NCBI GenBank assembly: GCA_016786465.1
Contig: JAEUWC010000014.1
Coordinates: 62,001-126,000, forward strand
Origin: Bdellovibrionales bacterium
GTDB lineage: Bacteria > Bdellovibrionota > UBA1018
Reading direction: 5' to 3'
Length of the DNA stretch: 64,000 nucleotides
Shown here: positions 1 through 64,000 of the stretch, in pieces
How positions within the stretch are numbered: the stretch's first letter is position 1
Layout of the letters: each line of letters begins with the position of its first letter
Notes under the pieces: model-generated
The model's input: only the letters and a program-made list of their open reading frames with translations
What the model was told of the DNA's origin: nothing
Databases searched by the model: none
Translations under genes and position numbers: made by a program

Positions 1-2
1 AA

Positions 3-695
3 AAGAAATTGGGCAAGGTCACTGTTGCGGCTGAACTTCCTTTGGCCAGCGGAAACATCGGTGGGGTTCCTTATTCGACCAAGGCAGTTGCGGGCGAAGT
101 TCAGTTCAAAGCGACTTCGCACTGGGATCTTTCTGCAAAGGTCGGAAGCGCCCCAGGCCAGTCCAACCAAGCTTCGGCGACGAATCCATCGGGTTTTGGT
201 GGTTTCTTTTTTCACCCCAATTATCGGGTCGGCATGATCATGTTTGGGTATCAGCTAGGCGCCTTGGGTGGGATGCAATCGCAGAACAACCCAACGGCGA
301 CGGCAAACAACCTTTCAAGTCCGTTTGATAATCCGATCACGAATGCGACCTATATTTCTTTGGGAACGCAGTTTGGATTTGGTGCAAGCGATCGCTGGAG
401 AATGCGTCTTAACTTCCTGACCGCTTCGGCTCAGCAAGTCGCCGCGGCAGGAAGTGCGTATTTCAACACCTGGTCACGAAAGTTCGAAAACAACGTGTCG
501 GGGGCCACACAAGGATCTGATCTGGGTACCGAGTACGATCTGGGCGTTTCGTACCAGTTGGACGAAAATCTTCAGGTTGCTTTCGATATGGGTCTTTTCT
601 TTCCGGGAACCTATTACGCGTTTTCAAACGGCGGCGTTTCGAACGCACGCAATACGGTTTTCGCGAACGCGATTCGTGTTGGGATTAATTTTTAA
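3..695 (+). CDS. Outer-membrane beta-barrel protein, 3' part
   Basis: The frame is open to the left edge of the window, so the start is missing; a TTG at position 9 is probably internal. About 230 residues are visible. They alternate short polar and aromatic stretches typical of transmembrane beta-strands and end in a C-terminal Phe (GINF), the usual signature for insertion by the BAM complex. No enzyme motif is seen. It is probably a porin or structural barrel in the outer membrane, but the substrate cannot be inferred. A repeat-like sequence begins directly at its stop codon. Confidence 0.6.
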   Translation, partial: KKLGKVTVAAELPLASGNIGGVPYSTKAVAGEVQFKATSHWDLSAKVGSAPGQSNQASATNPSGFGGFFFHPNYRVGMIMFGYQLGALGGMQSQNNPTATANNLSSPFDNPITNATYISLGTQFGFGASDRWRMRLNFLTASAQQVAAAGSAYFNTWSRKFENNVSGATQGSDLGTEYDLGVSYQLDENLQVAFDMGLFFPGTYYAFSNGGVSNARNTVFANAIRVGINF

Positions 696-737
696 AGGTG
701 CCTGCTACTTTAGGCGCGGGGGCGTCACAGTAGCAGG
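692..737. repeat. AAAGGTGCCTGCTACTT-type element with inverted repeat
   Basis: The 17-mer AAAGGTGCCTGCTACTT starts inside the stop codon of the upstream gene. Its segment CCTGCTACT (701-709) is matched by AGTAGCAGG (729-737), giving a 9-bp stem with a 19-nt loop. The same 17-mer recurs at 37380-37396. There is no T-run, so it is a doubtful terminator. It is better described as a small dispersed repeat. Confidence 0.5.
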
Positions 738-752
738 ATAGGGGGCCGTAGA

Positions 753-2036
753 ATGAAAAAGTGGATTGCGATTCCTGCGGCTGTGTTTACGTTTTTTTCC
801 GGACTGTTCGCGGTCCTGAACCCCTTTTGGTGGTTGGCATCTCAGATCAATCCACATTCTAAGGTTCAGATTCGTTGGACGCTGAAATCCAAGCTTCTTT
901 ATAAGCTGGAAATTTTAATTCAGAATTTTTTCGGAGTGATCATTCCCGGTCTTCGCCGAGCGTGGATCCAGGAAATCGAAAAAGCTTACCCGGATGACAT
1001 CCCGGCAGCGACCCCGACCTCGGTTCCGGAATTCGATTGGAAGAACAAAAGCCTGGACGAATTCGCCCGCGAGTATCGGATTTTGCAAAAGCCCGCCGTT
1101 CTTCGCGGTTTTCTAAAGCAGGATCCCGAATTTGGCGGCTGGGACTACCACGAACTGATCCAACGTTTTGGTGAAGAAGAAGTGACCCTGACTTGTCCGG
1201 TGAAGGACGGTTACATCGGCAAGTTCAAGGAACTGAACGTTCCCGGTGTTTACCTGCACAATTCCGAAGTTCTTTTGAAAAAGTATCCTGATTTGTACAA
1301 GAAAATGGGATTGGGATTGATTGCAAAGAAACTGACTCAAGGGCTTTTGTTCAGTGGTGTCGGTCAGATTTTCGTCGGGCGAAAAAAAACAGGAACGTGG
1401 TGGCACTGCGCAGGCGGGATCAATTTTTTCTTGATGCTGGAAGGTCAGAAAAAATGGGGATTCATCGACCCGCAGTACAGCCCCCTGGTTTTTCCGCTGA
1501 CCGCGGGTGCGGGCACAAATTCGATTTATTACATTTCGGCGACCGGAATGGATTCCAAAATCTATGACGGTTATTACGAAAAACTTTCGGCTATCGACCG
1601 CAAGGCTTTGGATGAAGGTCAAAAGGTCCAAGTTTCCGAAAAGATGCTGAAACTTTTTCGGTCAGTCGAAAGAACCGAAACGGTTTTAAATCCGGGCGAC
1701 GTTTTGTTGATCCCCGCTTGGTGGTGGCATGATGTTGAAAACATCACCGACACGACGGTCGCTGTGGCAACCCGGTGGTTTGACCCCAACTGGCCGACTT
1801 TGGCGAATCAGGTTTTCGACAAAGGAACCCGATTGAACGCCGCTTATTTTCACTATGCTTTTTCAAACGCGTTGGAACAGACCTTGGTCCGCAAAGACAA
1901 GACCTTGGATCTGACTTCGTATTCTTCAAAAGAAGTTCTGACGCCGCTGACCCGCGGGAACCAGATCACGCGATACGGCGGCGAAGTTTCCGAAAAAATT
2001 TCGGAATACTACAAGCGCTTTGGCTACGAACGTTAA
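753..2036 (+). CDS. Cupin/JmjC-like domain protein, membrane-anchored
   Basis: The protein has 427 residues. An N-terminal hydrophobic stretch (about 4-30) should anchor it in a membrane. The middle and C-terminal parts read as a cupin_8/JmjC-like fold: a VLRGF motif near 116, a GxxNFFLMLEGQKKW block at 221-235, and a distal PGDVLLIPAWWWHDVEN block with His326. Family members are usually Fe(II)/2-oxoglutarate hydroxylases. Here the HxD iron motif is replaced by His218-Cys-Ala, so iron-dependent activity is doubtful. It stands alone between two small repeat elements. Substrate unknown. Confidence 0.65.
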   Translation: MKKWIAIPAAVFTFFSGLFAVLNPFWWLASQINPHSKVQIRWTLKSKLLYKLEILIQNFFGVIIPGLRRAWIQEIEKAYPDDIPAATPTSVPEFDWKNKSLDEFAREYRILQKPAVLRGFLKQDPEFGGWDYHELIQRFGEEEVTLTCPVKDGYIGKFKELNVPGVYLHNSEVLLKKYPDLYKKMGLGLIAKKLTQGLLFSGVGQIFVGRKKTGTWWHCAGGINFFLMLEGQKKWGFIDPQYSPLVFPLTAGAGTNSIYYISATGMDSKIYDGYYEKLSAIDRKALDEGQKVQVSEKMLKLFRSVERTETVLNPGDVLLIPAWWWHDVENITDTTVAVATRWFDPNWPTLANQVFDKGTRLNAAYFHYAFSNALEQTLVRKDKTLDLTSYSSKEVLTPLTRGNQITRYGGEVSEKISEYYKRFGYER

Positions 2037-2040
2037 GGCT

Positions 2041-2060
2041 AAAGGCGCCTGCACCTTTTT
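2041..2060. repeat. AAAGGCGCCTGC element between convergent genes
   Basis: An imperfect palindrome, AAAGGCGCCTGCACCTTTTT, lies four bases after the stop of the cupin-like gene and just before the 3' end of the opposing fliL-like gene. It resembles the elements at 692 and 37380. The trailing T-run could help termination of the plus-strand gene, but the hairpin loop would be very small. Confidence 0.4.
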
Positions 2061-2068
2061 AAGTCCGA

Positions 2069-2644
2069 TTATTGGACAACGAATTGGGTGAAGTGCAGAT
2101 CGGAAACCAATGGCAACGACCCTTCAGGTTGAGGGATCAGTTCATTGGCGATGTCCAGAAGCTGCGTGCGAAGCAGGTAGCGCCCTTGGACAGTTGTCAG
2201 TTCCATGAAAGTTTTCTTCCCCATCAACGAAAGCAGACGATCCATAAAGATGGGCTTCACGGTTTCGATCTGGGTCTTTTGGCTCATGTCGCGAACTTCA
2301 ATTGAAAAAGCGACGGTCGCATAGTGAAGCTTGCCTTGCAGCTTCATTGGATTTGCAGGATCCGCTTTGATCCCTGATGGAATCGGCTCGATGTTGACTG
2401 TGATCTGGTCAAACGCGATCTGACCGGACTGAAGTTCGGCTTTGGGGCTAGCCTTTGCGGTCGCGATTCTTTCGCGTTCACGTTCTTCCGTGATTGGGGG
2501 TCGCTTATACAAAAGGCGAGTATAAAGGACGAACCCCATGGCACCGACGACCACGACCGTGTTGATGATCGCGATCAGTGTGGGAAGTTTCGATGGGGCT
2601 TCTGCACCCGGTACCCCGGGGGCAGGCGCTTTTTCGTCGGCCAT
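2069..2644 (-). CDS. FliL-like flagellar basal-body-associated protein
   Basis: This 191-residue protein has a short Pro/Ala-rich cytoplasmic tail, one membrane segment (about 21-41) and a periplasmic domain. The domain has the FliL-type order: a beta segment (FDQITVNIEP), a long helix region ending PIFMDRLLSLMGKKTF, and a C-terminal LHFTQFVVQ strand. FliL proteins bind flagellar motor stators in the inner membrane and affect torque and stator assembly. No other flagellar gene is nearby. It lies downstream of ald on the same strand, separated from it by a long inverted repeat. No clear Shine-Dalgarno is visible before the ATG. Confidence 0.7.
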   Translation of the reverse strand: MADEKAPAPGVPGAEAPSKLPTLIAIINTVVVVGAMGFVLYTRLLYKRPPITEERERERIATAKASPKAELQSGQIAFDQITVNIEPIPSGIKADPANPMKLQGKLHYATVAFSIEVRDMSQKTQIETVKPIFMDRLLSLMGKKTFMELTTVQGRYLLRTQLLDIANELIPQPEGSLPLVSDLHFTQFVVQ

Positions 2645-2666
2645 GGGTCAATGGTAGCACGGCCGA

Positions 2667-2773
2667 GTGCTCTGAGCACCTTTTGATGCTAGGCGCGTTA
2701 GTTCGGACCGAAAAACGAGCGTTCGAGTTTCGATCCATTTGCTGCGGTGAGCATCAAAAGGTGCTCAGAGCAC
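2667..2773. repeat. 24-bp perfect inverted repeat with self-palindromic arms
   Basis: Arm 2667-2690 is the exact reverse complement of arm 2750-2773, with 59 bases between them. Each arm also holds its own 13-bp palindrome (GTGCTC, one base, GAGCAC). It lies between the 3' end of ald and the start of the fliL-like gene, both on the minus strand. The RNA could form either one long stem or two small hairpins. It resembles a REP/BIME or MITE-like intergenic element, and may also act as terminator or attenuator. Confidence 0.75.
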
Positions 2774-3879
2774 TACAGACGAACCGGTTCGTAAGGCAGG
2801 TTCAGATCGTCGGCGACCTGCTTGTAAGCGACTTTGCCGTTCAAAATATTGACGCCCTTTAAAAGCGCATGATCCTTCGCGACGGCCTGTTTCCAGCCCA
2901 TATTCGCCAGCATCAGCGCGTACTTCATCGTGACGTTGGTCAACGCATAGGTCGAAGTTCTAGGCACGGCACCTGGCATGTTTGGAACTGCGTAATGGAT
3001 CACGCCGTCGATGGTGTAAGTCGGATGTTCATGGCTAGTTGGACGGCAGGTTTCAACCGAACCGCCCTGGTCGACCGCGACGTCAATGATCACGCCGCCG
3101 GGTTGCATGCGCGAAACCATTTCGCGAGTCACCAGCTTGGGTGCTTTAGCGCCAGCGACCAAAACGGCGCCGACGACCAAGTCTGCCTTCGATACCGCTT
3201 TTTCAACTTGCTCGCTGTTTGAATACAAAGTGGTGATTTCGTTTCCGAACACGTCCGAAAGATAATCCAATCGAGCGACGTTGGTGTCCAAGATGCTGAC
3301 CTTTGCGCCCAAGCCCACGGCCATTTTCGCCGCGTTGATACCGACGACTCCGCCGCCCAAGATGACGACGTTGCCGCGTTCTACGCCAGTGACTGCACCC
3401 AGTAGCATTCCTTTTCCGCCGTGATCGTGTTGAAGGTAAGATGCGCCAATTTGGGTAGCCATGCGGCCTGCAACGGCTGACATTGGCGCCAAAAGCGGAA
3501 GCGTTCCGTCTGCTGGCTGAATGGTTTCATAGGCGATGCCCACGATTCCGCGGTCCATCAATGCTTTAGTCAGGCGCTCGTCAGCGGCCAAGTGCAAATA
3601 GGTGTAAAGGATCTGACCTTCGCGAAGCAAAGGGTACTCTTCAGGAAGCGGTTCTTTGACCTTCACGATCATTTCCGCTTTTTCATAAACTTCTTTGGCC
3701 GATTCCAAGATCGTTGCGCCGGCCTTGCGATAATCTTCGTCGGTGATTCCAACGCCTGCGCCTGCATTTTGTTGAATCAGAACTTTGTGACCGCCTTGGG
3801 TCAGGGCGCGGACTCCGGCGATCACCATTCCGACGCGATTTTCTTTATTCTTAATTTCCTTCGGTACGCCAACGATCAT
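2773..3879 (-). CDS. ald: Alanine dehydrogenase
   Basis: This NAD-dependent enzyme interconverts L-alanine and pyruvate plus ammonia. The 368 residues match the usual length near 370. The N-terminus (MIVGVPKEIKNKENRVG) is the family signature. Lys75 and His96 sit at the positions of the known catalytic pair. The NAD site is the Rossmann motif VILGGGVVGINAA near 172. The C-terminal GVIHYAVPNMPGAVPRTST block is also diagnostic. It is a monocistronic-looking gene followed by the inverted repeat at 2667-2773. In an amino-acid-consuming organism it would feed alanine carbon into central metabolism (inference). Confidence 0.95.
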   Translation of the reverse strand: MIVGVPKEIKNKENRVGMVIAGVRALTQGGHKVLIQQNAGAGVGITDEDYRKAGATILESAKEVYEKAEMIVKVKEPLPEEYPLLREGQILYTYLHLAADERLTKALMDRGIVGIAYETIQPADGTLPLLAPMSAVAGRMATQIGASYLQHDHGGKGMLLGAVTGVERGNVVILGGGVVGINAAKMAVGLGAKVSILDTNVARLDYLSDVFGNEITTLYSNSEQVEKAVSKADLVVGAVLVAGAKAPKLVTREMVSRMQPGGVIIDVAVDQGGSVETCRPTSHEHPTYTIDGVIHYAVPNMPGAVPRTSTYALTNVTMKYALMLANMGWKQAVAKDHALLKGVNILNGKVAYKQVADDLNLPYEPVRL

Positions 3880-3928
3880 GCTCAGTAACCCCTCTTGTTT
3901 ACATTCGGCGAGCGCGTTTTCGGCTTGC

Positions 3929-4717
3929 CTAGGCCCGGACAGTCATCCGGTCGAATGCCAGATGCACGCCTTTGGGCAGTTTTTTCTTCCATTCTAGATA
4001 TTCGAAGTCGTGACCCATATGGGTCAGGAAGGTCTTCTTGGGCTTGATCTTGGAAACCAAGTCCAGTGCCTGATCTAAATTGAAGTGAGTTGGGTGTGGT
4101 TCAAGTCGAACACAATCCAGAATCAAAACATCCAGGCCGAACAATCTTTGAATAGAAGTCTCAGGAATATAGCTACAATCCGTGACGTAAGCAACGCGAT
4201 CAAAGCGGTAACCCAAGCATTCTTTGGATCCATGCTGCAGTGCAATAGGTATGACGGGCACTCCGCACACGTCTACCCGCGGGGCAGACGAAGGCATTGC
4301 GTTGAGAATCAGCTGCGGTACCCCGCCGCCTTCGGGTTTCGGCGGTCCTTCTTTTCCGGTACCAAAAATATAGGGAAACTTGGCCAGAAGTTCGGCGCGC
4401 GTCCAATCATTTCCATAAACCGGGATGGACTGCTTTTGGACGTAGTTATAGCTGCGCAGTTCGTCAATTCCATGAATATGGTCGGCATGTGGATGCGTAT
4501 AAAGGACCGCATCGATTCTAGGGATTTTATTGGCTAACGCCTGCGCGCGAAGATCAGTCGACGTGTCGACCAAAATGCTTTTGCCTTGCGACTTGACCCA
4601 GATGGAAGCCCTAAGGCGGTGATTCTTCGGATTCTTCGATCGACAGACTTTGCATTTGCAATGGATCAGCGGCACGCCGGTCGACGTTCCGCATCCTAGG
4701 ACTGTGACTTCGGTCAT
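3929..4717 (-). CDS. PhnP-like metallo-beta-lactamase-fold phosphodiesterase
   Basis: A 262-residue MBL-fold hydrolase. The metal motif HPHADH is at residues 75-80. The N-terminus carries GCGTSTGVP and then Cys20, Cys22 and Cys25, the extra zinc-binding cysteines described for PhnP (phosphoribosyl 1,2-cyclic phosphate phosphodiesterase). A late LTHMGHDFEY block supplies further metal ligands. There are no phosphonate C-P lyase genes nearby, so the physiological substrate is open; a cyclic nucleotide-type phosphodiester is likely. Its start codon lies only 17 bases from that of the divergent M16 gene and neither has an obvious ribosome-binding site. Confidence 0.8.
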   Translation of the reverse strand: MTEVTVLGCGTSTGVPLIHCKCKVCRSKNPKNHRLRASIWVKSQGKSILVDTSTDLRAQALANKIPRIDAVLYTHPHADHIHGIDELRSYNYVQKQSIPVYGNDWTRAELLAKFPYIFGTGKEGPPKPEGGGVPQLILNAMPSSAPRVDVCGVPVIPIALQHGSKECLGYRFDRVAYVTDCSYIPETSIQRLFGLDVLILDCVRLEPHPTHFNLDQALDLVSKIKPKKTFLTHMGHDFEYLEWKKKLPKGVHLAFDRMTVRA

Positions 4718-4734
4718 GATAGCTTAGAAACCAC

Positions 4735-6162
4735 ATGGCACGTGTTTCGTCGAGGTTCATCACCGCATGCGGCTTCCTTTTGTTAGCCGCCTGCCGGACC
4801 GAAGTCAGTTCGCTTGGGGTCAAGGTTTCCCTGGAAGAACATCGTCTTTCCAATGGTCTTCGAGTGATCTTGGTTGAGGACCACACGGTCCCGACGATCA
4901 GCTACCAGACCTGGTACAAGGTGGGGTCTAGGGACGAAGTCCCAGGAATGACAGGGCTAGCGCACCTTTTCGAGCATCTGATGTTCAAAGGAACGGATCG
5001 TTACGGTCCGAAATCCTTTTTTGATCTTTTGGAAGCGCGTGGCGCAGAAGTGAACGCTTTCACCACACGAGACTATACCAGCTATTACGTCAACACGGTT
5101 CCGGCCCTTTTGGATCAAATCATTGATTTGGAATCCGATCGGATGACGGGGCTGAAATTGGACGACACGACCTTGGCTTCTGAACGGATGGTCGTACTGG
5201 AAGAAAGAAAACTGCGAATCGACAGTCAGCCCGTCGGACTGATGCAAGAAGCGATCTGGGCTTTGGCGTTTCGTCGGCACCCGTACCATTGGCCGGTGAT
5301 CGGAATGCCGGAAGACATCATTTCGGTGCCGGCCGAAAAAATTCGTGAATTTTATCGACGTTATTATCATCCCGGCAACGCGATCTTGGTTGTCGCAGGC
5401 GATTTCAAGCCCGACGAACTTTTTGAAAAAATCAAAAAGGCTTACGGCAAGATTCCGCGGGGACAGGAAACCGAGCGCACGAAGATCACGGAATTTGAAC
5501 AGAACGAAGAACGTCGGCTGAACCTTTATGATGAAGTCGCTTCGGAAAAGTTCGCGCACGCGTACCCGATTCCTTCAGCTCACGAAGAAGACGCGTATGC
5601 CTTAGACATCCTTGCGACCATTTTGTTTGCCGGTAGCCAGTCGCGAGCCCATCGGGATCTGGTCGAAGAAAAGAAACTGACTTCGGATGTGGCTGGGGTC
5701 GCATACACCCCGAATGAACCCGGGCTTTTTCTGATTTCGGCATCGATGCGCACGGGACATTCGGCGACTGAAGCCGAAGAAAAGCTGAACGCTTTGATTC
5801 GTGATGTTCAGGAAAACGGAGTCACCCAGGAAGAAATCGAAAAAGCGGTGAAGCAGCTGACGCTTCAAGCAATTGAGAATCTGAAAACCCATTCGGGTAC
5901 TGCAACCCTGATCGGAACAGTGACCACCATTTTGGAAAAGCCGGAACGTTATGCCGACGATCTGGCCAAGTACACTAAGGTCAGCCGTGAAGACGTCCAG
6001 CGGGTCGCTGAAACCTACCTTCAGCCTAACAAGCGGTCCGTAGTAGTTCTTTACCCGGAATCCAAACGCCCGAAGCCCGAAGTCAAAGCTGACGTTTCGA
6101 AGAAAGAAAAACCAAAGGCGACCGTGAAAAAACGAGCCCGAAAGAAAGGAACCACGTCATGA
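4735..6162 (+). CDS. M16 zinc peptidase, catalytic subunit, lipoprotein
   Basis: A 475-residue insulinase-family (M16) peptidase. The inverted zinc motif HLFEH is at 77-81, with the downstream Glu ligand near 157 (VVLEERKL). The N-terminus ends in a lipobox-like LLLAAC with Cys20, so the mature protein is probably lipidated. The C-terminus is Lys/Arg-rich. The next gene overlaps by 4 bases and encodes a second M16 chain lacking the zinc motif. The two most likely form a heterodimer, as known for other bacterial and mitochondrial M16B enzymes, degrading peptides in the envelope. Confidence 0.9.
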   Translation: MARVSSRFITACGFLLLAACRTEVSSLGVKVSLEEHRLSNGLRVILVEDHTVPTISYQTWYKVGSRDEVPGMTGLAHLFEHLMFKGTDRYGPKSFFDLLEARGAEVNAFTTRDYTSYYVNTVPALLDQIIDLESDRMTGLKLDDTTLASERMVVLEERKLRIDSQPVGLMQEAIWALAFRRHPYHWPVIGMPEDIISVPAEKIREFYRRYYHPGNAILVVAGDFKPDELFEKIKKAYGKIPRGQETERTKITEFEQNEERRLNLYDEVASEKFAHAYPIPSAHEEDAYALDILATILFAGSQSRAHRDLVEEKKLTSDVAGVAYTPNEPGLFLISASMRTGHSATEAEEKLNALIRDVQENGVTQEEIEKAVKQLTLQAIENLKTHSGTATLIGTVTTILEKPERYADDLAKYTKVSREDVQRVAETYLQPNKRSVVVLYPESKRPKPEVKADVSKKEKPKATVKKRARKKGTTS

Positions 6163-7553
6163 TTCTTTTTTTGACGGCGCTTTTCGCGGTTCAGTCTAGT
6201 TTTTCAGCCGAACCTTCCAAGTATCCGGCACCGGTCTTGGATCAACTGCCGAATGGGATGAAGGTCGCCTGGTTTTCTGACGCTAGGCTTCCGACGGTAG
6301 AAATGTCCTTTTTATTTCCTTTTGGAAATCGTGATGACGAAGTCGGAAAAAGCGGACAATCGGAAATGATTGCGGCGCTTTTGGATCGAGGATCCGCAGG
6401 CAAGACGGCACGGGAAGTTCGAAACGAAATTGAAAATCTGGGCGCTTCTCGGCAAATGACGGCGGCGGAAGACACCTTTTCAGTAGGAGTTTACGGATTT
6501 TCGAAAGATGCCGACGCGTTATTGCAGATCATGTCGGAAATCTTGCTTCAACCCAGTTTTTCAACCGACGAATTGGAATTTGAAAAAGCGCGGCTGATCG
6601 ATCGCTGGCAAAGGGTGGGGGATAGTGCCGATGCGCTTGCGGGAATCGTGGCGCACCGGATTTTGACCCACGGAACTTCGTACGGACGTGGAAGCTTACA
6701 AAAGATCGCGGAACTGAAGAAAATTCAGCGTGAAGACTTGGTTCGTTTTCATAAAAGGTTTTTCATCCCCGATACCTGCGTGCTTGCCATCGTGGGGCGC
6801 TTTGATCGCGAAGAGCTTAGAAAAAAGATTGTGGCCCGATTTTCTGAATGGAAGCCGGCAGGGGACACGGCCAAGATCAAGTCGCGCCCGGTTTTTTCGG
6901 ATCCGCGGTGGGCGGGGATCAGTCCTCAAGACTTGATTTTGATCGATCGTCCCGGGGTACCTCAGGCCGAAATTCGAATCGTCCAAGTGGGGCCAGGGCC
7001 CAAGAATCCAGATCGTTATCCTTTGATGGTCGGCAATGCCCTTTTAGGAGAATACTTTCATAGCCGACTGAATAGCTTGATACGCGATCAGCTGGGCCTG
7101 ACCTACGGAATTGGAAGTCAGATTTCGTACAATCTGGAACAAGGCCGCTTTCGAATTGCTTCAGCTACGGGGAATAAAAAAGTCGGGACTTTGATTCACA
7201 AGACATTGAACGTCGTTGAAGAAGTTGTTTCGGGGCAGATCACCGACGAAGAAGTGAAAACCGCAAAACAGTACTTAATGGGAAGTTTTCCGTTAGGGAT
7301 GTCGACGCTAGCCAGTGTGGCGAATCGGTGGGTGGCCGGTCATTTTGGTCAGATGGGTCCGGATTACTTGAACGAATTTTTGCCAAAGATTTCAGCGGTG
7401 ACCAAAGACGAAGTGGTTAAGGCGCTTCAAAAAGAAATTCGGCCCAAGCGGTTCTTCATCGTAGTTGCGGGTGATGCAAAAGTCCTGCGTCCTGCGCTTG
7501 AAGAGGAAGGCTTTAAAAAGATCAAGCTGGTGAAGCCGCAGGACTTAATGTAG
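6159..7553 (+). CDS. M16-family peptidase-like protein, non-catalytic partner
   Basis: A 464-residue protein with a signal peptide (about 1-17, ending FSA) and the M16 fold. Where HxxEH should be it reads GQSEMIAAL, so zinc binding is lost. It keeps the C-terminal-half motif RDQLGLTYGIGSQ, the substrate-positioning Arg/Tyr region of regulatory M16 subunits. It starts on the ATGA overlap with the catalytic gene, so co-translation and 1:1 assembly are likely. Its 3' end overlaps the opposing bactofilin gene by 32 bases. Confidence 0.88.
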   Translation: MILFLTALFAVQSSFSAEPSKYPAPVLDQLPNGMKVAWFSDARLPTVEMSFLFPFGNRDDEVGKSGQSEMIAALLDRGSAGKTAREVRNEIENLGASRQMTAAEDTFSVGVYGFSKDADALLQIMSEILLQPSFSTDELEFEKARLIDRWQRVGDSADALAGIVAHRILTHGTSYGRGSLQKIAELKKIQREDLVRFHKRFFIPDTCVLAIVGRFDREELRKKIVARFSEWKPAGDTAKIKSRPVFSDPRWAGISPQDLILIDRPGVPQAEIRIVQVGPGPKNPDRYPLMVGNALLGEYFHSRLNSLIRDQLGLTYGIGSQISYNLEQGRFRIASATGNKKVGTLIHKTLNVVEEVVSGQITDEEVKTAKQYLMGSFPLGMSTLASVANRWVAGHFGQMGPDYLNEFLPKISAVTKDEVVKALQKEIRPKRFFIVVAGDAKVLRPALEEEGFKKIKLVKPQDLM

Positions 7554-7890
7554 CCGCGGTCTTTCCGTCTAGGTGCGCGCCGGTTTCGACGACCAGCTTC
7601 TGGGTTTGGATGTTCCCGATGACTCGTCCTGATCTTGAAATCACGACTTTAGTTCCGGCCTTGATATCACCTTGAACAAAGCCTTCGACCACCAATGTGT
7701 CCGCCTGAATATTTCCTTCAACGACTGCGGTTTCTCCCAGAATGACGGTGCTTCCTTTTGGAGCAGACAGATCGCCGCGAATGATTCCGTGAACCCGTGA
7801 AAGTTCACTGAGCTTTACTGAACCCTTCAGTTCGCAGCCTTCTGCGATCAGCGTGACATGGGCTTCTTCGATGCTAGGAAGTTTCATCAT
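7522..7890 (-). CDS. Bactofilin-family cytoskeletal protein
   Basis: At 122 residues, this is a small polymer-forming bactofilin. Nearly all of it (about 12-112) is repeats of short beta-strands with regularly spaced Gly and Val/Ile (VEGNIQADTLVVEGFVQGDI), which build a right-handed beta-helix that polymerises without nucleotide. A short Ala/Pro tail follows. Bactofilins scaffold cell-shape, stalk or division proteins at the inner membrane. It starts on a 4-base overlap with the upstream membrane gene, which suggests the two work together. Many bactofilins pair with an M23 peptidase; here the partner has no such domain. Confidence 0.9.
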   Translation of the reverse strand: MMKLPSIEEAHVTLIAEGCELKGSVKLSELSRVHGIIRGDLSAPKGSTVILGETAVVEGNIQADTLVVEGFVQGDIKAGTKVVISRSGRVIGNIQTQKLVVETGAHLDGKTAATLSPAASPA

Positions 7891-8876
7891 GGGCTAGTCG
7901 TTTCCTTTGTTTCTGGAGCGGTCGTTGCCGGTGCCGCAGTCGGTGCTGCGGTCGCCGCCGCCGCTGCGCCGTCGGCCGCAGGGGTCGTCGTTGTGGCAGG
8001 GGCGCTAGTCGCCGTCGGCGAAGGTGCACTGCTTTTACGCTTTTGTTGCGGACGCTTGCCTTGGGCGTTTGAAACTGTAGGAGTCAAGCGGAACTGCTGA
8101 AGCAGTTTTTGGTTACGGTCATAAATCAGGACTTCGACCGTGGTGATATCTGTCACATCGCCTAAGCGATCAAACTCAGCGACCGCTTCTCGAAACTTTC
8201 CAACTGAAAAGTATTCGCCTTCGCCCGCGCGAAGCTGAACGCTTTGTCCAGATACCTGGATCGCATTTTCTGGGAATGCCGCAATTTTCTTGGGTCCGCG
8301 AGCAAGGATCAAGAAGCGCCCCTTTTGCGATTGCCCATCGGTCTTGGTGTAAATGAAGTGAAATACGGTTTCTAGCTTCGTGCCTTTCCACTGTGCGCGC
8401 GCCGATTCGATTCGGAAAGGCATGGAAATTTTCGGATCCGGAGAAATCACTAAATCGCCGCCAAAAAGCGCGTCCGACTTCACGGATTCGGCAGGCGTGG
8501 GAACTGCCGTCGCAGTGGGTGCTTCGGTTGCAGCCGCTGCCGAGGTCGCCTGGGCGGTAGCCTGGGCCGCAGGCGCTTCCGTCACAGTTTTGACGACTTG
8601 ACCCCCTGAAGTCTGAAGCAGGTTGATCTTGTTCTGAAGGTCTTGAATTTCGGATTCCAGTTCCATCAACCGAAGTGGATCGGATTTGCGGGCAATCCAG
8701 TAATTTCGAACGGCTACCCCTAAAGACACCACCGTCGTCGCGATCAAAACGCCTAAAATCAAGCCTAGGCGTCCAACCCATGCCAATGGGATCTGAAAAG
8801 TTCGGGCCGCCAGGTGGTCTTTCATCACGACCACGGTGACCTGGTTGGAAAGCGATGGGGACGATTCGGTTGTCAT
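7887..8876 (-). CDS. Single-pass membrane protein with coiled coil, bactofilin partner
   Basis: 329 residues. After a short cytoplasmic N-terminus comes one membrane segment (about 37-57) and a coiled-coil stretch (about 66-90). An Ala/Thr/Glu-rich linker leads to a globular domain (about 140-280) of unrecognised type with alternating beta strands. The last 45 residues are a low-complexity Ala/Thr/Pro tail. The topology matches the membrane partners found beside bactofilins, but no LytM/M23 peptidase motif is present. The bactofilin gene follows with a 4-base overlap, so an inner-membrane scaffold function is plausible (inference). Confidence 0.7.
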   Translation of the reverse strand: MTTESSPSLSNQVTVVVMKDHLAARTFQIPLAWVGRLGLILGVLIATTVVSLGVAVRNYWIARKSDPLRLMELESEIQDLQNKINLLQTSGGQVVKTVTEAPAAQATAQATSAAAATEAPTATAVPTPAESVKSDALFGGDLVISPDPKISMPFRIESARAQWKGTKLETVFHFIYTKTDGQSQKGRFLILARGPKKIAAFPENAIQVSGQSVQLRAGEGEYFSVGKFREAVAEFDRLGDVTDITTVEVLIYDRNQKLLQQFRLTPTVSNAQGKRPQQKRKSSAPSPTATSAPATTTTPAADGAAAAATAAPTAAPATTAPETKETTSP

Positions 8877-8927
8877 TGGATTAGTTTTCCACGCTTCAAA
8901 AAGAGGTTCAATTTGAAAGGGTTAATT

Positions 8928-8935
8928 GCCGATAA
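8928..8935 (+). promoter_or_regulatory. Possible FliA (sigma-28) -10 element
   Basis: GCCGATAA, the consensus -10 of flagellar sigma-28 promoters, lies 66 bases before the ATG at 9002. At the expected distance (15 bases) upstream the sequence is CAAT instead of TAAA, so the -35 is weak. An 8-mer like this is expected about twice by chance in a window this size. Confidence 0.35.
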
Positions 8936-8952
8936 ACCCTATGGATAGACCC

Positions 8953-8979
8953 GGTTTTTGCTGCGGTACGGCAAAAACC
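8953..8979. other. Intergenic hairpin GGTTTTTGC/GCAAAAACC
   Basis: A perfect 9-bp stem with a 9-base loop sits between divergent genes, in the predicted 5' untranslated region of the 9002 gene and 23 bases before its start codon. It may be a protein-binding site or a leader hairpin. There is no flanking T-run in either direction that would make it a terminator. Confidence 0.5.
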
Positions 8980-9001
8980 AAGACTAAAGAGGAAATGGAA
9001 A

Positions 9002-10588
9002 ATGGCGGGTTCGCCTCCAAATAAGAAGCCAGAGCAAGGAGCCGTTTCGGAATCGGATTGGGGCGTCACGCTTGAATCCACGACGCGAGTCTTTGAAAGA
9101 ACGCACGTCAATCTGACGGTGAATCTGGAAAACCCAGATGGGTCGACTTCGTTTGGCCAGAACGAAAGAATGGATCAAGGTCTTTCCATCAAGCCAGGTG
9201 CTGCCGGAGCACCCGCAGCTGCAGCACCGCCAGCGCCGCCCCCAAGCGCGCCCGCAGAATTACCCACAGGCGACACCGGCGCGATCGCCCCGCTTCCCTT
9301 TGCTACGGGTCCAGAAGTTTCCGCTGCTCCGGAAATTCCGGCGGCCCCCGCGGCGATCTCGCCGATGGTTGAAACCGCGTCCGCTGCAGCAGCCCCAGGC
9401 GCTTCAGGCGGGACACTTGAACTTTCTTTAGACGGCGGTGGCGATTTCCAACTGGAAACACGAGTAACACCCGATCGCGCAGCCGAAGCGCCCCCAATGC
9501 CGCCTGCTGCCGAAAACAGTTTGCAGATTGATACTGGCCCCGTCGCCGTTGAATCCGAAAGCTTGGTTTCAAGTTTGGTTCAGCAAGCCGGGGCGATTCC
9601 GGAAGCGGGCACCGATTCGGCTTTGCCATTTAGTCTAAGCCCCGACGCAGCTGTCCAAGACACAGCTGCCGCGCCCAGCGCAGATTTCGAAATGGCGCCC
9701 GTAGCTTCGGAACCCTCTTCGCCGGCAGCCGCGCCGGAAGCGTCTGCTTTTGAAATGGCTTCGTTGGCTGAAACGCCCGCGCCCGCACCGGCCGCGATTT
9801 CGCCCGCTTCGGGTGGGATCGATCGCGAAGTCGATCAGATGATGCCGTACCTGAATCGCCAAGGTTTGGGTAAAGGCGCCGCCGCTGCTTTGGCGTTTGC
9901 GCAACCCTTGGGGGATGCGGTCATTCCAGGCGGCGCTGCCAAATCCCCTGACGAAGAAACACTGAAAAGTTATCTTCTTCTTCGTGAACAAGACGTCGCT
10001 GCGCTTTCTGCGCAGCTTCGTGCGGCGATGGATCAGATTCGAAACCTAGAAGACAAACTTCGCCTAGAATCGGCCAAAGTCGTCGAACTTTCCCACGTCG
10101 TCGAAGAACAAGAAGCGCGGATTCAGAACTTCGAACAGGAAAAATCCAAGATTGAAGATTCGTTTCAAGCAGACCTTAAGGAACTTCAGTTCCAGGCCAA
10201 GTCAAAAACGGACAAAGCCAAGCTTCTGGAAAAGCAGGTCACTGCGGCCACCGAAGAAGTCGAACACATCAAAGAACGTGTTCGTCAGGACATCCGCAAG
10301 ATCCGCGTGCGTGAAAAGGAATTGGAAAACCGATTGGAAATCATGAAAAAAGATTCCGAATCGCTGCTTTCTACGCGCGAAGGCAAGATTATTGAACTGA
10401 AGCGCAAAGTCGACTTACTGGAATTCAACATGGATCTGCTTCAAGATCAGCTGAACCGCGAACGCGAAAAATCTAATGAACTTCGAGGTCGCTTGGGTAA
10501 AGCGGCTCAGGTCGTCCGGGTTGCCGGGGGTCTTTTGGACTCGAATGATCCGGCTGCTGCAGAAGACGCCGGAAAGAAAGCGTCTTGA
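9002..10588 (+). CDS. Ala/Pro-rich coiled-coil protein in signalling operon
   Basis: 528 residues, no signal peptide or membrane segment, so probably cytoplasmic. Residues about 1-55 form a short conserved-looking head (GVTLESTTRVFERTHVNL). Residues 56-315 are low-complexity Ala/Pro/Glu linker. Residues about 320-505 are a long heptad-like coiled coil rich in Glu, Lys, Arg and Leu. An ATG follows an AAAGAGGAAA region that can serve as ribosome-binding site. Its stop overlaps the TTG start of the REC-GGDEF gene. The layout recalls the coiled-coil parts of polarity regulators such as FrzS/AglZ, but no domain is recognised; the scaffold role is inference. Confidence 0.7.
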   Translation: MAGSPPNKKPEQGAVSESDWGVTLESTTRVFERTHVNLTVNLENPDGSTSFGQNERMDQGLSIKPGAAGAPAAAAPPAPPPSAPAELPTGDTGAIAPLPFATGPEVSAAPEIPAAPAAISPMVETASAAAAPGASGGTLELSLDGGGDFQLETRVTPDRAAEAPPMPPAAENSLQIDTGPVAVESESLVSSLVQQAGAIPEAGTDSALPFSLSPDAAVQDTAAAPSADFEMAPVASEPSSPAAAPEASAFEMASLAETPAPAPAAISPASGGIDREVDQMMPYLNRQGLGKGAAAALAFAQPLGDAVIPGGAAKSPDEETLKSYLLLREQDVAALSAQLRAAMDQIRNLEDKLRLESAKVVELSHVVEEQEARIQNFEQEKSKIEDSFQADLKELQFQAKSKTDKAKLLEKQVTAATEEVEHIKERVRQDIRKIRVREKELENRLEIMKKDSESLLSTREGKIIELKRKVDLLEFNMDLLQDQLNREREKSNELRGRLGKAAQVVRVAGGLLDSNDPAAAEDAGKKAS

Positions 10589-12021
10589 GTTCTAAGCAGA
10601 CCCGCGTTCTTTTAGTTGAAGACGAAGTCAGCGAAGCCAGTCTTTACGCGGACACGATTCGTGAAGCGGGCGAATGCGACATTGATATCCTGGGCAGGAT
10701 CGAAGGCGGCATCGACCAACTGGTCCGCTTCAATTATCAATTGGTGGTAATCGACGGTTCAAAGTCGATTCCTGCTATCCAGCTTTTGGAAAACATCAAG
10801 CGCATCGGTCCGATGATTCCGGTGATTCTGATTTCCGATCGGGCTTCGGTCGAGGAAGCCGTGCAAGCAATGCGTCTAGGGGCAGATGACTATTTTCAGA
10901 AGCCGCTGAATCTGGATGTGTTTCGACTATCGGTCCGTCGCGCGTTGGATCGCGCACTGACCCTGGGTGGCGATGACGGCCAGAATAGTACGATTCACTT
11001 ACTTCACAGCTGCCAGGTCATATCGTCTGCACAGGATCCCGCAAAAATCTATTCGGTCTTGCACAGTTACTTCAATCGCGAACTGAAAAGTCCGCATTCA
11101 GCCGTTTACCGTTTGGAAAATGGCCAGGTGGTTCGCGAAGCCACAGATAGCGAAAACATCAGCGACCGAGCGATGGTCGAAGTTCTGGATATTGCACTTG
11201 CGGCTTCAAGTCCGACCGAAGCTTTTCGCGGATCCGATCGGGTCACCCATTTTGCGGAAAAAAGCCAGTTGACCCCGGGCCTTTTCATCTTCCAGTTTCA
11301 CTGTGTGGGGGATGATCCGTTGTTCTTTGTGACTTTAAGCCCGGAAGTGCCACGTGCCATCGAAGCCTTTGAAAGCCGCGTGAAGATGCTGAAGACCCAG
11401 ATTGAAGTGACCGGCAGGTCCATCAGTCAGTTTCGCGGTGTTCAAAGTTTGGCTTATGTCGATGACGCAACGGGTTTGTATAATATGCGCTACTTTCAGT
11501 CGGCGCTGGATCGTGTGGTGTCGCAGGCCGATCAGTCGCAAAAGCCTTTTGCGATTCTTTTCATTGATGCAGATCACTTTAAGAACGTGAACGATTCGCA
11601 CGGACATTTGGTGGGGACGCGCCTTTTGCATGACCTAGGTTTGATGATCAAGAATCACGTGCGTGATACCGACACCGTTTTTCGTTACGGTGGAGACGAG
11701 TTCGTCGCTATTCTTTCGCCCTGCGACTTGAAAACCGCCGAACCCGTGGCCGAACGGATCCGAAAAAGTGTCGAAAAGACGACCTTCATCGAAGGCATTC
11801 GCTTTACGGTTTCAATCGGGATTGCGATCTATCCGGATCATGCTCAGACCCAGAAGTCGATCGTCGAAGCCGCTGATCGCGCGATGTATGGCGCGAAAAG
11901 AAAAAAACGAAACTGCGTATTCGTCGCAGGTCCCGATTGGTTGAAACAAGACGAACCGACTAGTCTTGGATTGAAAGTGGTTCAAAAGGTCTTTTCGAAA
12001 AAAAGGAAAAAGAAAAGTTGA
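10585..12021 (+). CDS. Response regulator with GGDEF (diguanylate cyclase) domain
   Basis: 478 residues. The N-terminal receiver domain (about 5-125) has the acidic pair Glu12/Asp13, phospho-acceptor Asp57, Ser84 and Lys106. A middle region (about 135-285) looks like a degenerate GAF-type sensor. The C-terminal domain has RYGGDEF and an RDTD inhibitory I-site five residues before it, so c-di-GMP synthesis with product feedback is expected. The start is a TTG inside the TTGA overlap with the upstream gene, and the next gene starts the same way. No histidine kinase lies nearby, so the phosphate donor is unknown. Confidence 0.9.
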   Translation: MSSKQTRVLLVEDEVSEASLYADTIREAGECDIDILGRIEGGIDQLVRFNYQLVVIDGSKSIPAIQLLENIKRIGPMIPVILISDRASVEEAVQAMRLGADDYFQKPLNLDVFRLSVRRALDRALTLGGDDGQNSTIHLLHSCQVISSAQDPAKIYSVLHSYFNRELKSPHSAVYRLENGQVVREATDSENISDRAMVEVLDIALAASSPTEAFRGSDRVTHFAEKSQLTPGLFIFQFHCVGDDPLFFVTLSPEVPRAIEAFESRVKMLKTQIEVTGRSISQFRGVQSLAYVDDATGLYNMRYFQSALDRVVSQADQSQKPFAILFIDADHFKNVNDSHGHLVGTRLLHDLGLMIKNHVRDTDTVFRYGGDEFVAILSPCDLKTAEPVAERIRKSVEKTTFIEGIRFTVSIGIAIYPDHAQTQKSIVEAADRAMYGAKRKKRNCVFVAGPDWLKQDEPTSLGLKVVQKVFSKKRKKKS

Positions 12022-13139
12022 GCCAAGTCCATCGGGCCAAGTACAAGATCGTCGTCAGCGATTTTCACGTGGGGAAGGGGCGCTACCTTTCGGATGGCAC
12101 CCAGAACATCTTTGAAGACTTCATTTACGATCGCGAGTTCGCCGAGTTTCTGGAGTACCACCAGTCAGGCCAGTACGCAGACGCTGACGTCGAGCTGATC
12201 TTAAATGGCGACATCGTCAACCTGCTGAATATTGATTATTACGGAGTTCACACCCATTTTGTCACCGAAAGAAGCCAGGTCTGGGCACTGAAGAAGGTGA
12301 TTAAGGGGCACCCGGAATTTTTTGAAGCTTTGCGAAAGTTCGTGCGGATTCCCGGGCACACGGTAGCCTACGTCATTGGGAACCACGACGCTGGGATGAT
12401 GTTTCCTGCCTGCCAAAAACTTTTTTCAAAGGAAGTCGGCGCAGAAGTAAAATTCTTTGCCGCGGAATACGAATTTGACGGGGTCTATGTTGAACACGGT
12501 CAGCAACACGAAAGAATGGCGCGCCTAGATTTAAAAAAGCCATTTTTGACCCGTGGTCTTCCTGAACCCATTTTGAATCTGCCCTGGGGATCGCTATTTG
12601 TTTCGGTCTATTTACCCACCGTGAAGCAAGATCGCCCGGCCGTGGACAAGGTCAGGCCCTTTAGTAATTTTCTGACCTGGTCTTTGTTTCACGATTTTCG
12701 TTGGGGGATCGGCGCTGCGCTTGCGACGATCTACTTTTTTTTAGAAACCTTTTTGGTGAAATCCCGATACCAGGTTTTCGGCGCCGCTTCGGCGACCTTA
12801 GACCTGATTCGTGAAATCAGCATTTACCCAGATTATGACCAGGTGGCCTTTAAGATCTTGGACCGGCGGCCGGATGTCCACTGCGTGATCTTTGGGCATA
12901 CCCATGTTTTGAAGTACCGTCGTTGGAAGGAAGGTAAAGAATACTTTAACGAAGGGACTTGGAACGAAGTGACCAGCCTGACTTTGGGTGATTACGGCAC
13001 TAAAACCCGACTGACTTACGCCTTCATCGAATATCCCCGTGATCAGGAACCCGGATCTGCCCGTGCACACGGTCGTCCCGTGGTGCGACTTAAGGAATGG
13101 AAAGGCGCCTGGCGCCCTGAAAACGAACTGGTGATCTAG
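12018..13139 (+). CDS. Calcineurin-like metallophosphoesterase
   Basis: A 373-residue phosphoesterase. The dinuclear metal motifs appear in order: SDFHVGKG near the N-terminus, NGDIVN, GNHDAG, a single His (VEHGQQHERM) and a final GHTH. It has no signal peptide; a hydrophobic segment in the middle (ATIYFFLETFLV) may touch the membrane. Family relatives include LpxH-type and DNA/nucleotide phosphoesterases, but the substrate cannot be assigned. It begins with TTG in a TTGA overlap with the REC-GGDEF gene, which suggests a role in the same pathway. A repeat-like sequence (AAAGGCGCCTGGCGCC) encodes part of its C-terminus. Confidence 0.85.
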   Translation: MSQVHRAKYKIVVSDFHVGKGRYLSDGTQNIFEDFIYDREFAEFLEYHQSGQYADADVELILNGDIVNLLNIDYYGVHTHFVTERSQVWALKKVIKGHPEFFEALRKFVRIPGHTVAYVIGNHDAGMMFPACQKLFSKEVGAEVKFFAAEYEFDGVYVEHGQQHERMARLDLKKPFLTRGLPEPILNLPWGSLFVSVYLPTVKQDRPAVDKVRPFSNFLTWSLFHDFRWGIGAALATIYFFLETFLVKSRYQVFGAASATLDLIREISIYPDYDQVAFKILDRRPDVHCVIFGHTHVLKYRRWKEGKEYFNEGTWNEVTSLTLGDYGTKTRLTYAFIEYPRDQEPGSARAHGRPVVRLKEWKGAWRPENELVI

Positions 13140-13144
13140 CCCAG

Positions 13145-14380
13145 CTAGAATCCCATCCGATCAAGAACAGTGTTGATGCGATAGGCGACGTTGAATCTTT
13201 CGTTGGGTGCGGAAAGGCTTGATAGTGCTGAATGCAATGCGTCCGTCAAATGAACCCGGATGTTGGCTTTCGACACGCCACCAAGCTGATAGGATTCCAT
13301 TTTTTGAATGGAAAGCAAAAGGGCCTTTTGCATCGTTTCGTCTGAAAATTCATCGGCAAGGTGACACAGAACTTCCAGCGTCAGGTTTTCCCACGAATAA
13401 CTGTGCTGTTCGTGCATCTGGCTGTAGCGGCTCCACTTTTTACCGGACATCACTTGACGGGCTTTTCCGTGGTCTCCAAGTTTTGCGATGATCTTGTCAT
13501 AGCCCATGATCTGCATGGCGAAGAAGTTTGCGATGCCTTCTAATACTGGGGTTGAATTTCCGATTGGCAGGGTCTTGGCCAGGGCGATGTGTGTGTATTC
13601 GTGATAAGCCACTTCAGGAATGGTTGCCGTATCAAGAAAGACTTTTCGTTTGATCATGCGGCCAAAGACGCCCAAGACTTTGGGGACCGCTTCAGTGATC
13701 GCAAAGTTCACTGCAATCTGCTTCAAGTGGTACTTTGGATTGATCAAAGTATCGAAGCGAACGCTCATTTGTGCGTATTGGGTCAGCGCATTGTTCAAAA
13801 GTCCGAATCGCACCTGTGCGTACATGGCTTTATTTTTCGACGCTTCGTCAAAAGCAGCCAACGCCGTTTTTTCGGAAACTTCCTTTTGAGGTCGGAACCA
13901 AATTTCGTAGTTCCACGATGGGTAATTATCCAACTTTTCGTCATCCGACTTTGGGATTGAAGTCGCGTTGTTGTAGCTAGGGGCTAGGCTGTCGTTCATG
14001 AACCTAGCCAGGTCGGTAAATTGGTTGGTGATGTCCAACCGAACCGTTAAGTGGCCGATGTGTTCAAGGCCAGATTCACCCACAAGGTTGACCCAGAATT
14101 TACGCGCTGTAGTTAGGTTGTGATAGACCGACGCGGCTCGGATTCCCATTTCGCTTCCATCCAGCGCAATCGGAGTCTCGGATTTCTGATCGACGACCTT
14201 GAAATGCTTTCCTTCGGCAAATCCTGGATCAACAAGATCCTCCAGGGCGTGTTCCTGAAGCTCGATTTGGTGGGTCTCGTCGTTGCGTACGTAAACCTGA
14301 TGGGTTTTCGTGAACGCGTAAACCGAGGAAGACTGGGTCAGACTAAAAAACAATATTGCCAGCGCGCTGCTTTTTAGCAT
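13145..14380 (-). CDS. Secreted HEXXH metallopeptidase-like protein
   Basis: 411 residues with a signal peptide (about 1-22, ending VYA). His260-Glu-x-x-His264 (YHEYTHIAL) plus Glu281 in VLEGIANFFA gives the HExxH...E set of a gluzincin-type zinc peptidase. No named family is recognised. A strong AGGAGG ribosome-binding site lies 6 bases before the ATG, inside the 3' end of the upstream gene, which it overlaps by 38 bases. It is the last gene of a minus-strand cluster with an EF-hand-like protein and two paralogous coiled-coil envelope proteins. Substrate and export route beyond Sec are unknown. Confidence 0.7.
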   Translation of the reverse strand: MLKSSALAILFFSLTQSSSVYAFTKTHQVYVRNDETHQIELQEHALEDLVDPGFAEGKHFKVVDQKSETPIALDGSEMGIRAASVYHNLTTARKFWVNLVGESGLEHIGHLTVRLDITNQFTDLARFMNDSLAPSYNNATSIPKSDDEKLDNYPSWNYEIWFRPQKEVSEKTALAAFDEASKNKAMYAQVRFGLLNNALTQYAQMSVRFDTLINPKYHLKQIAVNFAITEAVPKVLGVFGRMIKRKVFLDTATIPEVAYHEYTHIALAKTLPIGNSTPVLEGIANFFAMQIMGYDKIIAKLGDHGKARQVMSGKKWSRYSQMHEQHSYSWENLTLEVLCHLADEFSDETMQKALLLSIQKMESYQLGGVSKANIRVHLTDALHSALSSLSAPNERFNVAYRINTVLDRMGF

Positions 14381-15428
14381 TCTTGACCTCCTCTAGGGTG
14401 TTTAGAAAGATGATTCCCGTGGTTGCATAGACCGCGGTCGCAGGATTGATCATTAAGGCGGCCGTTCCTACGCTTTTGACCAGATGAAGAAGATTGCGGA
14501 AGAAGCGAGGACGGGGATCGTTCATATCCGTGATTTCAGCAATTCTTTGCAGAAGGTCCATGTCGATGACACCGGTTTCAAGGCCGGCAGTCATCAAATC
14601 CGTTTTGCTGAAACCCGTTTTTGCAAGGACCTTGTCGCCGATGTTCCATTCCTGAACCAAGCGATTCAGTTCGTCTTCGCCAAATCGAAACCTTTCCTCA
14701 AAACCCAGTTCCCTTTTATAGTCGGCTTTTCCATCGCCGTCGTAATCGATATCGATAGATCCGCGTTCAGAACTTTGGATCTTTAGGATAATTTCAATCA
14801 ACTGGGACATTCGTCCGATTTGTGCAAAAGTGTATCGTTTATAAAGAAATTCTCTGGGGGTCAGGTTTTCTTCATTGCCCAGATCGCGGCGAAAACGGGC
14901 TCTTCTTTGGTACGGATTCTTCGCGCGCGTTTCGTTCGTTTTGCGGGTAACTTGGACCAAAGAAAGCGAATTCCAGTACTGCTGAATGAATGGGTCCTGT
15001 GGTTTTGATACCAGATAAAGCCTTGGATTCAGCAAGGCGGTCGCCACGGGGTCATCAAAGTATTCTTTAGCCCGAAGGGTCGCGACAATCGGTTCGATGG
15101 CTCTGGATGCGCAATCTTCTAGTGAAACTTCTCGGTTCGGTTGTTCCGCGCAAGCCTTCATTTCGGGTTGGGCAGCCAGGCGAATCGGTTCGACAATTTC
15201 GGAAACTTGAAAGCGGTATTCAGAAAGGGAATTGTAGATTTCCGGAAAGGCTTTTTCGAAGTGATCGAAAAGTTCAGGGTATCGATTCTGGGTTCGTTCC
15301 TGTGCCGCGGATGAAATCGAATGCTTGCTGGGGATTTCAAGATCCGGACGAAAAAGCATTTCCGTGGATCCGCTGGCGTCGGAAATCAGGGCGATTAGAA
15401 TCGTCGAAATGAATCCAAGCTTGAGCAT
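14343..15428 (-). CDS. Exported protein with EF-hand-like Ca-binding loop
   Basis: I place the start at the ATG at 15428 because it opens directly into a signal peptide (MLKLGFISTILIALISDASG). An in-frame TTG at 15467 would add 13 residues and has no better ribosome-binding site. The 361-residue product is mostly helical and charged. Near the middle it carries DIDYDGDGKADYKREL, matching the DxDxDGxxD calcium loop of EF-hand, dockerin and thrombospondin-3 repeats. A hydrophobic helix near the C-terminus (VGTAALMINPATAVYATTGIIF) could be a membrane anchor. Family not recognised. It lies between the paralogue genes and the HEXXH gene. Confidence 0.65.
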   Translation of the reverse strand: MLKLGFISTILIALISDASGSTEMLFRPDLEIPSKHSISSAAQERTQNRYPELFDHFEKAFPEIYNSLSEYRFQVSEIVEPIRLAAQPEMKACAEQPNREVSLEDCASRAIEPIVATLRAKEYFDDPVATALLNPRLYLVSKPQDPFIQQYWNSLSLVQVTRKTNETRAKNPYQRRARFRRDLGNEENLTPREFLYKRYTFAQIGRMSQLIEIILKIQSSERGSIDIDYDGDGKADYKRELGFEERFRFGEDELNRLVQEWNIGDKVLAKTGFSKTDLMTAGLETGVIDMDLLQRIAEITDMNDPRPRFFRNLLHLVKSVGTAALMINPATAVYATTGIIFLNTLEEVKNAKKQRAGNIVF

Positions 15429-15537
15429 CCCTTGGGATAAAGCAATTCTTGTACCCACCGAATTCAAATCAGGTACGCTTGGATGACGTTTTCAGCGGCC
15501 CTTGTGTCCAAGGACTAGACGACTGTCGGATGGCGCT

Positions 15538-16434
15538 TTAGTTTTTGCAGTCTTTTGAACCGAAAACGATCAAGGGGGCACCGGCAAGGATTCCGGTTAG
15601 GCCTGCGCCTAAGTACAGGCCCTGATGGCGACCCAGGGATCTTAGTTCTGCAGATTCGGACTGGGCGATCTTGCTCATCGCCAAATCATATTCGATCTGG
15701 GAAAGGCTAAGGTCCACAGAAAGGGATCCGATCTTTTCTTTGTAGCTTTGAATCGATGACTGCAATTCCTGCAACTGGCTTTGAAAGGATGCAACTTGGG
15801 CCGAATTATAAACACCGCTGTCGATCTTTCTTTGCAGTTCAGTCGCTTGAATCTGTGCTGTACCCAATAGCGCGTTGTAATTGCTTTTTTGAACATCCAA
15901 GGCGCCTTGGTGGTTCAAGAATGCTTGCGTCGTTTGTCCCACTTTGTCTGCGTAATCTTCTTGAACGTGATTCTTGCGGATCTGGTTTCTAAGGCTAATC
16001 AGGGTCAGCACGGCTCCGGCCAAGGCCAATGGAATTCCGACACCCAGTCCAACTGCGCACGAAATCTTAAAGTCAGATCCGCGCCGACTGCCTGATGACG
16101 AAATCTGCGAAAGTACAAAAGAATGGTACGGGGACCCATTTTCCTGGGCCTTCGAACCCAGTTCTATTGCACGCGTGAATAGATGCCTTTCGTCTTCTGA
16201 TGCGTACTGCGAAACAAATGAAATCAGATCGGCTGAAGTCACTTGGGCGTCAGACATCAGGCGCCCCATCAGTTGATAGGCTTCTTCATTGGTCTTGCCA
16301 TCAACCAAAATGGACGCCTTGGCTTGGTTCACGATCTTTTTCACCAAAAGCGCGCCACTGGGTGGCGTCTGCGCATGGGTGATCTGCGATGCGAGAAGAA
16401 CCAATGTGATCCAGAAGCTTTGAGTTTTTGCCAT
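15538..16434 (-). CDS. Envelope coiled-coil paralogue 1 (SCxxGLG family)
   Basis: 298 residues from the ATG at 16434. An upstream in-frame TTG at 16449 lies inside the terminator of the preceding gene and is rejected. Order: signal peptide ending THAQ; helical domain with ILVDGK; motif GSDFKISCAVGLGVGIP leading into a membrane segment; about 110 residues of coiled coil with KIDSGVY at a likely hairpin turn; a second hydrophobic segment (LTGILAGAPLIVFG); and a C-terminal SKDCKN. The same order and motifs occur in the genes at 16492 and 17586. No known family is recognised. Confidence 0.8.
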   Translation of the reverse strand: MAKTQSFWITLVLLASQITHAQTPPSGALLVKKIVNQAKASILVDGKTNEEAYQLMGRLMSDAQVTSADLISFVSQYASEDERHLFTRAIELGSKAQENGSPYHSFVLSQISSSGSRRGSDFKISCAVGLGVGIPLALAGAVLTLISLRNQIRKNHVQEDYADKVGQTTQAFLNHQGALDVQKSNYNALLGTAQIQATELQRKIDSGVYNSAQVASFQSQLQELQSSIQSYKEKIGSLSVDLSLSQIEYDLAMSKIAQSESAELRSLGRHQGLYLGAGLTGILAGAPLIVFGSKDCKN

Positions 16435-16447
16435 TGAAATCCAGGTC

Positions 16448-16478
16448 AAAAAAAAGGCCCCGCCAAAGGCGGGGCCTT
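16448..16478 (-). terminator. Rho-independent terminator after paralogue 2
   Basis: AAGGCCCCGCC (16454-16464), loop AAA, GGCGGGGCCTT (16468-16478). Read on the minus strand it is an 11-bp GC-rich stem followed by eight U residues, a strong terminator just after the gene ending at 16492. It separates that gene from the paralogue at 15538-16434, which must therefore have its own promoter or depend on read-through. Confidence 0.9.
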
Positions 16479-16491
16479 AGGTTTCATTTGA

Positions 16492-17403
16492 TTAACAGTC
16501 GCCTGCCGTTGCGCCCAAGATGATGAATGGGATACCGATCAGGATGGTCGGAACCGCAACGTATGGAAGTACATCGTTTTGCTTCTTGGCGATACGAGCT
16601 TCGCTGACTTCCTTTTGTGAAAGGACGTCCATGGTGTTGTCGTACTGTGCGTTCAGGATCTGAATGGAAGCCGTAGTGCCGCCAGCCAAGTTTTCTTGTG
16701 CAACGATGTCAGAATTCAGCTTTGCGATCTGAGCGTAGAATTCCTGTTCTTCGTTGATTCCGTAGTAGCCGCTTTCGATCTTGCGCTCAAGCTCGGTGAT
16801 GGCTGCTTTGCTAACGGCAATCTTCTGATTCGCGCTAGCCAATTGAACTTCCAAGGTTCCCTTTTTTGAAATGTAGTCAGCAGTCGCATTGTTTCGCTTG
16901 TCGATATAATCAGCTGCGATTTCATCAGGCTTGCTTAGGTTCGCCAAGTAAACGATTCCGGTAATCAATCCAGCCAAGGTCAAAGGAATTCCGATTCCCA
17001 ATCCGGCTCCGCAGGACATGTTGAAGTTCGATCCCTTCTTCATTTCGCGAAGACCGATCTGGTTCAAAACGACTGACGCAGAATCAGGATTCATTCCTTT
17101 GGACTTGTTCAACGCCTGGTTGAAGATCTCGCGTTCTTCAGCAGATCCGTTTTGATTGACGTAAGAAATAATGTCAGTGGTCGTGACGTTTTGTTCGGCC
17201 AACTGCTTCTTCAAAAAATTCTGCGCTTCTAGATCCGATTTGCCTTCGACCAAAACCAAGCTCTTGGTGCTTTTTAGAATCTTCTTCACTTTCGATGCGC
17301 CATTTTCGGCGGGGCCTTGCGATTGTGCAAAAGCGGGGCTTGCGGTTTGAATGATGATGGCTCCAAGAGCCAAGACTGCAGTCAGGCGGTTTAGTTTTTT
17401 CAC
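16492..17403 (-). CDS. Envelope coiled-coil paralogue 2 (SCxxGLG family)
   Basis: 303 residues, GTG start with AAGGAG seven bases upstream. Signal peptide about 1-26 (ending PAFAQ). Helical domain 38-125 with LVLVEGK and TTTDIISYV. Motif GSNFNMSCGAGLGIGIP puts Cys131 just before membrane segment 1 (133-156). Coiled coil is about 160-270 with KIESGYY at a probable turn near 208. Membrane segment 2 is 280-299, and the last residue is Cys303. A periplasmic coiled-coil hairpin between two membrane segments with a possible Cys131-Cys303 pairing is one model. Function unknown. It is divergent from the third paralogue and ends at a strong terminator. Confidence 0.82.
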   Translation of the reverse strand: MKKLNRLTAVLALGAIIIQTASPAFAQSQGPAENGASKVKKILKSTKSLVLVEGKSDLEAQNFLKKQLAEQNVTTTDIISYVNQNGSAEEREIFNQALNKSKGMNPDSASVVLNQIGLREMKKGSNFNMSCGAGLGIGIPLTLAGLITGIVYLANLSKPDEIAADYIDKRNNATADYISKKGTLEVQLASANQKIAVSKAAITELERKIESGYYGINEEQEFYAQIAKLNSDIVAQENLAGGTTASIQILNAQYDNTMDVLSQKEVSEARIAKKQNDVLPYVAVPTILIGIPFIILGATAGDC

Positions 17404-17585
17404 GGGGGGTCTCCTTGTTTCTAAAATTGACTTAATTAGTACACTAATTTGGCTTTATTCAGCAAGTGTTTTATTCTAAAAAGTTATAAGTAATTGAAAA
17501 TAAACAATAAAATAAGATCAAAAAGCAGACCAAAATAGTAAAGATTTAGATGTACTTTTTTCGCAAAATAGGTGAAAAAGGGTCC
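17404..17585. promoter_or_regulatory. AT-rich divergent promoter region of paralogues 2 and 3
   Basis: About 180 bases of clearly AT-rich sequence separate two divergently transcribed paralogues. TTGACT with AT-rich hexamers such as TATAAG lies in the region, but several -35/-10 pairings are possible and I cannot choose one. Its base composition differs sharply from the flanking coding DNA, which suits two divergent promoters. Confidence 0.45.
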
Positions 17586-18461
17586 ATGAAATTTTTCATT
17601 TCTATGCTTTCGTTGATGCAAGTCTTTTCAAATTCGGTGTGGGCAAATGAATCCGGTGCCGATCGCGTCCGAAGCGAAATCAAAAAATTCAGGGCAGCCG
17701 TCTTGGTGGATGGAATTCAAGAAAGCCGCGCGATTGAATCTTTTGCAGACAGTCTTGAAAAGGCGCAGATTACTCCTGCTGACGTGATGGCATTTTTGCG
17801 AAAATACGGAACCCAGGACGAAACGATTCTTTATCATCAGACCCTTGAAACGGCTGCAGCGAATCGACCGGAAATTCTAAGCGAAGTTCTTCAAAGTGCC
17901 ATGCAAACCCAAGGAAAGATGGGTTCGGATTTTCGCGTTTCTTGCGGATTGGGCCTAGGTGTTTCAGTCCCCGTGATTCTTGCGGGACTGACAGCTGGAA
18001 TTGTTTTTGTGTGGAACCTGAACCGCGACCAGAAAATTGAACTGAATTACGCAAGCCGTCTGAGCCGTGCGACTTCGGAATACTATGTCGCCAAGGGGCC
18101 TTTGGAAGTTTCATTGGCCAGCCAAGCGCAGCAGGTTGCGATCAATAAAACGCAAATGTCATTTCTTCAGCAGAAGATCGATTCAGGGATTTATAGCGCT
18201 CAAGAAGTTGAAGCGTTTAATCAGGAAATTTCGATGCTGAAAGTCGCGAATGCTTCGATCCAAAACAGCACTGAAGCGGATACGGCAAAGATTAAGTTCC
18301 TGAATCAAACGTATGATCAGGAAGTCCAAACACTTTTGGGTTCAAAGAACCAACAAATGACCCGTTGGAAAAGTAAACAAACGTTAAGAGCCATCGTATC
18401 CGCGGCGACTTTGGGCGTGGGAATCCCGCTATTTGTCGCGACCGTGCCGAAGTGTAAGTGA
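17586..18461 (+). CDS. Envelope coiled-coil paralogue 3 (SCxxGLG family)
   Basis: 291 residues from the ATG at 17586, chosen because AAAAAGGG precedes it and a signal peptide (MKFFISMLSLMQVFSNSVWA) follows at once. An upstream ATG at 17550 would add 12 residues before that signal. The family order is kept: helical domain with VLVDG and TPADVMAFL; GSDFRVSCGLGLGVSVP before membrane segment 1; coiled coil with KIDSGIY; second hydrophobic stretch with GIPLFVA; C-terminal PKCK. It is encoded divergently from paralogue 2. Possibly it forms hetero-oligomers with the other two (inference). Confidence 0.8.
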   Translation: MKFFISMLSLMQVFSNSVWANESGADRVRSEIKKFRAAVLVDGIQESRAIESFADSLEKAQITPADVMAFLRKYGTQDETILYHQTLETAAANRPEILSEVLQSAMQTQGKMGSDFRVSCGLGLGVSVPVILAGLTAGIVFVWNLNRDQKIELNYASRLSRATSEYYVAKGPLEVSLASQAQQVAINKTQMSFLQQKIDSGIYSAQEVEAFNQEISMLKVANASIQNSTEADTAKIKFLNQTYDQEVQTLLGSKNQQMTRWKSKQTLRAIVSAATLGVGIPLFVATVPKCK

Positions 18462-18485
18462 CTTGATCCAGGAACTTTGCTACCC

Positions 18486-18510
18486 AAAGCCCCAAACCTA
18501 AGGGGGCTTT
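18486..18510 (+). terminator. Hairpin covering the ribosome-binding site of the next gene
   Basis: AAAGCCCC (18486-18493) pairs with GGGGCTTT (18503-18510) around a 9-base loop, ending exactly at the ATG at 18511. It can act as a terminator for paralogue 3. The G-run is also the only plausible Shine-Dalgarno for the hydrolase gene, so read-through messages would have it masked. Confidence 0.5.
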
Positions 18511-19854
18511 ATGGGGAAGTCTGTTTGCGTTTTTGTTTTGGGGCTAGCACTGAACGGTGCGTGTTTAGGTGCTACGGCTTTTGCAGCTGCCGGTGTTCCC
18601 CCGGGTGCTAGCGCAAAGTGCACGAAGTATGTGCAGGGTTTGCCCGCTGAAATCGAAACGGATTTCATCATGGTCCCCGAAGACTGGGACAATCCAACGG
18701 CTTCTCCCTTAATCCCGATTTTCTTTTACGCTCCAGATCTTTATCAAAATCAAAAATGGATTGCCTACTTCAATGGCGGACCCGGCGGTTCGACCCACGG
18801 GATCTATGCCTATTTTAAAAAATACACGCCGCTGTCCGCGGGCGTGCCATTCCTTTATATCGATCAACGCGGAACAGGGTGTTCAGGTTCGTTTCCTGAA
18901 GTTCCAGTGACCCTAGAAGGCGCTAAACGTATGGCGCTTTATGGAACTCGAAGCATCGTCCGCGATGCCGAAGCCGTTCGACGACATCTGCTGAAGGACA
19001 AGCCTTGGGGAATTTTTGGGCAAAGTTACGGCGGCTACATTGTTCATCGCTACATTGCTCTTTATCCAAAATCCGTTGAACATGCGGTCGTTCAAGGCGC
19101 AAGTTTGATGGATAACGGAATTCGTTGGGTGGAAACGCGCTTGCTTGCGCAGCAACGTGCGGCGACTGAATACTTGAAGCAGTATCCGGGCGATGCCGAA
19201 ATTTTGGAAAAAGCCCGCAGCCAAGTTCCGGCTGACTATTGCCAAGGAAACCAGACTGCCGTGGCCTGTGGTCCGGGTCTTTTGGATGGAATCGCTTGGG
19301 GCCAGATTGCGTTTCCAAAAGGGTGGCCAAATCTTCACAAGACCTACGCGGGCCTTTTGAAAGCGGATGGAACGTTAGACCTGGCTTACCTGGGTACTTT
19401 GATTCCTAAGCAGGTCGACGCGACTGATTCGATGGCCGATTTCTTGGTGGCGGTAGTTCCTGGGCGCGAATTGCCCGGCGGTCTTTTGAATACCTGGTCT
19501 TGCCAAAAGGCCGTGCCCAGGATGAAGCGCAAGGGAATCGACACGAATTCTTGGTTTTATTCCGAGTGTCGGGGAGCGCTTTCGATCCAAGCGAAGTACG
19601 ATTCATTTTTGAAAAAGATCGTGAAGGACGACTCCATCCGCTTGAAAGACGTGCATCGTTCTTTGAAAAAGAACCCAGGTCTTCAGTTCCATCTTTTTTC
19701 GGGCGAATTGGACACCTTCGTGGCGCGCGAGTCCTACCAGCAGGAAGTGAAAAAGTTGGGACGCCTGGCCAATTTTAGCTTCATGAATGTCATGAATATT
19801 GGCCATGACTGGACGAATTCGAAGGAAGTTTGGGCGGCGCTGAAAAAGTACTGA
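18511..19854 (+). CDS. Secreted S33-family alpha/beta hydrolase (aminopeptidase-like)
   Basis: 447 residues with a signal peptide (about 1-26). Oxyanion motif NGGPGGS at 88-94, DQRGTGCSG at 119-126 and nucleophile elbow GQSYGG with Ser172 match S33 peptidases of the tricorn-interacting / SlpD-like type. A late SGELDTFV supplies the Asp and NIGHDW the His. Such enzymes usually release N-terminal residues, often proline, from peptides; specificity here is not certain. It lies just behind the hairpin at 18486 and is followed by kdsB. Confidence 0.85.
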   Translation: MGKSVCVFVLGLALNGACLGATAFAAAGVPPGASAKCTKYVQGLPAEIETDFIMVPEDWDNPTASPLIPIFFYAPDLYQNQKWIAYFNGGPGGSTHGIYAYFKKYTPLSAGVPFLYIDQRGTGCSGSFPEVPVTLEGAKRMALYGTRSIVRDAEAVRRHLLKDKPWGIFGQSYGGYIVHRYIALYPKSVEHAVVQGASLMDNGIRWVETRLLAQQRAATEYLKQYPGDAEILEKARSQVPADYCQGNQTAVACGPGLLDGIAWGQIAFPKGWPNLHKTYAGLLKADGTLDLAYLGTLIPKQVDATDSMADFLVAVVPGRELPGGLLNTWSCQKAVPRMKRKGIDTNSWFYSECRGALSIQAKYDSFLKKIVKDDSIRLKDVHRSLKKNPGLQFHLFSGELDTFVARESYQQEVKKLGRLANFSFMNVMNIGHDWTNSKEVWAALKKY

Positions 19855-19919
19855 CCTAAAGTTGACTGTTTTACTTAAAGCCTTGATCTTTGGGGGCGGA
19901 TTTCCTAGCTTGTCCAAAC

Positions 19920-20681
19920 ATGAGGGTTTTAGCAGTCATTCCTGCGAGATACGCGTCGACGCGACTTCCAGGCAAACCCCTCTCTAAAATCCAAGAAAAA
20001 CCGATGATTCAATGGGTCTATGAACAGACCCGCAAGGCTTTGAAAGTCAATCAGGTCGTGGTTGCGACCGATGACGAACGTATCGCCAGCGCAGTTCGTG
20101 CCTTTGGCGGACAAGTGGTGATGACTTCACCGGATTGTCCAAGCGGTACAGATCGAGTGGCCGAAGCATTGGACCAGCTGCAAGCCGGCCAAGCGGGATC
20201 CGAAACTTTTGATGTCGTTGTGAACGTCCAGGGCGATGAACCCTTCATTGATCCCCGCGCGATTGATCAAGCGGTGGATTTGGTGGTTTCAAAAAATTTT
20301 CAGATGGCGACGCTGATGTCTCCATTCAAATCGGCCGCCGATATCGAAAACCCATCCATCGTGAAAGCGATCGCAGCTGCGGACGGTCGCGCGCTATATT
20401 TTTCCAGGCTTCCGATTCCCTACACACGCGTGCCGATTCCTTCGAAGGGGCCGTTTGCTTGCTTTCGGCACATCGGACTTTATGTCTACAGCGTGAATGC
20501 GCTAGCGAAACTTCGCGCTTTGCCACAAAGCCCAGCCGAAATCGCAGAATCATTGGAACAGCTTCGCGCACTTGAAAACGGAATATCGATTGGAATCGCA
20601 GCGGTTGAATTTGAATCCCTGGGTGTGGATACGCCCGAAGATTTAGAAAAGGCTAGGGCTTTGGCCCAGAAACGAAAGTAG
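19920..20681 (+). CDS. kdsB: 3-deoxy-manno-octulosonate cytidylyltransferase
   Basis: This enzyme activates KDO with CTP to CMP-KDO for lipopolysaccharide inner-core assembly in the cytoplasm. I use the ATG at 19920, which opens into the nucleotidyltransferase signature VIPARYASTRLPGKPL; an in-frame TTG 30 bases upstream would only add an unlikely tail. Length 253 residues, normal for KdsB. Other family blocks: VVNVQGDEPFI, RALYFSRLPIPY, HIGLYVY, LEQLRALENG and the C-terminal VDTPEDLEKAR. It heads the kdsB-pyrG-kdsA run. Confidence 0.96.
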   Translation: MRVLAVIPARYASTRLPGKPLSKIQEKPMIQWVYEQTRKALKVNQVVVATDDERIASAVRAFGGQVVMTSPDCPSGTDRVAEALDQLQAGQAGSETFDVVVNVQGDEPFIDPRAIDQAVDLVVSKNFQMATLMSPFKSAADIENPSIVKAIAAADGRALYFSRLPIPYTRVPIPSKGPFACFRHIGLYVYSVNALAKLRALPQSPAEIAESLEQLRALENGISIGIAAVEFESLGVDTPEDLEKARALAQKRK

Positions 20682-20687
20682 TCACTT

Positions 20688-22340
20688 ATGGCAAAGCAGA
20701 AAAAATTCATCTTCGTCACCGGTGGGGTTCTTTCCAGCATTGGAAAAGGAATCAGCGCAGCTTCCATTGGAATGCTGATGGAAGCACGAGGGATCAAGGT
20801 GACGATGATCAAAATGGATCCGTACCTGAACATTGATCCAGGAACCATGAGCCCATTTCAACACGGGGAAGTTTTTGTCTTGGATGACGGCGCCGAAACC
20901 GACTTGGACTTGGGCCATTATTCCCGCTTTGTGAAAGACGCCAAGTTTAGCCGCAAAAACAGTTTCACCGCCGGAAGAATTTACGACACGGTCATTCGCC
21001 GCGAACGCGCGGGCGGGTACCTGGGAAAAACCATTCAGGTCATTCCACACATCACGGATGAAATTAAGGCCCACATCTTTGCTGCCGCAGAAGATTCCGA
21101 TCTGGCGATCGTCGAAGTGGGTGGAACGGTCGGCGACATCGAAGGCTTGCCGTTCTTCGAAGCGATTCGCCAAATGAAGACCCAGGTGGGATCGGAAAAC
21201 TGCGTTTTCGTTCACTTGACCTTGGTCCCTTACATTCCGACCGCAGGTGAACTGAAAACCAAGCCGACCCAGCACAGCGTTAAGGAACTTCGCGAAATCG
21301 GGATTCAGCCGGATGTCCTTTTGTGCCGCAGCGACCGTTCGTTGCCAAAAGACGTGAAAGAAAAAATTGGCCTTTTCTGTAACTTGCCCGGCGACTGCGT
21401 CTTCAGTGCGACGGATGCGAAAAGCATTTATGAAGTCCCGCTTTCGTTCGCGGATGAAGGTTTGGACGAAAAGATCGTCGAAAAATTGAAGATCTGGGGC
21501 GGTCGTCCGGATCTTTCCAAGTGGAAGGCGATGGTCGCCAAGATTACGGATCCAAAGTCCGAAGTTCAAATCGGGATTGTCGGCAAGTACACCGATTGGC
21601 GCGACAGCTACAAGTCGCTGTCTGAAGCCCTGGTTCATGGCGGTGTGGCCAATGATGCTCGGGTCAACATGGTCTACATCGATTCGGAAGCGATCGAAAA
21701 AGGCGGCGAAGAAGGAAAGAAAAACTTCGAACTTTTAAAAACCGTCGACGGGGTTTTGGTTCCAGGCGGTTTCGGTGAACGCGGGGTGGAAGGAAAGATT
21801 CAAGCCATCGAATACGCACGAAAGAATCAGGTTCCATACTTTGGAATCTGCCTAGGAATGCAACTGGCTGTTATCGAGTACGCCAGAAATGTTTGCGGAA
21901 TCAAAAACGCGAATTCAGCGGAATTCAAGCCCGGTAATCCTGATAACGTGATCGACCTGATGGAAAATCAGAAAAATGTCAAAGACATGGGCGGCACGAT
22001 GCGACTGGGTGCCTATAACTGCAAAATCCTGCCGAAGTTTCAAGGCAAGGCGACGGCCGCGTACACCGCGTACGGAAAAGAATCCATTTCAGAACGTCAC
22101 CGCCACCGCTTCGAAGTAGCGAACCCATTTCGCTCCAAGCTTGAAGAAAAAGGTCTTTTGATTTGCGGTCAAACCACGCACCCAGAAAATGGACAGGATC
22201 TAGTCGAAATGGTCGAAATCCCCGGGCATCCTTGGTTCTTGGGGTGTCAGTTCCACCCTGAATTTCTAAGTCGTCCGCTAGCGCCACATCCGCTTTTTGC
22301 GGCGTTTGTGAAAGCATCGCTTGGAAAGGCGAAAGCATGA
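20688..22340 (+). CDS. pyrG: CTP synthase
   Basis: This enzyme makes CTP from UTP, ATP and glutamine. 550 residues, normal length. The N-terminal synthetase domain begins [23 protein letters not shown] and contains [21 protein letters not shown]. The C-terminal class I amidotransferase domain has GICLGMQ with the catalytic Cys and FHPEF with the catalytic His. It sits 6 bases after kdsB and overlaps kdsA by 4 bases, so CTP supply and CMP-KDO synthesis are co-expressed. This arrangement is common in Gram-negative bacteria. Confidence 0.97.
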
Positions 22341-23209
22341 AGTCACCTGATTTTTCAAAAGCACCGATGACCTTGATCGCGGGTCCTTGCGTGATCGAAG
22401 ACGCCGGATTCGTATTGGAAGTCGCGCAAGAATTGAAAAAGCAGCTTACAGGACTTCCAGTAAAGTTCTATTTCAAAGCGTCTTTTGACAAAGCGAACCG
22501 GACTTCCATCGAAGGGTTTCGCGGTCCAGGAATGAAAGATGGCCTGAAGATTTTAGCAGACGTGAAAGCCAAGACGGGGCTTCCGCTATTGACTGACGTT
22601 CACGAAACCGCACAGGTCCAGGCAGTGGCCGACGTTTGCGACTTCATTCAGATTCCGGCGTTTCTTTGCCGCCAAACGGATCTGATTGTCGCTGCTTCTG
22701 AAGCGGCCCTGAAAAATGGCCGTCGTTTGAACATCAAGAAGGGGCAGTTCTTGGCCCCATGGGATGCGGGAAACATCGTCACCAAGGCGCGTGAAGTTCA
22801 GAAAAAACTAGGCGCTTCGCCTGCTAGCGATTGGCTTTGTCTGACCGAACGCGGTGTCGTTCACGGCTACAACACCTTGGTCGTCGATATGATCGGCTTT
22901 CAAGCGATGCAGTCTTTCGGGGTTCCCGTGATTTACGATGCAACCCATTCGATCCAGGTTCCTGGTGCAGCACCGGGTGGGAAAAGCACGGGAGGGAAGC
23001 GCGAATACCTAGAAGTCTTGGCCCGTTCTGCAATGGCAGCCGGTGCAGATGGACTTTTCTTGGAAGCGCACCCACATCCAGAAAAGGCCAAAAGCGATGG
23101 CCCGAATGCCATGTACCTGGAAAAGGTGGGGACCTTTGTCAGTCAGCTTTTGGAAATTCGAAAGCTGGTTGCCGGAATGCCAAAGCTTTTGCCCGAAGCC
23201 CATAGCTAG
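22337..23209 (+). CDS. kdsA: KDO-8-phosphate synthase
   Basis: It condenses phosphoenolpyruvate with arabinose 5-phosphate to KDO-8-phosphate. 290 residues. Signature blocks: [58 protein letters not shown] and [17 protein letters not shown]. The Cys in GPCVIED is present; the corresponding site separates metal-dependent from metal-independent KdsA forms, but I have not settled the class. ATGA overlap with pyrG. It is followed by a weak hairpin and then the repeat lipoprotein before kdsC. Confidence 0.96.
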
Positions 23210-23250
23210 ACTTTGAAGCGATGCGTCAAGAATATGAATCCAGACGGGTT

Positions 23251-23271
23251 CCTGCCAGTCAAAGAGGCAGG
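23251..23271. other. Weak hairpin after kdsA
   Basis: CCTGCC (23251-23256) and GGCAGG (23266-23271) form a 6-bp stem with a 9-base loop about 40 bases after the kdsA stop. No T-run follows, so it is at best a weak terminator or processing site. Confidence 0.3.
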
Positions 23272-23319
23272 GGAAAAGCTCCTTGAATCTATTGATTCTG
23301 CGTGTTAGCCGCATGCGTC

Positions 23320-24375
23320 ATGATGACAAGATGGATGCGTGTTTTTGGGGTCGCGGCTTTGTGTGTCCTTTTGGTCGCTTGTAAGGAAGACCGACCTGCA
23401 CCCAAATTGAAACAACAAGAAGCTTGGGCCGGTGTTCAAGCAAGCCCAACCACAAAGCCTTCCACCTTACCTTCTTCTTGGCCAAAACCTAGCGCAAGTC
23501 CATCGGCAACGGCCACGCCGACTTCAAGTCCAGCGGCTTCACCCACACCCACGGCGTCGCCTTCAACGCTTCCTTCGGTTTCGCCAACCCCAAGTCCGTC
23601 ACCCACGGTCGTAGGACCACCTGAAGCTTACCGCTGCCAACTTGCCCGAACGACTTGCACCAGTGGCACTACCTACGGGTTTTGGTTGATTGAAACTGAC
23701 CCTGCTGCGGCAGCGGGCGCCTGTAGGTTGGAAGCCCAAGTTCGACGTGAAACTTTTTGCCAAGTGAATCCCGCACAACCGATTCCGGGCGCCGCTCCCA
23801 AGGCAATCAACTATGTCTGCGAACTTTCAGAAAGTTGCCGAGACAACCCGAAGGCAGAAAATCGCTACGAAGAAATGGTCACTGCTTCCGATTACCGGGC
23901 GGGTCACGTCGCTTGTATTCAGAAAGCGATTCAGCTGAAGGAAGAATTCTGCCAAATCACGGCAGTGACGGTACCTCCGATTTTGGTCGACGCACCGACT
24001 GGAGTTGAAGCTTTCCGCTGCCAGTTGGCCACTATCGGTTGCCATGATCAGGGTGGCCGATACGGCTATTGGGTCAGTGCAAAAAACAAACGCAAAGCGA
24101 AGCGCGAATGCAAACGCGAGGCCAAGGATCGTGGTGAAAAGCTATGCACTTTGCAGGAAGCCTATCCCCCACAGAAAATGCCTAAGGGAACCCCGAAGGA
24201 ATTCGACTGCGAGATTTCGAAAAAGCATTACACCTGCCGAGACACCTTGGCCGGTTCAACCGGTCGTGATGTGATCGCAGTTGCAAGTTCTGACGTCGGC
24301 GAAGCGCACTTGAAGTGCATGGTCGCCGCGGCGAATGCCAAAGGCGAATTTTGTCGAATGGTCGGCGCAAGGTAG
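23320..24375 (+). CDS. Lipoprotein with four four-cysteine repeats
   Basis: The start is uncertain (ATG at 23320, 23323 or 23335); all give a lipoprotein signal ending LLVAC. After the lipid Cys comes a Ser/Thr/Pro linker of about 80 residues, likely a flexible spacer through peptidoglycan. The rest is four tandem units of roughly 50-60 residues, each with four Cys in similar spacing: they begin YRCQLARTTC, YVCELSESC, FRCQLATIGC and FDCEISKKHYTC and end FCQV, FCQI, LCTL and FCRM. Units 1/3 and 2/4 look most alike, suggesting duplication of a pair. Probable disulfide-stabilised outer-membrane lipoprotein; family not recognised. Confidence 0.8.
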   Translation: MMTRWMRVFGVAALCVLLVACKEDRPAPKLKQQEAWAGVQASPTTKPSTLPSSWPKPSASPSATATPTSSPAASPTPTASPSTLPSVSPTPSPSPTVVGPPEAYRCQLARTTCTSGTTYGFWLIETDPAAAAGACRLEAQVRRETFCQVNPAQPIPGAAPKAINYVCELSESCRDNPKAENRYEEMVTASDYRAGHVACIQKAIQLKEEFCQITAVTVPPILVDAPTGVEAFRCQLATIGCHDQGGRYGYWVSAKNKRKAKRECKREAKDRGEKLCTLQEAYPPQKMPKGTPKEFDCEISKKHYTCRDTLAGSTGRDVIAVASSDVGEAHLKCMVAAANAKGEFCRMVGAR

Positions 24376-24442
24376 TTGATCGGCTGATACTAGGCAAAAT
24401 TTTCAGGCGTGTTGAATCATCCAGGCCAGGTATACTGGAGGG

Positions 24443-24952
24443 ATGCTAGCGAACAAGGACGTTCAGGCCCGGCTAAAAAAGATCAAACTATTGATTCTAG
24501 ATGTCGACGGAATCATGACCGACGGGCGTGTTTTTTGGCTAGAAGGCCACGGGTGGACCCGGCACTTCCACGTTCATGACGGATACGGGCTAAAGATTCT
24601 GATGAAAGCCGGAATCCAAGTCGCAGTGATCAGCGGCGGGGATTCAAAAGACGTTCGCACCCGGATGGAATTTCTGAAAATTCAGCATGTGTTCTTGGGC
24701 GACGAAGACAAGATCAAAGCGCTGGACAAGATTCAAGCGGCTACCGGGCTGAAGTATGAAGAAATGGCGTTTATGGGGGATGATCTTTTCGACATACCCG
24801 TGATCGATCGGGTCGGATTTGCCGCAACCGTCCCCCAAGCGGTTCCGCCTGTGAAAGAAAAAGTCCATTACATCACGGAATCTAGCGGTGGTTGGGGCGC
24901 CGTCCGAGAAGTCGCCGATGCCATTCGAAAATCGCAAGGACTAGGACCCTAA
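24443..24952 (+). CDS. kdsC: KDO-8-phosphate phosphatase (HAD family)
   Basis: It removes phosphate from KDO-8-phosphate. 169 residues, the typical length of this small tetrameric HAD enzyme without a cap. The catalytic DVDGIMTDG motif lies near residue 18-26, with QVAVISGGDSKDV as the second motif and FMGDDLFDIPVID as the metal-binding fourth motif. Start ATG follows GGAGG. Together with kdsB and kdsA it completes the KDO steps from arabinose 5-phosphate to CMP-KDO; the isomerase KdsD is not in this window. Confidence 0.93.
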   Translation: MLANKDVQARLKKIKLLILDVDGIMTDGRVFWLEGHGWTRHFHVHDGYGLKILMKAGIQVAVISGGDSKDVRTRMEFLKIQHVFLGDEDKIKALDKIQAATGLKYEEMAFMGDDLFDIPVIDRVGFAATVPQAVPPVKEKVHYITESSGGWGAVREVADAIRKSQGLGP

Positions 24953-24955
24953 ATC

Positions 24956-25756
24956 ATGAAGAAAAATACGATCGGCATCGTGGGGCTTGGGCAGATGGGC
25001 GAAGCAATCGCCCTGGGTCTACGAGAAACGCATTCGATTTCCGCGACTACTAAATCCAAGGAATCGGCTGCAGCAGCGAAGAAAGATCTGAAGATCAATT
25101 GTCACAACGACAACGTGAAGCTGGCCAAAGAATGCGATGTTCTGGTTCTTTGCGTAAAGCCACACCAAGCGCAGTCAGTTTTAGAAGAAATGCGATCGGC
25201 ACTGAATTCAAAGCACCTGGTTATTTCCATTGCAGCCGGAATCACCACCGAACAGATTCGTAAGTGGACCGGGGGCAAGCCCAGTGTGGTGCGCGCGATG
25301 CCGAATACTCCGTGTCTGATTGGCGATGGGATGACCGCCTATTGCGGAGCTTCGGGACAGACTTCGGAAGACGATTTGGCGATCGCCGGTAAAATTTTCG
25401 GTTCGATCGGGCAGGCCGTTCGTGTTGAAGAAGAACAGATGGACGGGGTCACGGGCCTAAGTGGATGTGGCCCAGCGTATGTGTATCTGATGATTGAATC
25501 TTTAAGTGAAGCCGGTGTGAAAGTCGGTCTGCCGCGAAAGGTTGCGACACTTCTGGCGGCTCAGACTTTGATGGGTGCTTCGAAAATGGTTTTGGAACGA
25601 GGCGAACATCCTGCCGCTTTGAAGGACGAAGTGACGACGCCAGCTGGATGCACGATTGATGGTTTGATGGCCCTTGAAGAGGGCAAGCTTCGTGTGACTT
25701 TGATCAAAGCCGTGCTGGCCGCGACCGAAAGAAGTCGCGGCCTGCGCGGCAAATGA
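24956..25756 (+). CDS. proC: Pyrroline-5-carboxylate reductase
   Basis: It performs the last step of proline synthesis using NAD(P)H. 266 residues, normal. N-terminal Rossmann motif GIVGLGQMGEAIALGL, then VLCVKPHQ, VRAMPNTP, and the C-terminal signature with LSGCGPAYVYLMIESL and LKDEVTTPAGCTIDGL. It begins 3 bases after the kdsC stop, so it is co-transcribed. It ends just before the tandem hairpins at 25765. Confidence 0.95.
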   Translation: MKKNTIGIVGLGQMGEAIALGLRETHSISATTKSKESAAAAKKDLKINCHNDNVKLAKECDVLVLCVKPHQAQSVLEEMRSALNSKHLVISIAAGITTEQIRKWTGGKPSVVRAMPNTPCLIGDGMTAYCGASGQTSEDDLAIAGKIFGSIGQAVRVEEEQMDGVTGLSGCGPAYVYLMIESLSEAGVKVGLPRKVATLLAAQTLMGASKMVLERGEHPAALKDEVTTPAGCTIDGLMALEEGKLRVTLIKAVLAATERSRGLRGK

Positions 25757-25764
25757 TTGGCTTA

Positions 25765-25875
25765 GCGAGCCGAAATGCGCTCGCCCTAGAGCATGTCCCG
25801 GGCGAGCCGAAATGCGCTCGCCCTAGAGCATATCCCGGGCGAGCCGAAATGCGCTCGCCCTAGAGCATGTAATGT
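25765..25875. repeat. Three tandem 37-bp hairpin units
   Basis: Units begin at 25765, 25802 and 25839, exactly 37 bases apart and nearly identical. The second and third contain GGGCGAGC, 8 bases, GCTCGCCC, an 8-bp GC stem; the first has a shortened left arm. They lie between convergent genes proC and the 25860 gene. The third unit covers the last codons and stop of the latter. They probably arose by tandem duplication of the 25860 gene's stop and terminator, and can terminate transcription from both sides. Confidence 0.85.
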
Positions 25876-26468
25876 ATGCTGAGTCCGCCTAGATTCGAGT
25901 AAGGCGTAATTCCGAAATCGACGCTTCCGCCGATGATGGCCAGAACCAAGCCGGTGTCGAAAGAAAATAGAATTTTATCCATTCCCGGAACCGTGAAGTG
26001 AAAGCCTGCGTTAGGAAGGATGTTCACTCCGAAAGAAGTTCCCGATCCCACGTTCGCGCCGCTGATGGCTGCGTTGATTGCGCCACCGATATTGTTTCCG
26101 GCTGAAATCGTTCCCAAGGATAAGCCGCCGCCGACGTGAACGCCGGTGTTGCGATTACCCGTGATGTTCATTTTGTAAATGCCGCCAGCGGTGAATGTGA
26201 AAGGGCTGACACCGTGAATGGCAAAAAGTACTTGGATCGCCGATTTGTCATTCAATTCAAATAGCGCGCTGACAGCGCGGCCGGTGCCACTGTTCTGGGA
26301 ATCCATGGTCGAAAAACCCAAGCCAATGTCGGTGGGTCCCGACGCTGAAGATGACTTGAAAGTCGTCGCAGCGGATTCAGTAGTTTCAGCTTTTTTTTCT
26401 TTCTTGGCAGCGAACGCGGAAGCGCTCACGGCCATGGCCAAGGAAACAACAAGGATGATTTTTTTCAT
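25860..26468 (-). CDS. Small exported protein, probable outer-membrane barrel
   Basis: I start at the ATG at 26468, which opens a clean signal peptide (MKKIILVVSLAMAVSASAFA); a longer in-frame start adds 14 residues without purpose. The 202-residue precursor has a charged Lys/Glu stretch after cleavage, then Gly-rich alternating strands (IGLGFSTMDSQNSGTGRAV, VHVGGGLSLGTI) as in small eight-stranded barrels. The C-terminal motif is SIHYML rather than a final aromatic. Its last codons fall inside the third 37-bp repeat unit. Function unknown. Confidence 0.65.
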   Translation of the reverse strand: MKKIILVVSLAMAVSASAFAAKKEKKAETTESAATTFKSSSASGPTDIGLGFSTMDSQNSGTGRAVSALFELNDKSAIQVLFAIHGVSPFTFTAGGIYKMNITGNRNTGVHVGGGLSLGTISAGNNIGGAINAAISGANVGSGTSFGVNILPNAGFHFTVPGMDKILFSFDTGLVLAIIGGSVDFGITPYSNLGGLSIHYML

Positions 26469-26526
26469 GCAGTTGTATTGCTTGGTTCCGGCGCTGAATT
26501 CAATGGGCAAGTGTTAACGCCAAGTG

Positions 26527-27261
26527 TCAAGTTGTGTAATAAATGGAAAAGTTTTTTGAATGAAACGGAGCAACCACCGTCGCCAACCAAGGGTGGCGTT
26601 GTTCAATCGTGTCTCGAGAAGCGCGCCCACGGGCCACAACCGTGATTTTTCGGCTTTGGGCCGCGATTCGAATATCGGCAATCGATTTTTCGATCGCCTC
26701 GAGATTTCCATAGTCATAGATGAAGTAAAGATCGGCGACCGGAAGTTGGAACGAGGGTAGGGAAAGATCCTGTTGAAACAGGGTTGTCCCAATCAGTTGA
26801 AGCTTTTCGAAAACTTTGCGGCCCTCGAATAGCCTTTCGGGTACTAGCTCGAAGCCGGAATACTGCACGCCTTCGAAAAGGCATCCCAAGACAATTCCCA
26901 ATCTTCCGTACCCTGCACCAACGTCGACCCAATGTTCGCCGACGACCGGCGGTCTTGCCTTCAAGATTTCGACAATTTCTGAATAGGGTGTCTGCACGAT
27001 CTGCGCACCTAAACCCACCCAGGTCTGTGCTTCACCGTGCAGGGCCTTTGAATAGGTTCGAACGCTTCCGTCAGGCTGAATCGCTTGCGCCCGCTCGAGA
27101 AGTTCGGCTTCGATTCGTTCGCTTTCAATTCCCAAAAGCGCGTCGATTTTTTCGGAATGGTCCTTTGCGATTTCGTACGCATCTGCGCTGGTTCCAATAG
27201 GTAAGCGCAATGAAAAAAGATCGTGGTTTTTCGCAAGGTAACGAACTGCTTCGTGAATCAT
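26527..27261 (-). CDS. Class I SAM-dependent methyltransferase
   Basis: 244 residues, cytoplasmic. After a helical N-terminal part of about 100 residues, the SAM-binding motif I reads WVDVGAGYGRLGIVLG, followed by YSGFELVPERL with the acidic residue that contacts the ribose hydroxyls and a later DLYFIYDYGN block. Substrate cannot be told. The DUF2252 gene lies just upstream on the same strand (15 bases), so joint transcription is likely. Confidence 0.75.
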   Translation of the reverse strand: MIHEAVRYLAKNHDLFSLRLPIGTSADAYEIAKDHSEKIDALLGIESERIEAELLERAQAIQPDGSVRTYSKALHGEAQTWVGLGAQIVQTPYSEIVEILKARPPVVGEHWVDVGAGYGRLGIVLGCLFEGVQYSGFELVPERLFEGRKVFEKLQLIGTTLFQQDLSLPSFQLPVADLYFIYDYGNLEAIEKSIADIRIAAQSRKITVVARGRASRDTIEQRHPWLATVVAPFHSKNFSIYYTT

Positions 27262-27275
27262 AGCTTCAGTCAGTA

Positions 27276-28598
27276 TTAAGGAAGACTTTTAGTGTACTGA
27301 TGCCATTGGCGGATCTCTTTAATCAACTTGAAAGAAAGCTTTTCCCAATCTGCGATAGGTACTTTCTTCAAATCTTGAAGGAACCGTTTAGTGACCTTCT
27401 TGTTTAGCGTGCGAACATGGATCTGGCCCAGGGTGTTGGCTTGTTCAGCGAAAAGCGAAAGCTGCTGGTCTGGGGTTAGCTTACTGAATTTCAGGGCACC
27501 ATTTCCTGCGTACCGTGGACGCATCAGAATCGAAGTCCCGTCGGACAAAATCGCCTGCATTTCGCGATTCCGCGCACTGCCTAAGAATGCATTTAAGCCG
27601 GCTTCGATCCGGACGGCACTTTCGGTATCCAGAATTCGGTTTCTGCCCCAGGCTTCAGTCGATGATCGGTACTGCGTTTTGAATTCCACGTGACGGATTC
27701 CCAAGGGCGTTTCGATCAGGACCCAAGTTCTTGGCACAAATGCACTACCCCCCGATCGTCTTTCGACATGGGCCACGTCCAGGCACTTGGTGCCGCTATA
27801 ATGGTGCAAGGCCAGTCCGCAATAGATGCGGCTTTCTTCTTTGGGGGCGTCAAAGACTTCAGTCGGATTTCTAGGGAACTTGAAAAGCGTCAGGTCCACA
27901 TCGCCCTTGTCGACTTTCAGTCCCTTCTTTTGCGAGTCATAGATCAGCGAATCGCGAAGGGTTCTAGAAACAGGGGTCGCGCTGATTCCAGCTACGTAGG
28001 CATCTAAAAGTGGAGCAAGGTCTGCGTCGGGCCGAAGAAGGCGCACGGCCGAAAAGTATCGAAGTAAGTCTAAAACATAAGGCCGAGTCGCAGAATCGTC
28101 GACATCGTTGGCCGAATAGATCACGGTTTGTTCGTTGATCACCAGTGCCCCGAAGTTTTCGGGGTGTGCGTCGCCCATGACGACACCCGTATGTTTCAAT
28201 ACGTCGGTAAACGCGATCAATTCGTTTTCAGAATGCGAAAGCAGATAGTAGTAAAGGGGCGCTGTCGCGCGAAAAAACATCAGTTCATCCGTGGACGAAT
28301 TTCGAAATTTTTCTTCCAGTTGATATCGGGTCAAGGTTGGAAAAAGAAAAAGCACCGAATCCAACGGTCCCGAAAGGGTCGAAACCGAAGTCGGTCCCAT
28401 TCCAGGCATTGGCGGTTTTTGCTGAACCGGAGATCCGGGTTGAACTGAAGGAGTCGGGCTTGGGGGCAAAAGCGTCGGCGTCATGTGCCGAGTGCAGACG
28501 ATTTCTGGGTCAGCGCGATTTTGCTTTTTTCCCATCGCCTGCGCGTTCAAAGCCGCAAGAATCAGAATCCAAGAGTGTCGAAAAATTGACGATTTCAT
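27276..28598 (-). CDS. DUF2252-family exported protein
   Basis: The start at 28598 opens a signal peptide (MKSSIFRHSWILILAALNAQA) and is preceded by a GGGG ribosome-binding region; a longer in-frame start at 28640 is less likely. After a Pro-rich linker the protein shows DUF2252 features: FFRATAPLYYYLL, GDAHPENFGAL with the kinase-like HPENF motif, and NDVDDSATRPYVLDLLR. These proteins resemble aminoglycoside-phosphotransferase/protein-kinase folds, but no substrate is established to my knowledge. A signal peptide on such a fold is unusual. 440 residues. Confidence 0.75.
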   Translation of the reverse strand: MKSSIFRHSWILILAALNAQAMGKKQNRADPEIVCTRHMTPTLLPPSPTPSVQPGSPVQQKPPMPGMGPTSVSTLSGPLDSVLFLFPTLTRYQLEEKFRNSSTDELMFFRATAPLYYYLLSHSENELIAFTDVLKHTGVVMGDAHPENFGALVINEQTVIYSANDVDDSATRPYVLDLLRYFSAVRLLRPDADLAPLLDAYVAGISATPVSRTLRDSLIYDSQKKGLKVDKGDVDLTLFKFPRNPTEVFDAPKEESRIYCGLALHHYSGTKCLDVAHVERRSGGSAFVPRTWVLIETPLGIRHVEFKTQYRSSTEAWGRNRILDTESAVRIEAGLNAFLGSARNREMQAILSDGTSILMRPRYAGNGALKFSKLTPDQQLSLFAEQANTLGQIHVRTLNKKVTKRFLQDLKKVPIADWEKLSFKLIKEIRQWHQYTKSLP

Positions 28599-28643
28599 AA
28601 TCCCCTGACCCAAGCTTATCGACCCCAGGGGTGAATCCATTGA

Positions 28644-29894
28644 ATGGAAACTAATCCTTTAAGAATTGAGGTCTGGGCTCCGATATCAAGAGAGATGAGC
28701 CATTCGGCCAATGACAACAAACAGCCTTCGGCGGCCCTGACTTTGGAACCGGCGCTTGAATCCGCAGAAGCGGTGGAAGTCGTTGTTGAAACCACTTCTG
28801 CCCAGGCGGCGCCCCCTGCTGCGCCCGTCCCCGGGCCGGTGCGCACGCAAGCCGTTCAAAATGCAGGCCCGAAGCTTTCCGAGCTTGCCGCTTATACTGA
28901 TCTTTTCGACCGCCTTTTGGATGCGACTTTTATCGTCGATCCGGAAACTTACCTGATCCGTGAGCTCAATCCGTCGTCGGAACGAATCTTCGGTGTCGAC
29001 TTTCACGAATTCGTGGGACGCAACGTCGTGGACTTGGTCGAAAAACCTTTCCGTGACGAATTTATCAAAGCCCTTCGTGTATCGATGCGCCGGTATCATC
29101 CGCGCCAGTTCGAAGCGCAGTGGCTGGTGATGGACAACGAAAATCCGGGTGCCTGCAAGATGGTCATCGTTGAAATCGTGGCCTGTCCGCTCAAGCTATC
29201 AGACGGACGTGAAGTGCTTCAGGTTATTGCGCGTGACATCACTGCGCGACGCGAAGCTGAAAACAAAGTTCAGGCGCTTTTGAAAGATCTGAAAGTCGCG
29301 AACGAAAAACTGGAAATCATGGCGACGGTCGACGAAATGACGAAGCTTCACAACTTCCGTTACTTCAAGACCATGATTGCTCAAGAACATGAACGCGCGG
29401 AACGCTTCAAGACGCCGTATTCGATCGTGTTCTGTGACATCGACAACTTCAAACATTACAACGACCGAAACGGGCACCCGGCAGGCGATGCGCTTTTGAA
29501 AGAAATGGCGGGCGTGATTCAGGAATGCGCTCGTAACACGGACCTTTGCGCCCGTTATGGCGGCGAAGAGTTCGTCATGCTTTGCCCGCAGATCACTTGG
29601 GAACAAGCGGTCGTTTTGGCTGAACGGGTGAAAGCGAAAGTGACTGCGCATCCGTTTCCGCACGCAGAAGCCCAGCCATTGAAATGCATTTCGTTTTCGA
29701 TCGGTGTGGCCAGCTATCCTGCCAACGGCGCGACATGGAACGAAGTGGTCCATCATGCCGACCAAGCGATGTACTGGTCAAAAACCCATGGTCGCAACCA
29801 AGTGACCACGTTTGAAAAGTTCAAAGAACTGGCAAAGAACGACCCAAAATTTGCGGCTGAAATCGAAGCGCATTCCAAGAAAAAAGCCGCGTAA
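28644..29894 (+). CDS. PAS-GGDEF diguanylate cyclase
   Basis: 416 residues from the ATG at 28644 (AGGGG upstream); an ATG at 28695 is an alternative start. An Ala/Glu-rich head of about 80 residues precedes a PAS domain (about 85-210: LFDRLLDATFIVDP through VIARDITARREAE), a short coiled linker and a GGDEF domain with RYGGEEF. An RNTD inhibitory site stands five residues before GGEEF, so feedback by c-di-GMP is expected. No membrane segment, so cytoplasmic. The PAS ligand is unknown. Confidence 0.9.
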   Translation: METNPLRIEVWAPISREMSHSANDNKQPSAALTLEPALESAEAVEVVVETTSAQAAPPAAPVPGPVRTQAVQNAGPKLSELAAYTDLFDRLLDATFIVDPETYLIRELNPSSERIFGVDFHEFVGRNVVDLVEKPFRDEFIKALRVSMRRYHPRQFEAQWLVMDNENPGACKMVIVEIVACPLKLSDGREVLQVIARDITARREAENKVQALLKDLKVANEKLEIMATVDEMTKLHNFRYFKTMIAQEHERAERFKTPYSIVFCDIDNFKHYNDRNGHPAGDALLKEMAGVIQECARNTDLCARYGGEEFVMLCPQITWEQAVVLAERVKAKVTAHPFPHAEAQPLKCISFSIGVASYPANGATWNEVVHHADQAMYWSKTHGRNQVTTFEKFKELAKNDPKFAAEIEAHSKKKAA

Positions 29895-29904
29895 GGAGCT
29901 AAAG

Positions 29905-30186
29905 ATGAAAGCACTAAAATACGTAGCGGCAGGAATCCTTTTTCTGGTGGGTACCAACGCCGCTGCCGAATGCGCCCGAGTCAACCAGCTGATGCCGGCA
30001 GGGGGAAGCAGCACCACGACCCAGCTGAATGGAAACCTGGACAACGGGTTGACCGTGAATGCCCGTAATGCGCCGGAAATTGCAGTGCTTCAGGCCGCAT
30101 TTGTGGCCGATAAACAACTTTGCTACACGATCGTTCGCACAGGTACCAAGACGTACGTGATTTCGGGTCTAAACGTGAGCCGGTGA
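29905..30186 (+). CDS. Small exported protein
   Basis: 93 residues; AAGGAG is seven bases before the ATG. Signal peptide about 1-21 (MKALKYVAAGILFLVGTNAAA), then a mature part of about 72 residues with two Cys (one just after cleavage, one near 70) that may pair. It is rich in Asn, Ala and Thr, with predicted beta strands. No family recognised. It overlaps the following outer-membrane-like gene by GTGA, so they are probably co-translated and both exported. Confidence 0.75.
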   Translation: MKALKYVAAGILFLVGTNAAAECARVNQLMPAGGSSTTTQLNGNLDNGLTVNARNAPEIAVLQAAFVADKQLCYTIVRTGTKTYVISGLNVSR

Positions 30187-31490
30187 AGTTTGGAAGATTT
30201 TTCATCGGATATGCCCTGTTTTTCGCCAGTCGCGTTCTTGCGCAGGACGAAGTCTGTGAACCCGCACCCGTAAAACCTTTGTCCCACATTCAGGCGTTGG
30301 ACACGGCGCCCGCCGAACCCACGCGACTTTTCAATATGCGCTTGCCGTTTCGGACTGCGCAATTGCCAGGTAAGGATCAGATTTCGGTCGACTTTCATTC
30401 TGGAAATGCGTGGAATCCGGGCGTCGCTGTTTTTTACGGTACGCCGGGCAGCGATCCGACTTGCCCGTGGCCACAGTATTCGTCTGACCCAACCCAGTAC
30501 AAAATCTACAAGGCCGACGGGGTCGTTCGAACCGGTACGTTGAAGTACTTGCGCCAGATTGGAAACAAGCTTGAATTGAATGCTGCGTTGAAGATGTTTG
30601 GCGTCGCTGGTGGAACCAACTGGGCGGATTTTCTTTCGTCGGATCGTTTTATTGAAGGCGCGCACAAAGGGATTTTTGGAATGGATGATCCCTTTTATCG
30701 ACTGAAGAACAAGCTGAATCAGGTCGACTTTCAGTTCACGGGTCAAACAGGTAAAACGCTGACTTTGGACGACAGCAAGCTTTACATGGGGGTTGCCGAA
30801 GTCGGGGCTACCAAGTTTGTCGATATTATTCACAATGACAAAGTTCTGTTGACCATGATCGTGTCCGCTGCGGCGGGGGTACCTTTGCATGAATTCAATC
30901 CCTATGTTTCCGGTGGAGGAATGGTCGGCACGTCGTCGACTGTTCGCGTGAATCCGAAATCAAAGGTCACCGCGGCGCTGGCCGCATCGGGGCAAAGTGA
31001 TCAGATGATCAAGGCGCGGAAGGATCAGTACTTGTTCTTGGACAAGAATTGGCGTGGCGGGTATCGGATGATGTTTGCACATCAGGTGGATTTTAAGAAA
31101 GGCGGGGCCTTTTCGACTGCCGTATCATTTCAGGGGATTACTCCGACACTTTCCAAAGACGGAAAGGTCATTGCGCGAATGGAGCGCATCGGGATTCCAA
31201 ACCAGTTCGAGCATCCAGAATTCTGGTATGCCGTCGAAAACGGCGGAGAAGGACTAAATACGGGCGAGCAAGATTCACGCGACGCTTTGAAAACAGGAAG
31301 CGAATACTTGGGTCTGGATTTTTCGTATCGGCCCGGTACCGAAGGAAGAAGCCCGACGATCAGTGTCTATGTTCAGGAAGACTGGGCGTTGTTCATGGCG
31401 TCACCGGGATTTGGTGGCAGTAACAACATGCAAGACTGGGCCGCCGGTGTGTCAGTCAGCATGCCGGTCAGCTGTCGCCCCAAGCGATGA
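30183..31490 (+). CDS. Exported protein, DUF3187-like outer-membrane protein
   Basis: The start is the GTG at 30183 in a GTGA overlap, because a signal peptide (KFGRFFIGYALFFASRVLA) follows at once; an upstream in-frame start is not needed. 435 residues. The mature protein is beta-rich. LPFRTAQLPG near the start and DRFIEGAHKGIFGMDDPFYRL in the middle recall DUF3187 outer-membrane proteins; this match is from memory of the pattern and is tentative. The C-terminus ends in Gly/Ser-rich strands (AAGVSVSMPV). Probable outer-membrane barrel of unknown cargo. Confidence 0.6.
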   Translation: MKFGRFFIGYALFFASRVLAQDEVCEPAPVKPLSHIQALDTAPAEPTRLFNMRLPFRTAQLPGKDQISVDFHSGNAWNPGVAVFYGTPGSDPTCPWPQYSSDPTQYKIYKADGVVRTGTLKYLRQIGNKLELNAALKMFGVAGGTNWADFLSSDRFIEGAHKGIFGMDDPFYRLKNKLNQVDFQFTGQTGKTLTLDDSKLYMGVAEVGATKFVDIIHNDKVLLTMIVSAAAGVPLHEFNPYVSGGGMVGTSSTVRVNPKSKVTAALAASGQSDQMIKARKDQYLFLDKNWRGGYRMMFAHQVDFKKGGAFSTAVSFQGITPTLSKDGKVIARMERIGIPNQFEHPEFWYAVENGGEGLNTGEQDSRDALKTGSEYLGLDFSYRPGTEGRSPTISVYVQEDWALFMASPGFGGSNNMQDWAAGVSVSMPVSCRPKR

Positions 31491-31498
31491 TGCGACGA

Positions 31499-31888
31499 TC
31501 AATCGCCCGTTCGCCTGACGTCTTGTTTTTGATCGCCGTCCAGCGCGCGAATCATTCGGTATTCCAGGTGAAGCCAAATGATTTTTGCGTAAATCAAAGT
31601 GGTCATCCCCAAAGTGGCGAACTCGACAAAGGGCGCGATCATTAAAGTCTTCATCGGGACGTCCATCATTTTCAACGTCACAAGAAGCGGGATCAAAAGC
31701 ATTGCATTCAAAAGAAAGCCAACCGCAATTGCTCCTAAATAAAACCCGGGTTCAGGCATGAAGCTTCGACCGCATTCCGGGCAGGCTTTTCGGGTAAAGA
31801 AAAGGTTCTGATTGATCGGTCCCTTCAGACACTGCGGGCAGCGGCCAGTCAAAATGGCGTAGAAGTCCAGTTTGGGTGCTTTCGACAT
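31499..31888 (-). CDS. DUF983-family membrane protein
   Basis: 129 residues. The N-terminal zinc-ribbon-like part has CPQC and CPEC pairs (GRCPQCLKGPIN, KACPECGRSF), followed by the PGFYLGAIAVGFLLN motif and two or three membrane helices. This matches DUF983, small inner-membrane proteins of unknown function. It is convergent with the DUF3187-like gene and divergent from the Rrf2/isc operon. Confidence 0.8.
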   Translation of the reverse strand: MSKAPKLDFYAILTGRCPQCLKGPINQNLFFTRKACPECGRSFMPEPGFYLGAIAVGFLLNAMLLIPLLVTLKMMDVPMKTLMIAPFVEFATLGMTTLIYAKIIWLHLEYRMIRALDGDQKQDVRRTGD

Positions 31889-31956
31889 GGCCCCAGGCTA
31901 TATCAAAGGCCCCAGTTTTCATAGGGTTAGCCCGGATTCCCTGGAATATCCAATGA

Positions 31957-31985
31957 TTGCAATCACTTCCTTTATATACGATAAT
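31957..31985 (+). promoter_or_regulatory. Sigma-70-like promoter of the rrf2-isc operon
   Basis: TTGCAA (31957-31962) and GATAAT (31980-31985) are 17 bases apart, an optimal sigma-70 arrangement, about 70 bases before the regulator's ATG. TTGCAA is part of a 12-bp palindrome, TGATTGCAATCA (31954-31965). Confidence 0.6.
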
Positions 31986-32052
31986 AGATGTCGTACTTGA
32001 AACCGGACTTCAAATGTCGTAAATGATATCGGATAAACCCAGTCGTAGTTAC
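31984..32052 (+). promoter_or_regulatory. Three GTCGTA repeats, 26-bp period, probable Rrf2 operator
   Basis: GTCGTA occurs at 31990, 32016 and 32042, exactly 26 bases apart. The first two copies extend to ATGTCGTAnnTGAnAnCGGA. The first sits just downstream of the -10, over the likely transcription start. A TACGA at 31977 forms an inverted repeat with the first TCGTA. The positions suit autorepression by the Rrf2 protein encoded next. Confidence 0.5.
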
Positions 32053-32054
32053 TT

Positions 32055-32555
32055 ATGATTAAGCTGAACCGCACCACAGAATACGGTCTTGTAGCGATGA
32101 AACACATGGCGAAAAAGCCAGGTGGGTCTGCGACTAGTGCGCGTGAAGTTTCAGATCAATTCGGGTTTCCATTCGAAATCACTGCGAAAACGCTTCAGCG
32201 TTTGAAAGACACCGGCTTGATTCAATCGCTTCAGGGCGCGCGCGGGGGTTATGTCCTTGCCCGAAGTCTAGACGAAATCACCTTGGGTGAATTTGTTGAA
32301 AAAATGGAAGGACCCGTCGCAGTCGTGAACTGCGCTTCCGGAAAAACAGAATCACCGGGTTGCGAGTATTCAGGTCGCTGCGAAATGACTTCGGTCATGA
32401 CGGATTTGAATCGCAGGGTCATTCAATTTTTGTCCGGGATTCGCTTAAGCGAATTGGCGAATTCGGAAATCCCAGTCGCGTTGACACGCTTTGAAGATTT
32501 TTTAGGAAATCAGCCAGAAAGCATGAAGGAAAATGAAAAAGCCCATCTATCTTGA
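32055..32555 (+). CDS. Rrf2-family (IscR-like) transcription regulator
   Basis: 166 residues. N-terminal winged helix ([21 protein letters not shown]-like [26 protein letters not shown]), then a region with three Cys ([18 protein letters not shown]) spaced as in Fe-S-binding IscR/NsrR/RsrR. It most likely holds a cluster and controls the isc genes behind it, tuning Fe-S assembly to demand. It overlaps iscS by 23 bases; iscS has its own AAGGAAA site inside this gene. The operator candidate is just upstream. Confidence 0.9.
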
Positions 32556-33747
32556 TTATCATTCGACCACGCCGGTCGATCCAGAAGTCCTTAAGGCAAT
32601 GCTTCCGTATTTTACGGAAGTTTTCGGCAATGCCGCCAGTCGCAACCACGAATTCGGTTGGACCGCAGAAGCCGGTGTTGAAAAAGCGCGCGCGCAAGTC
32701 GCAGGGTTGATCGGTGCAACCGACAAAGAAATCGTGTTCACCAGCGGCGCTACTGAAAGCAATAACCTAGCGATTTTGGGTGTGGCTGAAATGTACGCCG
32801 AAAAAGGCAAGCACATCATTACCACCCCGATTGAACACAAGGCCGTCTTGGACACTTGCCAGTTTCTGGAATCCAAGGGCTATCAAATCACTTATCTTCC
32901 CGTCGACAAAACCGGAATGGTTTCGGCAGAACAAGTTCGTCAGGCGATTCGCCCTGACACGATTTTGGTTTCGATCATGTTCGCCAATAACGAAATCGGC
33001 ACGGTGAACCCGATTGGCGAAATCGGTAGGGTTTGTAAGGAAAAGGGCGTTCTTTTCCACACCGACGCGGTTCAGGCCGTCGGCAAAGTGCCGGTTGATG
33101 TGAACAGTATGGGCATCGATTTATTGTCGGTGACCGCGCATAAGATTTACGGACCTAAAGGAATCGGCGCGATCTACGTTCGCCGCAAAAATCCTCGCGT
33201 TCGCCTTTCCGCCCTGATTCACGGCGGCGGCCACGAGCGCGGAATGCGTTCGGGCACCCTGAACGTTCCAGGCATCGTCGGATTCGGCAAAGCCGCTGAA
33301 ATCGCATTGCGAAACCTGTCTACCGAACCCAAGCGCCTGGCCGAACTTCGCGACCGCCTTTGGAAGGGAATCAGCGCAGAATTGGATGAACTTTACATCA
33401 ATGGTCATCCGACCAGCCGCCTTCCGAATAATCTGAACGTCAGCTTTGCCTTTGTTGAAGGTGAATCGTTGATGATGGGAATGAAGGAACTGGCCGTTTC
33501 CAGTGGGTCAGCCTGTACTTCGGCAAGTCTTGAACCTTCGTATGTTCTGAAAAGCATCGGCGTTGGCGAAGATCTGGCCCATACCAGCATTCGTTTCAGC
33601 GTCGGTCGTTTCACGACTGAAGAAGAAATTGATTTTGCGGTCGCGAAAATCGTGTCCGCCGTGAAGAAGCTTCGTGATCTTTCACCACTTTACGAAATGG
33701 TGAAGGAAGGCGTGGATTTGAAGTCCGTCCATTGGACGGCACACTAA
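32533..33747 (+). CDS. iscS: Cysteine desulfurase
   Basis: This PLP enzyme takes sulfur from cysteine for Fe-S clusters and tRNA thiolation. 404 residues, standard for IscS. Visible: [48 protein letters not shown]-lysine block [15 protein letters not shown], and the mobile loop [17 protein letters not shown] with the persulfide Cys. It follows the regulator and precedes iscU by 19 bases. Confidence 0.97.
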
Positions 33748-33766
33748 GTAGCAGGAGGGTATAAAA

Positions 33767-34156
33767 ATGGCATATACGAACAAGGTTGTTGATCACTACG
33801 AAAACCCCCGCAACGTCGGATCGCTGGACAAAAGCAAGCTGAACGTTGGAACCGGTCTGGTCGGCGCGCCCGAATGCGGCGACGTGATGAAGCTTCAAGT
33901 TGAAATCGACGAAACCACGAATGTGATTCGCGATGCGAAGTTCAAGACTTTCGGATGCGGAAGCGCGATCGCTAGTTCGTCGCTTGCCACCGAATGGATC
34001 AAGGGCAAGACGATTGAAGAAGCCCTGACCATTAAAAACACCGACATCGTGAAGGAACTTTCGCTTCCTCCGATCAAGATTCACTGCTCAGTTCTGGCAG
34101 AAGATGCAATCAAAGCCGCCATCGGCGACTATATGAAAAAGAAAGAGGCGAAATAG
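33767..34156 (+). CDS. iscU: Fe-S cluster scaffold protein
   Basis: 129 residues. The three cluster Cys and the Asp are in place (APECGDVMKL, TFGCGSAIASSS, IHCSVLAEDAI). The chaperone-recognition motif reads LPPIK, a conservative variant of LPPVK used by HscA. Start ATG follows AGGAGG closely. It assembles 2Fe-2S and 4Fe-4S clusters from IscS sulfur. Next gene begins 2 bases after its stop. Confidence 0.97.
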   Translation: MAYTNKVVDHYENPRNVGSLDKSKLNVGTGLVGAPECGDVMKLQVEIDETTNVIRDAKFKTFGCGSAIASSSLATEWIKGKTIEEALTIKNTDIVKELSLPPIKIHCSVLAEDAIKAAIGDYMKKKEAK

Positions 34157-34158
34157 CC

Positions 34159-34626
34159 ATGTCAGACAAGCAAACGAGCCTTGCAGCTTCTATCACTGGA
34201 TCAGCGCCTGCAGCACAGGCCGCTGCGAACGCGGCCGCTGGTGGGACTGAAATCGGTTCTGTGACCCCAAAGCCATCGCTTCCTTCGAAGTCGGTCGGAA
34301 TTTCTGTCACCGATAAAGCGGTGAAGGAAATTCGCCGCCTGATGGAAGCCGATCCGACGACCAAGGGTTCATACCTTCGTGTGCAAGTGATTGGCGGGGG
34401 TTGTTCTGGGATGTCCTATAAGCTGGGCTTTGATGCCGCAGCGAAGGCTGTGAACGACAAGTCCTTCACGAAAGAAGACGTCGAAATCGTGATTGATTCG
34501 AAAAGTTATTTGTACCTTTCGGGCACGGAACTGGATTTTACCGACGGCCTGAACGGAACCGGATTTGTGTTCAATAACCCCAATGCCAAGCGCACTTGTG
34601 GGTGCGGTTCTAGCTTTTCGGCTTAA
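34159..34626 (+). CDS. iscA: A-type Fe-S carrier (IscA/ErpA family) with N-terminal extension
   Basis: 155 residues, about 45-50 longer than typical IscA. Residues 1-48 are Ala/Ser/Pro-rich low complexity. The A-type domain begins at VGISVTDKAVKEIRRLM and holds the three conserved Cys (GGGCSGMSYKLGF and CGCGSSFS). It could be IscA or ErpA; operon position favours IscA. A-type carriers deliver clusters from IscU to targets. The extension is unlikely to be a signal peptide, since it has no hydrophobic core. Confidence 0.9.
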   Translation: MSDKQTSLAASITGSAPAAQAAANAAAGGTEIGSVTPKPSLPSKSVGISVTDKAVKEIRRLMEADPTTKGSYLRVQVIGGGCSGMSYKLGFDAAAKAVNDKSFTKEDVEIVIDSKSYLYLSGTELDFTDGLNGTGFVFNNPNAKRTCGCGSSFSA

Positions 34627-34638
34627 GCGTTTCCGGTC

Positions 34639-35160
34639 GTGGATTACTTCGAAGTTCTCTCGGTTCCAAAGCGTTTCAGTCAGGATCTGAAGGCCCTGGA
34701 AAAGCGCTTTTACGAACTTTCGCGTGCACTTCATCCAGATCGATTTCAGGCATCCGGTGACCGGGAACTTCAGAAGCAGGCGCTTGAAAAGATGAGCCTG
34801 CTGAACCAGGCCTACACGACCTTAAAAAACCCCGATCTACGTCGGGCCTATATTCTTTCGCTTCAGGAAGGTCCTAGCCAAGCATCCCCATCAGCAAAGA
34901 AGTCGGGGATTCCCATGGATCTGGCCGAAGAATGGTTCGAAATTCAGGACCTTCGAATGGACGATCCCGCCGCAGCAGGACCGCGAATCCAGGCATTTAC
35001 TGGAACGATTCGAACCCAGATTTCCGAGTGCAATGACCGCCTTCGTCGGTTAGAAGATCAATACGATCAAGGACATGAATCGGTTTTGGCGGAAATCCGC
35101 GAAACCTTGAATCGACGGACCACTTTGGAATCTTTGTTGAAGGACGTTCTTCAGTCATGA
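34639..35160 (+). CDS. hscB: J-domain co-chaperone HscB
   Basis: 173 residues with a GTG start. N-terminal J domain (DYFEVLSVPKRFSQD, HPD motif in ALHPDRFQ) and C-terminal helical domain (MDLAEEWFEIQDLRMD) that binds IscU. It stimulates the ATPase of HscA and presents IscU to it. It overlaps hscA by 4 bases. Note the ME(L)-type MDLAEEWFE motif at the domain start is close to the family MELREELEE. Confidence 0.93.
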   Translation: MDYFEVLSVPKRFSQDLKALEKRFYELSRALHPDRFQASGDRELQKQALEKMSLLNQAYTTLKNPDLRRAYILSLQEGPSQASPSAKKSGIPMDLAEEWFEIQDLRMDDPAAAGPRIQAFTGTIRTQISECNDRLRRLEDQYDQGHESVLAEIRETLNRRTTLESLLKDVLQS

Positions 35161-37061
35161 GTTCAGCGCGCGAAATCATCGTCGGCATTGATTTGGGTAC
35201 GACCAATAGTTTGGTCGCCTGGGTTCCCGCGCCCAAGGGATCGCCCGATCGCAAGCCCGTGGTTTTGAAATCCAGCGACGGATCTGCACTGGTTCCTTCG
35301 GTGGTCACGGTTTCGGGGACTTCGCCTGTCGTGGGCCAAGTCGCTAAGCATCGAAAAGTTCGCGACGCGCGAACCACGGCCTTTTCGGTCAAGCGCCTTT
35401 TGGGGCGATCGTTTTCAGATTTGAAAACCGAAGCGCAATCGCTTCCCTATGAATTGATTTCAGATGCTTCGGGACTGGTTCGAATTCGTCTAGGGGACCA
35501 AGTTTTTTCGGCGATCGAAATTTCGGCGCTGATTCTGAAAGAACTGAAGAAAGTAGCGGAAAGTCAGTTGGAAGTACCCGTTCGCAAAGCCGTGATCACG
35601 GTTCCCGCCTATTTCAACGATTCCCAGCGCCAAGCGACACGAACGGCCGGTCGACTGGCGGGATTTGAAGTCTTGCGCATCTTGAATGAACCCACTGCTG
35701 CCGCTTTGGCCTATGGTTTGGGTGCGAAAGACCGCGACGGTTTGATCGCGGTCTATGATCTGGGTGGCGGGACCTTCGATCTTTCGATTTTGAAACTTCA
35801 CGAAGGAATTTTCGAAGTCCTTTCAACCCACGGTGACACCCAGTTGGGCGGCGACGACCTGGACCAGGCCTTGGTCGCTTGGGCGACACCTGACTTCATT
35901 CGCTTCTCAGCGGAACGCTGGGCTCGGCCTTTGCTTCGCAATGGTGCGGGTCAAATCGAAGATCCGTTGGCACGCGCAGAACTGATCGAAGCCGCCGAAA
36001 AGGCGAAGAACCAGATTTCGGGTTTGAAAGCGGGTTCGGACACCGTTGAACTTTTAGTCAAGCGCGACGGTTTGCCTTCGTTTTCAAAAAAAATCACCGG
36101 CGATGAATTCAATTCGCTGGTTCGTCCGGTTCTGGAACGCACCCGCGCTGCCTGCGAAGCCGCGATGAAAGACGCGGGTCTTTCGAATTCGGATTTGACC
36201 GAAGTGATTTTGGTCGGAGGTCCCACCAGGCTTCCGATTGTACAAAAGGTCGCCGAAGAAATTTTTGGTCGAAAGCCGAATACTTCGATGCATCCCGACG
36301 AAGTCGTTGCCGAAGGCGCGGCGATTCAGGCCGACATCTTGGCGGGTGGGAACCCGGATCTTCTTTTGCTAGACGTTGTTCCTTTGACCCTAGGAATGGA
36401 AACCTACGGCGGTTTGGTCAGTCCGTTCATTCACCGCAATTCCCGAATCCCGACTTCGGTTTCAGAAAATTTCACAACCTTCATGGACAATCAGACCGGC
36501 GTCGACATTCACGTTCTTCAGGGTGAACGGGATCGCGCGGAAGACAACCGATCGCTGGCACGTTTCAAACTTTCTGGGATTGAACCTAAGCCTGCCGGAT
36601 TTCCCAGAATCGAAGTGACTTTTTTGATCGACGCGGATGGAATCCTGCAAGTGTCTGCGCGGGATTTGCAGACCGGCCGCGAGCAATCCATCGAAGTGAA
36701 ACCTTCTTTTGGTCTGACGGATGCCGAAGTCGAAAAGATGCTTTTAGACAGCATGGATCATGCCGAAGCCGACATTGCGACCCGGCGCTTGGTCGAAGCC
36801 AAGAACGAAGCCGAACCGATTCTTCGGACCGCAGAAGCAAAAATTGCGGACGCTTTCCGCCTTCTTCCGCAGGACGAAGCAAAAGTCATCGAAGGCCGCA
36901 TGACGGATTTGAAGCAAGCGATGGCAGGGCAGGACCCCGACCAGATTCGGGAAGGCCTAGCGGCTTTGAATCGGTCAACGGTTCGCCTGGCCGAACTTTT
37001 GATTAAAGACGCCTTAAATCAGGCAAGAGAGGGCAGGGGCAAGAATGGGGAACACAGCTAA
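35157..37061 (+). CDS. hscA: Hsp70-class chaperone HscA
   Basis: 634 residues. Actin-like ATPase signatures [29 protein letters not shown] and [14 protein letters not shown] are intact. The substrate-binding domain with [14 protein letters not shown] follows. Operon position between hscB and fdx identifies it as the Isc-specific Hsp70 rather than DnaK; it remodels IscU through its LPPIK motif to help cluster release. It overlaps fdx by 17 bases. Confidence 0.95.
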
Positions 37062-37374
37062 GCTGACGTTTAAGCATTCCGCAAAGGGGTTTGAAAAAAC
37101 GGTCGACATCAAGGTCGGCGAAAGTGTCCTAGATGCCGCATTGAATTTTGATATTCCCCTGCAACACGCATGCGGCGGGTTCTGTGCTTGCACCACCTGC
37201 CACATCAAGGTCACATCCGGGGCCGAAGCCGTCAGCGCGCAAGAAGATGACGAAGCCGATCGCATTCTTCAAGTCGCAAACTTGGCCCCAAATTCGCGCT
37301 TAGGCTGCCAAACCAAAGCCGCAGTCGCCGGATCTTCGATCACCGTCGAAATTCAAAACTGGGACGGTCTATGA
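37045..37374 (+). CDS. fdx: 2Fe-2S ferredoxin of the Isc system
   Basis: 109 residues. Adrenodoxin-type cluster Cys: HACGGFCACTTCHIKV (Cys-x5-Cys-x2-Cys) and the distal Cys in LGCQTK. It supplies electrons for Fe-S assembly on IscU. Overlaps hscA by 17 bases and oppA by 4 (ATGA). Start ATG at 37045 has GGGG close upstream. Confidence 0.95.
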   Translation: MGNTAKLTFKHSAKGFEKTVDIKVGESVLDAALNFDIPLQHACGGFCACTTCHIKVTSGAEAVSAQEDDEADRILQVANLAPNSRLGCQTKAAVAGSSITVEIQNWDGL

Positions 37375-38921
37375 AATTCAAAGGTGCCTGCTACTTCAGT
37401 GCGCTTGCGTCATTGCTTTTGGCGACTAGCGTTTCGGCGAAGACGTTTACGTTTCGCCTGGCGTCTGAACCGCTGACTTTGGATTGGAACCGGGCTCACA
37501 CGCCAGTTGAAACGTATTTGTTGATGAATTTGATGGAAGGTTTGGTCACTTTTGATGACGGTCTTAAAATCGAAAACCAACTGGCCAGTACATACACGCG
37601 TTCGCCAGATGGAAGGGTTTATACCTTTAAGATTCGCAAGGGCGTGAAATGGTCAGACGGCGTAGCGCTCAAGGCGCAAGACTTTGTCTATTCTTGGAAA
37701 CGCCTGATCACCGCTTCGACGGCTGCTTCCTATGCGTACTTGCTATTTGATGTCGTGAATGCGGAAAAATTTTTCAAAGGCCAGATCAAGGATTTTTCCC
37801 AAGTCGGAATCAAGGCCATCGACGATTTGACTTTTCAGGTGACGCTGACCAAGCCGGTAGCGCACTGGATCTACATCCCCACTTTCTGGGTCACTTTTCC
37901 ATTGCGCCAGGACATTGTCGAAAAGTACGGCGCGGCCTGGGAAAAACCTGGCCGCATGGTTACCGTGGGCGCTTACAGTCTAGAAAAGTACGAAATCGAT
38001 TCCAAGATTGTGTTGAAAGCCAACGCCAATTATTACGGCACGCGCGGAAACATCGACGAAGCGGTCGGCCTTTTGGTCAAAGACGATTCAACAGCGATGA
38101 CTTTGTATGAATCCGGCAAGTTTGACTTTGTAACGGATCTTTCATCCCTGGATCTGAAAAGATTTGCCGGCAAACCTGAATTGAAAGCTTTCCCCTATTT
38201 GAAGACGGCCTATCTGGGGTTCAGTGTGAACCGTCCTGCCGTTTCGAACGTCAAACTTCGTCGGGCCATCGGTATGGCGATTGATAAATCCAAGGTCGCC
38301 GGCCTTCTTTATGGCGGCCAGATTCCTGCAACATCTTTCGTACCGCCTTTGATGGCTAGCCATTCCAAAAAGTCGGGGCTTCCTTACGATCCGGCCCGTG
38401 CAAAGAAGGAACTGGAAAGCGCGGGGTTGGATCTTTCAAAACCCATTCAGCTGGAACTTTTGATCATGTCACGCGACAAGTCGATGGTGATGGCTCAGTT
38501 CATTCAAGGTGAATTGAAAAAGAACCTGGGTCTGGAAGTCACGATTCAGCCGTTCGATAACAAAACGTACCGTGCGCAGGTAGCATTGAATCGTTATCCG
38601 CTTTTCTTGCTTTCGTGGTCAGCCGATTATCCGGATCCAGAAAACTTTCTTTCCCTTTTCATGAGCGATTCCGGAAATAACCGAACCGCTTGGAAGAATC
38701 CCTCGTTTGACAAATTGGTGGAAGAAGCACGGACGACTTTGGACGCAAAAAAGCGCGACAAACTGTATTCGGATGCTCAGAAGATTTTGGTCGAAGATCA
38801 GGCGCCGATTATTCCGCTTTATTATGAACCCAACACGGCTTTGGTTCGTTCCACGGTTACTGGTTTGACCCTGAATCCGCTGAATTATCTGATTCTGAAG
38901 AAGATCAAAATCAAAGAATGA
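37371..38921 (+). CDS. Oligopeptide ABC transporter substrate-binding protein (OppA-like)
   Basis: 516 residues with a signal peptide ending SVSA, no lipobox. SBP family 5 features: LASEPLTLDWNRAHTPVETYL, the DGRVYTFKIRKGVKWSDG block and WSADYPDPENFLSLF. It binds peptides in the periplasm. ATGA overlap ties it to the isc operon, which is unusual. Part of the signal peptide (K-G-A-C-Y-F) is encoded by the 17-mer repeat also found at 692. Matching permease genes oppB/oppC are at 43540-45344 on the other strand; ATPase genes are not in the window. Confidence 0.9.
   Translation: MKFKGACYFSALASLLLATSVSAKTFTFRLASEPLTLDWNRAHTPVETYLLMNLMEGLVTFDDGLKIENQLASTYTRSPDGRVYTFKIRKGVKWSDGVALKAQDFVYSWKRLITASTAASYAYLLFDVVNAEKFFKGQIKDFSQVGIKAIDDLTFQVTLTKPVAHWIYIPTFWVTFPLRQDIVEKYGAAWEKPGRMVTVGAYSLEKYEIDSKIVLKANANYYGTRGNIDEAVGLLVKDDSTAMTLYESGKFDFVTDLSSLDLKRFAGKPELKAFPYLKTAYLGFSVNRPAVSNVKLRRAIGMAIDKSKVAGLLYGGQIPATSFVPPLMASHSKKSGLPYDPARAKKELESAGLDLSKPIQLELLIMSRDKSMVMAQFIQGELKKNLGLEVTIQPFDNKTYRAQVALNRYPLFLLSWSADYPDPENFLSLFMSDSGNNRTAWKNPSFDKLVEEARTTLDAKKRDKLYSDAQKILVEDQAPIIPLYYEPNTALVRSTVTGLTLNPLNYLILKKIKIKE
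37380..37396 (+). repeat. AAAGGTGCCTGCTACTT copy inside oppA signal peptide
   Basis: Identical to 692-708. It begins five bases after the fdx stop codon and is read in frame as the n-region of the oppA signal peptide. Confidence 0.6.
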
Positions 38922-40039
38922 AGATTACGGTCGTAGGCGCAGGTCTGGCCGGAGCATGGACGGTTCGGGCACTGCTAGAAGCATCCCCTGATATCCGCGT
39001 GTGCTGGATTGATCGTGCCGGCGGGCCTGCAAAAGGGTCTTCGGGAAATCGCGCCGGAATCTTCAAGCCCATCCTAACGCCCACTGAAACGCCGGGGTCG
39101 TGGTTAAGCGTTCAAGCATTTCGGCATCTAGTCCGAGAACTTGAGGGCGCCACCTATGCGCGCGGGTATTTTTCGACCGAAGGCTTGGTTCAGATTCCCC
39201 AAGACGAAGCCGAAGCAAAAAAGCTTCAAACGGCCTTGAAAACCCGCGAATGGAAACGGGACATGGCAGTTGCGATTTCGGCGGACGGCATTCGCGAAAA
39301 GACAGGCCACGTGGGCCGGTTTCCTGGAATCTTTTTTCCAAAAGGGGGATGGCTTTCTCCGGCCGGATGGATCCATGCCAGCTTTGAAGATCTGAAATCC
39401 CACCATGAAGATCGTCTGATCTGGGAATGGAATCGCGAAGGGATTGACCCGCAAGCCACGATGAGCCACGCAGACGCAATCGTTTTTTGCACTGCCGAAG
39501 ATTCGGTTCGCCTGGAAGAATTTCGTGCGATCAAAACCCAGATCATTCGGGGCCAGATCAGCATCATTCGTTCGGCTAAGTTCACAGTCGGACCCTTGCC
39601 GGCGGCTTTTCACGAATACTGGATCAAGCTTCCGACGGGCGACGTGATGATGGGTGCCACCCACGACCGGGATGATTCGGCAACGGATCCTAGACCGGGC
39701 GATCACCCGCGACTTTTGGAAAGGATCGGGCCGGATTTCTTAAAGGTATTCGAAGGCGACCCGCACGCGTTAGCGACCCCGGTGGAAATCCGCGCAGGCC
39801 TTCGCTTTGGGGTTGATACGCACATGCCCAAGATGGGCCGCCTGCCGAGGTCTTCGGAAACATGGGACTGTCCGGTCTACGCTTTGACCGCGATGGGATC
39901 GCGCGGAATTCTTTGGGCCCCGCTTTTGTCACGAATCTTAGCGGCTGAAATCTTGGGACATGACAAGGTGCGCGGAACTTCAACGCCGCATGAAGCCGTT
40001 CAAAAAATCAGGACTATGGTAGGGTTCCAGCATGCCTAA
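38918..40039 (+). CDS. FAD-dependent oxidoreductase, MnmC C-domain-like
   Basis: 373 residues of the D-amino-acid-oxidase superfamily. N-terminal FAD motif VVGAGLAGAWTVRALL. The GSSGNRAGIFKPIL segment is close to the GASGNxxGxxxP motif of the MnmC oxidase domain, which trims cmnm5 from wobble uridine in tRNA. No methyltransferase domain is fused. It could also be a DadA/glycine-oxidase-like enzyme. It overlaps oppA by 4 bases and the next gene by 8. Confidence 0.7.
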   Translation: MKITVVGAGLAGAWTVRALLEASPDIRVCWIDRAGGPAKGSSGNRAGIFKPILTPTETPGSWLSVQAFRHLVRELEGATYARGYFSTEGLVQIPQDEAEAKKLQTALKTREWKRDMAVAISADGIREKTGHVGRFPGIFFPKGGWLSPAGWIHASFEDLKSHHEDRLIWEWNREGIDPQATMSHADAIVFCTAEDSVRLEEFRAIKTQIIRGQISIIRSAKFTVGPLPAAFHEYWIKLPTGDVMMGATHDRDDSATDPRPGDHPRLLERIGPDFLKVFEGDPHALATPVEIRAGLRFGVDTHMPKMGRLPRSSETWDCPVYALTAMGSRGILWAPLLSRILAAEILGHDKVRGTSTPHEAVQKIRTMVGFQHA

Positions 40040-40790
40040 AGTCAGCTTGGTGATCCCGGTTTACAATGAAGCCGGTCACTTGAAAAAATTCTTCGAAAAG
40101 ATCGACGGCTTGAAGTTGCCGGTCGAAAAAGAATTGGTCATCGTCGACGATTTTTCAAAAGATGGTTCGCGACAGATCATTGAAAGCTATCCGTTTCAGT
40201 CGACCGTGAAGCGCGTTTTCCAACCCAAGAACATGGGCAAGGGTGCGGCCTTGAAAACGGGGATCCGGGAAGCGTCGGGTTCGATCATTGGGATCCAAGA
40301 CGCCGATTTTGAATACGATATGAAGGATCTTCCGTCGTTGATCCAGCCGCTTTTGGATGACGACGCGGACGTCGTATACGGAAGCCGTTTTCGAAAAAAC
40401 GCCACCCAGGTTCACCGAACTTTTCATTACATGGTGAATCGATTTCTGACGATGATGAGCAATTTTTTCAGCGGGCTTTATCTTTCGGACATGGAAACTT
40501 GCTATAAGTTCTTCCGCGCTGAAATCATCCAGAACGTGATCTTGGAATCGAATCGCTTTGGTTTCGAGCCTGAAATCACCGCCAAGATTTCTAAGCTAAA
40601 AGTTCGGGTGCACGAACTTCCAATTCGTTATTTTCCTAGAAATTACATGGAAGGCAAAAAGATCAATTGGAAAGACGGCGTTGCCGCGGTCTTTCATATT
40701 TTGCGGTTCAACTTGCTTCGAAGCCCCAAGGATTCCTTTACCGCCGAAATCCCCGAACACTATCGCGTGGACGGTAGGCAGTGGCTTTAG
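40032..40790 (+). CDS. Family 2 glycosyltransferase, DPM1-like
   Basis: 252 residues with a GT-A fold: LVIPVYNEAGHLKKFF, VIVDDFSKDGS, GKGAALKTGI and DADFEYDMKDLPSL, then FGFEPEITAKISK and RYFPRNYMEGKKINWKDG. These match polyprenyl-phosphate mannose/glucose synthases and DPM1-like proteins. No C-terminal membrane helices, so it acts at the cytoplasmic face. It lies in an overlapping pair with an acyltransferase and probably helps make an envelope glycan. Confidence 0.88.
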   Translation: MPKVSLVIPVYNEAGHLKKFFEKIDGLKLPVEKELVIVDDFSKDGSRQIIESYPFQSTVKRVFQPKNMGKGAALKTGIREASGSIIGIQDADFEYDMKDLPSLIQPLLDDDADVVYGSRFRKNATQVHRTFHYMVNRFLTMMSNFFSGLYLSDMETCYKFFRAEIIQNVILESNRFGFEPEITAKISKLKVRVHELPIRYFPRNYMEGKKINWKDGVAAVFHILRFNLLRSPKDSFTAEIPEHYRVDGRQWL

Positions 40791-41893
40791 CCGCAGGCCA
40801 ACCCCGTTCGTCGCTGAATCTGCGACGTAACACCTGGATCGATGTCCTTCGCGGGGCTTCGGTGCTTTTGGTGATTTGGCTTCATCTTCAAATCCGCATT
40901 CCTTTCGAAAAATTTGCGCCTTTGGCAAGTTTGCCGCGCGAAGTCTGGAGAACTTTTTTTACGTCAGGAAATGGCGGAGTCCGAATTTTTTTTACTCTTT
41001 CCGGGTTTCTGATCACGAAGTCTTTGCTTCGCGCCGATCCACAGTCGCGGCTTCATGCGCTGAAGTCTTTCTATCGGCGTCGGATTGCCAAAATTGTTCC
41101 GCCACTTTTGCTTTTGATGGTCGGCCTGACTTTGGGGCATTTCTTTCAAATTGAATTTTACACGATTCAAAACGCAGGCGTTTCTTATTTTAGGGCGCTT
41201 TTTTCCGTGCTGACTTTTCACGTGAATTGGTTGGAAGGACAGAAGGGTTACCTTCCGGGCGGCTGGGATATTCTTTGGTCCTTAAGTGTCGAAGAAGTGT
41301 TTTACCTGGGGTATCCGATCTTGATTTTTTGGGTTCGGAAACCGGCGCTTCGGATTGCGTTACTTTCTATATTTGTCATTGCGGCACCGTGGGTTCGGGC
41401 ATCGCATTCCGCAAACGAAATCTGGCAAGACAAGTCCTACTTGGGGTCAATGGACGCATTTGCGTTGGGTTGTATCGCCGCGATCGCGGACGAAAAGTGG
41501 GGTTCCCGATGGAACCGTGGTTTTCTTCAATGGCTGGGTGGGGCGGCGACGATCGGAATCGTGTGGGTCTTGGCAGTGAAAAAGTTCGACGTCTTCATGA
41601 ATCATCGAGACCACGGTTTTGAAAAAACGATTCTTGCTGGGCTGACCGTCTTTTCAATCATCGGCCTTCGCGGTCTTCAAGCCAGGTGGCTTCGACCTTT
41701 GGCTGAAATTGGGCGCGCTAGCTATGAAATCTATCTTTTTCATATGTTCTGGGTTTTTGCGGGTGTCGCCGTCTATCGGGCGGTTGCCCCAGTCGCCTGG
41801 AACGCTTGGTTGATCCTGGCTTTGGTTACTGCTTTTTCCGTTTACACGGGATCATGGATCGAAGCCCACTTTTCCAGACGTTGGCTTCGATAG
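40781..41893 (+). CDS. Acyltransferase family 3 membrane protein
   Basis: 370 residues, GTG start in a 10-base overlap with the glycosyltransferase gene. About ten membrane helices. N-terminal WIDVLRGASVLLVIWLH has the R-x10-H type catalytic region of acyltransferase_3 (OafA-like) enzymes, and FFTLSGFLITKSLL is a second family block. Such enzymes O-acetylate or acylate sugars in lipopolysaccharide, peptidoglycan or secondary metabolites. With the glycosyltransferase it suggests modification of a surface glycan. Confidence 0.88.
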   Translation: MALAAGQPRSSLNLRRNTWIDVLRGASVLLVIWLHLQIRIPFEKFAPLASLPREVWRTFFTSGNGGVRIFFTLSGFLITKSLLRADPQSRLHALKSFYRRRIAKIVPPLLLLMVGLTLGHFFQIEFYTIQNAGVSYFRALFSVLTFHVNWLEGQKGYLPGGWDILWSLSVEEVFYLGYPILIFWVRKPALRIALLSIFVIAAPWVRASHSANEIWQDKSYLGSMDAFALGCIAAIADEKWGSRWNRGFLQWLGGAATIGIVWVLAVKKFDVFMNHRDHGFEKTILAGLTVFSIIGLRGLQARWLRPLAEIGRASYEIYLFHMFWVFAGVAVYRAVAPVAWNAWLILALVTAFSVYTGSWIEAHFSRRWLR

Positions 41894-41905
41894 GCACGGA
41901 CCGTT

Positions 41906-42124
41906 TTACAGCACTTCAAATACCTTTTTCTTGGATTTCGCCCCCTGAATCAAACTGATCTTCGATTTTGGGGAATCGAAATAGTCACTTAAAAGTTCGA
42001 TGATCCGTTCGTTTGCGCGTCCTTCCACCGGCGGCGCATTCACACGCACGATCAGGCTGCCATCACTTTGACGTTCGACGCTTTCTTTCTTGGATCCCAG
42101 TTTGACTTGGACGTTGATGCGCAT
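41906..42124 (-). CDS. DUF167 (YggU-like) protein
   Basis: 72 residues. Characteristic blocks INVQVKLGSKKESV, VRVNAPPVEGRANERIIELLSDYF and KISLIQGAKSKKKVFEV. This small conserved family has no settled function. It is convergent with the acyltransferase (13 bases) and divergent from the lipoprotein gene. Confidence 0.88.
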   Translation of the reverse strand: MRINVQVKLGSKKESVERQSDGSLIVRVNAPPVEGRANERIIELLSDYFDSPKSKISLIQGAKSKKKVFEVL

Positions 42125-42146
42125 GGATCATGCTAGACTTAAAGGC

Positions 42147-43529
42147 ATGAAAAATTCCATTTCACTTTTTACACTAGGGTTCATTTTTACAGTTTTCTTT
42201 TCGTGTGCAACCCCGACTATGCGGCCGGCAGGTGAAATCGAACCCCAGTACTTTGAAGAAGGAGTTCCTGAACAGCTGGTGAGCAAACTGGAAGGCTTCG
42301 AAGAGAATGTTACCCGACGTGACGATCTATTCTCAGTCACCCCTTTCGTCCCGTTGATGGTTCAGATTTTGGGGCATAAGGACTTTCAGAGCCGAGGCGG
42401 AAAGATGGTCGACGACTTTATCAGGTCGCTTCAAAGCTTCCGACAAATGTACCTTGAGCAACGCGCATGCTTCGCGATCAACAGTCGCTCCGAATCCGGA
42501 GAAAAGGCGGGGTGGATGGCCTTCTTGGAGGCGGAACAAGACGGTCAAGTTCGACTGGTTAAACTGTACAGCGAAATCGTTGAAGCCAAGAATCGTGGAT
42601 TTGGGGTAGGTGCTTTTCAGGAGACGAAAGGAGTGGCCTGTGTACTGGGGCAATTCAACTTAAAGAAGGGTTTTAACGTTTACTTGGTAGCGGCCCCGGA
42701 CCGATCTTCTTGGGAATCGCATCTGATTCGAAAATTGAGCTGGCAGGAATCAGGTGGTTCCGAGCTTGAAGGGATTTCAGACTGGATGGATTCTTTAAGA
42801 AAAGTAGAAGACGCCGAATCCAATAAGAAAAGACCAGGACCATTTTTTAGCAAGGATCGCATGGACGGAATTGCGACTGCAATTCGAGTCGACGATATCA
42901 AAACGGCCAAAGCGTTGATCCAAGGTGACCCAAAGAAGTTCTACCCGTCGGATTTCGCGGCATTATCGATGCTTTTTGCCCTAGGTGCAGTTCGTGGAAA
43001 AAAATGTGATGTGCACTTCATGACTGACTTGTTGCTGTTAGGGGCTCGCATTAATTCACAACTTCATAAAATGGTTCAGTTTAAGGATGTGGATGAATGT
43101 TCAATTTATGCGCTTGAACACTTTCAATCGGTGCCAGAAAGGCGTTCAAAGGGTCTGACTGAAATCCACAGACAGGTCACGCTTCGGTTGAAGGACCTGA
43201 GCTCTTTGATCACCAACGAAGCGAAACTAGATGAATTTTCTAATTGGATGTCGGTCGAAGCACGAGCTATGGAAGTGACTTCAAAACAATGTCAGACCCT
43301 TTCTGATACGACCTGCATTGAAATCGGAAAAATGAAGGAAGTCTGGAGGGAGAATTTTAAAGTCATTTCTTCGATGAATAATGAAAAGAACTTGAAAAAG
43401 GCCGAGCACCGAAAGCGCTTTTCGAAGGTTCTTTCGTTAGTCGGCCAGTTAGCGGGTGCTGGTTCCCAGCAGGGTCAGAAGCAAGGGTCGCCTAAGGTCA
43501 AAGCCGCAGCTGATCCCAAGTCGATCTAG
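42147..43529 (+). CDS. Lipoprotein of unknown function
   Basis: 460 residues from the ATG at 42147, preceded by AAAGG; a longer in-frame start at 42090 adds 19 residues upstream of the signal peptide. Lipoprotein signal ends FFSCATP, so Cys is likely the lipidated residue (20th). The mature part is mostly helical, charged and has scattered Cys (GACVLGQ-like VACVLGQ, KKCDVHF, DTTCIEIG). C-terminus is Gly/Gln/Lys-rich (GAGSQQGQKQGSP). Family not recognised. It is convergent with oppC. Confidence 0.65.
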   Translation: MKNSISLFTLGFIFTVFFSCATPTMRPAGEIEPQYFEEGVPEQLVSKLEGFEENVTRRDDLFSVTPFVPLMVQILGHKDFQSRGGKMVDDFIRSLQSFRQMYLEQRACFAINSRSESGEKAGWMAFLEAEQDGQVRLVKLYSEIVEAKNRGFGVGAFQETKGVACVLGQFNLKKGFNVYLVAAPDRSSWESHLIRKLSWQESGGSELEGISDWMDSLRKVEDAESNKKRPGPFFSKDRMDGIATAIRVDDIKTAKALIQGDPKKFYPSDFAALSMLFALGAVRGKKCDVHFMTDLLLLGARINSQLHKMVQFKDVDECSIYALEHFQSVPERRSKGLTEIHRQVTLRLKDLSSLITNEAKLDEFSNWMSVEARAMEVTSKQCQTLSDTTCIEIGKMKEVWRENFKVISSMNNEKNLKKAEHRKRFSKVLSLVGQLAGAGSQQGQKQGSPKVKAAADPKSI

Positions 43530-43539
43530 AGTTTTTGAC

Positions 43540-44433
43540 TTAGTCCACCAAACGCTGGGTTTTCGGGTCCAGTGCATCGCGAAGCCCATCACCCAAATAG
43601 TTGAAGGCCAGCAAAGTCAGAAATAGCACCACGCCAGGAAACAAAATCAAATGCGGGACCCCGCGCATCGCGCGGAATCCTTCGTTGGCCAAAGTCCCCC
43701 AGGAAGACAAAGGCGGTTCCAGACCCAGCCCCAGAAAAGAAAGAAAGCTTTCCGACATGATGTTCGTCGGAATCTGAAAGGTCAGAGAAACAATGATCGG
43801 TCCCCAAAGATTGGGCAAGATGTGTTTCCAGATGGTCATGAAGTGGGACGTTCCAATGGCACGCGCCGATTCGACATAGGGAAGTTCGCGCGCTTGCAAA
43901 ACCTGGCCGCGAACCAATCGGGCCTGAGTCACCCAGGCCGTCAGCCCGATGGCTAAAAGAATTCCAGACAAGCCACGACCCATCAGCACCATCAAAAGGA
44001 TCGACAACAAAAGCGATGGGAAAATATAAAAAAGGTCCACTAACCGCATGATGATCTGATCCGTCCACCCGCCAAAATACCCCGCAAGTGCGCCCGTCAG
44101 CGTTCCCAGGATTAATGCAAAAAGCGCGGTCAAAACCCCCACGGCCAGCGACATCTGCGCGCCATAGATGATTCTAGAAAAAAGATCGCGCCCCAAGGAA
44201 TCCGTTCCCATCCAGTTGGACGCGTTGGGTGCTTTTAAAATCGCTTCCATGTTCTGCGCTTCATACGAAAAAGGCGCCACCCAATCCGCCGCCAACGCGG
44301 CCAGCGAAATCACCGTTAAAAAAATCAGAGACAAAAGCGCCGCGCGATTGGCGCGAAACCGTTTCCAACCCTTGGCCAGCGGACCATTTTTGGCTGAAGC
44401 AGCAGTTTTGGAAGTTGAAACCGCCGGGATCAT
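43540..44433 (-). CDS. oppC: Peptide ABC transporter permease, OppC type
   Basis: 297 residues with six predicted helices. The N-terminal OppC-N domain (RFRANRAALLSLIFLT) and the EAA-like loop (ESARAIGTSHFMTIWKHILPNLWGPIIV) that contacts the ATPase are clear. NWMGTDSLGRDLFSRII is the typical DppC/OppC motif. Overlaps oppB by 4 bases. With OppA and OppB it imports peptides; no ATPase gene is in the window. Confidence 0.92.
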   Translation of the reverse strand: MIPAVSTSKTAASAKNGPLAKGWKRFRANRAALLSLIFLTVISLAALAADWVAPFSYEAQNMEAILKAPNASNWMGTDSLGRDLFSRIIYGAQMSLAVGVLTALFALILGTLTGALAGYFGGWTDQIIMRLVDLFYIFPSLLLSILLMVLMGRGLSGILLAIGLTAWVTQARLVRGQVLQARELPYVESARAIGTSHFMTIWKHILPNLWGPIIVSLTFQIPTNIMSESFLSFLGLGLEPPLSSWGTLANEGFRAMRGVPHLILFPGVVLFLTLLAFNYLGDGLRDALDPKTQRLVD

Positions 44434-45344
44434 TGCCGAATCCTTGGGTCGACAAGCCCGTACATCAAATCCACCACCAGATTTGAAAGGATCAAAATCA
44501 CGCCGTAAACCAAGGTCACACCCATCACCAGCGGGTAGTCCCGGTTTGTGACGGCCGACACGAAGTGCTTTCCCATTCCGGGAATCTGAAAAACCATTTC
44601 GACCAGGAAAGAACCGGTTACCAGATTCGCAGAAATCGGCCCCAGAATCGTCAGCACCGGAACCATCGAATTCTTCATCGCGTGTTTGAAGACCACCACG
44701 CGGGACTCCAAGCCCTTGGCATAGGCCGTGCGAACATAATCACTGGTTAGGGCTTCCAAAAGGGATGCGCGAGTCATTCGCGCAATCATCGCCATCGGGC
44801 GAAAACCTAAAGTGATCACGGGTAAAACCATGGCGTCCCAGGATTCCCAAAGTGCCGGAGGAAACCAGCCCAAACCCATCGAAAAAATCAGGACCAGGAT
44901 GCTAGCGACCAAGTAACTGGGCAGGCTAACACCAGCGATGGCTAAAAACATGGCGCTGGTGTCCCACCAGGTATTCCTTTTCCAGGCGGCAAGGGCACCT
45001 AATGGAATGCCCAATACGATGCTGAAAGCTAAAGAAAGCAGACCCAGCCAAAACGAAGTCGGAAGTGATGACGAAATCAATTCGGCCACCGGTTGGCCCA
45101 GGTACTGAAACGATTCATTCAGGTCGCCGCGCAAAGCACCTGAAATCCATCGCCAGTACTGCATCAATACGGGTTCATGAAGGCCGTATTTTTCTTCAAT
45201 TGCGCGCTGAATTTCCGGTGGGAAGGAACGTTCTGAATCAAAGGGTCCGCCTGGGGCAAGGCGAAGCAAGAAAAAGACTGCAACCGTCATCACCAAAAGT
45301 GTCGGCACTGCAACCGAAAGCCTTCTCAAAATAAAAGGGATCAT
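44430..45344 (-). CDS. oppB: Peptide ABC transporter permease, OppB type
   Basis: The ATG at 45344 is chosen: GGGAG lies about 10 bases upstream and MIPFILRRLSVAVPTLLVM starts the first helix directly; it also forms a 4-base ATGA overlap with the upstream gene. A longer in-frame start at 45377 is rejected. 304 residues, six helices, APGGPFDSER and the YVRTAYAKGLESRVVVFKHAMKNSMVPVLT EAA loop. It forms the channel with oppC. Confidence 0.92.
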   Translation of the reverse strand: MIPFILRRLSVAVPTLLVMTVAVFFLLRLAPGGPFDSERSFPPEIQRAIEEKYGLHEPVLMQYWRWISGALRGDLNESFQYLGQPVAELISSSLPTSFWLGLLSLAFSIVLGIPLGALAAWKRNTWWDTSAMFLAIAGVSLPSYLVASILVLIFSMGLGWFPPALWESWDAMVLPVITLGFRPMAMIARMTRASLLEALTSDYVRTAYAKGLESRVVVFKHAMKNSMVPVLTILGPISANLVTGSFLVEMVFQIPGMGKHFVSAVTNRDYPLVMGVTLVYGVILILSNLVVDLMYGLVDPRIRQ

Positions 45345-46243
45345 CGCGGGGATTCTCCCATCAGACCGCCGTCCCACGCGGAAGCGTCTGGGTCAGGATA
45401 CTGGATCCATTCCGAAGGAAAGCCCGCAGGCTTTTGAACCGTTCGGCCCGTATCCGACAACCATCCGGTCACCGCGCAAACAAAGGCGTCAAACGAAGCC
45501 AGGCTTAAGCTCAGTTTTCGAAGGTCCCGATCATAGACAAAAAGCCCAAGTCGGTCGGCAAAGATTTCAATCAGTTCCTGGCGGGCCTGTGCGCCTTCTT
45601 CGAGGCGGCGGTACGCCGTAATCAGGCGCTTCGATGCCCCAAATTCGTAGGCCAAAATCGAAGTGGAAAGTTTTGGGTGTGCTTCGCAGTGATCAAAGTT
45701 TTTCAAATGTTTTTGAAGGAAGTTCAAGCGCGCAACCAAGGGCCCGCGGGATCCGCCCAGGGCTTCGTCGACTTCGAATCGATAGGGTTCTGGAAGTTCG
45801 GGCAATACTTCGTATCGAAGCCAAAGTTCCACGGGTCGCTGTGTGTAGGGCGTGAATTCCAAGACCCGAACGCCTTCGTCGCGAAGGAAGTGCGACTTGC
45901 GCATTTTTTTCGACAAAACGCGCATCCATTTAACCGACGGCACGACGCATTTTTCGGGCATCGGGCATTTTTTTTCGCAGGTCACGCATGGGGGTAACGA
46001 TAAGGCAGTGTCGAATGTCAAAAGCGTCTTACCGGGCTGGGGCGCTTTCAATTCATCCAAAAGTTCCAAAAGGGCCTGGTCGCTGGTTTGATCCGGTGCC
46101 TGTGGAACCCGGTCGTGGATGTCCAAAAGAAAAACCTTCTTTTGGTTGGGATAGTATTCCAGGGCTGCGACCGAAGTTTTCTGGTTCTTCGCACCCGAAA
46201 GATTCAGACCCAAGTATCGGTGCGGGCGTGAATCCAAAACCAT
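45341..46243 (-). CDS. DUF429-family protein (predicted RNase H-like fold)
   Basis: 300 residues. YLGLNLSGAKNQKTSVAAL at the start and LTFDTALSLPPC near 80 recall DUF429 proteins, whose fold is thought to be RNase H-like with acidic residues. It also has a Cys cluster, CVTCEKKCPMPEKC, near 88, which may bind a metal. It overlaps oppB by 4 bases, so it is in the same transcript as the permease genes and the GHMP kinase. The family call is tentative. Confidence 0.6.
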   Translation of the reverse strand: MVLDSRPHRYLGLNLSGAKNQKTSVAALEYYPNQKKVFLLDIHDRVPQAPDQTSDQALLELLDELKAPQPGKTLLTFDTALSLPPCVTCEKKCPMPEKCVVPSVKWMRVLSKKMRKSHFLRDEGVRVLEFTPYTQRPVELWLRYEVLPELPEPYRFEVDEALGGSRGPLVARLNFLQKHLKNFDHCEAHPKLSTSILAYEFGASKRLITAYRRLEEGAQARQELIEIFADRLGLFVYDRDLRKLSLSLASFDAFVCAVTGWLSDTGRTVQKPAGFPSEWIQYPDPDASAWDGGLMGESPR

Positions 46244-46246
46244 GAA

Positions 46247-47359
46247 TCAGTAGGTGGTCTGTTCGACCACAAGCCCCTTTTGTGAAGCTTCGAACGGCAA
46301 TACACGAATCGTTTCGGAAGCGATCTTTTCTTGAATCTTCTTTTTCAGAACCGGATCGCCTGACGGAACAAAGATAAAGAAGCAGCCGCCGCCGCCCGCA
46401 CCGCAAATCTTACCGGACACGACTTGGTTGCCCGCATCTTTGGCCAGTCTTCGGGCTTCCAAGAATGCTTGATCCATTTCGGGGGTCGAAATTCCCGCCG
46501 CCAACGTTCGTCGGACCGACCATTCGGCGTCGATCGCTTGGCTTGCTGCCATCCAATCCTTTTTCAAAAGGGCAGCTTCCAGGTCGGCCGTGGCTTTCGC
46601 TATCTGCGCAAATCGTTCGCGAACCTGATCTTGCTTGTCGATGAAGGATTTGAATAGCGCCCAGTTATTGATTCCCGAATTCCGGGACTGACCCGAATAG
46701 AAAAGAAGCAAACGGTCTTGGACTTCCGGCAATAAACTTTCAGGTAGCCATTCACGGGCATTGGATCCTTCGCGCCAGCGAAGGGCTTGTAGACCGCCGA
46801 ACATCGCACCGTAATAATCCTGCATCCCGGCGGGAACGTGAATCACGGTGGTTTCTACGTCGCGGGTGATTTCGATGAATTTTTCGCCATCTTTCATGAC
46901 GTCGATCGAATCGCGCGACCATTTGGCTAGGGCACCGATCATGGCAACCGAAAGGGCGGATGACCCGCCCAGGCCGGCGCCAGCTGGACTTTTCGCGCGT
47001 GTAGAAAGCTTAACGCCGACTTTTGGATCAAAGCGGCCTGACCTTTTTCTTTCCTGCGCAAAGTAGCGCAGAAGCTTGAAGTGAAGTTCCAGCTGCGGAG
47101 GAACGCCCGCAGGCATCGGCCCGTGGGTCAGAAAATCATCCCACTTCAGAAACATTTCTTTTCCTTGGTCGTCTGCGCGTAAAAGCACGTCAGGAACGCC
47201 AGGTCCGCCGGGGACTTCGTCAATTTCGGCTTCGGCAAAAAGGCTGATGCCCAGGTTCAAAGTGGTCGGGCGGTCCAAAAACAAATAGATCGGCCAGATG
47301 TCGACAGTGCCGCCGGCCAGGTCGACGCGAGTCGGCGCTTTGGATCGAATTTTACGCAT
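46247..47359 (-). CDS. GHMP-family sugar kinase
   Basis: 370 residues. N-terminal SKAPTRVDLAGGTVDIWP, ATP-binding SPAGAGLGGSSALSVAMI and C-terminal GKICGAGGGGCFFIFV are the three GHMP motifs. The pattern is closest to D-glycero-D-manno-heptose 7-phosphate kinase (HddA) and related heptose/fucose kinases. No other heptose gene is nearby, so the substrate is not fixed. It lies 3 bases upstream of the DUF429 gene and 26 downstream of hpt. Confidence 0.82.
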   Translation of the reverse strand: MRKIRSKAPTRVDLAGGTVDIWPIYLFLDRPTTLNLGISLFAEAEIDEVPGGPGVPDVLLRADDQGKEMFLKWDDFLTHGPMPAGVPPQLELHFKLLRYFAQERKRSGRFDPKVGVKLSTRAKSPAGAGLGGSSALSVAMIGALAKWSRDSIDVMKDGEKFIEITRDVETTVIHVPAGMQDYYGAMFGGLQALRWREGSNAREWLPESLLPEVQDRLLLFYSGQSRNSGINNWALFKSFIDKQDQVRERFAQIAKATADLEAALLKKDWMAASQAIDAEWSVRRTLAAGISTPEMDQAFLEARRLAKDAGNQVVSGKICGAGGGGCFFIFVPSGDPVLKKKIQEKIASETIRVLPFEASQKGLVVEQTTY

Positions 47360-47385
47360 GGTCAGAATCCCCCAGATCCCAAGTC

Positions 47386-47934
47386 TTAGTGATCGTGTTC
47401 CAAATATCCAATGTAAGGAAGTCCGCGGTACGCCCCGGCGTAATCCAAGCCATAGCCGATGACGAATTCGTTCCCGATTTTGAAGCCGACGTAATCCACA
47501 TCGACATCCACCTTCATGCTGTCGGGCTTCATCAGAAGCGAGCAGCAGCGAAGCGAAGCCGGTTGGCGTGTTTTGATCATGTTCAAAATATAGGAAAGCG
47601 TCAGGCCGGAATCGACAATGTCTTCAAACACGATGACGTGCTTGCCTTCCAAGGGTTCGTTGATGTCCAAGGTCACTTTGACTTCGCCGCTAGTGACCTT
47701 GCGATTTCCATAGCTGGAAACACCCAAGAATTCGCAGACCACAGGCTGGTCCAGCTTGCGAATGATGTCAGCGAAAAAAATGAAGGAACCCTTCAAGATG
47801 CAGATCGCTGTGATTTCTTTTCCGCGATAATCAGCGGCGATTTCATGTGCAAGTTCGGTCAAACGGGCTTGCAGTTTTACTTCTGGAATCAAGACTTTCG
47901 GCGACTTGCCGGATTCGTGCTTAGACGTAGGCAT
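47386..47934 (-). CDS. hpt: Hypoxanthine phosphoribosyltransferase
   Basis: 182 residues. PRPP-binding motif VIVFEDIVDSGLTLSYIL is clear, with ICILKGSFIFFADIIRKL upstream and VDYVGFKIGNEFVIGYGLDY downstream, as in bacterial Hpt. It converts hypoxanthine and guanine plus PRPP to IMP and GMP. It overlaps the uracil phosphoribosyltransferase gene by 14 bases; the two form a purine/pyrimidine salvage pair. Confidence 0.95.
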   Translation of the reverse strand: MPTSKHESGKSPKVLIPEVKLQARLTELAHEIAADYRGKEITAICILKGSFIFFADIIRKLDQPVVCEFLGVSSYGNRKVTSGEVKVTLDINEPLEGKHVIVFEDIVDSGLTLSYILNMIKTRQPASLRCCSLLMKPDSMKVDVDVDYVGFKIGNEFVIGYGLDYAGAYRGLPYIGYLEHDH

Positions 47935-48736
47935 TGTTTAGAATCTCCCCAAAGCCCCCTCCACCGGGGACGATATACTGCTTATCATTCAAACCTTTTT
48001 CGCGGTCCCAGAAAGTTCCAGGGATCGACTTCAAAGTTTCAGCATCGGATAGACCGCGGTCCAAACGGACGGCGTAAATTTCTAGATCTGGATGCGCAGT
48101 CGTGACCCGCTTCAAATATTCGGGTGTGACAATACAGTGCAGCGCGACGTACTTGCGCGCGGGATTGGGGTCCATCTTCTTGTACAGATTCACCGCTTCG
48201 ACCAGCGTCCCGCCGGTGGCACCCATGGGATCCGGGAAAAGCACGATTCCTCCGGCCACGCCGCCCCCGATTTTATGACCGGAAACACGGCTGCCGGTGA
48301 CTTGTTCGGCGTGATCCGTCATCCGACCAATCGAAATATGATCTTGCCGAACTTTCGATGGGTTCATGAAGTAATTCAGGGCCGTGTAGCAAATGTGCGA
48401 TGGAAGCGTTCCCGCACGCGCTAGGTTCACGGTCACCACAGGAACTTCGGGATCAATCACCGGCCCCTGATAAATGCCTTCTTTTGGGTGCGACTGCGCC
48501 ATGCGCGTTCGCATGGCGACTTGCTTTCGGGGGAATTCACGATTCACCACGATTTTCAAAAGGGACGAATAGATCGTCGTGACCAGCTCGTTGATCACAG
48601 GCTGGGTCGTCGATTCGGCACAAAGCTGCGCTAAGTGCGATAGCAGGAAGGGGTCCGACAGAATGTGGACCCTCTTCCCGTATCGATGCTCGGTTTCCGA
48701 GAGCAGGTATTCCAGATTTTGAAACTGGATATCCAT
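47921..48736 (-). CDS. Uracil phosphoribosyltransferase family protein
   Basis: 271 residues, longer than the usual 208 of Upp. The C-terminal UPRTase signature FPDPMGATGGTLVEAVNLY is intact, and VVTVNLARAGTLPSH plays the usual PVLRAGL role. The family start KxxxLRxxxT is replaced by a longer N-terminal region (YGKRVHILSDPFLLSHLAQLC) in part recognisable (HPLIQHKL-like). It likely turns uracil plus PRPP to UMP. It heads the hpt/GHMP/DUF429/opp run. Confidence 0.85.
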   Translation of the reverse strand: MDIQFQNLEYLLSETEHRYGKRVHILSDPFLLSHLAQLCAESTTQPVINELVTTIYSSLLKIVVNREFPRKQVAMRTRMAQSHPKEGIYQGPVIDPEVPVVTVNLARAGTLPSHICYTALNYFMNPSKVRQDHISIGRMTDHAEQVTGSRVSGHKIGGGVAGGIVLFPDPMGATGGTLVEAVNLYKKMDPNPARKYVALHCIVTPEYLKRVTTAHPDLEIYAVRLDRGLSDAETLKSIPGTFWDREKGLNDKQYIVPGGGGFGEILNNAYV

Positions 48737-48745
48737 TTGCGCGGT

Positions 48746-49708
48746 TTACTTGATCTGAGCCGTTTCAGCGTAGAACGAATAAGTAACCGTCGAAATCGAC
48801 TGACCGGCGCTGTTTCTGTCGCTTTTTGCAGCCTTGAAAATGCCAACCTGGTTCAGGGTCAAGCTGATGAAGGTTTTCTTCAGGCTTGGATCCAACAGGC
48901 TGATAGTAACGGTCTTTTCGTCGCTCGAGCCGGCAATTCCGTTGATCACGAAGTCAGTGAACCACTTTTGGAAATCAGCCGCCTTGTTTTCAGCCACCGT
49001 GATTTCGAAGTTTCCGATTTCAAATTTTCCAGGAACCTTGATCACTGTGCGGCTGCCGCCGGTCGAAGCCAACGCCAGTTTTTGGTCAAATACGATTGGG
49101 CTGACCGAAATGACGCCTGATGTGTCGATTCCAGGAATGTCGATTTTGAAGGTCGAAGCCTGCGCAGGCTTTTCTTTTCCAGTCGTGACCGGGCAATTTC
49201 CGCCGCTTGCTTTCATAGTCTGAACTTGCTGCGCCGAAAACTTAAGCCCGAAAATGGCCTGTTCTTTACTGGTGGCGTCCAATGCCGGGAAAATAAACTG
49301 GGTGATCAGTCCGTCTTGGTACTTCAGTTCTTCAACCAACTTTTGGTTCAGGTCGCAGTTCAGAACCGAATAGTTCGTAGAAGTTGCTTGCTGACCCTGA
49401 ATGAAGGTTTGAAGCAAATTTGAAAGGCTTTTCGAAAAGCCGGTCGAGAATCCAAAATCCAAGTCGCTGATCGAATAAGAACCGATGGTTTTTTGGACAG
49501 GAGAAGTCGATCCGGTTGAAAAACTGACCACGGGTGCTTCGATGTCGCCGCCACCCGATTCCTTCAGGTTTGCCGAGTTTTCAGTTCCATTCAAAGATAG
49601 GATTCCTGAACCCGAAGTAAAACCGCGACGTCCGACCGCGGCGTCCGCCGTGTTGAAAGTCGACATAACCAAAAGAGCCGAAAGCCCTAATACCCCAAGC
49701 TGAGCCAT
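48746..49708 (-). CDS. Exported protein of unknown function
   Basis: 320 residues with a strong AAGGAG site before the ATG and a signal peptide ending TADAA. The mature protein is Ser/Thr/Gly-rich and beta-rich with two Cys (VLNCDLNQ and GNCPVTT). The last 90 residues (FEIGNFEITVAENKAADF, WFTDFV, TVTISLLDPSLKKTFISLTL) resemble the pattern of phage T4 gp19-type tail-tube domains, but the signal peptide argues against a tail role. Function not assigned. Confidence 0.65.
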   Translation of the reverse strand: MAQLGVLGLSALLVMSTFNTADAAVGRRGFTSGSGILSLNGTENSANLKESGGGDIEAPVVSFSTGSTSPVQKTIGSYSISDLDFGFSTGFSKSLSNLLQTFIQGQQATSTNYSVLNCDLNQKLVEELKYQDGLITQFIFPALDATSKEQAIFGLKFSAQQVQTMKASGGNCPVTTGKEKPAQASTFKIDIPGIDTSGVISVSPIVFDQKLALASTGGSRTVIKVPGKFEIGNFEITVAENKAADFQKWFTDFVINGIAGSSDEKTVTISLLDPSLKKTFISLTLNQVGIFKAAKSDRNSAGQSISTVTYSFYAETAQIK

Positions 49709-49758
49709 AGTGATCTCCTTAAAGATTTGTATGGCTATGCGTCTAGCAACAGGGTCGG

Positions 49759-50406
49759 TCAGTGTCCAGCTGGGACTGCGGTCTGAACGCTAGAAGCCGG
49801 TTTTTGGATCAAGCCGGGCGAAACCGGCTCTGGGCGGGCCAGATCCGGTTCGTGGCAAAAACGACAACGCGCCTCGTAAAAGTCCTTAGCACCCACCAAA
49901 ACCTGGTCTGTGGCCTTGTTCCCTGCGGCGGATAGGCGCTGGCTACGGGTGGCTGGGCCACCGCAGACCATGCAAACGGCCTGAAGCTTGGTCACACTTT
50001 CCGAAACGGCCAAAAGCTTGGGCATTGGTCCAAAGGGTTGGCCCATGAAATCCAAGTCCAAGCCAGCGACCACGACGCGAATCCCGCGGTAGGCTAGCTT
50101 TTGGGCGACATCAATCACGGATTCGTCGAAGAACTGGGCTTCATCAATTCCGACCACCCGGGTGTTGTCATCAACTAGATCCAAAATTTCGCGGGCATGG
50201 TGTACGGGGCGCGACAGGATGCGGCTGGCATCGTGGCTTTGAACGTGGTCTGCGCTGTAACGATTATCGATGATGGGTTTGAAAACTTGGACTTTTTGGC
50301 GCCCAATCTGAGCGCGCTTCAGGCGGCGAAGAAGTTCTTCGGTCTTTCCGCTGAACATGCTTCCGCAAATGACTTCGATGAAACCTGGCAAAGTTTTATG
50401 AAACAT
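49759..50406 (-). CDS. tdk: Thymidine kinase
   Basis: 215 residues. Walker A GSMFSGKTEELLRR, Walker B-like VVGIDEAQFFDES, the zinc Cys pairs VCGG and CRFCH. Type II thymidine kinase, which phosphorylates thymidine to TMP. A 25-residue Pro-rich tail follows the core. Together with hpt and the uracil phosphoribosyltransferase it points to strong use of external nucleosides and bases. Confidence 0.95.
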   Translation of the reverse strand: MFHKTLPGFIEVICGSMFSGKTEELLRRLKRAQIGRQKVQVFKPIIDNRYSADHVQSHDASRILSRPVHHAREILDLVDDNTRVVGIDEAQFFDESVIDVAQKLAYRGIRVVVAGLDLDFMGQPFGPMPKLLAVSESVTKLQAVCMVCGGPATRSQRLSAAGNKATDQVLVGAKDFYEARCRFCHEPDLARPEPVSPGLIQKPASSVQTAVPAGH

Positions 50407-50458
50407 CCCAACATCCCCCGCCGATCGTTGAACTAAAAGATGGGTTCAGTGTCAACGC

Positions 50459-50920
50459 CTAGTTCTTCTTGCTGGTCTTCAGCGCTGGAAGCCCGTCTTC
50501 CAGTTTACGCAACGCGCTTAGTAATTGGCGGACGGAATTGTTTTTGCCGATGCAGGTTTTGAAAATGAAAGCGTCTTTTCCTTCGTTGCCGCGTGCGACC
50601 AAGGGATCAGCACAATGGATCTTTTTCTTACTGGGTTTCTGAACCTTTTCAGCTTCGGCTTTAGCCAAGCTTTGAAGCTGATCGAAGATCTGATCAAAAA
50701 GTGCCGGCTGTACATCCCCTTCTTTTTTCAAAACCAGCTTTTGGTAGCTGCGGGCTTCTGCCTGAGTGATCGAAGCGCGCGCCTGGATTTGTTTTTGCTT
50801 CTTTCCGGCGCCGTAAGCGACTTCCCAGTACTTGGGTGCAGCTACTTCTTCCGGAGTGCTGGCGATTGCCGGGCGGGTGAGCGCAAGAAGTACTGAAAAA
50901 AGCGGGACAAGCGTCTTCAT
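50459..50920 (-). CDS. Small exported protein of unknown function
   Basis: 153 residues with a signal peptide ending AIAS. Lys/Ala/Gln-rich and helical, with two Cys (KIHCADPL, KTCIGK) in the C-terminal half that may form a disulfide. No family recognised. It lies 13 bases after the HEXXH gene on the same strand. Confidence 0.7.
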   Translation of the reverse strand: MKTLVPLFSVLLALTRPAIASTPEEVAAPKYWEVAYGAGKKQKQIQARASITQAEARSYQKLVLKKEGDVQPALFDQIFDQLQSLAKAEAEKVQKPSKKKIHCADPLVARGNEGKDAFIFKTCIGKNNSVRQLLSALRKLEDGLPALKTSKKN

Positions 50921-50933
50921 GGTCGGATCATCT

Positions 50934-52076
50934 CTACAGACTGTCGAAGGCGCAATAGCGTTCTGTGGGGGGTTGGGGTTCGCAGGACAAGACTTCGCGA
51001 ATCATCGGATTTCGGGCAAAGAGCAGTTCGATGCGGATGCGTTGGGAAGGGTGCTCGTCCGGAGCATTTGCAGCCAGATCATGGGGATCTTCCGGGCCAG
51101 GCGTGCATAGGTCGCGAACAGCATTTTTCACGGAAGCTTCCAGCTGGCGGTTATCAAATTCCTGGGAAAATTCCTTGAGCGCTAGGGCAGTAACCCGGCC
51201 AGCCAGCCAGTCGGCGAAAACTTCGGGCCGCTGATCGGTCCGCCCGCATTCTTGGGTGCTTGCCTTGGGCTGTGGACCATAAATATTCTGCTCGACCAAA
51301 AGTCCCGTGACGGCAAAGCAGCGATTCAACCTGGGGTAAACTAAAGACGTGTCTGCGACCCATCCCTTTTTCTTCTGTTCGCAGGGATCAATCGCATGCG
51401 CAATTTCGTGTGCCAGCGTAAAGACCAGGTTGAACCACGAAGTCGTGGATCGCACGTAACCTCCGCCCAGAATGATCTGAAGTGAATCGCGGGTTCGAAT
51501 GTAATGGGCCAAGGGCCGATGAAGTATTTCCTTTTGGTCCGGGGTCAGTTCATCGGGATCTGGCCATCCCAATTCGACGCGGTGAATTTCGCGGACCATT
51601 CGCTTTCTGTCCAGCTTGCTTAGACTGGTGTCGGGTTCATCGCGAATCAACTTTTCCATCGTCTTTTTGGTCCACCGAAGGGCCTGCTTCATTCGACGCT
51701 TTTTCGTCCGGGTATAGCTGTCCTCAATGAAACGTGCGGTGATCTTGGAAACGGATTCATTTGGGTGGGCCGCCGCTAGTTCCTCATAGCGACGATGGGA
51801 TTCCAATTCGGCAAATGAATCCTCGTCCACCGACCCAGTGGGGTCGTGGATTTTTCCTCGAGTCTCGCAGACTGACGCGAAAAGTTCGCGACAGTCCACG
51901 GGCCGGGGGTCCTTGCGCGTTTTTCCGGCGGGCTTTCGTTGCAGAACTTTGGGTGTTTGTACGGAAAACGGTTCGAACCACCAGGTCAAGGCGGCGATGC
52001 CCCCAAGCAGGGCAATGGAAAGGCTCCGAATTAGACGCTTCGCACGTCCGGGGCCTAAAGGCGGGAGCTTCAGAAT
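50934..52076 (-). CDS. Membrane-anchored HEXXH protein, non-standard start codon
   Basis: The only ATG/GTG/TTG near the 5' end (TTG at 51989) lies within the hydrophobic N-terminal segment RLIRSLSIALLGGIAALTWWF. The frame stays open upstream to a TAA at about 52091-52093, and just after that stop comes a strong GGGAGG, 8 bases before an ATT (52076) and 11 before a CTG (52073). I propose ATT or CTG initiation, giving about 380 residues with a signal-anchor. The catalytic candidate is TLAHEIAHAID, with Glu in PEVFADWLAGRV as third ligand, a gluzincin-like set. Substrate unknown. Confidence 0.65.
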   Translation of the reverse strand: MLKLPPLGPGRAKRLIRSLSIALLGGIAALTWWFEPFSVQTPKVLQRKPAGKTRKDPRPVDCRELFASVCETRGKIHDPTGSVDEDSFAELESHRRYEELAAAHPNESVSKITARFIEDSYTRTKKRRMKQALRWTKKTMEKLIRDEPDTSLSKLDRKRMVREIHRVELGWPDPDELTPDQKEILHRPLAHYIRTRDSLQIILGGGYVRSTTSWFNLVFTLAHEIAHAIDPCEQKKKGWVADTSLVYPRLNRCFAVTGLLVEQNIYGPQPKASTQECGRTDQRPEVFADWLAGRVTALALKEFSQEFDNRQLEASVKNAVRDLCTPGPEDPHDLAANAPDEHPSQRIRIELLFARNPMIREVLSCEPQPPTERYCAFDSL

Positions 52077-52084
52077 AAGTCGAT

Positions 52085-52090
52085 CCTCCC
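52085..52090 (-). promoter_or_regulatory. Shine-Dalgarno GGGAGG deciding the ATT/CTG start
   Basis: Read on the minus strand, GGGAGG (52090-52085) is followed after 8 bases by ATT at 52076 and after 11 bases by CTG at 52073. No ATG, GTG or TTG lies at a usual distance in this frame. Confidence 0.55.
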
Positions 52091-52167
52091 TTTATCCATT
52101 ATTTCAAAGACTTAGGACCTTGGGAAGAGAGGGTTAAGTTTCTAACTAGTGATTATATAAGGGTTAT

Positions 52168-52875
52168 TTAAAAAAACTGCGTCAGGGCTTTGGCAATGAA
52201 CAAAAACAAGAAGAAAAAGCCTGTAACGAAGACACCCGCAAGCAAGATTTTCGGGAAGAAAGCGACGACCAACGAACGCCCCGTTGAAGTTCGAAAGGTT
52301 TCGCGTGCGCCCACCACCATCAAAATCAGGCCGCCGATCCAAGCCACCGTCGAACCGACAACCGGAATGCTGGAAAGAATGGATGCTGCCGAAGCGTAGC
52401 AAACGATCTGAAGTGCGTGGTGGTACCGAATCTTTTCCGGAGCCCCATCGCGACCCGGTTCAATCAGAAGTCTTGCACCGGCATAGACAAAGAAACTGGT
52501 GAAAAGAATGGAAACCAGATGAAGGAAAGGATCAGCGATGACTCGGCCCATTCCCCAAAGCCAGTGCAGGACCTGGTCGCGAAACTGAATCAGCTTCACG
52601 CTTTGTCCGGGCTGGTCGATATCGGCGACATCACCCATGATCTTGGTCAAATCCGCCAGTCTTTCTGAAAAAAGGCGACCAATAAGCGAATTCCAGAAGT
52701 ATTCCATCGCCGTCCCCAACCAATGGGTCACCAGCGCAAAAACGATGGGCGGATTCGGATCCGATTCAGGACTAAGGTTTCTGAAAAACTGGCTGGGCCG
52801 AGTCAGGATCGCTTTGACCTTGTCGAAGTAAAGGCGGATCCAAACCCAAGGTCCTGATGTTTCAAATTCGGTCAT
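52168..52875 (-). CDS. Yip1-domain membrane protein
   Basis: 235 residues, about five membrane helices. ILTRPSQFFRNL near the start and GGLILMVVGARETFRTSTGRSLV near the end match Yip1-domain (DUF1282-like) proteins. It starts in a 4-base overlap with the DUF4340 gene and is the last gene of the Gld-type operon. Function unknown; a membrane chaperone or assembly role is only a guess. Confidence 0.75.
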   Translation of the reverse strand: MTEFETSGPWVWIRLYFDKVKAILTRPSQFFRNLSPESDPNPPIVFALVTHWLGTAMEYFWNSLIGRLFSERLADLTKIMGDVADIDQPGQSVKLIQFRDQVLHWLWGMGRVIADPFLHLVSILFTSFFVYAGARLLIEPGRDGAPEKIRYHHALQIVCYASAASILSSIPVVGSTVAWIGGLILMVVGARETFRTSTGRSLVVAFFPKILLAGVFVTGFFFLFLFIAKALTQFF

Positions 52876-54317
52876 TTGACCTTCTTCTTAAAGAAATCCG
52901 GTGACTTCGGCAATGATTCAAAAATAATCGGGTCGACACGGACGATTTCGCTTTTAGGAACCAGCATGTCGCGAGCGAAAACTTTGTCGCTGGACTTCCA
53001 AAAAACAAGGTCGCGCTTGGTTTCGCCCTTTTCATCTGCGATTTGAACGCGGATGCCGCTTTCTTCACCCTTGGGTTGGGTCTTGCCCAAGAATTCGGTA
53101 ATCTTGTTTCCCGAAATTCGATCCAAGAACTGGTTCACCTGATCCAAGTCGGCTTCGGATTTGTCGGCGGCCAGAAGCCACTTGCCCGCCATGTTTTCCA
53201 GAACCAATGGGTTTCCGCCCAAAGCGCCGCCTGAAAAGCTGAGCTTCTTGGCGCCAAATCGGTCCATCGAAGTGATCAGTTTGGTTAAGCGGATGTCTTT
53301 CAAATCCTTTAGGAAGCGATCCTTCGAACTGGGTTCAAGTTCGTACAGAACTTCGGTGGTCGAAAGCGTTGCATAAAGCTTGAAGTCATTGACTGCGGGT
53401 TTTCCCGAACCGCCTTTTTGATAAAGGCTTAAAGTGATCAAGTCCGCATCGCGTTTCAGATCAAACTTGGCCACGCGCTTTGCGTTGGAAAGAATCGACT
53501 TGGATCGAGCGTCGGTTCTTTTTTCGGAAATAAAGTCCTTCGCCGTCATGTAAGCAATCGCGTTCAAAAGCGTATCGATGTTTTCGATGTCGCCTGCGAT
53601 GTCCTGATTCAAAACCCAAGACGTGTCCTTTCGGGTGGCGTCCCATTTTCCTTTTGGGCCTTCGAAATGAATCGCTTTGATTTCGTGCGGGTTCCAGGTC
53701 ATCAGCTTTTTGTCGCGCCAGTGACTGGCTGGGTGTTCCAGATTGGTTTTAAAGTGATTGGCGATCAGCAGAACTTTCTTTTCGTCTTTTGGCAATGCGT
53801 ACTGAGAATCGCCAATCGGGTGCGTGTCACCCAAAATCAGCGAATAGACCGTTCCGTCTTCCATCGTCAGTTCAACTTTCTTCGCTGACTTTCGGCTGGT
53901 TTCATCCAGCCGATATTCTGCAAGAAGCGTCTTTTTCTTGTCTTCGGTTTCAACCGTCAGGTCGATGGTGTCCGAAGGGGCTAGGGTCGTCAGTGACGAA
54001 ACCAAAGAATTGACTGAACTGTCGTCGGCTTTCAAAACCAACGGTTCGACCCATTCCCATTTCGATGAATCGCCGGGCTTGCAAAGCTTGCCCTGGTCCA
54101 GACATCGGAACTTGAAAGACTTCTTTCCATCCGAAACCCGGATAGTGGCGATCGCCTTTCCCTTTAAAGGAAGGGCCTTTCGATCGGATTCGTCCTGAGC
54201 TTCTTTTTTCGGGCGGTAGCTGGTTTCCAGCCAAAGCGCGACACCCCCCAGCGCTACTAATGTCACCGCCAGGATCAGGGGCTTCTTCCAATTTGCTGCC
54301 TGGTAGTGGGTGGTCAT
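52872..54317 (-). CDS. DUF4340-domain membrane-anchored protein
   Basis: 481 residues. One membrane segment (LILAVTLVALGGVALWLET) and a long extracytoplasmic beta-rich domain of repeated subdomains (DDSSVNSLVSSLTTL, IDTLLNAIAYMTAKDF, LDQVNQFLDRISGNKITEF), the recognised DUF4340 pattern found beside GldG-like transporter genes. Overlaps the GldG-like gene by 4 bases. Probably an envelope component of the exporter. Confidence 0.85.
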   Translation of the reverse strand: MTTHYQAANWKKPLILAVTLVALGGVALWLETSYRPKKEAQDESDRKALPLKGKAIATIRVSDGKKSFKFRCLDQGKLCKPGDSSKWEWVEPLVLKADDSSVNSLVSSLTTLAPSDTIDLTVETEDKKKTLLAEYRLDETSRKSAKKVELTMEDGTVYSLILGDTHPIGDSQYALPKDEKKVLLIANHFKTNLEHPASHWRDKKLMTWNPHEIKAIHFEGPKGKWDATRKDTSWVLNQDIAGDIENIDTLLNAIAYMTAKDFISEKRTDARSKSILSNAKRVAKFDLKRDADLITLSLYQKGGSGKPAVNDFKLYATLSTTEVLYELEPSSKDRFLKDLKDIRLTKLITSMDRFGAKKLSFSGGALGGNPLVLENMAGKWLLAADKSEADLDQVNQFLDRISGNKITEFLGKTQPKGEESGIRVQIADEKGETKRDLVFWKSSDKVFARDMLVPKSEIVRVDPIIFESLPKSPDFFKKKVK

Positions 54318-55885
54318 AGACGCTTCCTACGAATCCAAATGACGATCCCTGCAACGCAAATCGACAGCGGCGCAATGATCAAAGTGATCCAGAAAATGAT
54401 CGACGCCGTCATCTGCGACATTTCAAACTTGGCAGGACCATCTTCCTTGGTTCGAATCGAAATCAGATTTTCGTCGCCCATCAACCAGTTGATGGAATTC
54501 ACAAAAAGATCCGCGTTTCCGCCCGCGCGTTGAAACGCGTTGTTGGCGATGTTTGCCGAACCCAGCGCCACGATTCGGGTATTGCGGGTGGCTTTCGAAT
54601 CCTTCTTCTTTCCTTCCAAGACCACGGCCAAGTTGATCGGCTGGCCCTTGTCCACTTTTGGATCGTTCTTGGGTTGCCCTTTGGCCAAAGACGCGAAATC
54701 GGTTTCGCCCCATGCCGTTGGCATTGCGCGAACCAACCATTCGATCTTCAGTTCCGGCGGCGCGCCGGCCATGATTTCAACCGATCTTGAAAACGGGAAG
54801 AAGGTCTGAATGGTCATGTCCTTCCCGATCGGATGCGACTTTGCGTAAGTCTGGGTCATCGCGATCGAAGGGTCCATGTTGGCCAACCTAGAAATCGGAT
54901 CAATGATCAGGTTTCTTTCGAACTTGATGAACCAAGTGGCCAAAAGAGCGCTGATTTCCGGCATCGTTTCGCTGCCTTTAGGTTCGATGTCGCCAGCGAC
55001 CAGAAGTCTTCCGCCGGCATCCAGGTAATCTGAAAGGGCTTTGACTTCGGCGGGAAAGAAAGACCGTGTCGGTCCGACCATGACCAAGACTTCGCAATCG
55101 TCGTTAGAAATCTTTCCGTCCTTAACGGCTAGATCCTTCACTTCGTAATTTTGACCTGCCATGATCTTCTTCACGGCGTCGTAGCCATCTTGTTCAGTGC
55201 TGGTGAAGCTTTTTTCGCCGTGACCGGTGGTGGCGCAAACGTGCTGAATCTTTTCCTTCGAAAGACGAATCAGCGTATTCGTCAGCTTTTCTTCGGTCAG
55301 TTCTTCCAGCTTTTCGGTTTTAACTTTTTCAGGCTTACCCGCTTCACCCGGTTGAGTGATCATGATCTGCGCGGTTCCTTCGCGGCGAATTCCGGCAGCG
55401 CGGGCGCGCGAAGGTTCTTTCAGAGGATCGACCCATTCAACAACGAACTTGGTGCTCAAGGCTTTGTAGCGTTCCAAAAGATCTTTGCCTGGGGTCGGGA
55501 TTCCCACTTTGGCGTAATAGACGATTTTTACTTCGGTCTTTAGATCCCGAACCACTTTCAACGTTTGTTCGGACAGGGTGTTGATCTTGTTACGGGTCGT
55601 GTCCCACTTGAACGGGTAGCGAGCCCCCAAGAAATTCACGACGCCCACAATCGAAATCACCAAAAGGGTGGTGATTGCCGAATTCAATCCAAAGGCGGCT
55701 TGCCTGGATTTCAGGGCCTGCCGGTTTTCAAAAAGCAGGGCGCCCAAGATTCCCAGGACGACGACCGCCAGCGCGATTGAAACCCAGGGAAGTTCGGGAA
55801 GAAGAATGTTTGAAAACAGAATTCCTAAAAGCAGGAATCCCAGGACGGAAAACAAAACAGGAAGGTTCTTCATCAGTTTTTTCAT
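54314..55885 (-). CDS. GldG-like ABC transporter auxiliary protein
   Basis: 523 residues. Two N-terminal helices and a third at about 68-85, then a large extracytoplasmic domain: RYPFKWDTTRNKINTLSEQTLKVV is the GldG/ABC-2-type signature; YYAKVG, VEWVDPLKE and DYLDAGGRLLVAGD follow. A final helix with RRKRL tail returns to the cytoplasm. In Bacteroidetes GldG pairs with GldF and GldA. Adjacent genes here give the same trio. Role in gliding motility here is unproven. Confidence 0.85.
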   Translation of the reverse strand: MKKLMKNLPVLFSVLGFLLLGILFSNILLPELPWVSIALAVVVLGILGALLFENRQALKSRQAAFGLNSAITTLLVISIVGVVNFLGARYPFKWDTTRNKINTLSEQTLKVVRDLKTEVKIVYYAKVGIPTPGKDLLERYKALSTKFVVEWVDPLKEPSRARAAGIRREGTAQIMITQPGEAGKPEKVKTEKLEELTEEKLTNTLIRLSKEKIQHVCATTGHGEKSFTSTEQDGYDAVKKIMAGQNYEVKDLAVKDGKISNDDCEVLVMVGPTRSFFPAEVKALSDYLDAGGRLLVAGDIEPKGSETMPEISALLATWFIKFERNLIIDPISRLANMDPSIAMTQTYAKSHPIGKDMTIQTFFPFSRSVEIMAGAPPELKIEWLVRAMPTAWGETDFASLAKGQPKNDPKVDKGQPINLAVVLEGKKKDSKATRNTRIVALGSANIANNAFQRAGGNADLFVNSINWLMGDENLISIRTKEDGPAKFEMSQMTASIIFWITLIIAPLSICVAGIVIWIRRKRL

Positions 55886-55887
55886 GA

Positions 55888-56658
55888 TTACCTCCAGCGG
55901 TAGCTATCCAAGATGCGATGGGTCAGGAAAAGAGAAATTCCAACAAAGGAAAGGTAGAAGATCACGTCCGGAGAATTGATCGAACCTTGTCCAAATTGCC
56001 CAAAGTGATTGATCAGCGAAAGGTAGTTCAGGACATCTGCCGCAGTCGAAGAAGCGCTCATGGCGGCCCAGCTGATCAGCCAAAAGAAAAGACAAGTGCC
56101 AAAGGTCAGCGCACCCGCCACGATTTGGTTTTCAGTCATCGCCGAAAACAAAATCCCGATGGACAGGTAACAGCTGGCCAAAAGCAGGGTCCCTAAAAGC
56201 GAAGTGAAGATCGGGCCTGGGTCAGGCGTTGTCGAAGTGAAAAGAACGACGGGATAGATGAAAGTCATCGCCAACATCACGCAGACCAAAAGGAACGAAG
56301 AAAAGAACTTTCCCAAAATGATTTCAGTTAGGGTCACGGGTGATGTGATCAAAAGCTGAATCGTCTGTAGCTTTCTTTCTTCGGCGAATAGTCGCATGGT
56401 CACAAACGGCAGCATGAAAAGAAAGATCACGGCCATGTTTCCGTAAAGCGGGCGCACCACAGCGTCGGTGATCGATACTTTCTGACCTTGTTGGGCGAAA
56501 CGGGCGGATTCAGTCACAAAGTGCTGAAGGCTGTAAAAAAACATCCAACCCATGATCCCTAGGAAAGCGCCGATCACGATGTAAGCAACGGGGCTTGTGA
56601 AGTAGCTTCGGAAATCTCGTCTTGCGATGGTCCAAATATTTCTGATGGTCTGGTTCAT
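55888..56658 (-). CDS. ABC-2 type permease, GldF-like
   Basis: 256 residues with six helices. Starts NIWTIARRDFRSYFTSPVAYIVIGAFL, the typical start of this permease family; MRLFAEERKLQTIQLLITSPVTLTEIILGKF is the ABC-2 coupling-loop motif. It is two bases upstream of the GldG-like gene and eight downstream of the ATPase gene. It should form the channel of the exporter. Confidence 0.9.
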   Translation of the reverse strand: MNQTIRNIWTIARRDFRSYFTSPVAYIVIGAFLGIMGWMFFYSLQHFVTESARFAQQGQKVSITDAVVRPLYGNMAVIFLFMLPFVTMRLFAEERKLQTIQLLITSPVTLTEIILGKFFSSFLLVCVMLAMTFIYPVVLFTSTTPDPGPIFTSLLGTLLLASCYLSIGILFSAMTENQIVAGALTFGTCLFFWLISWAAMSASSTAADVLNYLSLINHFGQFGQGSINSPDVIFYLSFVGISLFLTHRILDSYRWR

Positions 56659-56665
56659 GTCGGCC

Positions 56666-57592
56666 TCACACTTTCTCTTCGGTGGTCAGCTGCAGGAAGA
56701 TTTCCTCTAGACTGACTTTCTCGGATGAAAATTCCAAAACACCCATTCCGGTTTTCACGGCGGTTTCGACGATCAGGTCGCGAACTTCTGAACCGCCGGG
56801 CTTGATTTCAATGACCAGCTTGGTTCCTGCCGGAGAAACACTGGAAACCCCAGGCAGCTTGGAAAGCGCATCAATCGCGGCAGGGTTTGGGTTTTTGACT
56901 TGAAGGGCGTAAATCAGGCCTTTGCGAAGGCGTGCCTGAAGCTGATCCATCGTATCTGTAGCCACGATCTTGCCGCGGTTGATGACGATGATCCGCTGGC
57001 AGGTCGCCGTGACTTCAGGAAGGATGTGGGAGCTGAGAATCACGGTGTGATCACCGGCTAGTCCTTTGATCAGTTCGCGGATTTCAATGATCTGTTTGGG
57101 GTCCAGACCCACCGTGGGTTCGTCCAAAATCAGAACCAATGGGTTGTGGACCAACGCTTGTGCAAGTCCCACGCGCTGACGGTAGCCCTTGGAAAGATTG
57201 CCGATGATTCGGTTGCGAACGCTTCCCAGGCCCGTGCGTTCGATCGCGTAGTTGATCGCCGAATTCATTTTGTCTTTGGGCACTTGATGGATTCTTGCGG
57301 CAAAATCCATGTAATCGCCCACGGTCATTTCCAAATACACGGGCGGGGTTTCGGGCAGGTAGCCGACGTTCTTTTTCACTTCCAGGGGATTTTCAAAAAC
57401 GTCGAAGCCAGCGACGCTTGCCTTTCCGTCGCTAGCGGGCATGAAGCCCGTTAAGATTTTCATCGTCGTGCTTTTTCCAGCGCCGTTGGGGCCAAGAAAA
57501 CCGACCACTTCGCCCTTGGAAACTTCGAACGAAAGGTGATCGATGGCCAGGCGCGGACCGTACAATTTGGATAGATTGGAAACCTGGATCAT
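56666..57592 (-). CDS. ABC transporter ATPase, GldA-like
   Basis: 308 residues. Walker A GPNGAGKSTT, signature LSKGYRQRVGLAQAL, Walker B LVLILDEPTVGLDP, and HILPEV for the switch His. C-terminal domain with MDQLQARLRKGLIYAL is typical of GldA/CcmA-class exporters. GGAGGA precedes the ATG. It heads the operon GldA-GldF-GldG-DUF4340-Yip1. Confidence 0.92.
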   Translation of the reverse strand: MIQVSNLSKLYGPRLAIDHLSFEVSKGEVVGFLGPNGAGKSTTMKILTGFMPASDGKASVAGFDVFENPLEVKKNVGYLPETPPVYLEMTVGDYMDFAARIHQVPKDKMNSAINYAIERTGLGSVRNRIIGNLSKGYRQRVGLAQALVHNPLVLILDEPTVGLDPKQIIEIRELIKGLAGDHTVILSSHILPEVTATCQRIIVINRGKIVATDTMDQLQARLRKGLIYALQVKNPNPAAIDALSKLPGVSSVSPAGTKLVIEIKPGGSEVRDLIVETAVKTGMGVLEFSSEKVSLEEIFLQLTTEEKV

Positions 57593-57654
57593 GAGTCCTC
57601 CGGGGGTGCTGTTTTTACAGGATAAAACGAACTATAGGCTCAGTTCGGCAACTG

Positions 57655-58101
57655 TCAACTTCGAGCCTGTAGTCGGCGGTTGATTCGGCGCTTCAGTGGG
57701 CCCCGCAGATGCGCTAAATACGCGAAAATCCAAAGTCCAGCGGTGATCAAATGAATCCAGATCCAGGCGCGCCGCCAATTTTCCAACACAGCGGTTTGAA
57801 TCAAGTACCCCGAGAAGACCATGGGTAGCGCGTTCCCCATCATGGCCAGCCCGGATCTTCGGCGCTTGGCGCGCGACTGATGAAACTGGGCCATGACATG
57901 CGAATTCCAGATCAGTCCGACCGCGAAAACCAAGACGGGCGCAGTGATCAGGTGCGCAACACGAAGGCTTTCTTCCCAAGGATGAACGGGATTTCCAAAT
58001 TCAGAAGGGGGTTTTTCAGCCAAGTATCGGGCGTACGCATAGACCAGACCACTGATTCCAACTAGGGCGTTTGCAATGTGCTGAAGTAGCGATCCTGGCA
58101 T
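57655..58101 (-). CDS. Four-helix His-rich membrane protein, probable heme b reductase subunit
   Basis: 148 residues from an ATG in an ATGA overlap; a longer in-frame start is rejected. Four membrane helices. Helices 2 and 4 share a motif: AHLITAPVLVFAVGLIWNSH and IHLITAGLWIFAYLAH, i.e. HLITA...FA...H, which suggests internal duplication and two pairs of possible heme-ligating His. The C-terminus is Arg-rich, on the cytoplasmic side. Together with the FMN-binding gene it looks like a small transmembrane electron carrier. Family not certain. Confidence 0.65.
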   Translation of the reverse strand: MPGSLLQHIANALVGISGLVYAYARYLAEKPPSEFGNPVHPWEESLRVAHLITAPVLVFAVGLIWNSHVMAQFHQSRAKRRRSGLAMMGNALPMVFSGYLIQTAVLENWRRAWIWIHLITAGLWIFAYLAHLRGPLKRRINRRLQARS

Positions 58102-58664
58102 CACTTGGGTTTTCCGTGTCCCAAGGTTTTTTCTAAAGCCAGAATTTTTCGAACCGCTTCCGTTGTCGCTTGCGCGGTCAAGGTTGAACCCGTGATCAAC
58201 GGGATGTCCTGACGGATCTGAAGACGGGGTTCCAGTTTCTTGCCTTGGTAGGTCAGGTACCAATTGGTTTTTGGGATGTATTCCAAAGGTTCGTCAAAGC
58301 TTAAAACTTCCACGCGGCTGACGATCGGTTCGTCCTGGGGCTTAACCGCGGGTTCCAGAAGCACCAAGATCGTTTCGGGTTTTGTGCGTACTCGGTGTGC
58401 ATCGAAATAAACGACTTTTCGGGTCGGTGGGGCACCCGCGCCAGATTTCGCCGGACAGGTGCCCACATACCGAACCACCATCGCAGAATCGACTTTCGAT
58501 CCAGAAGTTTCGGCTGCTTTGCTTTTTTGATCTTCGGTTAAAAAATGGGTTTCACGGTCCACCTGGCAGTCCGGCAACGCAAGTTTCATCGCTTCATCGA
58601 CGTGAAGGAATACCTTGGCTTCTGCGGACGCAATCAGTGCGAAAAGCGAAATTAGAAAACCCAT
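58101..58664 (-). CDS. FMN-binding-domain exported protein
   Basis: 187 residues with a signal peptide ending AEA. The C-terminal third carries ITGSTLTAQATTEAVRKILAL, which matches the FMN-binding/flavinylation motif of RnfG/NqrC-type domains, where ApbE attaches FMN to a Thr. A single Cys pair (DCQVD, GTCPA) lies in the N-terminal half. It overlaps the porin gene by 13 bases and the membrane protein gene by one base. Probably an extracytoplasmic flavin carrier. Confidence 0.8.
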   Translation of the reverse strand: MGFLISLFALIASAEAKVFLHVDEAMKLALPDCQVDRETHFLTEDQKSKAAETSGSKVDSAMVVRYVGTCPAKSGAGAPPTRKVVYFDAHRVRTKPETILVLLEPAVKPQDEPIVSRVEVLSFDEPLEYIPKTNWYLTYQGKKLEPRLQIRQDIPLITGSTLTAQATTEAVRKILALEKTLGHGKPK

Positions 58665-59956
58665 CCCAGTCCCATGTTCATCACATTAATGCCTGTTCCG
58701 GCCTGGTTTTTCCAGTCTTGGTAATCGACGGTGAAGACCACTTGTTCAATGGGTTTCACTTGGAAGCCCAGGGTCAGGATCTGGCGGTCGTTCGCGGGAT
58801 CGCGAGTCGCGTTTGCGGCGACTGCCGCCTGGGTGTCCAGGCGTTCATAGCGAACAAACGGGGTCAGTCCGGCGGCTTTGTTCAGCCCAGGCACTGAATT
58901 CAAAAGCGTGCGTAAATTGTACCCCAATTGGAAGTAGTAGCCGTACTGCTTGGATCCTAGCCCGGCAGTGCCGGTGTTTCCGGTCGCCAAGTTGTAGACG
59001 TCGGTTCCGCCTAGGGTCGACATCGCGTAAACGCTGCGAATGTCCCAGCTGTTCCACTTCAGATCCAAGTGCGCTTCGGTCATCGCCAGATTCAGGGTTC
59101 CTAATTGTACGACCCCCTGAGCAGCGTTCGTGCGGTAGTGGGAAGCGCCAACCAAAAGCCCTGCGACCCCCGTATAGTCCAAGCGTCCAACCCATGCGGG
59201 CCTTTCAAAGACCGCTTCCGAAGCGCCCTGGCGACCGTCGCGCACGCCATCGGCGGCATCGAACCCCTGCGCGTCCAGCGCCGTCGTTACATAACTGCGG
59301 TAAGAAAAGTTTCCGACGTCACCGAAAACGCCCACACCAAATTCGTTCCAAGTCGCGGGGATGATTTTCCGTTCGACTTCGGGTCTTGCCACGCCCAAGA
59401 AAACGGTAGGTTCGTGAAGTTCGTTAATCAAGCCCACGGGCATCAACACGTTACCGGCGCGCAGGTTAAATCCAGGGTTGATGAAAAAGTCCATGTACGT
59501 AAATTCGACGGCCACTGCGCCAACTTGTCCGCCCGGGCCGGTTTCAGTTCGGGCGTGTTCGAATTCGATTTCGCTGTTCAGCACGATTCGATCTGAAAAT
59601 TTGTAACCCAAGTAGGCGATGACCCGCTGGGTGTCGCCCGTGTTGTATTCGCCCGAGGGTGTGCCGTCGTCCTTCGCTGCCATGGGATTTCTAAAGATCA
59701 GTTCTCCATATCCACCCAAAGACACGCCTTCCTTGTTGCGGTAGACCTTCGAAGCCGCAGGTCCCAAGCCATATTGGTTACGGTCAGCGCGTGCGGCGCT
59801 GTCACCTAGCTTCAGATTTTCGATTTCCTTCGAAAGAATTTCGATCTTCCGATCGAGTTCAGCGTTGGTTTGACCCATGGCTGGGGTAGGGATCGTTCCG
59901 ATGGCTAGGGTTGTCAGAGAAATTAGGGCTGGGACTAAGGCTCGTTGCAGACTCAT
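58652..59956 (-). CDS. Outer-membrane porin-like protein under Fur-box control
   Basis: I use the ATG at 59956 (AAGGA 10 bases upstream), which opens a signal peptide ending AMGQ. 434 residues. After cleavage there is a short coiled coil (AELDRKIEILSKEIENLKL), then a barrel of alternating strands (GGYGELIFRN, VLNSEIEFEHA, FGVGVFGDVG) ending GLGWVF with C-terminal Phe. The layout is that of phosphate-selective or general porins with an N-terminal coiled coil. A 23-bp palindrome like a Fur box is 27 bases upstream, so expression should rise under iron limitation. Confidence 0.85.
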   Translation of the reverse strand: MSLQRALVPALISLTTLAIGTIPTPAMGQTNAELDRKIEILSKEIENLKLGDSAARADRNQYGLGPAASKVYRNKEGVSLGGYGELIFRNPMAAKDDGTPSGEYNTGDTQRVIAYLGYKFSDRIVLNSEIEFEHARTETGPGGQVGAVAVEFTYMDFFINPGFNLRAGNVLMPVGLINELHEPTVFLGVARPEVERKIIPATWNEFGVGVFGDVGNFSYRSYVTTALDAQGFDAADGVRDGRQGASEAVFERPAWVGRLDYTGVAGLLVGASHYRTNAAQGVVQLGTLNLAMTEAHLDLKWNSWDIRSVYAMSTLGGTDVYNLATGNTGTAGLGSKQYGYYFQLGYNLRTLLNSVPGLNKAAGLTPFVRYERLDTQAAVAANATRDPANDRQILTLGFQVKPIEQVVFTVDYQDWKNQAGTGINVMNMGLGWVF

Positions 59957-59983
59957 TTGAGATATTTCCTTACGGGGATTTCG

Positions 59984-60006
59984 ATGTTGAGAATCATTCT
60001 CAACAT
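59984..60006 (-). promoter_or_regulatory. Fur-box-like 23-bp palindrome
   Basis: ATGTTGAGAAT-C-ATTCTCAACAT is an uninterrupted perfect palindrome. Its core TGAGAATCATTCTCA agrees well with the known Fur consensus GATAATGATAATCATTATC, which other bacteria use with GAGAAT/ATTCTC half sites. It lies 28 to 50 bases before the porin ATG, where it would overlap a promoter. Confidence 0.75.
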
Positions 60007-60039
60007 GCCCCGAAGGCTTTGTCAACCAGGCGCGTTGGA

Positions 60040-61647
60040 TCACATCCGGAAAACGCCGAATTGGGTCTTCTTTAAAGGAGCGTTCAGCGTCGTCGAAAGG
60101 CCCATCGCCAGGGTCTCGCGCGTTTTCCACGGGACCAAAATTCCATCATCCCAAAGGCGGCCCGTTGCATTGTAGGGACTGCCGTCGCGTTCGTACTGAT
60201 CGCGAATCGGGTCCTGGATCTTTCGGATTTCGGCTTCTGATAGTTTCTTTCCCTGGGCTTCCAATTGTTCAACCTTCACTTGCGAAAGAACGTTGGCCGC
60301 CTGTTCGCCCCCCATGACCGAAATTTTTGAATTGGGCCACATCCATAAAAAGCGGGGCTGAAACGCGCGGCCGCACATTCCGTAATTACCGGCTCCAAAG
60401 GATCCGCCAATGATCAAAGTCATTTTCGGGACCTGAGCATTGGATACTGCGGTGACCAGCTTTGCGCCGTCTTTGGCGATTCCGCCGTTTTCGTATTTCT
60501 TTCCGACCATGAAGCCCGTGATGTTTTGTAAGAAAAGAAGCGGAACGCGGCGCTGGGTGCAAAGTTCGATAAAGTGCGCGCCTTTCAGCGAACTTTCACT
60601 AAATAGAATTCCGTTATTCGCGACGATCCCCACTGGGGTTCCCCAGATGTGTGCGAAGCCCGTGACCAAGGTGTTTCCGTAAAGCGGTTTGAATTCGTGG
60701 AATCGTGATCCGTCCACCATTCGCGCGATGATTTCGCAAACGTCGAAAGGCTTTTTCAGATCGGTCGGCAGAATTCCCGCGATTTCAGCTGGATCATACA
60801 AAGGGTCTTCGGGTGCGATCCGGGCGATTCCGGCAGGTGCCGGACGATTCAGATGCGACACGATGTCGCGCGCGATTTCCAGCGCGTGATCGTCGTTTTC
60901 AGCCAGGTGATCGGTCACGCCGCTGGTTCGCGAGTGAACGTCGCCGCCGCCTAGTTCTTCGGTCGTGACGATTTCGCCAGTCGCGGCTTTGACCAGCGGG
61001 GGGCCGCCCAGAAAAATCGTCCCCTGATTTCGCACGATGATCGTTTCATCCGACATCGCCGGCACGTAGGCCCCGCCTGCCGTGCAAGATCCCATAACGA
61101 CCGCGATCTGCGGGATTCCTTCAGCGGACATCGTGGCTTGATTAAAGAAAATCCGGCCGAAGTGATCGCGGTCGGGAAAAACTTCCGCTTGCAGCGGCAG
61201 GAACGCACCACCGGAATCGACCAAGTAAAGACAGGGAAGTTTGTTTTCACGCGCGATTTCTTGGGCGCGAAGGTGTTTCTTCACCGTCATGGGGAAATAG
61301 GTTCCGCCTTTGACGGTGGCGTCGTTGGCGACGATCATGCATTCGCGCCCGTGGATGATTCCGATTCCGGTGACGACGCCGGCGCCAGGGGCGGCCCCGT
61401 CGTAAAGGCCGTGGGCGGCCAGCGGCGAAAGTTCTAGAAAGCTGGATCCTGGGTCAATCAGGCGCGCGATCCGTTCGCGAACAAAAAGCTTTCCGCGTTT
61501 TTCATGCTTTTCGCGCGCTTCTTTTCCTCCGCCCTGCGCCGTTTCTTGAAGCTTCGTTTCCAATTCCTTAGCCAGACCGTGGTGGTATTCGGCGTTCTTT
61601 TTAAAGTCAGTGCTGTTGGTTTGAATCTGGCTTTTGATGACGGGCAT
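60040..61647 (-). CDS. Acyl-CoA carboxylase beta (carboxyltransferase) subunit, methylcrotonyl-CoA type
   Basis: 535 residues, normal for the beta subunit of methylcrotonyl-CoA carboxylase. Signature blocks: [100 protein letters not shown] and [26 protein letters not shown]. It transfers CO2 from biotin to 3-methylcrotonyl-CoA in leucine breakdown. It is divergent from the enoyl-CoA hydratase and biotin carboxylase genes. Confidence 0.93.
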
Positions 61648-61726
61648 GGCTGCAAACTAGCAAATGACGCAGTGAATCCGCAAAAATTTACTCAGAGCAT
61701 GCAAAAGGTTGTGTCAGAACATCGGT

Positions 61727-62548
61727 ATGTCCAAAACCTATACGATGATCCAGGTTTCCCGGAACTCGACGCATCCTTCTGTCTTGGAAGTGAAGTTGAA
61801 TCGCCCCGAAATTCGAAACGCGTTCAACGAAGCGATGATCGAAGAACTGACCCATGTTTTTCAAAAGGAAGTTTTGGATGAATCGGTTCGCATCGTCGTG
61901 CTTTCTGGATCGGGATCGCACTTCAGCGCCGGCGGCGACCTGAACTGGATGAAAAAGTCCGTTGAAATGGACCATGCAGGAAATCTTGCGGACACTCGAA
62001 GACTTTCCCGAATGTTTGCATCGATGAATGAATGCCCCAAGCCCTTGATCGGCGTGGTCCACGGGGCCGCGATCGGCGGCGGTGTGGGAATGGTCAGCGT
62101 GTGCGATATCGTGATTGCGACCGAAGACACGCAGTTTAGTTTAAGCGAAGTCCGCCTGGGAATTATCCCCGCCTGCATTGGCCCCTTTGTCGTTGCAAAA
62201 ATCGGCGCTTCACACGCGCGGGGACTTTTTATTTCCGCAGAACGGTTCACCGCCAAGCGTGCTTTGGAAATCGGATTGATCCACGAAATGGTTTCGGACC
62301 AGGCCGGGCTGAAGACGGCTTTGGATCGCCTGCTGGGCAACATGACCCAGTGTGGACCCAAGGCGATGGCTGCCGCCAAGCGCTTGGTCTTGGAACTCAG
62401 CTGGCCCGAAAAGCGTTCAAAACATCCAGATCCGATTGAATTCGTTTCGCAGATGCTGGCTGAAATCCGCGTGTCGGACGAAGGCCAAGAAGGACTGAAG
62501 GCCTTTTTAGAAAAGCGGAAGCCCGGCTGGCTTGGGGGCGCGAAGTGA
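61727..62548 (+). CDS. Enoyl-CoA hydratase/isomerase, probably methylglutaconyl-CoA hydratase
   Basis: 273 residues from the ATG at 61727 (an in-frame GTG at 61709 is possible). Crotonase-fold markers: LNRPEIRNAFNEAMIEEL, SGSGSHFSAGGDLNWMK and VVHGAAIGGGVGMVSVCDIVIA, with Glu in SLSEVRLGIIPACIGP. Its place between the two carboxylase subunits points to the 3-methylglutaconyl-CoA hydratase of leucine degradation (LiuC-like). It overlaps the next gene by GTGA. Confidence 0.85.
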   Translation: MSKTYTMIQVSRNSTHPSVLEVKLNRPEIRNAFNEAMIEELTHVFQKEVLDESVRIVVLSGSGSHFSAGGDLNWMKKSVEMDHAGNLADTRRLSRMFASMNECPKPLIGVVHGAAIGGGVGMVSVCDIVIATEDTQFSLSEVRLGIIPACIGPFVVAKIGASHARGLFISAERFTAKRALEIGLIHEMVSDQAGLKTALDRLLGNMTQCGPKAMAAAKRLVLELSWPEKRSKHPDPIEFVSQMLAEIRVSDEGQEGLKAFLEKRKPGWLGGAK

Positions 62549-64000
62549 AAAGTTCCGGCGGCGCGGGCGGCGCCAAAATCCTAGTCGCGAATCGTTCCGA
62601 AATCGCATGCCGCGTTTTTCAAACCGCGCGCGAAATGGGAATTCGTACGGTCGGGATATTCGCACCCGGTGATGAAGAAGCTCGGCATCTGACTTTTGCC
62701 GACGAAGTTCACCCCGTCGCAAGTTACTTGGATGTGGGCGCCGTGGTTGAAGCCGCCGTGAAATCCAAGGCCACAATGGTTCACCCAGGCTACGGATTTT
62801 TGTCTGAACGGCCGGTTCTTCCGCAGGGTCTGGAAAAAGCAGGGATCACATTTCTGGGGCCACGCCCTGAAACCATGGAAGCCCTAGGCGGAAAGATTGC
62901 GGCAAAGGAACTGGCGGAAAAATCCGGGGTTCCGACTTTGCCCTGGGCAAAGGTTCCAAAGGGCGGCGATTTGAAGGCTGCCGCGAAGAAGGTAGGCTTT
63001 CCGCTTCTTTTGAAAGCTGCCGCCGGTGGCGGTGGTAAGGGCATGCGAAAGGTCACGCAGGAAAAAGATCTAGAATCGGCCGCTGAAAGCGCATCGGCAG
63101 AAGCCATTTCATCCTTTGGTGACGGGACGCTATTCATTGAAAAGCTGGTGGAAAAACCCCGTCACATCGAAGTTCAGGTCTTTGGCGATGGTCACGGCGG
63201 CGCCGTTCATCTTTATGAACGTGAATGCACGCTTCAGCGCCGACACCAGAAAGTTTGGGAAGAAGCACGCGCTCCCCATCTTTCAGAAAAAACTCGCGAA
63301 GGACTTTTCAAAGCGGCGCTGGCCCTTTCGCAGGCCGTGAAATACCGAAGCGCGGGTACGCTGGAATTTTTGGTCGACGATGACGGTTCATTTTATTTTC
63401 TGGAAATGAACACTCGGCTTCAAGTCGAACACCCGGTGACGGAACTGGTGACGGGTGTGGATCTGGTTCGCGCGATGATCCAGTTGGGATTGGATCCGTC
63501 GAAATCCCCGTTGAAAGAAACGCCCACCGCGCGCGGGCACGCGATCGAAGTTCGCCTGTATGCCGAAGATGCCGCGCAAGGATTCATGCCCACGCCCGGA
63601 AAGATCGAAAAAATTCGGTGGCCGATGGGACCTGGTATTCGGGTCGATAGCGGAATCGAAGAAGGCCAAACGATTGGAACCAGTTTCGATTCGATGCTGG
63701 GAAAACTGATCGTGTCAGCAGAAACCCGCGAATGGGCCGTGGCCAAGATGCAAGTCGCGCTGGATGACCTGGTGATTTTGGGAATGGGACATAACCAGCC
63801 CTACCTTCAAGCCATCGGTCGCCACCCCGACGTGATTGCGGGCAAGGTCGATACGCATTTTTTGGAAAGGGTCTTGGGGGGCTTTGACGGAACGCCTTCG
63901 AAAGAAGAACTGGCTTTGGCAGTGGCCTTTCGTCAGGCCGGCTTGGCTCGCGCGGGTGCAGGATCTGCCGGGCACACCCCAGGCTGTGGTGCGGCCGCGT
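62545..64000 (+). CDS. Acyl-CoA carboxylase alpha subunit (biotin carboxylase), 5' part
   Basis: GTG start in the GTGA overlap, then at least 485 codons running off the window with no stop. The biotin-carboxylase domain is complete enough: ILVANRSEIACRVFQTAREMG, VHPGYGFLSER, LLLKAAAGGGGKGMRKV, ERECTLQRRHQKVWEEAR and FLEMNTRLQVEHPVTELVTGVDLV. With the beta subunit and hydratase it forms the leucine-degradation (methylcrotonyl-CoA) carboxylase; the biotin-carrier domain should lie beyond position 64000. Confidence 0.93.
   Translation, partial: MKSSGGAGGAKILVANRSEIACRVFQTAREMGIRTVGIFAPGDEEARHLTFADEVHPVASYLDVGAVVEAAVKSKATMVHPGYGFLSERPVLPQGLEKAGITFLGPRPETMEALGGKIAAKELAEKSGVPTLPWAKVPKGGDLKAAAKKVGFPLLLKAAAGGGGKGMRKVTQEKDLESAAESASAEAISSFGDGTLFIEKLVEKPRHIEVQVFGDGHGGAVHLYERECTLQRRHQKVWEEARAPHLSEKTREGLFKAALALSQAVKYRSAGTLEFLVDDDGSFYFLEMNTRLQVEHPVTELVTGVDLVRAMIQLGLDPSKSPLKETPTARGHAIEVRLYAEDAAQGFMPTPGKIEKIRWPMGPGIRVDSGIEEGQTIGTSFDSMLGKLIVSAETREWAVAKMQVALDDLVILGMGHNQPYLQAIGRHPDVIAGKVDTHFLERVLGGFDGTPSKEELALAVAFRQAGLARAGAGSAGHTPGCGAAA

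Follow-up and report, generated by a model that had tools for sequence, protein, structure and literature searches.

Three paralogous membrane proteins of a Bdellovibrionota locus and their linkage to a predicted zinc peptidase and a secreted partner

What do three paralogous membrane proteins of no recognised family do in the envelope of a Bdellovibrionota bacterium, and do they act alone? The question is raised by genes A, B and C of the 64,000-nucleotide stretch of DNA analysed here (the window). A preliminary description of this stretch presented their products as an unrecognised family. By homology, A, B and C appear not as a family of their own but as the two-transmembrane-domain class of a wider family of helical-domain transmembrane (TM) proteins, whose genes go together with those of a helper and a dedicated zinc peptidase. 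The genes at 14343-15467 and 13145-14380, overlooked in the preliminary description, are parts of the same system as A, B and C. Three unannotated protein families thus make up one module, with up to several copies per genome, found across a phylum to which the best-known predatory bacteria belong.

Three paralogues with a common layout

The open reading frames bear out the three paralogues that had been described here. Gene A (16492-17403, minus strand) encodes 303 residues from a GTG start; gene B (15538-16434, minus strand) encodes 298 and gene C (17586-18461, plus strand), which is divergently transcribed, encodes 291. Pairwise identities of 26-32%, and E values of 3e-43 and 1e-29 for C against A and B, make them true paralogues. 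All have a signal peptide, a helical domain, the motif GS[ND]FxxSC, a first transmembrane helix (TM1), a coiled coil, a second transmembrane helix (TM2) and a Cys at or adjoining the C-terminus. The GS[ND]F region reads GSNFNMSCGAGLGIGIP, GSDFKISCAVGLGVGIP and GSDFRVSCGLGLGVSVP in the three proteins, and the motif at the coil centre, KI[DE]SGxY, reads KIESGYY, KIDSGVY and KIDSGIY. In A, the parts are thus a signal peptide, a periplasmic helical domain, GSNFxxSC, TM1, a cytoplasmic coiled-coil hairpin, TM2 and the C-terminal Cys, the topology being predicted. The claim that the family is unrecognised stands: none of the three proteins scored above a curated cut-off in Pfam, NCBIfam, PHROGs or PADLOC, and a sequence search of the PDB likewise gave sub-threshold matches only. 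A tblastn search of phage and plasmid sequences was negative. Among the 13 two-TM homologues, the Gly of G-x-x-[FW], the Cys before TM1 and the C-terminal Cys are invariant (13/13), and 10 of them retain [ST]GxY in the middle of the coil. Both Cys residues thus held up as the invariant features they had been said to be, and the GS[ND]F Gly is invariant too; the GLG motif is not conserved.

The signals between the genes are also as first described. An intrinsic terminator on the minus strand separates A from B (16454-16478); its stem has 11 bp, 9 of them GC pairs, and its T tract runs on to about 16446. The divergent region between A and C (17404-17585) is 71% AT, against 48% for the window, and promoters are presumed to lie there; sigma-70 matches within it are at chance level only. 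Downstream of C and on the same strand, 18511-19854 encodes a secreted alpha/beta hydrolase like proline iminopeptidase.

A genome from another family of the same order (G054) carries orthologues of all three genes, A', B' and C', in tandem, followed by an orthologue of window gene 14343-15467 (45%) and then by the start of an orthologue of 13145-14380. The tree unites C and C' (100/98) as well as B and B' (98/95), and the nearest relative of A is A' (45% identity). These orthologous triplets place the triplication before the split of the lineages and, all copies having been kept, argue against redundancy. A, B and C thus appear to be three distinct, old and non-redundant subunits, in agreement with the earlier proposal of separate subunits. 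A terminator of different sequence occupies the equivalent position in G054, just before the start of B' (L010 7594-7621). From the terminator between A and B in both genomes, we infer that A is probably more abundant than B, the partner and the peptidase.

An AlphaFold2 model of A, built from 13 sequences, predicts a helical N-domain at moderate confidence and places TM1 at residues 131-156. Helices 158-211 and 216-299 form an antiparallel hairpin (pLDDT of 96-98 in the coil) whose turn, at residues 212-215, is exactly the SGYYG motif, and the second helix continues into TM2. Overall pTM is 0.43, and the placement of the N-domain relative to the hairpin is not reliable. Lys and Arg are commoner on the coil side in 13/13 of the two-TM sequences, which predicts a cytoplasmic hairpin with the N-domain and both Cys residues in the periplasm. 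Both transmembrane helices would then lie in the inner membrane, which lends no support to the envelope-spanning arrangement suggested before, and a bridge between the Cys before TM1 and the C-terminal Cys is plausible. Foldseek found no significant structural match to the model. Its top matches were AhlC and PaxB (E = 0.01, TM-scores 0.27-0.31 and at most 0.37 for their chains), with F-BAR, HlyD and ABC transporter helices alongside, and we set the likeness to AhlC aside as that of a generic coiled coil.

A linked peptidase and partner across Bdellovibrionota

A and B lie upstream of two further minus-strand genes. The partner (14343-15467) is secreted and mostly helical, with hydrophobic C-terminal helices, and belongs to no known family: Pfam, NCBIfam, PHROGs, PADLOC and the PDB gave sub-threshold matches only, and a Foldseek search with its low-confidence structure prediction (pLDDT 66) gave no significant match. 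Its end contains the start codon of the next gene (13145-14380), with an overlap of 38 bp. This second gene encodes a zinc peptidase of the gluzincin type with a signal peptide and the motif HEYTH-x16-EG, of which HEYTH (residues 260-264) is encoded at 13589-13603 on the minus strand. The active site is intact throughout the homologues compared. Among peptidase homologues of at least 360 aa, 98/98 keep HExxH and the downstream Glu; the third-ligand Glu stands as EG at a spacing of 16-17 in 91, and the other 7 keep a Glu nearby, with A, S or D as the next residue. Searches of the curated peptidase families in Pfam and NCBIfam gave no significant match, the best being to DUF2268 (a predicted Zn protease) at E 0.003 and in only 2 of 22 members. 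A profile of these 22 members, compared with PDB profiles, weakly matched aureolysin (M4) over the zinc site (E = 0.0016). By motif, 13145-14380 would encode a metallopeptidase of clan MA(E), for which zinc-dependent proteolysis is predicted.

The association of these genes extends well beyond the window. For 89 of 102 distinct peptidase genes, the next gene on the 5' side is the partner, and a homologous helical-domain TM protein lies at most 6 kb away in 85 of the 102 loci, at a median distance of 188 bp; several of the loci without a linked partner or TM protein are cut by contig ends. A, B and C themselves have both the peptidase and the partner linked to them, by profile match, and at two more loci in the genome of the window (contigs C3 and C12) a TM protein is likewise combined with partner and peptidase. 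Across 369 genomes of the phylum, counted with a non-iterated N-domain profile whose seed rows were drawn from peptidase neighbourhoods, peptidase and TM domain occur together in 67, the peptidase alone in 6, the TM domain alone in 5 and neither in 291. At genus level, 20 of the 22 genera with either have both, and 160 have neither. The two exceptions, one of each kind, comprise a peptidase fragment and, by eye, a short and more divergent TM protein beside a peptidase (L068 8097-8588). The non-iterated profile was chosen because an iterated N-domain HMM gave at least one false hit, window gene 4735-6162, which encodes an M16 (insulinase-type) peptidase.

A scan of contigs with the three paralogues alone as query gave no match, and the peptidase was needed as bait. 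With the peptidase alignment, a scan of about 85,000 species yielded 88 confirmed loci, of which 80 were kept. Nearly all of these are labelled Bacteriovoracaceae, Halobacteriovoraceae, Bdellovibrionales or Oligoflexia; a few come from metagenome-assembled genomes (MAGs) labelled unspecifically as Proteobacteria, and one from a MAG labelled Nitrosovibrio. As far as searched, then, the family is confined to Bdellovibrionota and often multi-copy, as had been anticipated; the scan used a single degenerate pattern and does not prove absence outside the phylum. Most carriers found are MAGs. The Nitrosovibrio label (sp. Nv4, CALPVV02; two module loci, L130 and L181) is probably wrong (cf. G046, of the window's order). 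In the Bdellovibrio-like family f11, remote matches with HExxH (E about 1e-9) stand among different genes and were left out of the module counts. The gene in question (L112-L114 and L118; f11 and others) encodes a lipoprotein-like HExxH protein remotely similar to the peptidase, and adjoins conserved genes whose small secreted products have about 130 aa; neither partner nor TM protein accompanies it.

We conclude that TM protein, partner and peptidase form a conserved module across Bdellovibrionota. The module appears to be new, in that neither a matching family nor, in open-access text, a published description of it was found, with a peptidase that by motif would fall in a known clan.

Two classes of TM protein, one helical domain

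All the TM proteins have the signal peptide, the helical domain and a juxtamembrane Gly-x-x-[FWY], and the Gly of this motif is the sole invariant column in 26 diverse N-domains. Class i proteins have one transmembrane helix and a low-complexity tail, which is collagen-like (Pfam E = 6e-69 for the collagen repeats), made of NNG repeats, Thr-rich or Tyr/Cys-rich; many of these tails end in YCY or CY. Class ii, the window type, has the coiled coil and a second transmembrane helix, with a Cys at the end. With signal peptide, transmembrane helix and motif removed, the helical domains of the two classes are homologous by hhalign at 95-97%, and 0/100 column shuffles exceeded 20% (in an initial control 1 of 5 column shuffles was spuriously high over 18 columns, and gappy columns were then removed). 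The window-type alignment alone reached 39% against class i without the motif and 94% with it. The positive-inside charge signal of class i is ambiguous, and collagen-like or Cys-rich tails would be odd in the cytoplasm.

Some loci show further variety. The TM proteins at L104 10179-11969, L157 3572-5026 and L152 3313-4257 have collagen-like tails with hundreds of residues of GDKG-type repeats, and those of family f5 (L050 11153-12427, L051 11176-12141, L054 7651-8430) carry long Thr-rich repeats (TVTNT/TQT) and have a Cys in their end part. In f5 loci a multi-TM protein of 550-600 aa, which has no Pfam match and looks GT-C glycosyltransferase-like by eye, is encoded between TM protein and partner. 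In several of them a secreted Gln_deamidase_2 (protein glutaminase) protein follows the peptidase (L050 5492-6448 by Pfam; L051 5848-6528 and L052 10078-10752 by eye). Two genes with HTTM domains (by Pfam in L100), both accompanied by a small gene, stand between peptidase and TM protein in Bacteriovoracaceae loci (L100 4439-7411, L102 4311-7280).

Peptidases and TM proteins are inherited together. Along a tree of 83 peptidases, the linked TM proteins switch class 2 times, against 15.8 in shuffles (0/500 as low). The tree divides by TM-protein class and not by host, hosts being mixed; long branches make its details unsure, and the row of the window is flagged as one. The branch that sets off the 65 class i rows is starred. 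Two genomes (G024 and G032) carry both classes, and there too the peptidases sort by class and not by genome, with one exception (L064 of G024). A cognate pair would give such a class-matched tree, and so would transfer of the operon as one unit.

What the module may do

The linkage of the module suggests a processing system in the envelope that is undescribed so far. Our best reading, to which we give somewhat less than an even chance, is that peptidase and helper process or control the cognate TM protein, with A, B and C as three non-redundant subunits of an inner-membrane protein. Each of the three would have its signal peptide cleaved and would consist of a periplasmic helical domain of some 90 residues, followed by TM1, a cytoplasmic antiparallel coiled-coil hairpin with SGxY at its tip, TM2 and a periplasmic C-terminal Cys able to bridge to the Cys before TM1. 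They would act with the dedicated periplasmic zinc peptidase and the helper encoded downstream of A-B, which would recognise them by the helical domain. The peptidase would clip at or near Gly-x-x-[FWY], maturing or releasing the membrane part. If the cut were made at GS[ND]F, which precedes the first Cys by seven residues, the N-domain would come free and the hairpin would stay in the membrane with both Cys residues; this pair would then keep the two-TM hairpin of A, B and C together. What is conserved throughout the phylum is the helical domain with its juxtamembrane G-[ASV]-x-[FWY], and the part that follows varies. A conserved recognition domain, an invariant site, a variable remainder and a dedicated peptidase with an intact active site make site-specific processing the simplest reading. 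Several points count against this reading: the motif could be structural, as a helix cap before TM1; the topology of class i is ambiguous; co-inheritance would also follow from operon transfer without contact between enzyme and substrate; gene C is not co-transcribed with the peptidase; and the partner, whose modelled fold is poorly predicted, offers no apparent clue to its role. More tentatively, the module may be a leader-plus-peptidase system specific to Bdellovibrionota, in which gluzincin and helper recognise a folded periplasmic N-domain with an invariant juxtamembrane Gly-x-x-aromatic site and mature unrelated C-terminal parts, peptidase and substrate classes are co-inherited, and the substrate in the window is a three-subunit complex. 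If the processing reading is right, a dedicated zinc peptidase would sort or mature envelope proteins in a new manner, in which the site is conserved and the cargo varies widely.

The main rival, which we consider unlikely, makes the TM proteins membrane receptors by which the peptidase is held, activated or restrained at the inner membrane; the cytoplasmic hairpin would relay a signal or serve as the scaffold of a complex, and the true substrate would lie elsewhere. Linkage, co-occurrence and class-matched trees fit such an anchor or regulator equally, a rigid cytoplasmic hairpin between two transmembrane helices would be apt for a scaffold, and the probable excess of A over peptidase set by the terminator fits a structural component. 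However, a conserved N-domain and invariant site before highly variable C-terminal parts resemble a leader plus cargo more than a single signalling machine, and collagen-repeat tails have no obvious part in a relay. Such tails, like the Thr-rich, NNG and Tyr/Cys-rich ones, would fit surface display or an appendage, as would the HTTM proteins and the multi-TM protein (about 550-600 aa) that adjoin some TM-protein genes. The N-domain and hydrophobic helix would then be an element of export or assembly, the variable parts would lie outside the cell after maturation by peptidase and helper, and hairpins would be one kind of cargo. We hold this to be rather improbable, as the charge bias in 13/13 of the window type predicts a cytoplasmic coil, and in a protein with a Sec signal peptide and only one strongly hydrophobic helix the C-terminus is normally cytoplasmic.

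If A, B and C formed a complex that spans the envelope or senses stress, along the lines suggested in the preliminary description, the peptidase genes would be unrelated neighbours. A periplasmic domain, a transmembrane helix, a cytoplasmic hairpin and three conserved subunits are in keeping with this, but linkage and co-occurrence across the phylum mark the neighbours as related, and such a complex now seems very improbable. A sensing role in itself is possible, but nothing favours it over processing. Least credible of all are tripartite alpha-helical pore-forming proteins like AhlABC: there are three tandem paralogues, and AhlC and PaxB head the structural matches of A, but the hydrophobic segments lie at the base of the hairpin and not at its tip, and many homologues have no coil.

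These pore-formers are ClyA-like, and A, B and C have in common with AhlABC and PaxAB a helical build, a coiled coil and, for the former, three tandem paralogues; they differ in lacking a significant structural match and in where their hydrophobic parts lie. Polysaccharide co-polymerases of the Wzz type have two transmembrane helices flanking a coiled coil, with a periplasmic loop and cytoplasmic termini. The flanked coil is common to A, B and C, whose termini are predicted to be periplasmic and whose coil is predicted to be cytoplasmic. With clan MA(E) (thermolysin/M4, e.g., aureolysin) the peptidase shares HExxH, a Glu 16-17 residues on and a weak profile match over the zinc site and C-terminal helices. 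No counterpart there was found for its N-terminal half or its invariant Arg, Asn and Trp-Phe, and it nearly always adjoins a partner and a TM protein. In the same phylum, the mosaic adhesive trimer fibres of Bdellovibrio also join a conserved part to a variable extension (PMC10769870). As far as their description goes, and it is by description that they were compared, the likeness is superficial, helical domain, transmembrane helix and peptidase linkage being absent from it. In its proposed way of working, the module most resembles prepilin peptidase and sortase-type sorting signals: its cleavage is only proposed, its peptidase is of a different clan, its motif is a different one and its N-domain is long and folded, but all of them combine a conserved recognition part and site with variable cargo and a dedicated peptidase.

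Follow-up and report, generated by a model that had tools for sequence, protein, structure and literature searches.

What is a gene for a lipoprotein with four cysteine-rich units doing between kdsA and kdsC, and does its position say anything about what it does? The locus lies in a 64,000-nucleotide stretch (here called the window) of contig JAEUWC010000014.1, from a Bdellovibrionales bacterium genome of 3.63 Mb in 30 contigs. A first-pass annotation of the window had described a lipoprotein signal, a Ser/Thr/Pro linker and four tandem four-Cys units “inside the KDO operon,” and had taken the placement as a tie to lipopolysaccharide synthesis. The coordinates of the gene, its parts and its two neighbors are collected in Table 1.

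Table 1. Positions in the window of the Cys-unit gene, its parts and the flanking KDO genes.
Feature	Coordinates	Strand	Basis
kdsA, upstream neighbor	22337..23209	+	TIGR01362, above cut-off
Whole ORF (351 aa): lipoprotein with four units of 4 Cys each	23320..24375	+	ORF translation, stop at end
Signal peptide with lipobox LLVAC ending in Cys21 (codon at 23380-23382)	23320..23382	+	Read in translation
Ser/Thr/Pro/Ala linker, residues 40-102	23437..23625	+	Composition count
Unit A1, YRCQ..C..YGFW..C..C	23629..23769	+	Unit alignment, profile; predicted beta-beta-alpha-beta
Unit B1, YVCE..CRD..C..FC	23812..23961	+	Unit alignment, profile; predicted beta-beta-alpha-beta
Unit A2	24013..24156	+	Unit alignment, profile; low-confidence model
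Unit B2	24202..24363	+	Unit alignment, profile; low-confidence model
kdsC, downstream neighbor	24443..24952	+	TIGR01670, above cut-off

On translation the ORF proves to have been placed correctly from the start, with no internal stop. There are three in-frame candidate starts (GTG 23302, ATG 23320 and ATG 23335): with the Met at 23335 the lipoprotein signal would be shorter and of typical form, and the GTG is open too, so the start codon is uncertain. The translated N-terminus, MRVFGVAALCVLLVAC, has the basic n-region, hydrophobic stretch and N-terminal lipobox with final Cys of a lipoprotein signal, as the first-pass annotation had proposed, and the residue following the lipobox Cys is Lys. 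Under the sorting rule known from E. coli, Lys after the lipidated Cys directs a lipoprotein to the outer membrane; the phylum here is a different one. The linker is also as described, with S, T, P or A at 52 of its 63 positions. S/T/P linkers of like composition are found on other proteins encoded in the genome (L003, L004, L005, L006 and L007), some of which (L003, L005 and L007) resemble the Cys-unit protein in joining the linker to a lipoprotein-like signal start; their bodies are unrelated to it, and in these last three are large. By eye, L003 and L007 are similar to each other. Such linkers recur across this genome, and having one implies nothing specific about the Cys-unit protein.

The 16 Cys that lie C-terminal to the linker fall, within 248 residues, into four groups of four, with gaps of 7-22-12 in A1, 6-26-12 in B1, 7-23-12 in A2 and 9-27-12 in B2. 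In 200,000 trials with 16 Cys placed at random over 248 positions, none came out equally regular, and the similar spacing noticed at first reading is thus real. The similarity of the units also extends beyond their Cys. With Cys held fixed and the remaining residues shuffled (1,000 shuffles per unit pair), A1 and A2 (17 of 47 residues identical) gave a z of 6.8 and B1 and B2 (17 of 50) a z of 6.2, no shuffle being as good in either case; the four A/B cross pairs within the protein were weaker (z 4.5, 2.1, 3.8 and 2.3, with 0 to 28 of the 1,000 shuffles as good), so that the duplicated block is A-B, in agreement with the A-B-A-B order and “duplication of a pair” of the first-pass annotation. 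At the DNA level, the 25-base stretch opening A1 and A2 is 84% identical between them. Profiles of the A and B families, of four rows each, matched one another over 38 columns with a probability of 90.5 (hhalign), and the two kinds of unit probably share a common origin, the sequences suggesting a history that ran from single unit to A-B to A-B-A-B.

Is this a known domain? Pfam returned no family for the whole protein and, for the repeat part, at best LLPH (14.4 bits, below its cut-off of 25.7); the best NCBIfam score was 11.5 against a cut-off of 180, and PHROGs and PDB sequences gave no match, so that in these four collections no known Cys-rich family accounts for the units. The single PADLOC match (E 0.012) covers the signal and linker region. 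Among the paper titles listed, none concerned the A-B module. Elsewhere in the window, three consecutive proteins of 303 aa (15538-16449 and 16492-17403 on the minus strand, 17550-18461 on the plus strand), mutually similar by eye, are also without a Pfam match.

Within its own phylum the module is nearly as hard to find. As a single-protein query, the repeat region had a match in the source genome only, among 35 genomes of the family: a paralogous 186-aa lipoprotein (L002:1432-1992; E 9.3e-7 for the repeat region, falling to 1.9e-12 when the whole protein is the query). This paralogue shares with the main protein the lipobox, the linker, the sequence of A then B and the order of the Cys, and differs in having one pair rather than two, a shorter linker and another locus, where it stands alone on its strand between a gene for a 1,509-aa lipoprotein-like protein and what is presumably ligA. 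A three-row A-B profile added one further genome (G050) among 55 of the order, and widening the search to 58 genomes of the class changed nothing. The E-value of that match, 0.0015 per genome, amounts over 55 to 58 genomes to about 0.08 expected by chance; the pair was accepted for its eight-Cys A-B order, beyond its E-value. G050 belongs to another family of the order, and its single A-B pair (L015), with all eight Cys in an order identical to that of the main protein, ends a stop-free frame of 507 residues. Unlike the main protein, the G050 ORF has an ordinary signal peptide upstream with no lipobox, several hundred extra residues, and a stop in frame behind its signal-peptide portion: at about 7300-5590 of L138 (minus strand) the ORF with the signal peptide ends at a TGA, and the frame then continues open to the A-B pair. 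The gene may be broken, the stop may be recoded, or the assembly may be in error.

Alignment of the four A-B pairs leaves eight Cys and two Ala as invariant columns. A profile of these four rows matched in 5 of 368 genomes of the phylum at E ≤ 0.05. Matches in L016, L017 and L018 (E 6e-4 to 0.05) were rejected as due to chance, the first being a short Cys-rich protein of cytoplasmic type with another Cys pattern and the other two having stops within the matching frames; L008 (E 0.03) was dropped after inspection of its sequence. A single-unit profile run over the 368 genomes matched in the source genome and G050 only. The named genomes had no match to the module, no homologues were found in phages, plasmids and viral contigs, and the module was not found in 17 genomes reached via loci of other groups. 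Judged by these searches, the module is lineage-restricted and rare.

What might four Cys per unit be for? The genome has three DsbA-family matches: a fusion of VKOR and a DsbA-like thioredoxin domain carrying CPYC (L141), a lipoprotein-like DsbA with CPYC (L140), and the best-scoring match (L139), which has no obvious signal peptide in frame and may be cytoplasmic. Given the VKOR-DsbA fusion and the Dsb domains encoded in the genome, disulfide formation in the envelope is plausible, as are disulfides in the Cys units themselves. The epithet “disulfide-rich” of the first-pass annotation thus gains indirect support, from the constancy of the Cys across the four pairs and from the VKOR-DsbA and DsbA genes, for bonds that are predicted ones. 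Four Cys per unit is also the stoichiometry of zinc or iron-sulfur sites, and the units might instead bind a metal or cluster; for an exported protein, in a genome with Dsb machinery, and with the modeled Cys on strand 1, the following loop, the helix and strand 3 rather than in knuckle pairs, this is highly doubtful.

The models in question, both built with AlphaFold on two-row alignments (A1B1 plus A2B2, and the reverse), have beta-beta-alpha-beta twice in A1B1 (pLDDT 81, pTM 0.59, with the five models at 53 to 81) and, in A2B2 (pLDDT 59), the same element order with one more strand in B2. A beta-beta-alpha-beta fold for each unit is, on these models, likely but not firm. Foldseek found no match at E 0.001 in two libraries, its best E being 0.09. 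Comparisons with VIA-align, confined to structures from Foldseek's match list, gave Z up to 7.0 (103 residues, rmsd 4.8) against eukaryotic ribosomal large-subunit chains, presumably eL20/L18a, and 6.8 (48 residues, rmsd 1.8) against phage T7 Gp2 (4lk0_M); the top Z of 7.0 is within the tool's range for a common arrangement. One proposal on which these searches bear is that of a periplasmic inhibitor or protective lipoprotein, whose disulfide-rich module would block a hydrolase of the cell's own or of foreign origin. Lysozyme-inhibitor lipoproteins are known (MliC/PliC), small duplicated domains of disulfide type on a lipid anchor would fit such a role, and the Bdellovibrionota include predators that release envelope hydrolases; with no inhibitor family, by sequence or by fold, among the matches listed, the proposal is unlikely.

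There remains the seat of the gene. It does lie between kdsA and kdsC, on one strand with both, 110 bases after the former and 67 before the latter, but “operon” is a loose term for a gene order of kdsB-pyrG-kdsA-[Cys-unit gene]-kdsC-proC, all on the plus strand. On that strand, a consensus scan of 22200-25900 found neither a promoter-like nor a terminator-like site. These features, the same-strand seat at short distances and the run free of terminator-like sites, are what would be expected if position reflected function and the lipoprotein helped to make, move or sense KDO-lipid A. Do related genomes bear this out? kdsA is present in 34 of the 35 family genomes, the source genome included, and its surroundings were compared in 29 loci from whole genomes (L020-L048) and 31 named loci from another collection (L049-L078 and L080; L079 and L081-L128 were left out), two sets that overlap and are largely of the same organisms. 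The closest named KdsA proteins come from MAGs titled Bdellovibrio, Bdellovibrionales, Oligoflexia and Bacteriovoracaceae. kdsC directly follows kdsA on the same strand, 8 to 124 bases away, in 17 of the 29 and 24 of the 31 loci; in three of the 29 it is on the other side of kdsA and on the opposite strand, and in 9 of the 29 and 7 of the 31 (two of these ending at a contig edge) it was undetected. The Cys-unit gene is in none of the 60 loci (tblastn at 1e-4), matching only the window's own copy (L019). The placement is thus not conserved in these loci, and the paralogue has no KDO genes beside it: the proposed tie to lipopolysaccharide synthesis is supported on neither count, and a KDO-related role, very unlikely with the seat empty in relatives, was rejected as the main reading. 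A position within a conserved sugar-synthesis cluster can, as here, be accidental.

How the gene came to be there is a separate matter. Base composition gives no support to a recent foreign origin: the repeat part has a G+C of 0.542 (0.548 at third positions), much like its neighbors, so that an insertion, if there was one, would be old. No flanking repeats of a mobile element were recognized within 22300-26100, where the longest repeat families are the gene's own 25-base repeat and a 37-base tandem after proC. The 37-base unit occurs three times just after proC (25765-25875), with 89-100% identity.

What the gene encodes is an ordinary tethered lipoprotein with a rare, unnamed module of disulfide type. 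Beyond the signal, linker, repeats, paralogue and neighborhood, all of which are established computationally, the preferred reading, to which we give a probability of roughly 0.6, is that of a lineage-restricted, tethered, disulfide-stabilized envelope module with a binding or structural role and without a special KDO tie. Cys21, once lipidated, would anchor the exported protein in a membrane, the outer one if the Lys that follows is read as in E. coli; the flexible S/T/P/A linker would raise two A-B modules, each of about 115 residues, off that membrane; and each A and B would fold as a small beta-beta-alpha-beta unit, its four Cys paired in two disulfides through the action of the genome's DsbA/VKOR proteins. 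The A-B pair would derive from an older duplication of a single unit, with the pair duplicated again in this gene, which may have arrived or arisen in the kdsA-kdsC gap in this lineage. Its job would most likely be binding, of a partner protein, a glycan or a cell surface, or else structural; adhesion, suggested in the first-pass annotation, is possible on the sequence.

With this protein, the known envelope repertoire of a little-studied, predator-containing phylum gains a small unnamed domain of disulfide type, one whose duplication history, from unit to pair to double pair, is still visible. A bolder version, and a rather improbable one, has the A-B module as an undescribed extracytoplasmic disulfide domain of a few Bdellovibrionota lineages, passed between them, displayed on tethers and recognizing other cells (prey or kin), with duplication of the pair raising avidity. 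The importance of the module would be greater if it did bind prey or kin surfaces.

How does the module compare with known systems? The eL20/L18a chains and Gp2, listed as tandem beta-beta-alpha-beta folds, resemble its predicted structure in the order of secondary-structure elements, but have no sequence relation to it and belong to a different compartment; kinship with either was set aside in favor of a common small fold. A likeness of another sort is with TraA of myxobacteria, reportedly a surface-exported envelope protein with Cys-rich repeats: what the two share is the presence of such repeats on an exported protein of the envelope.
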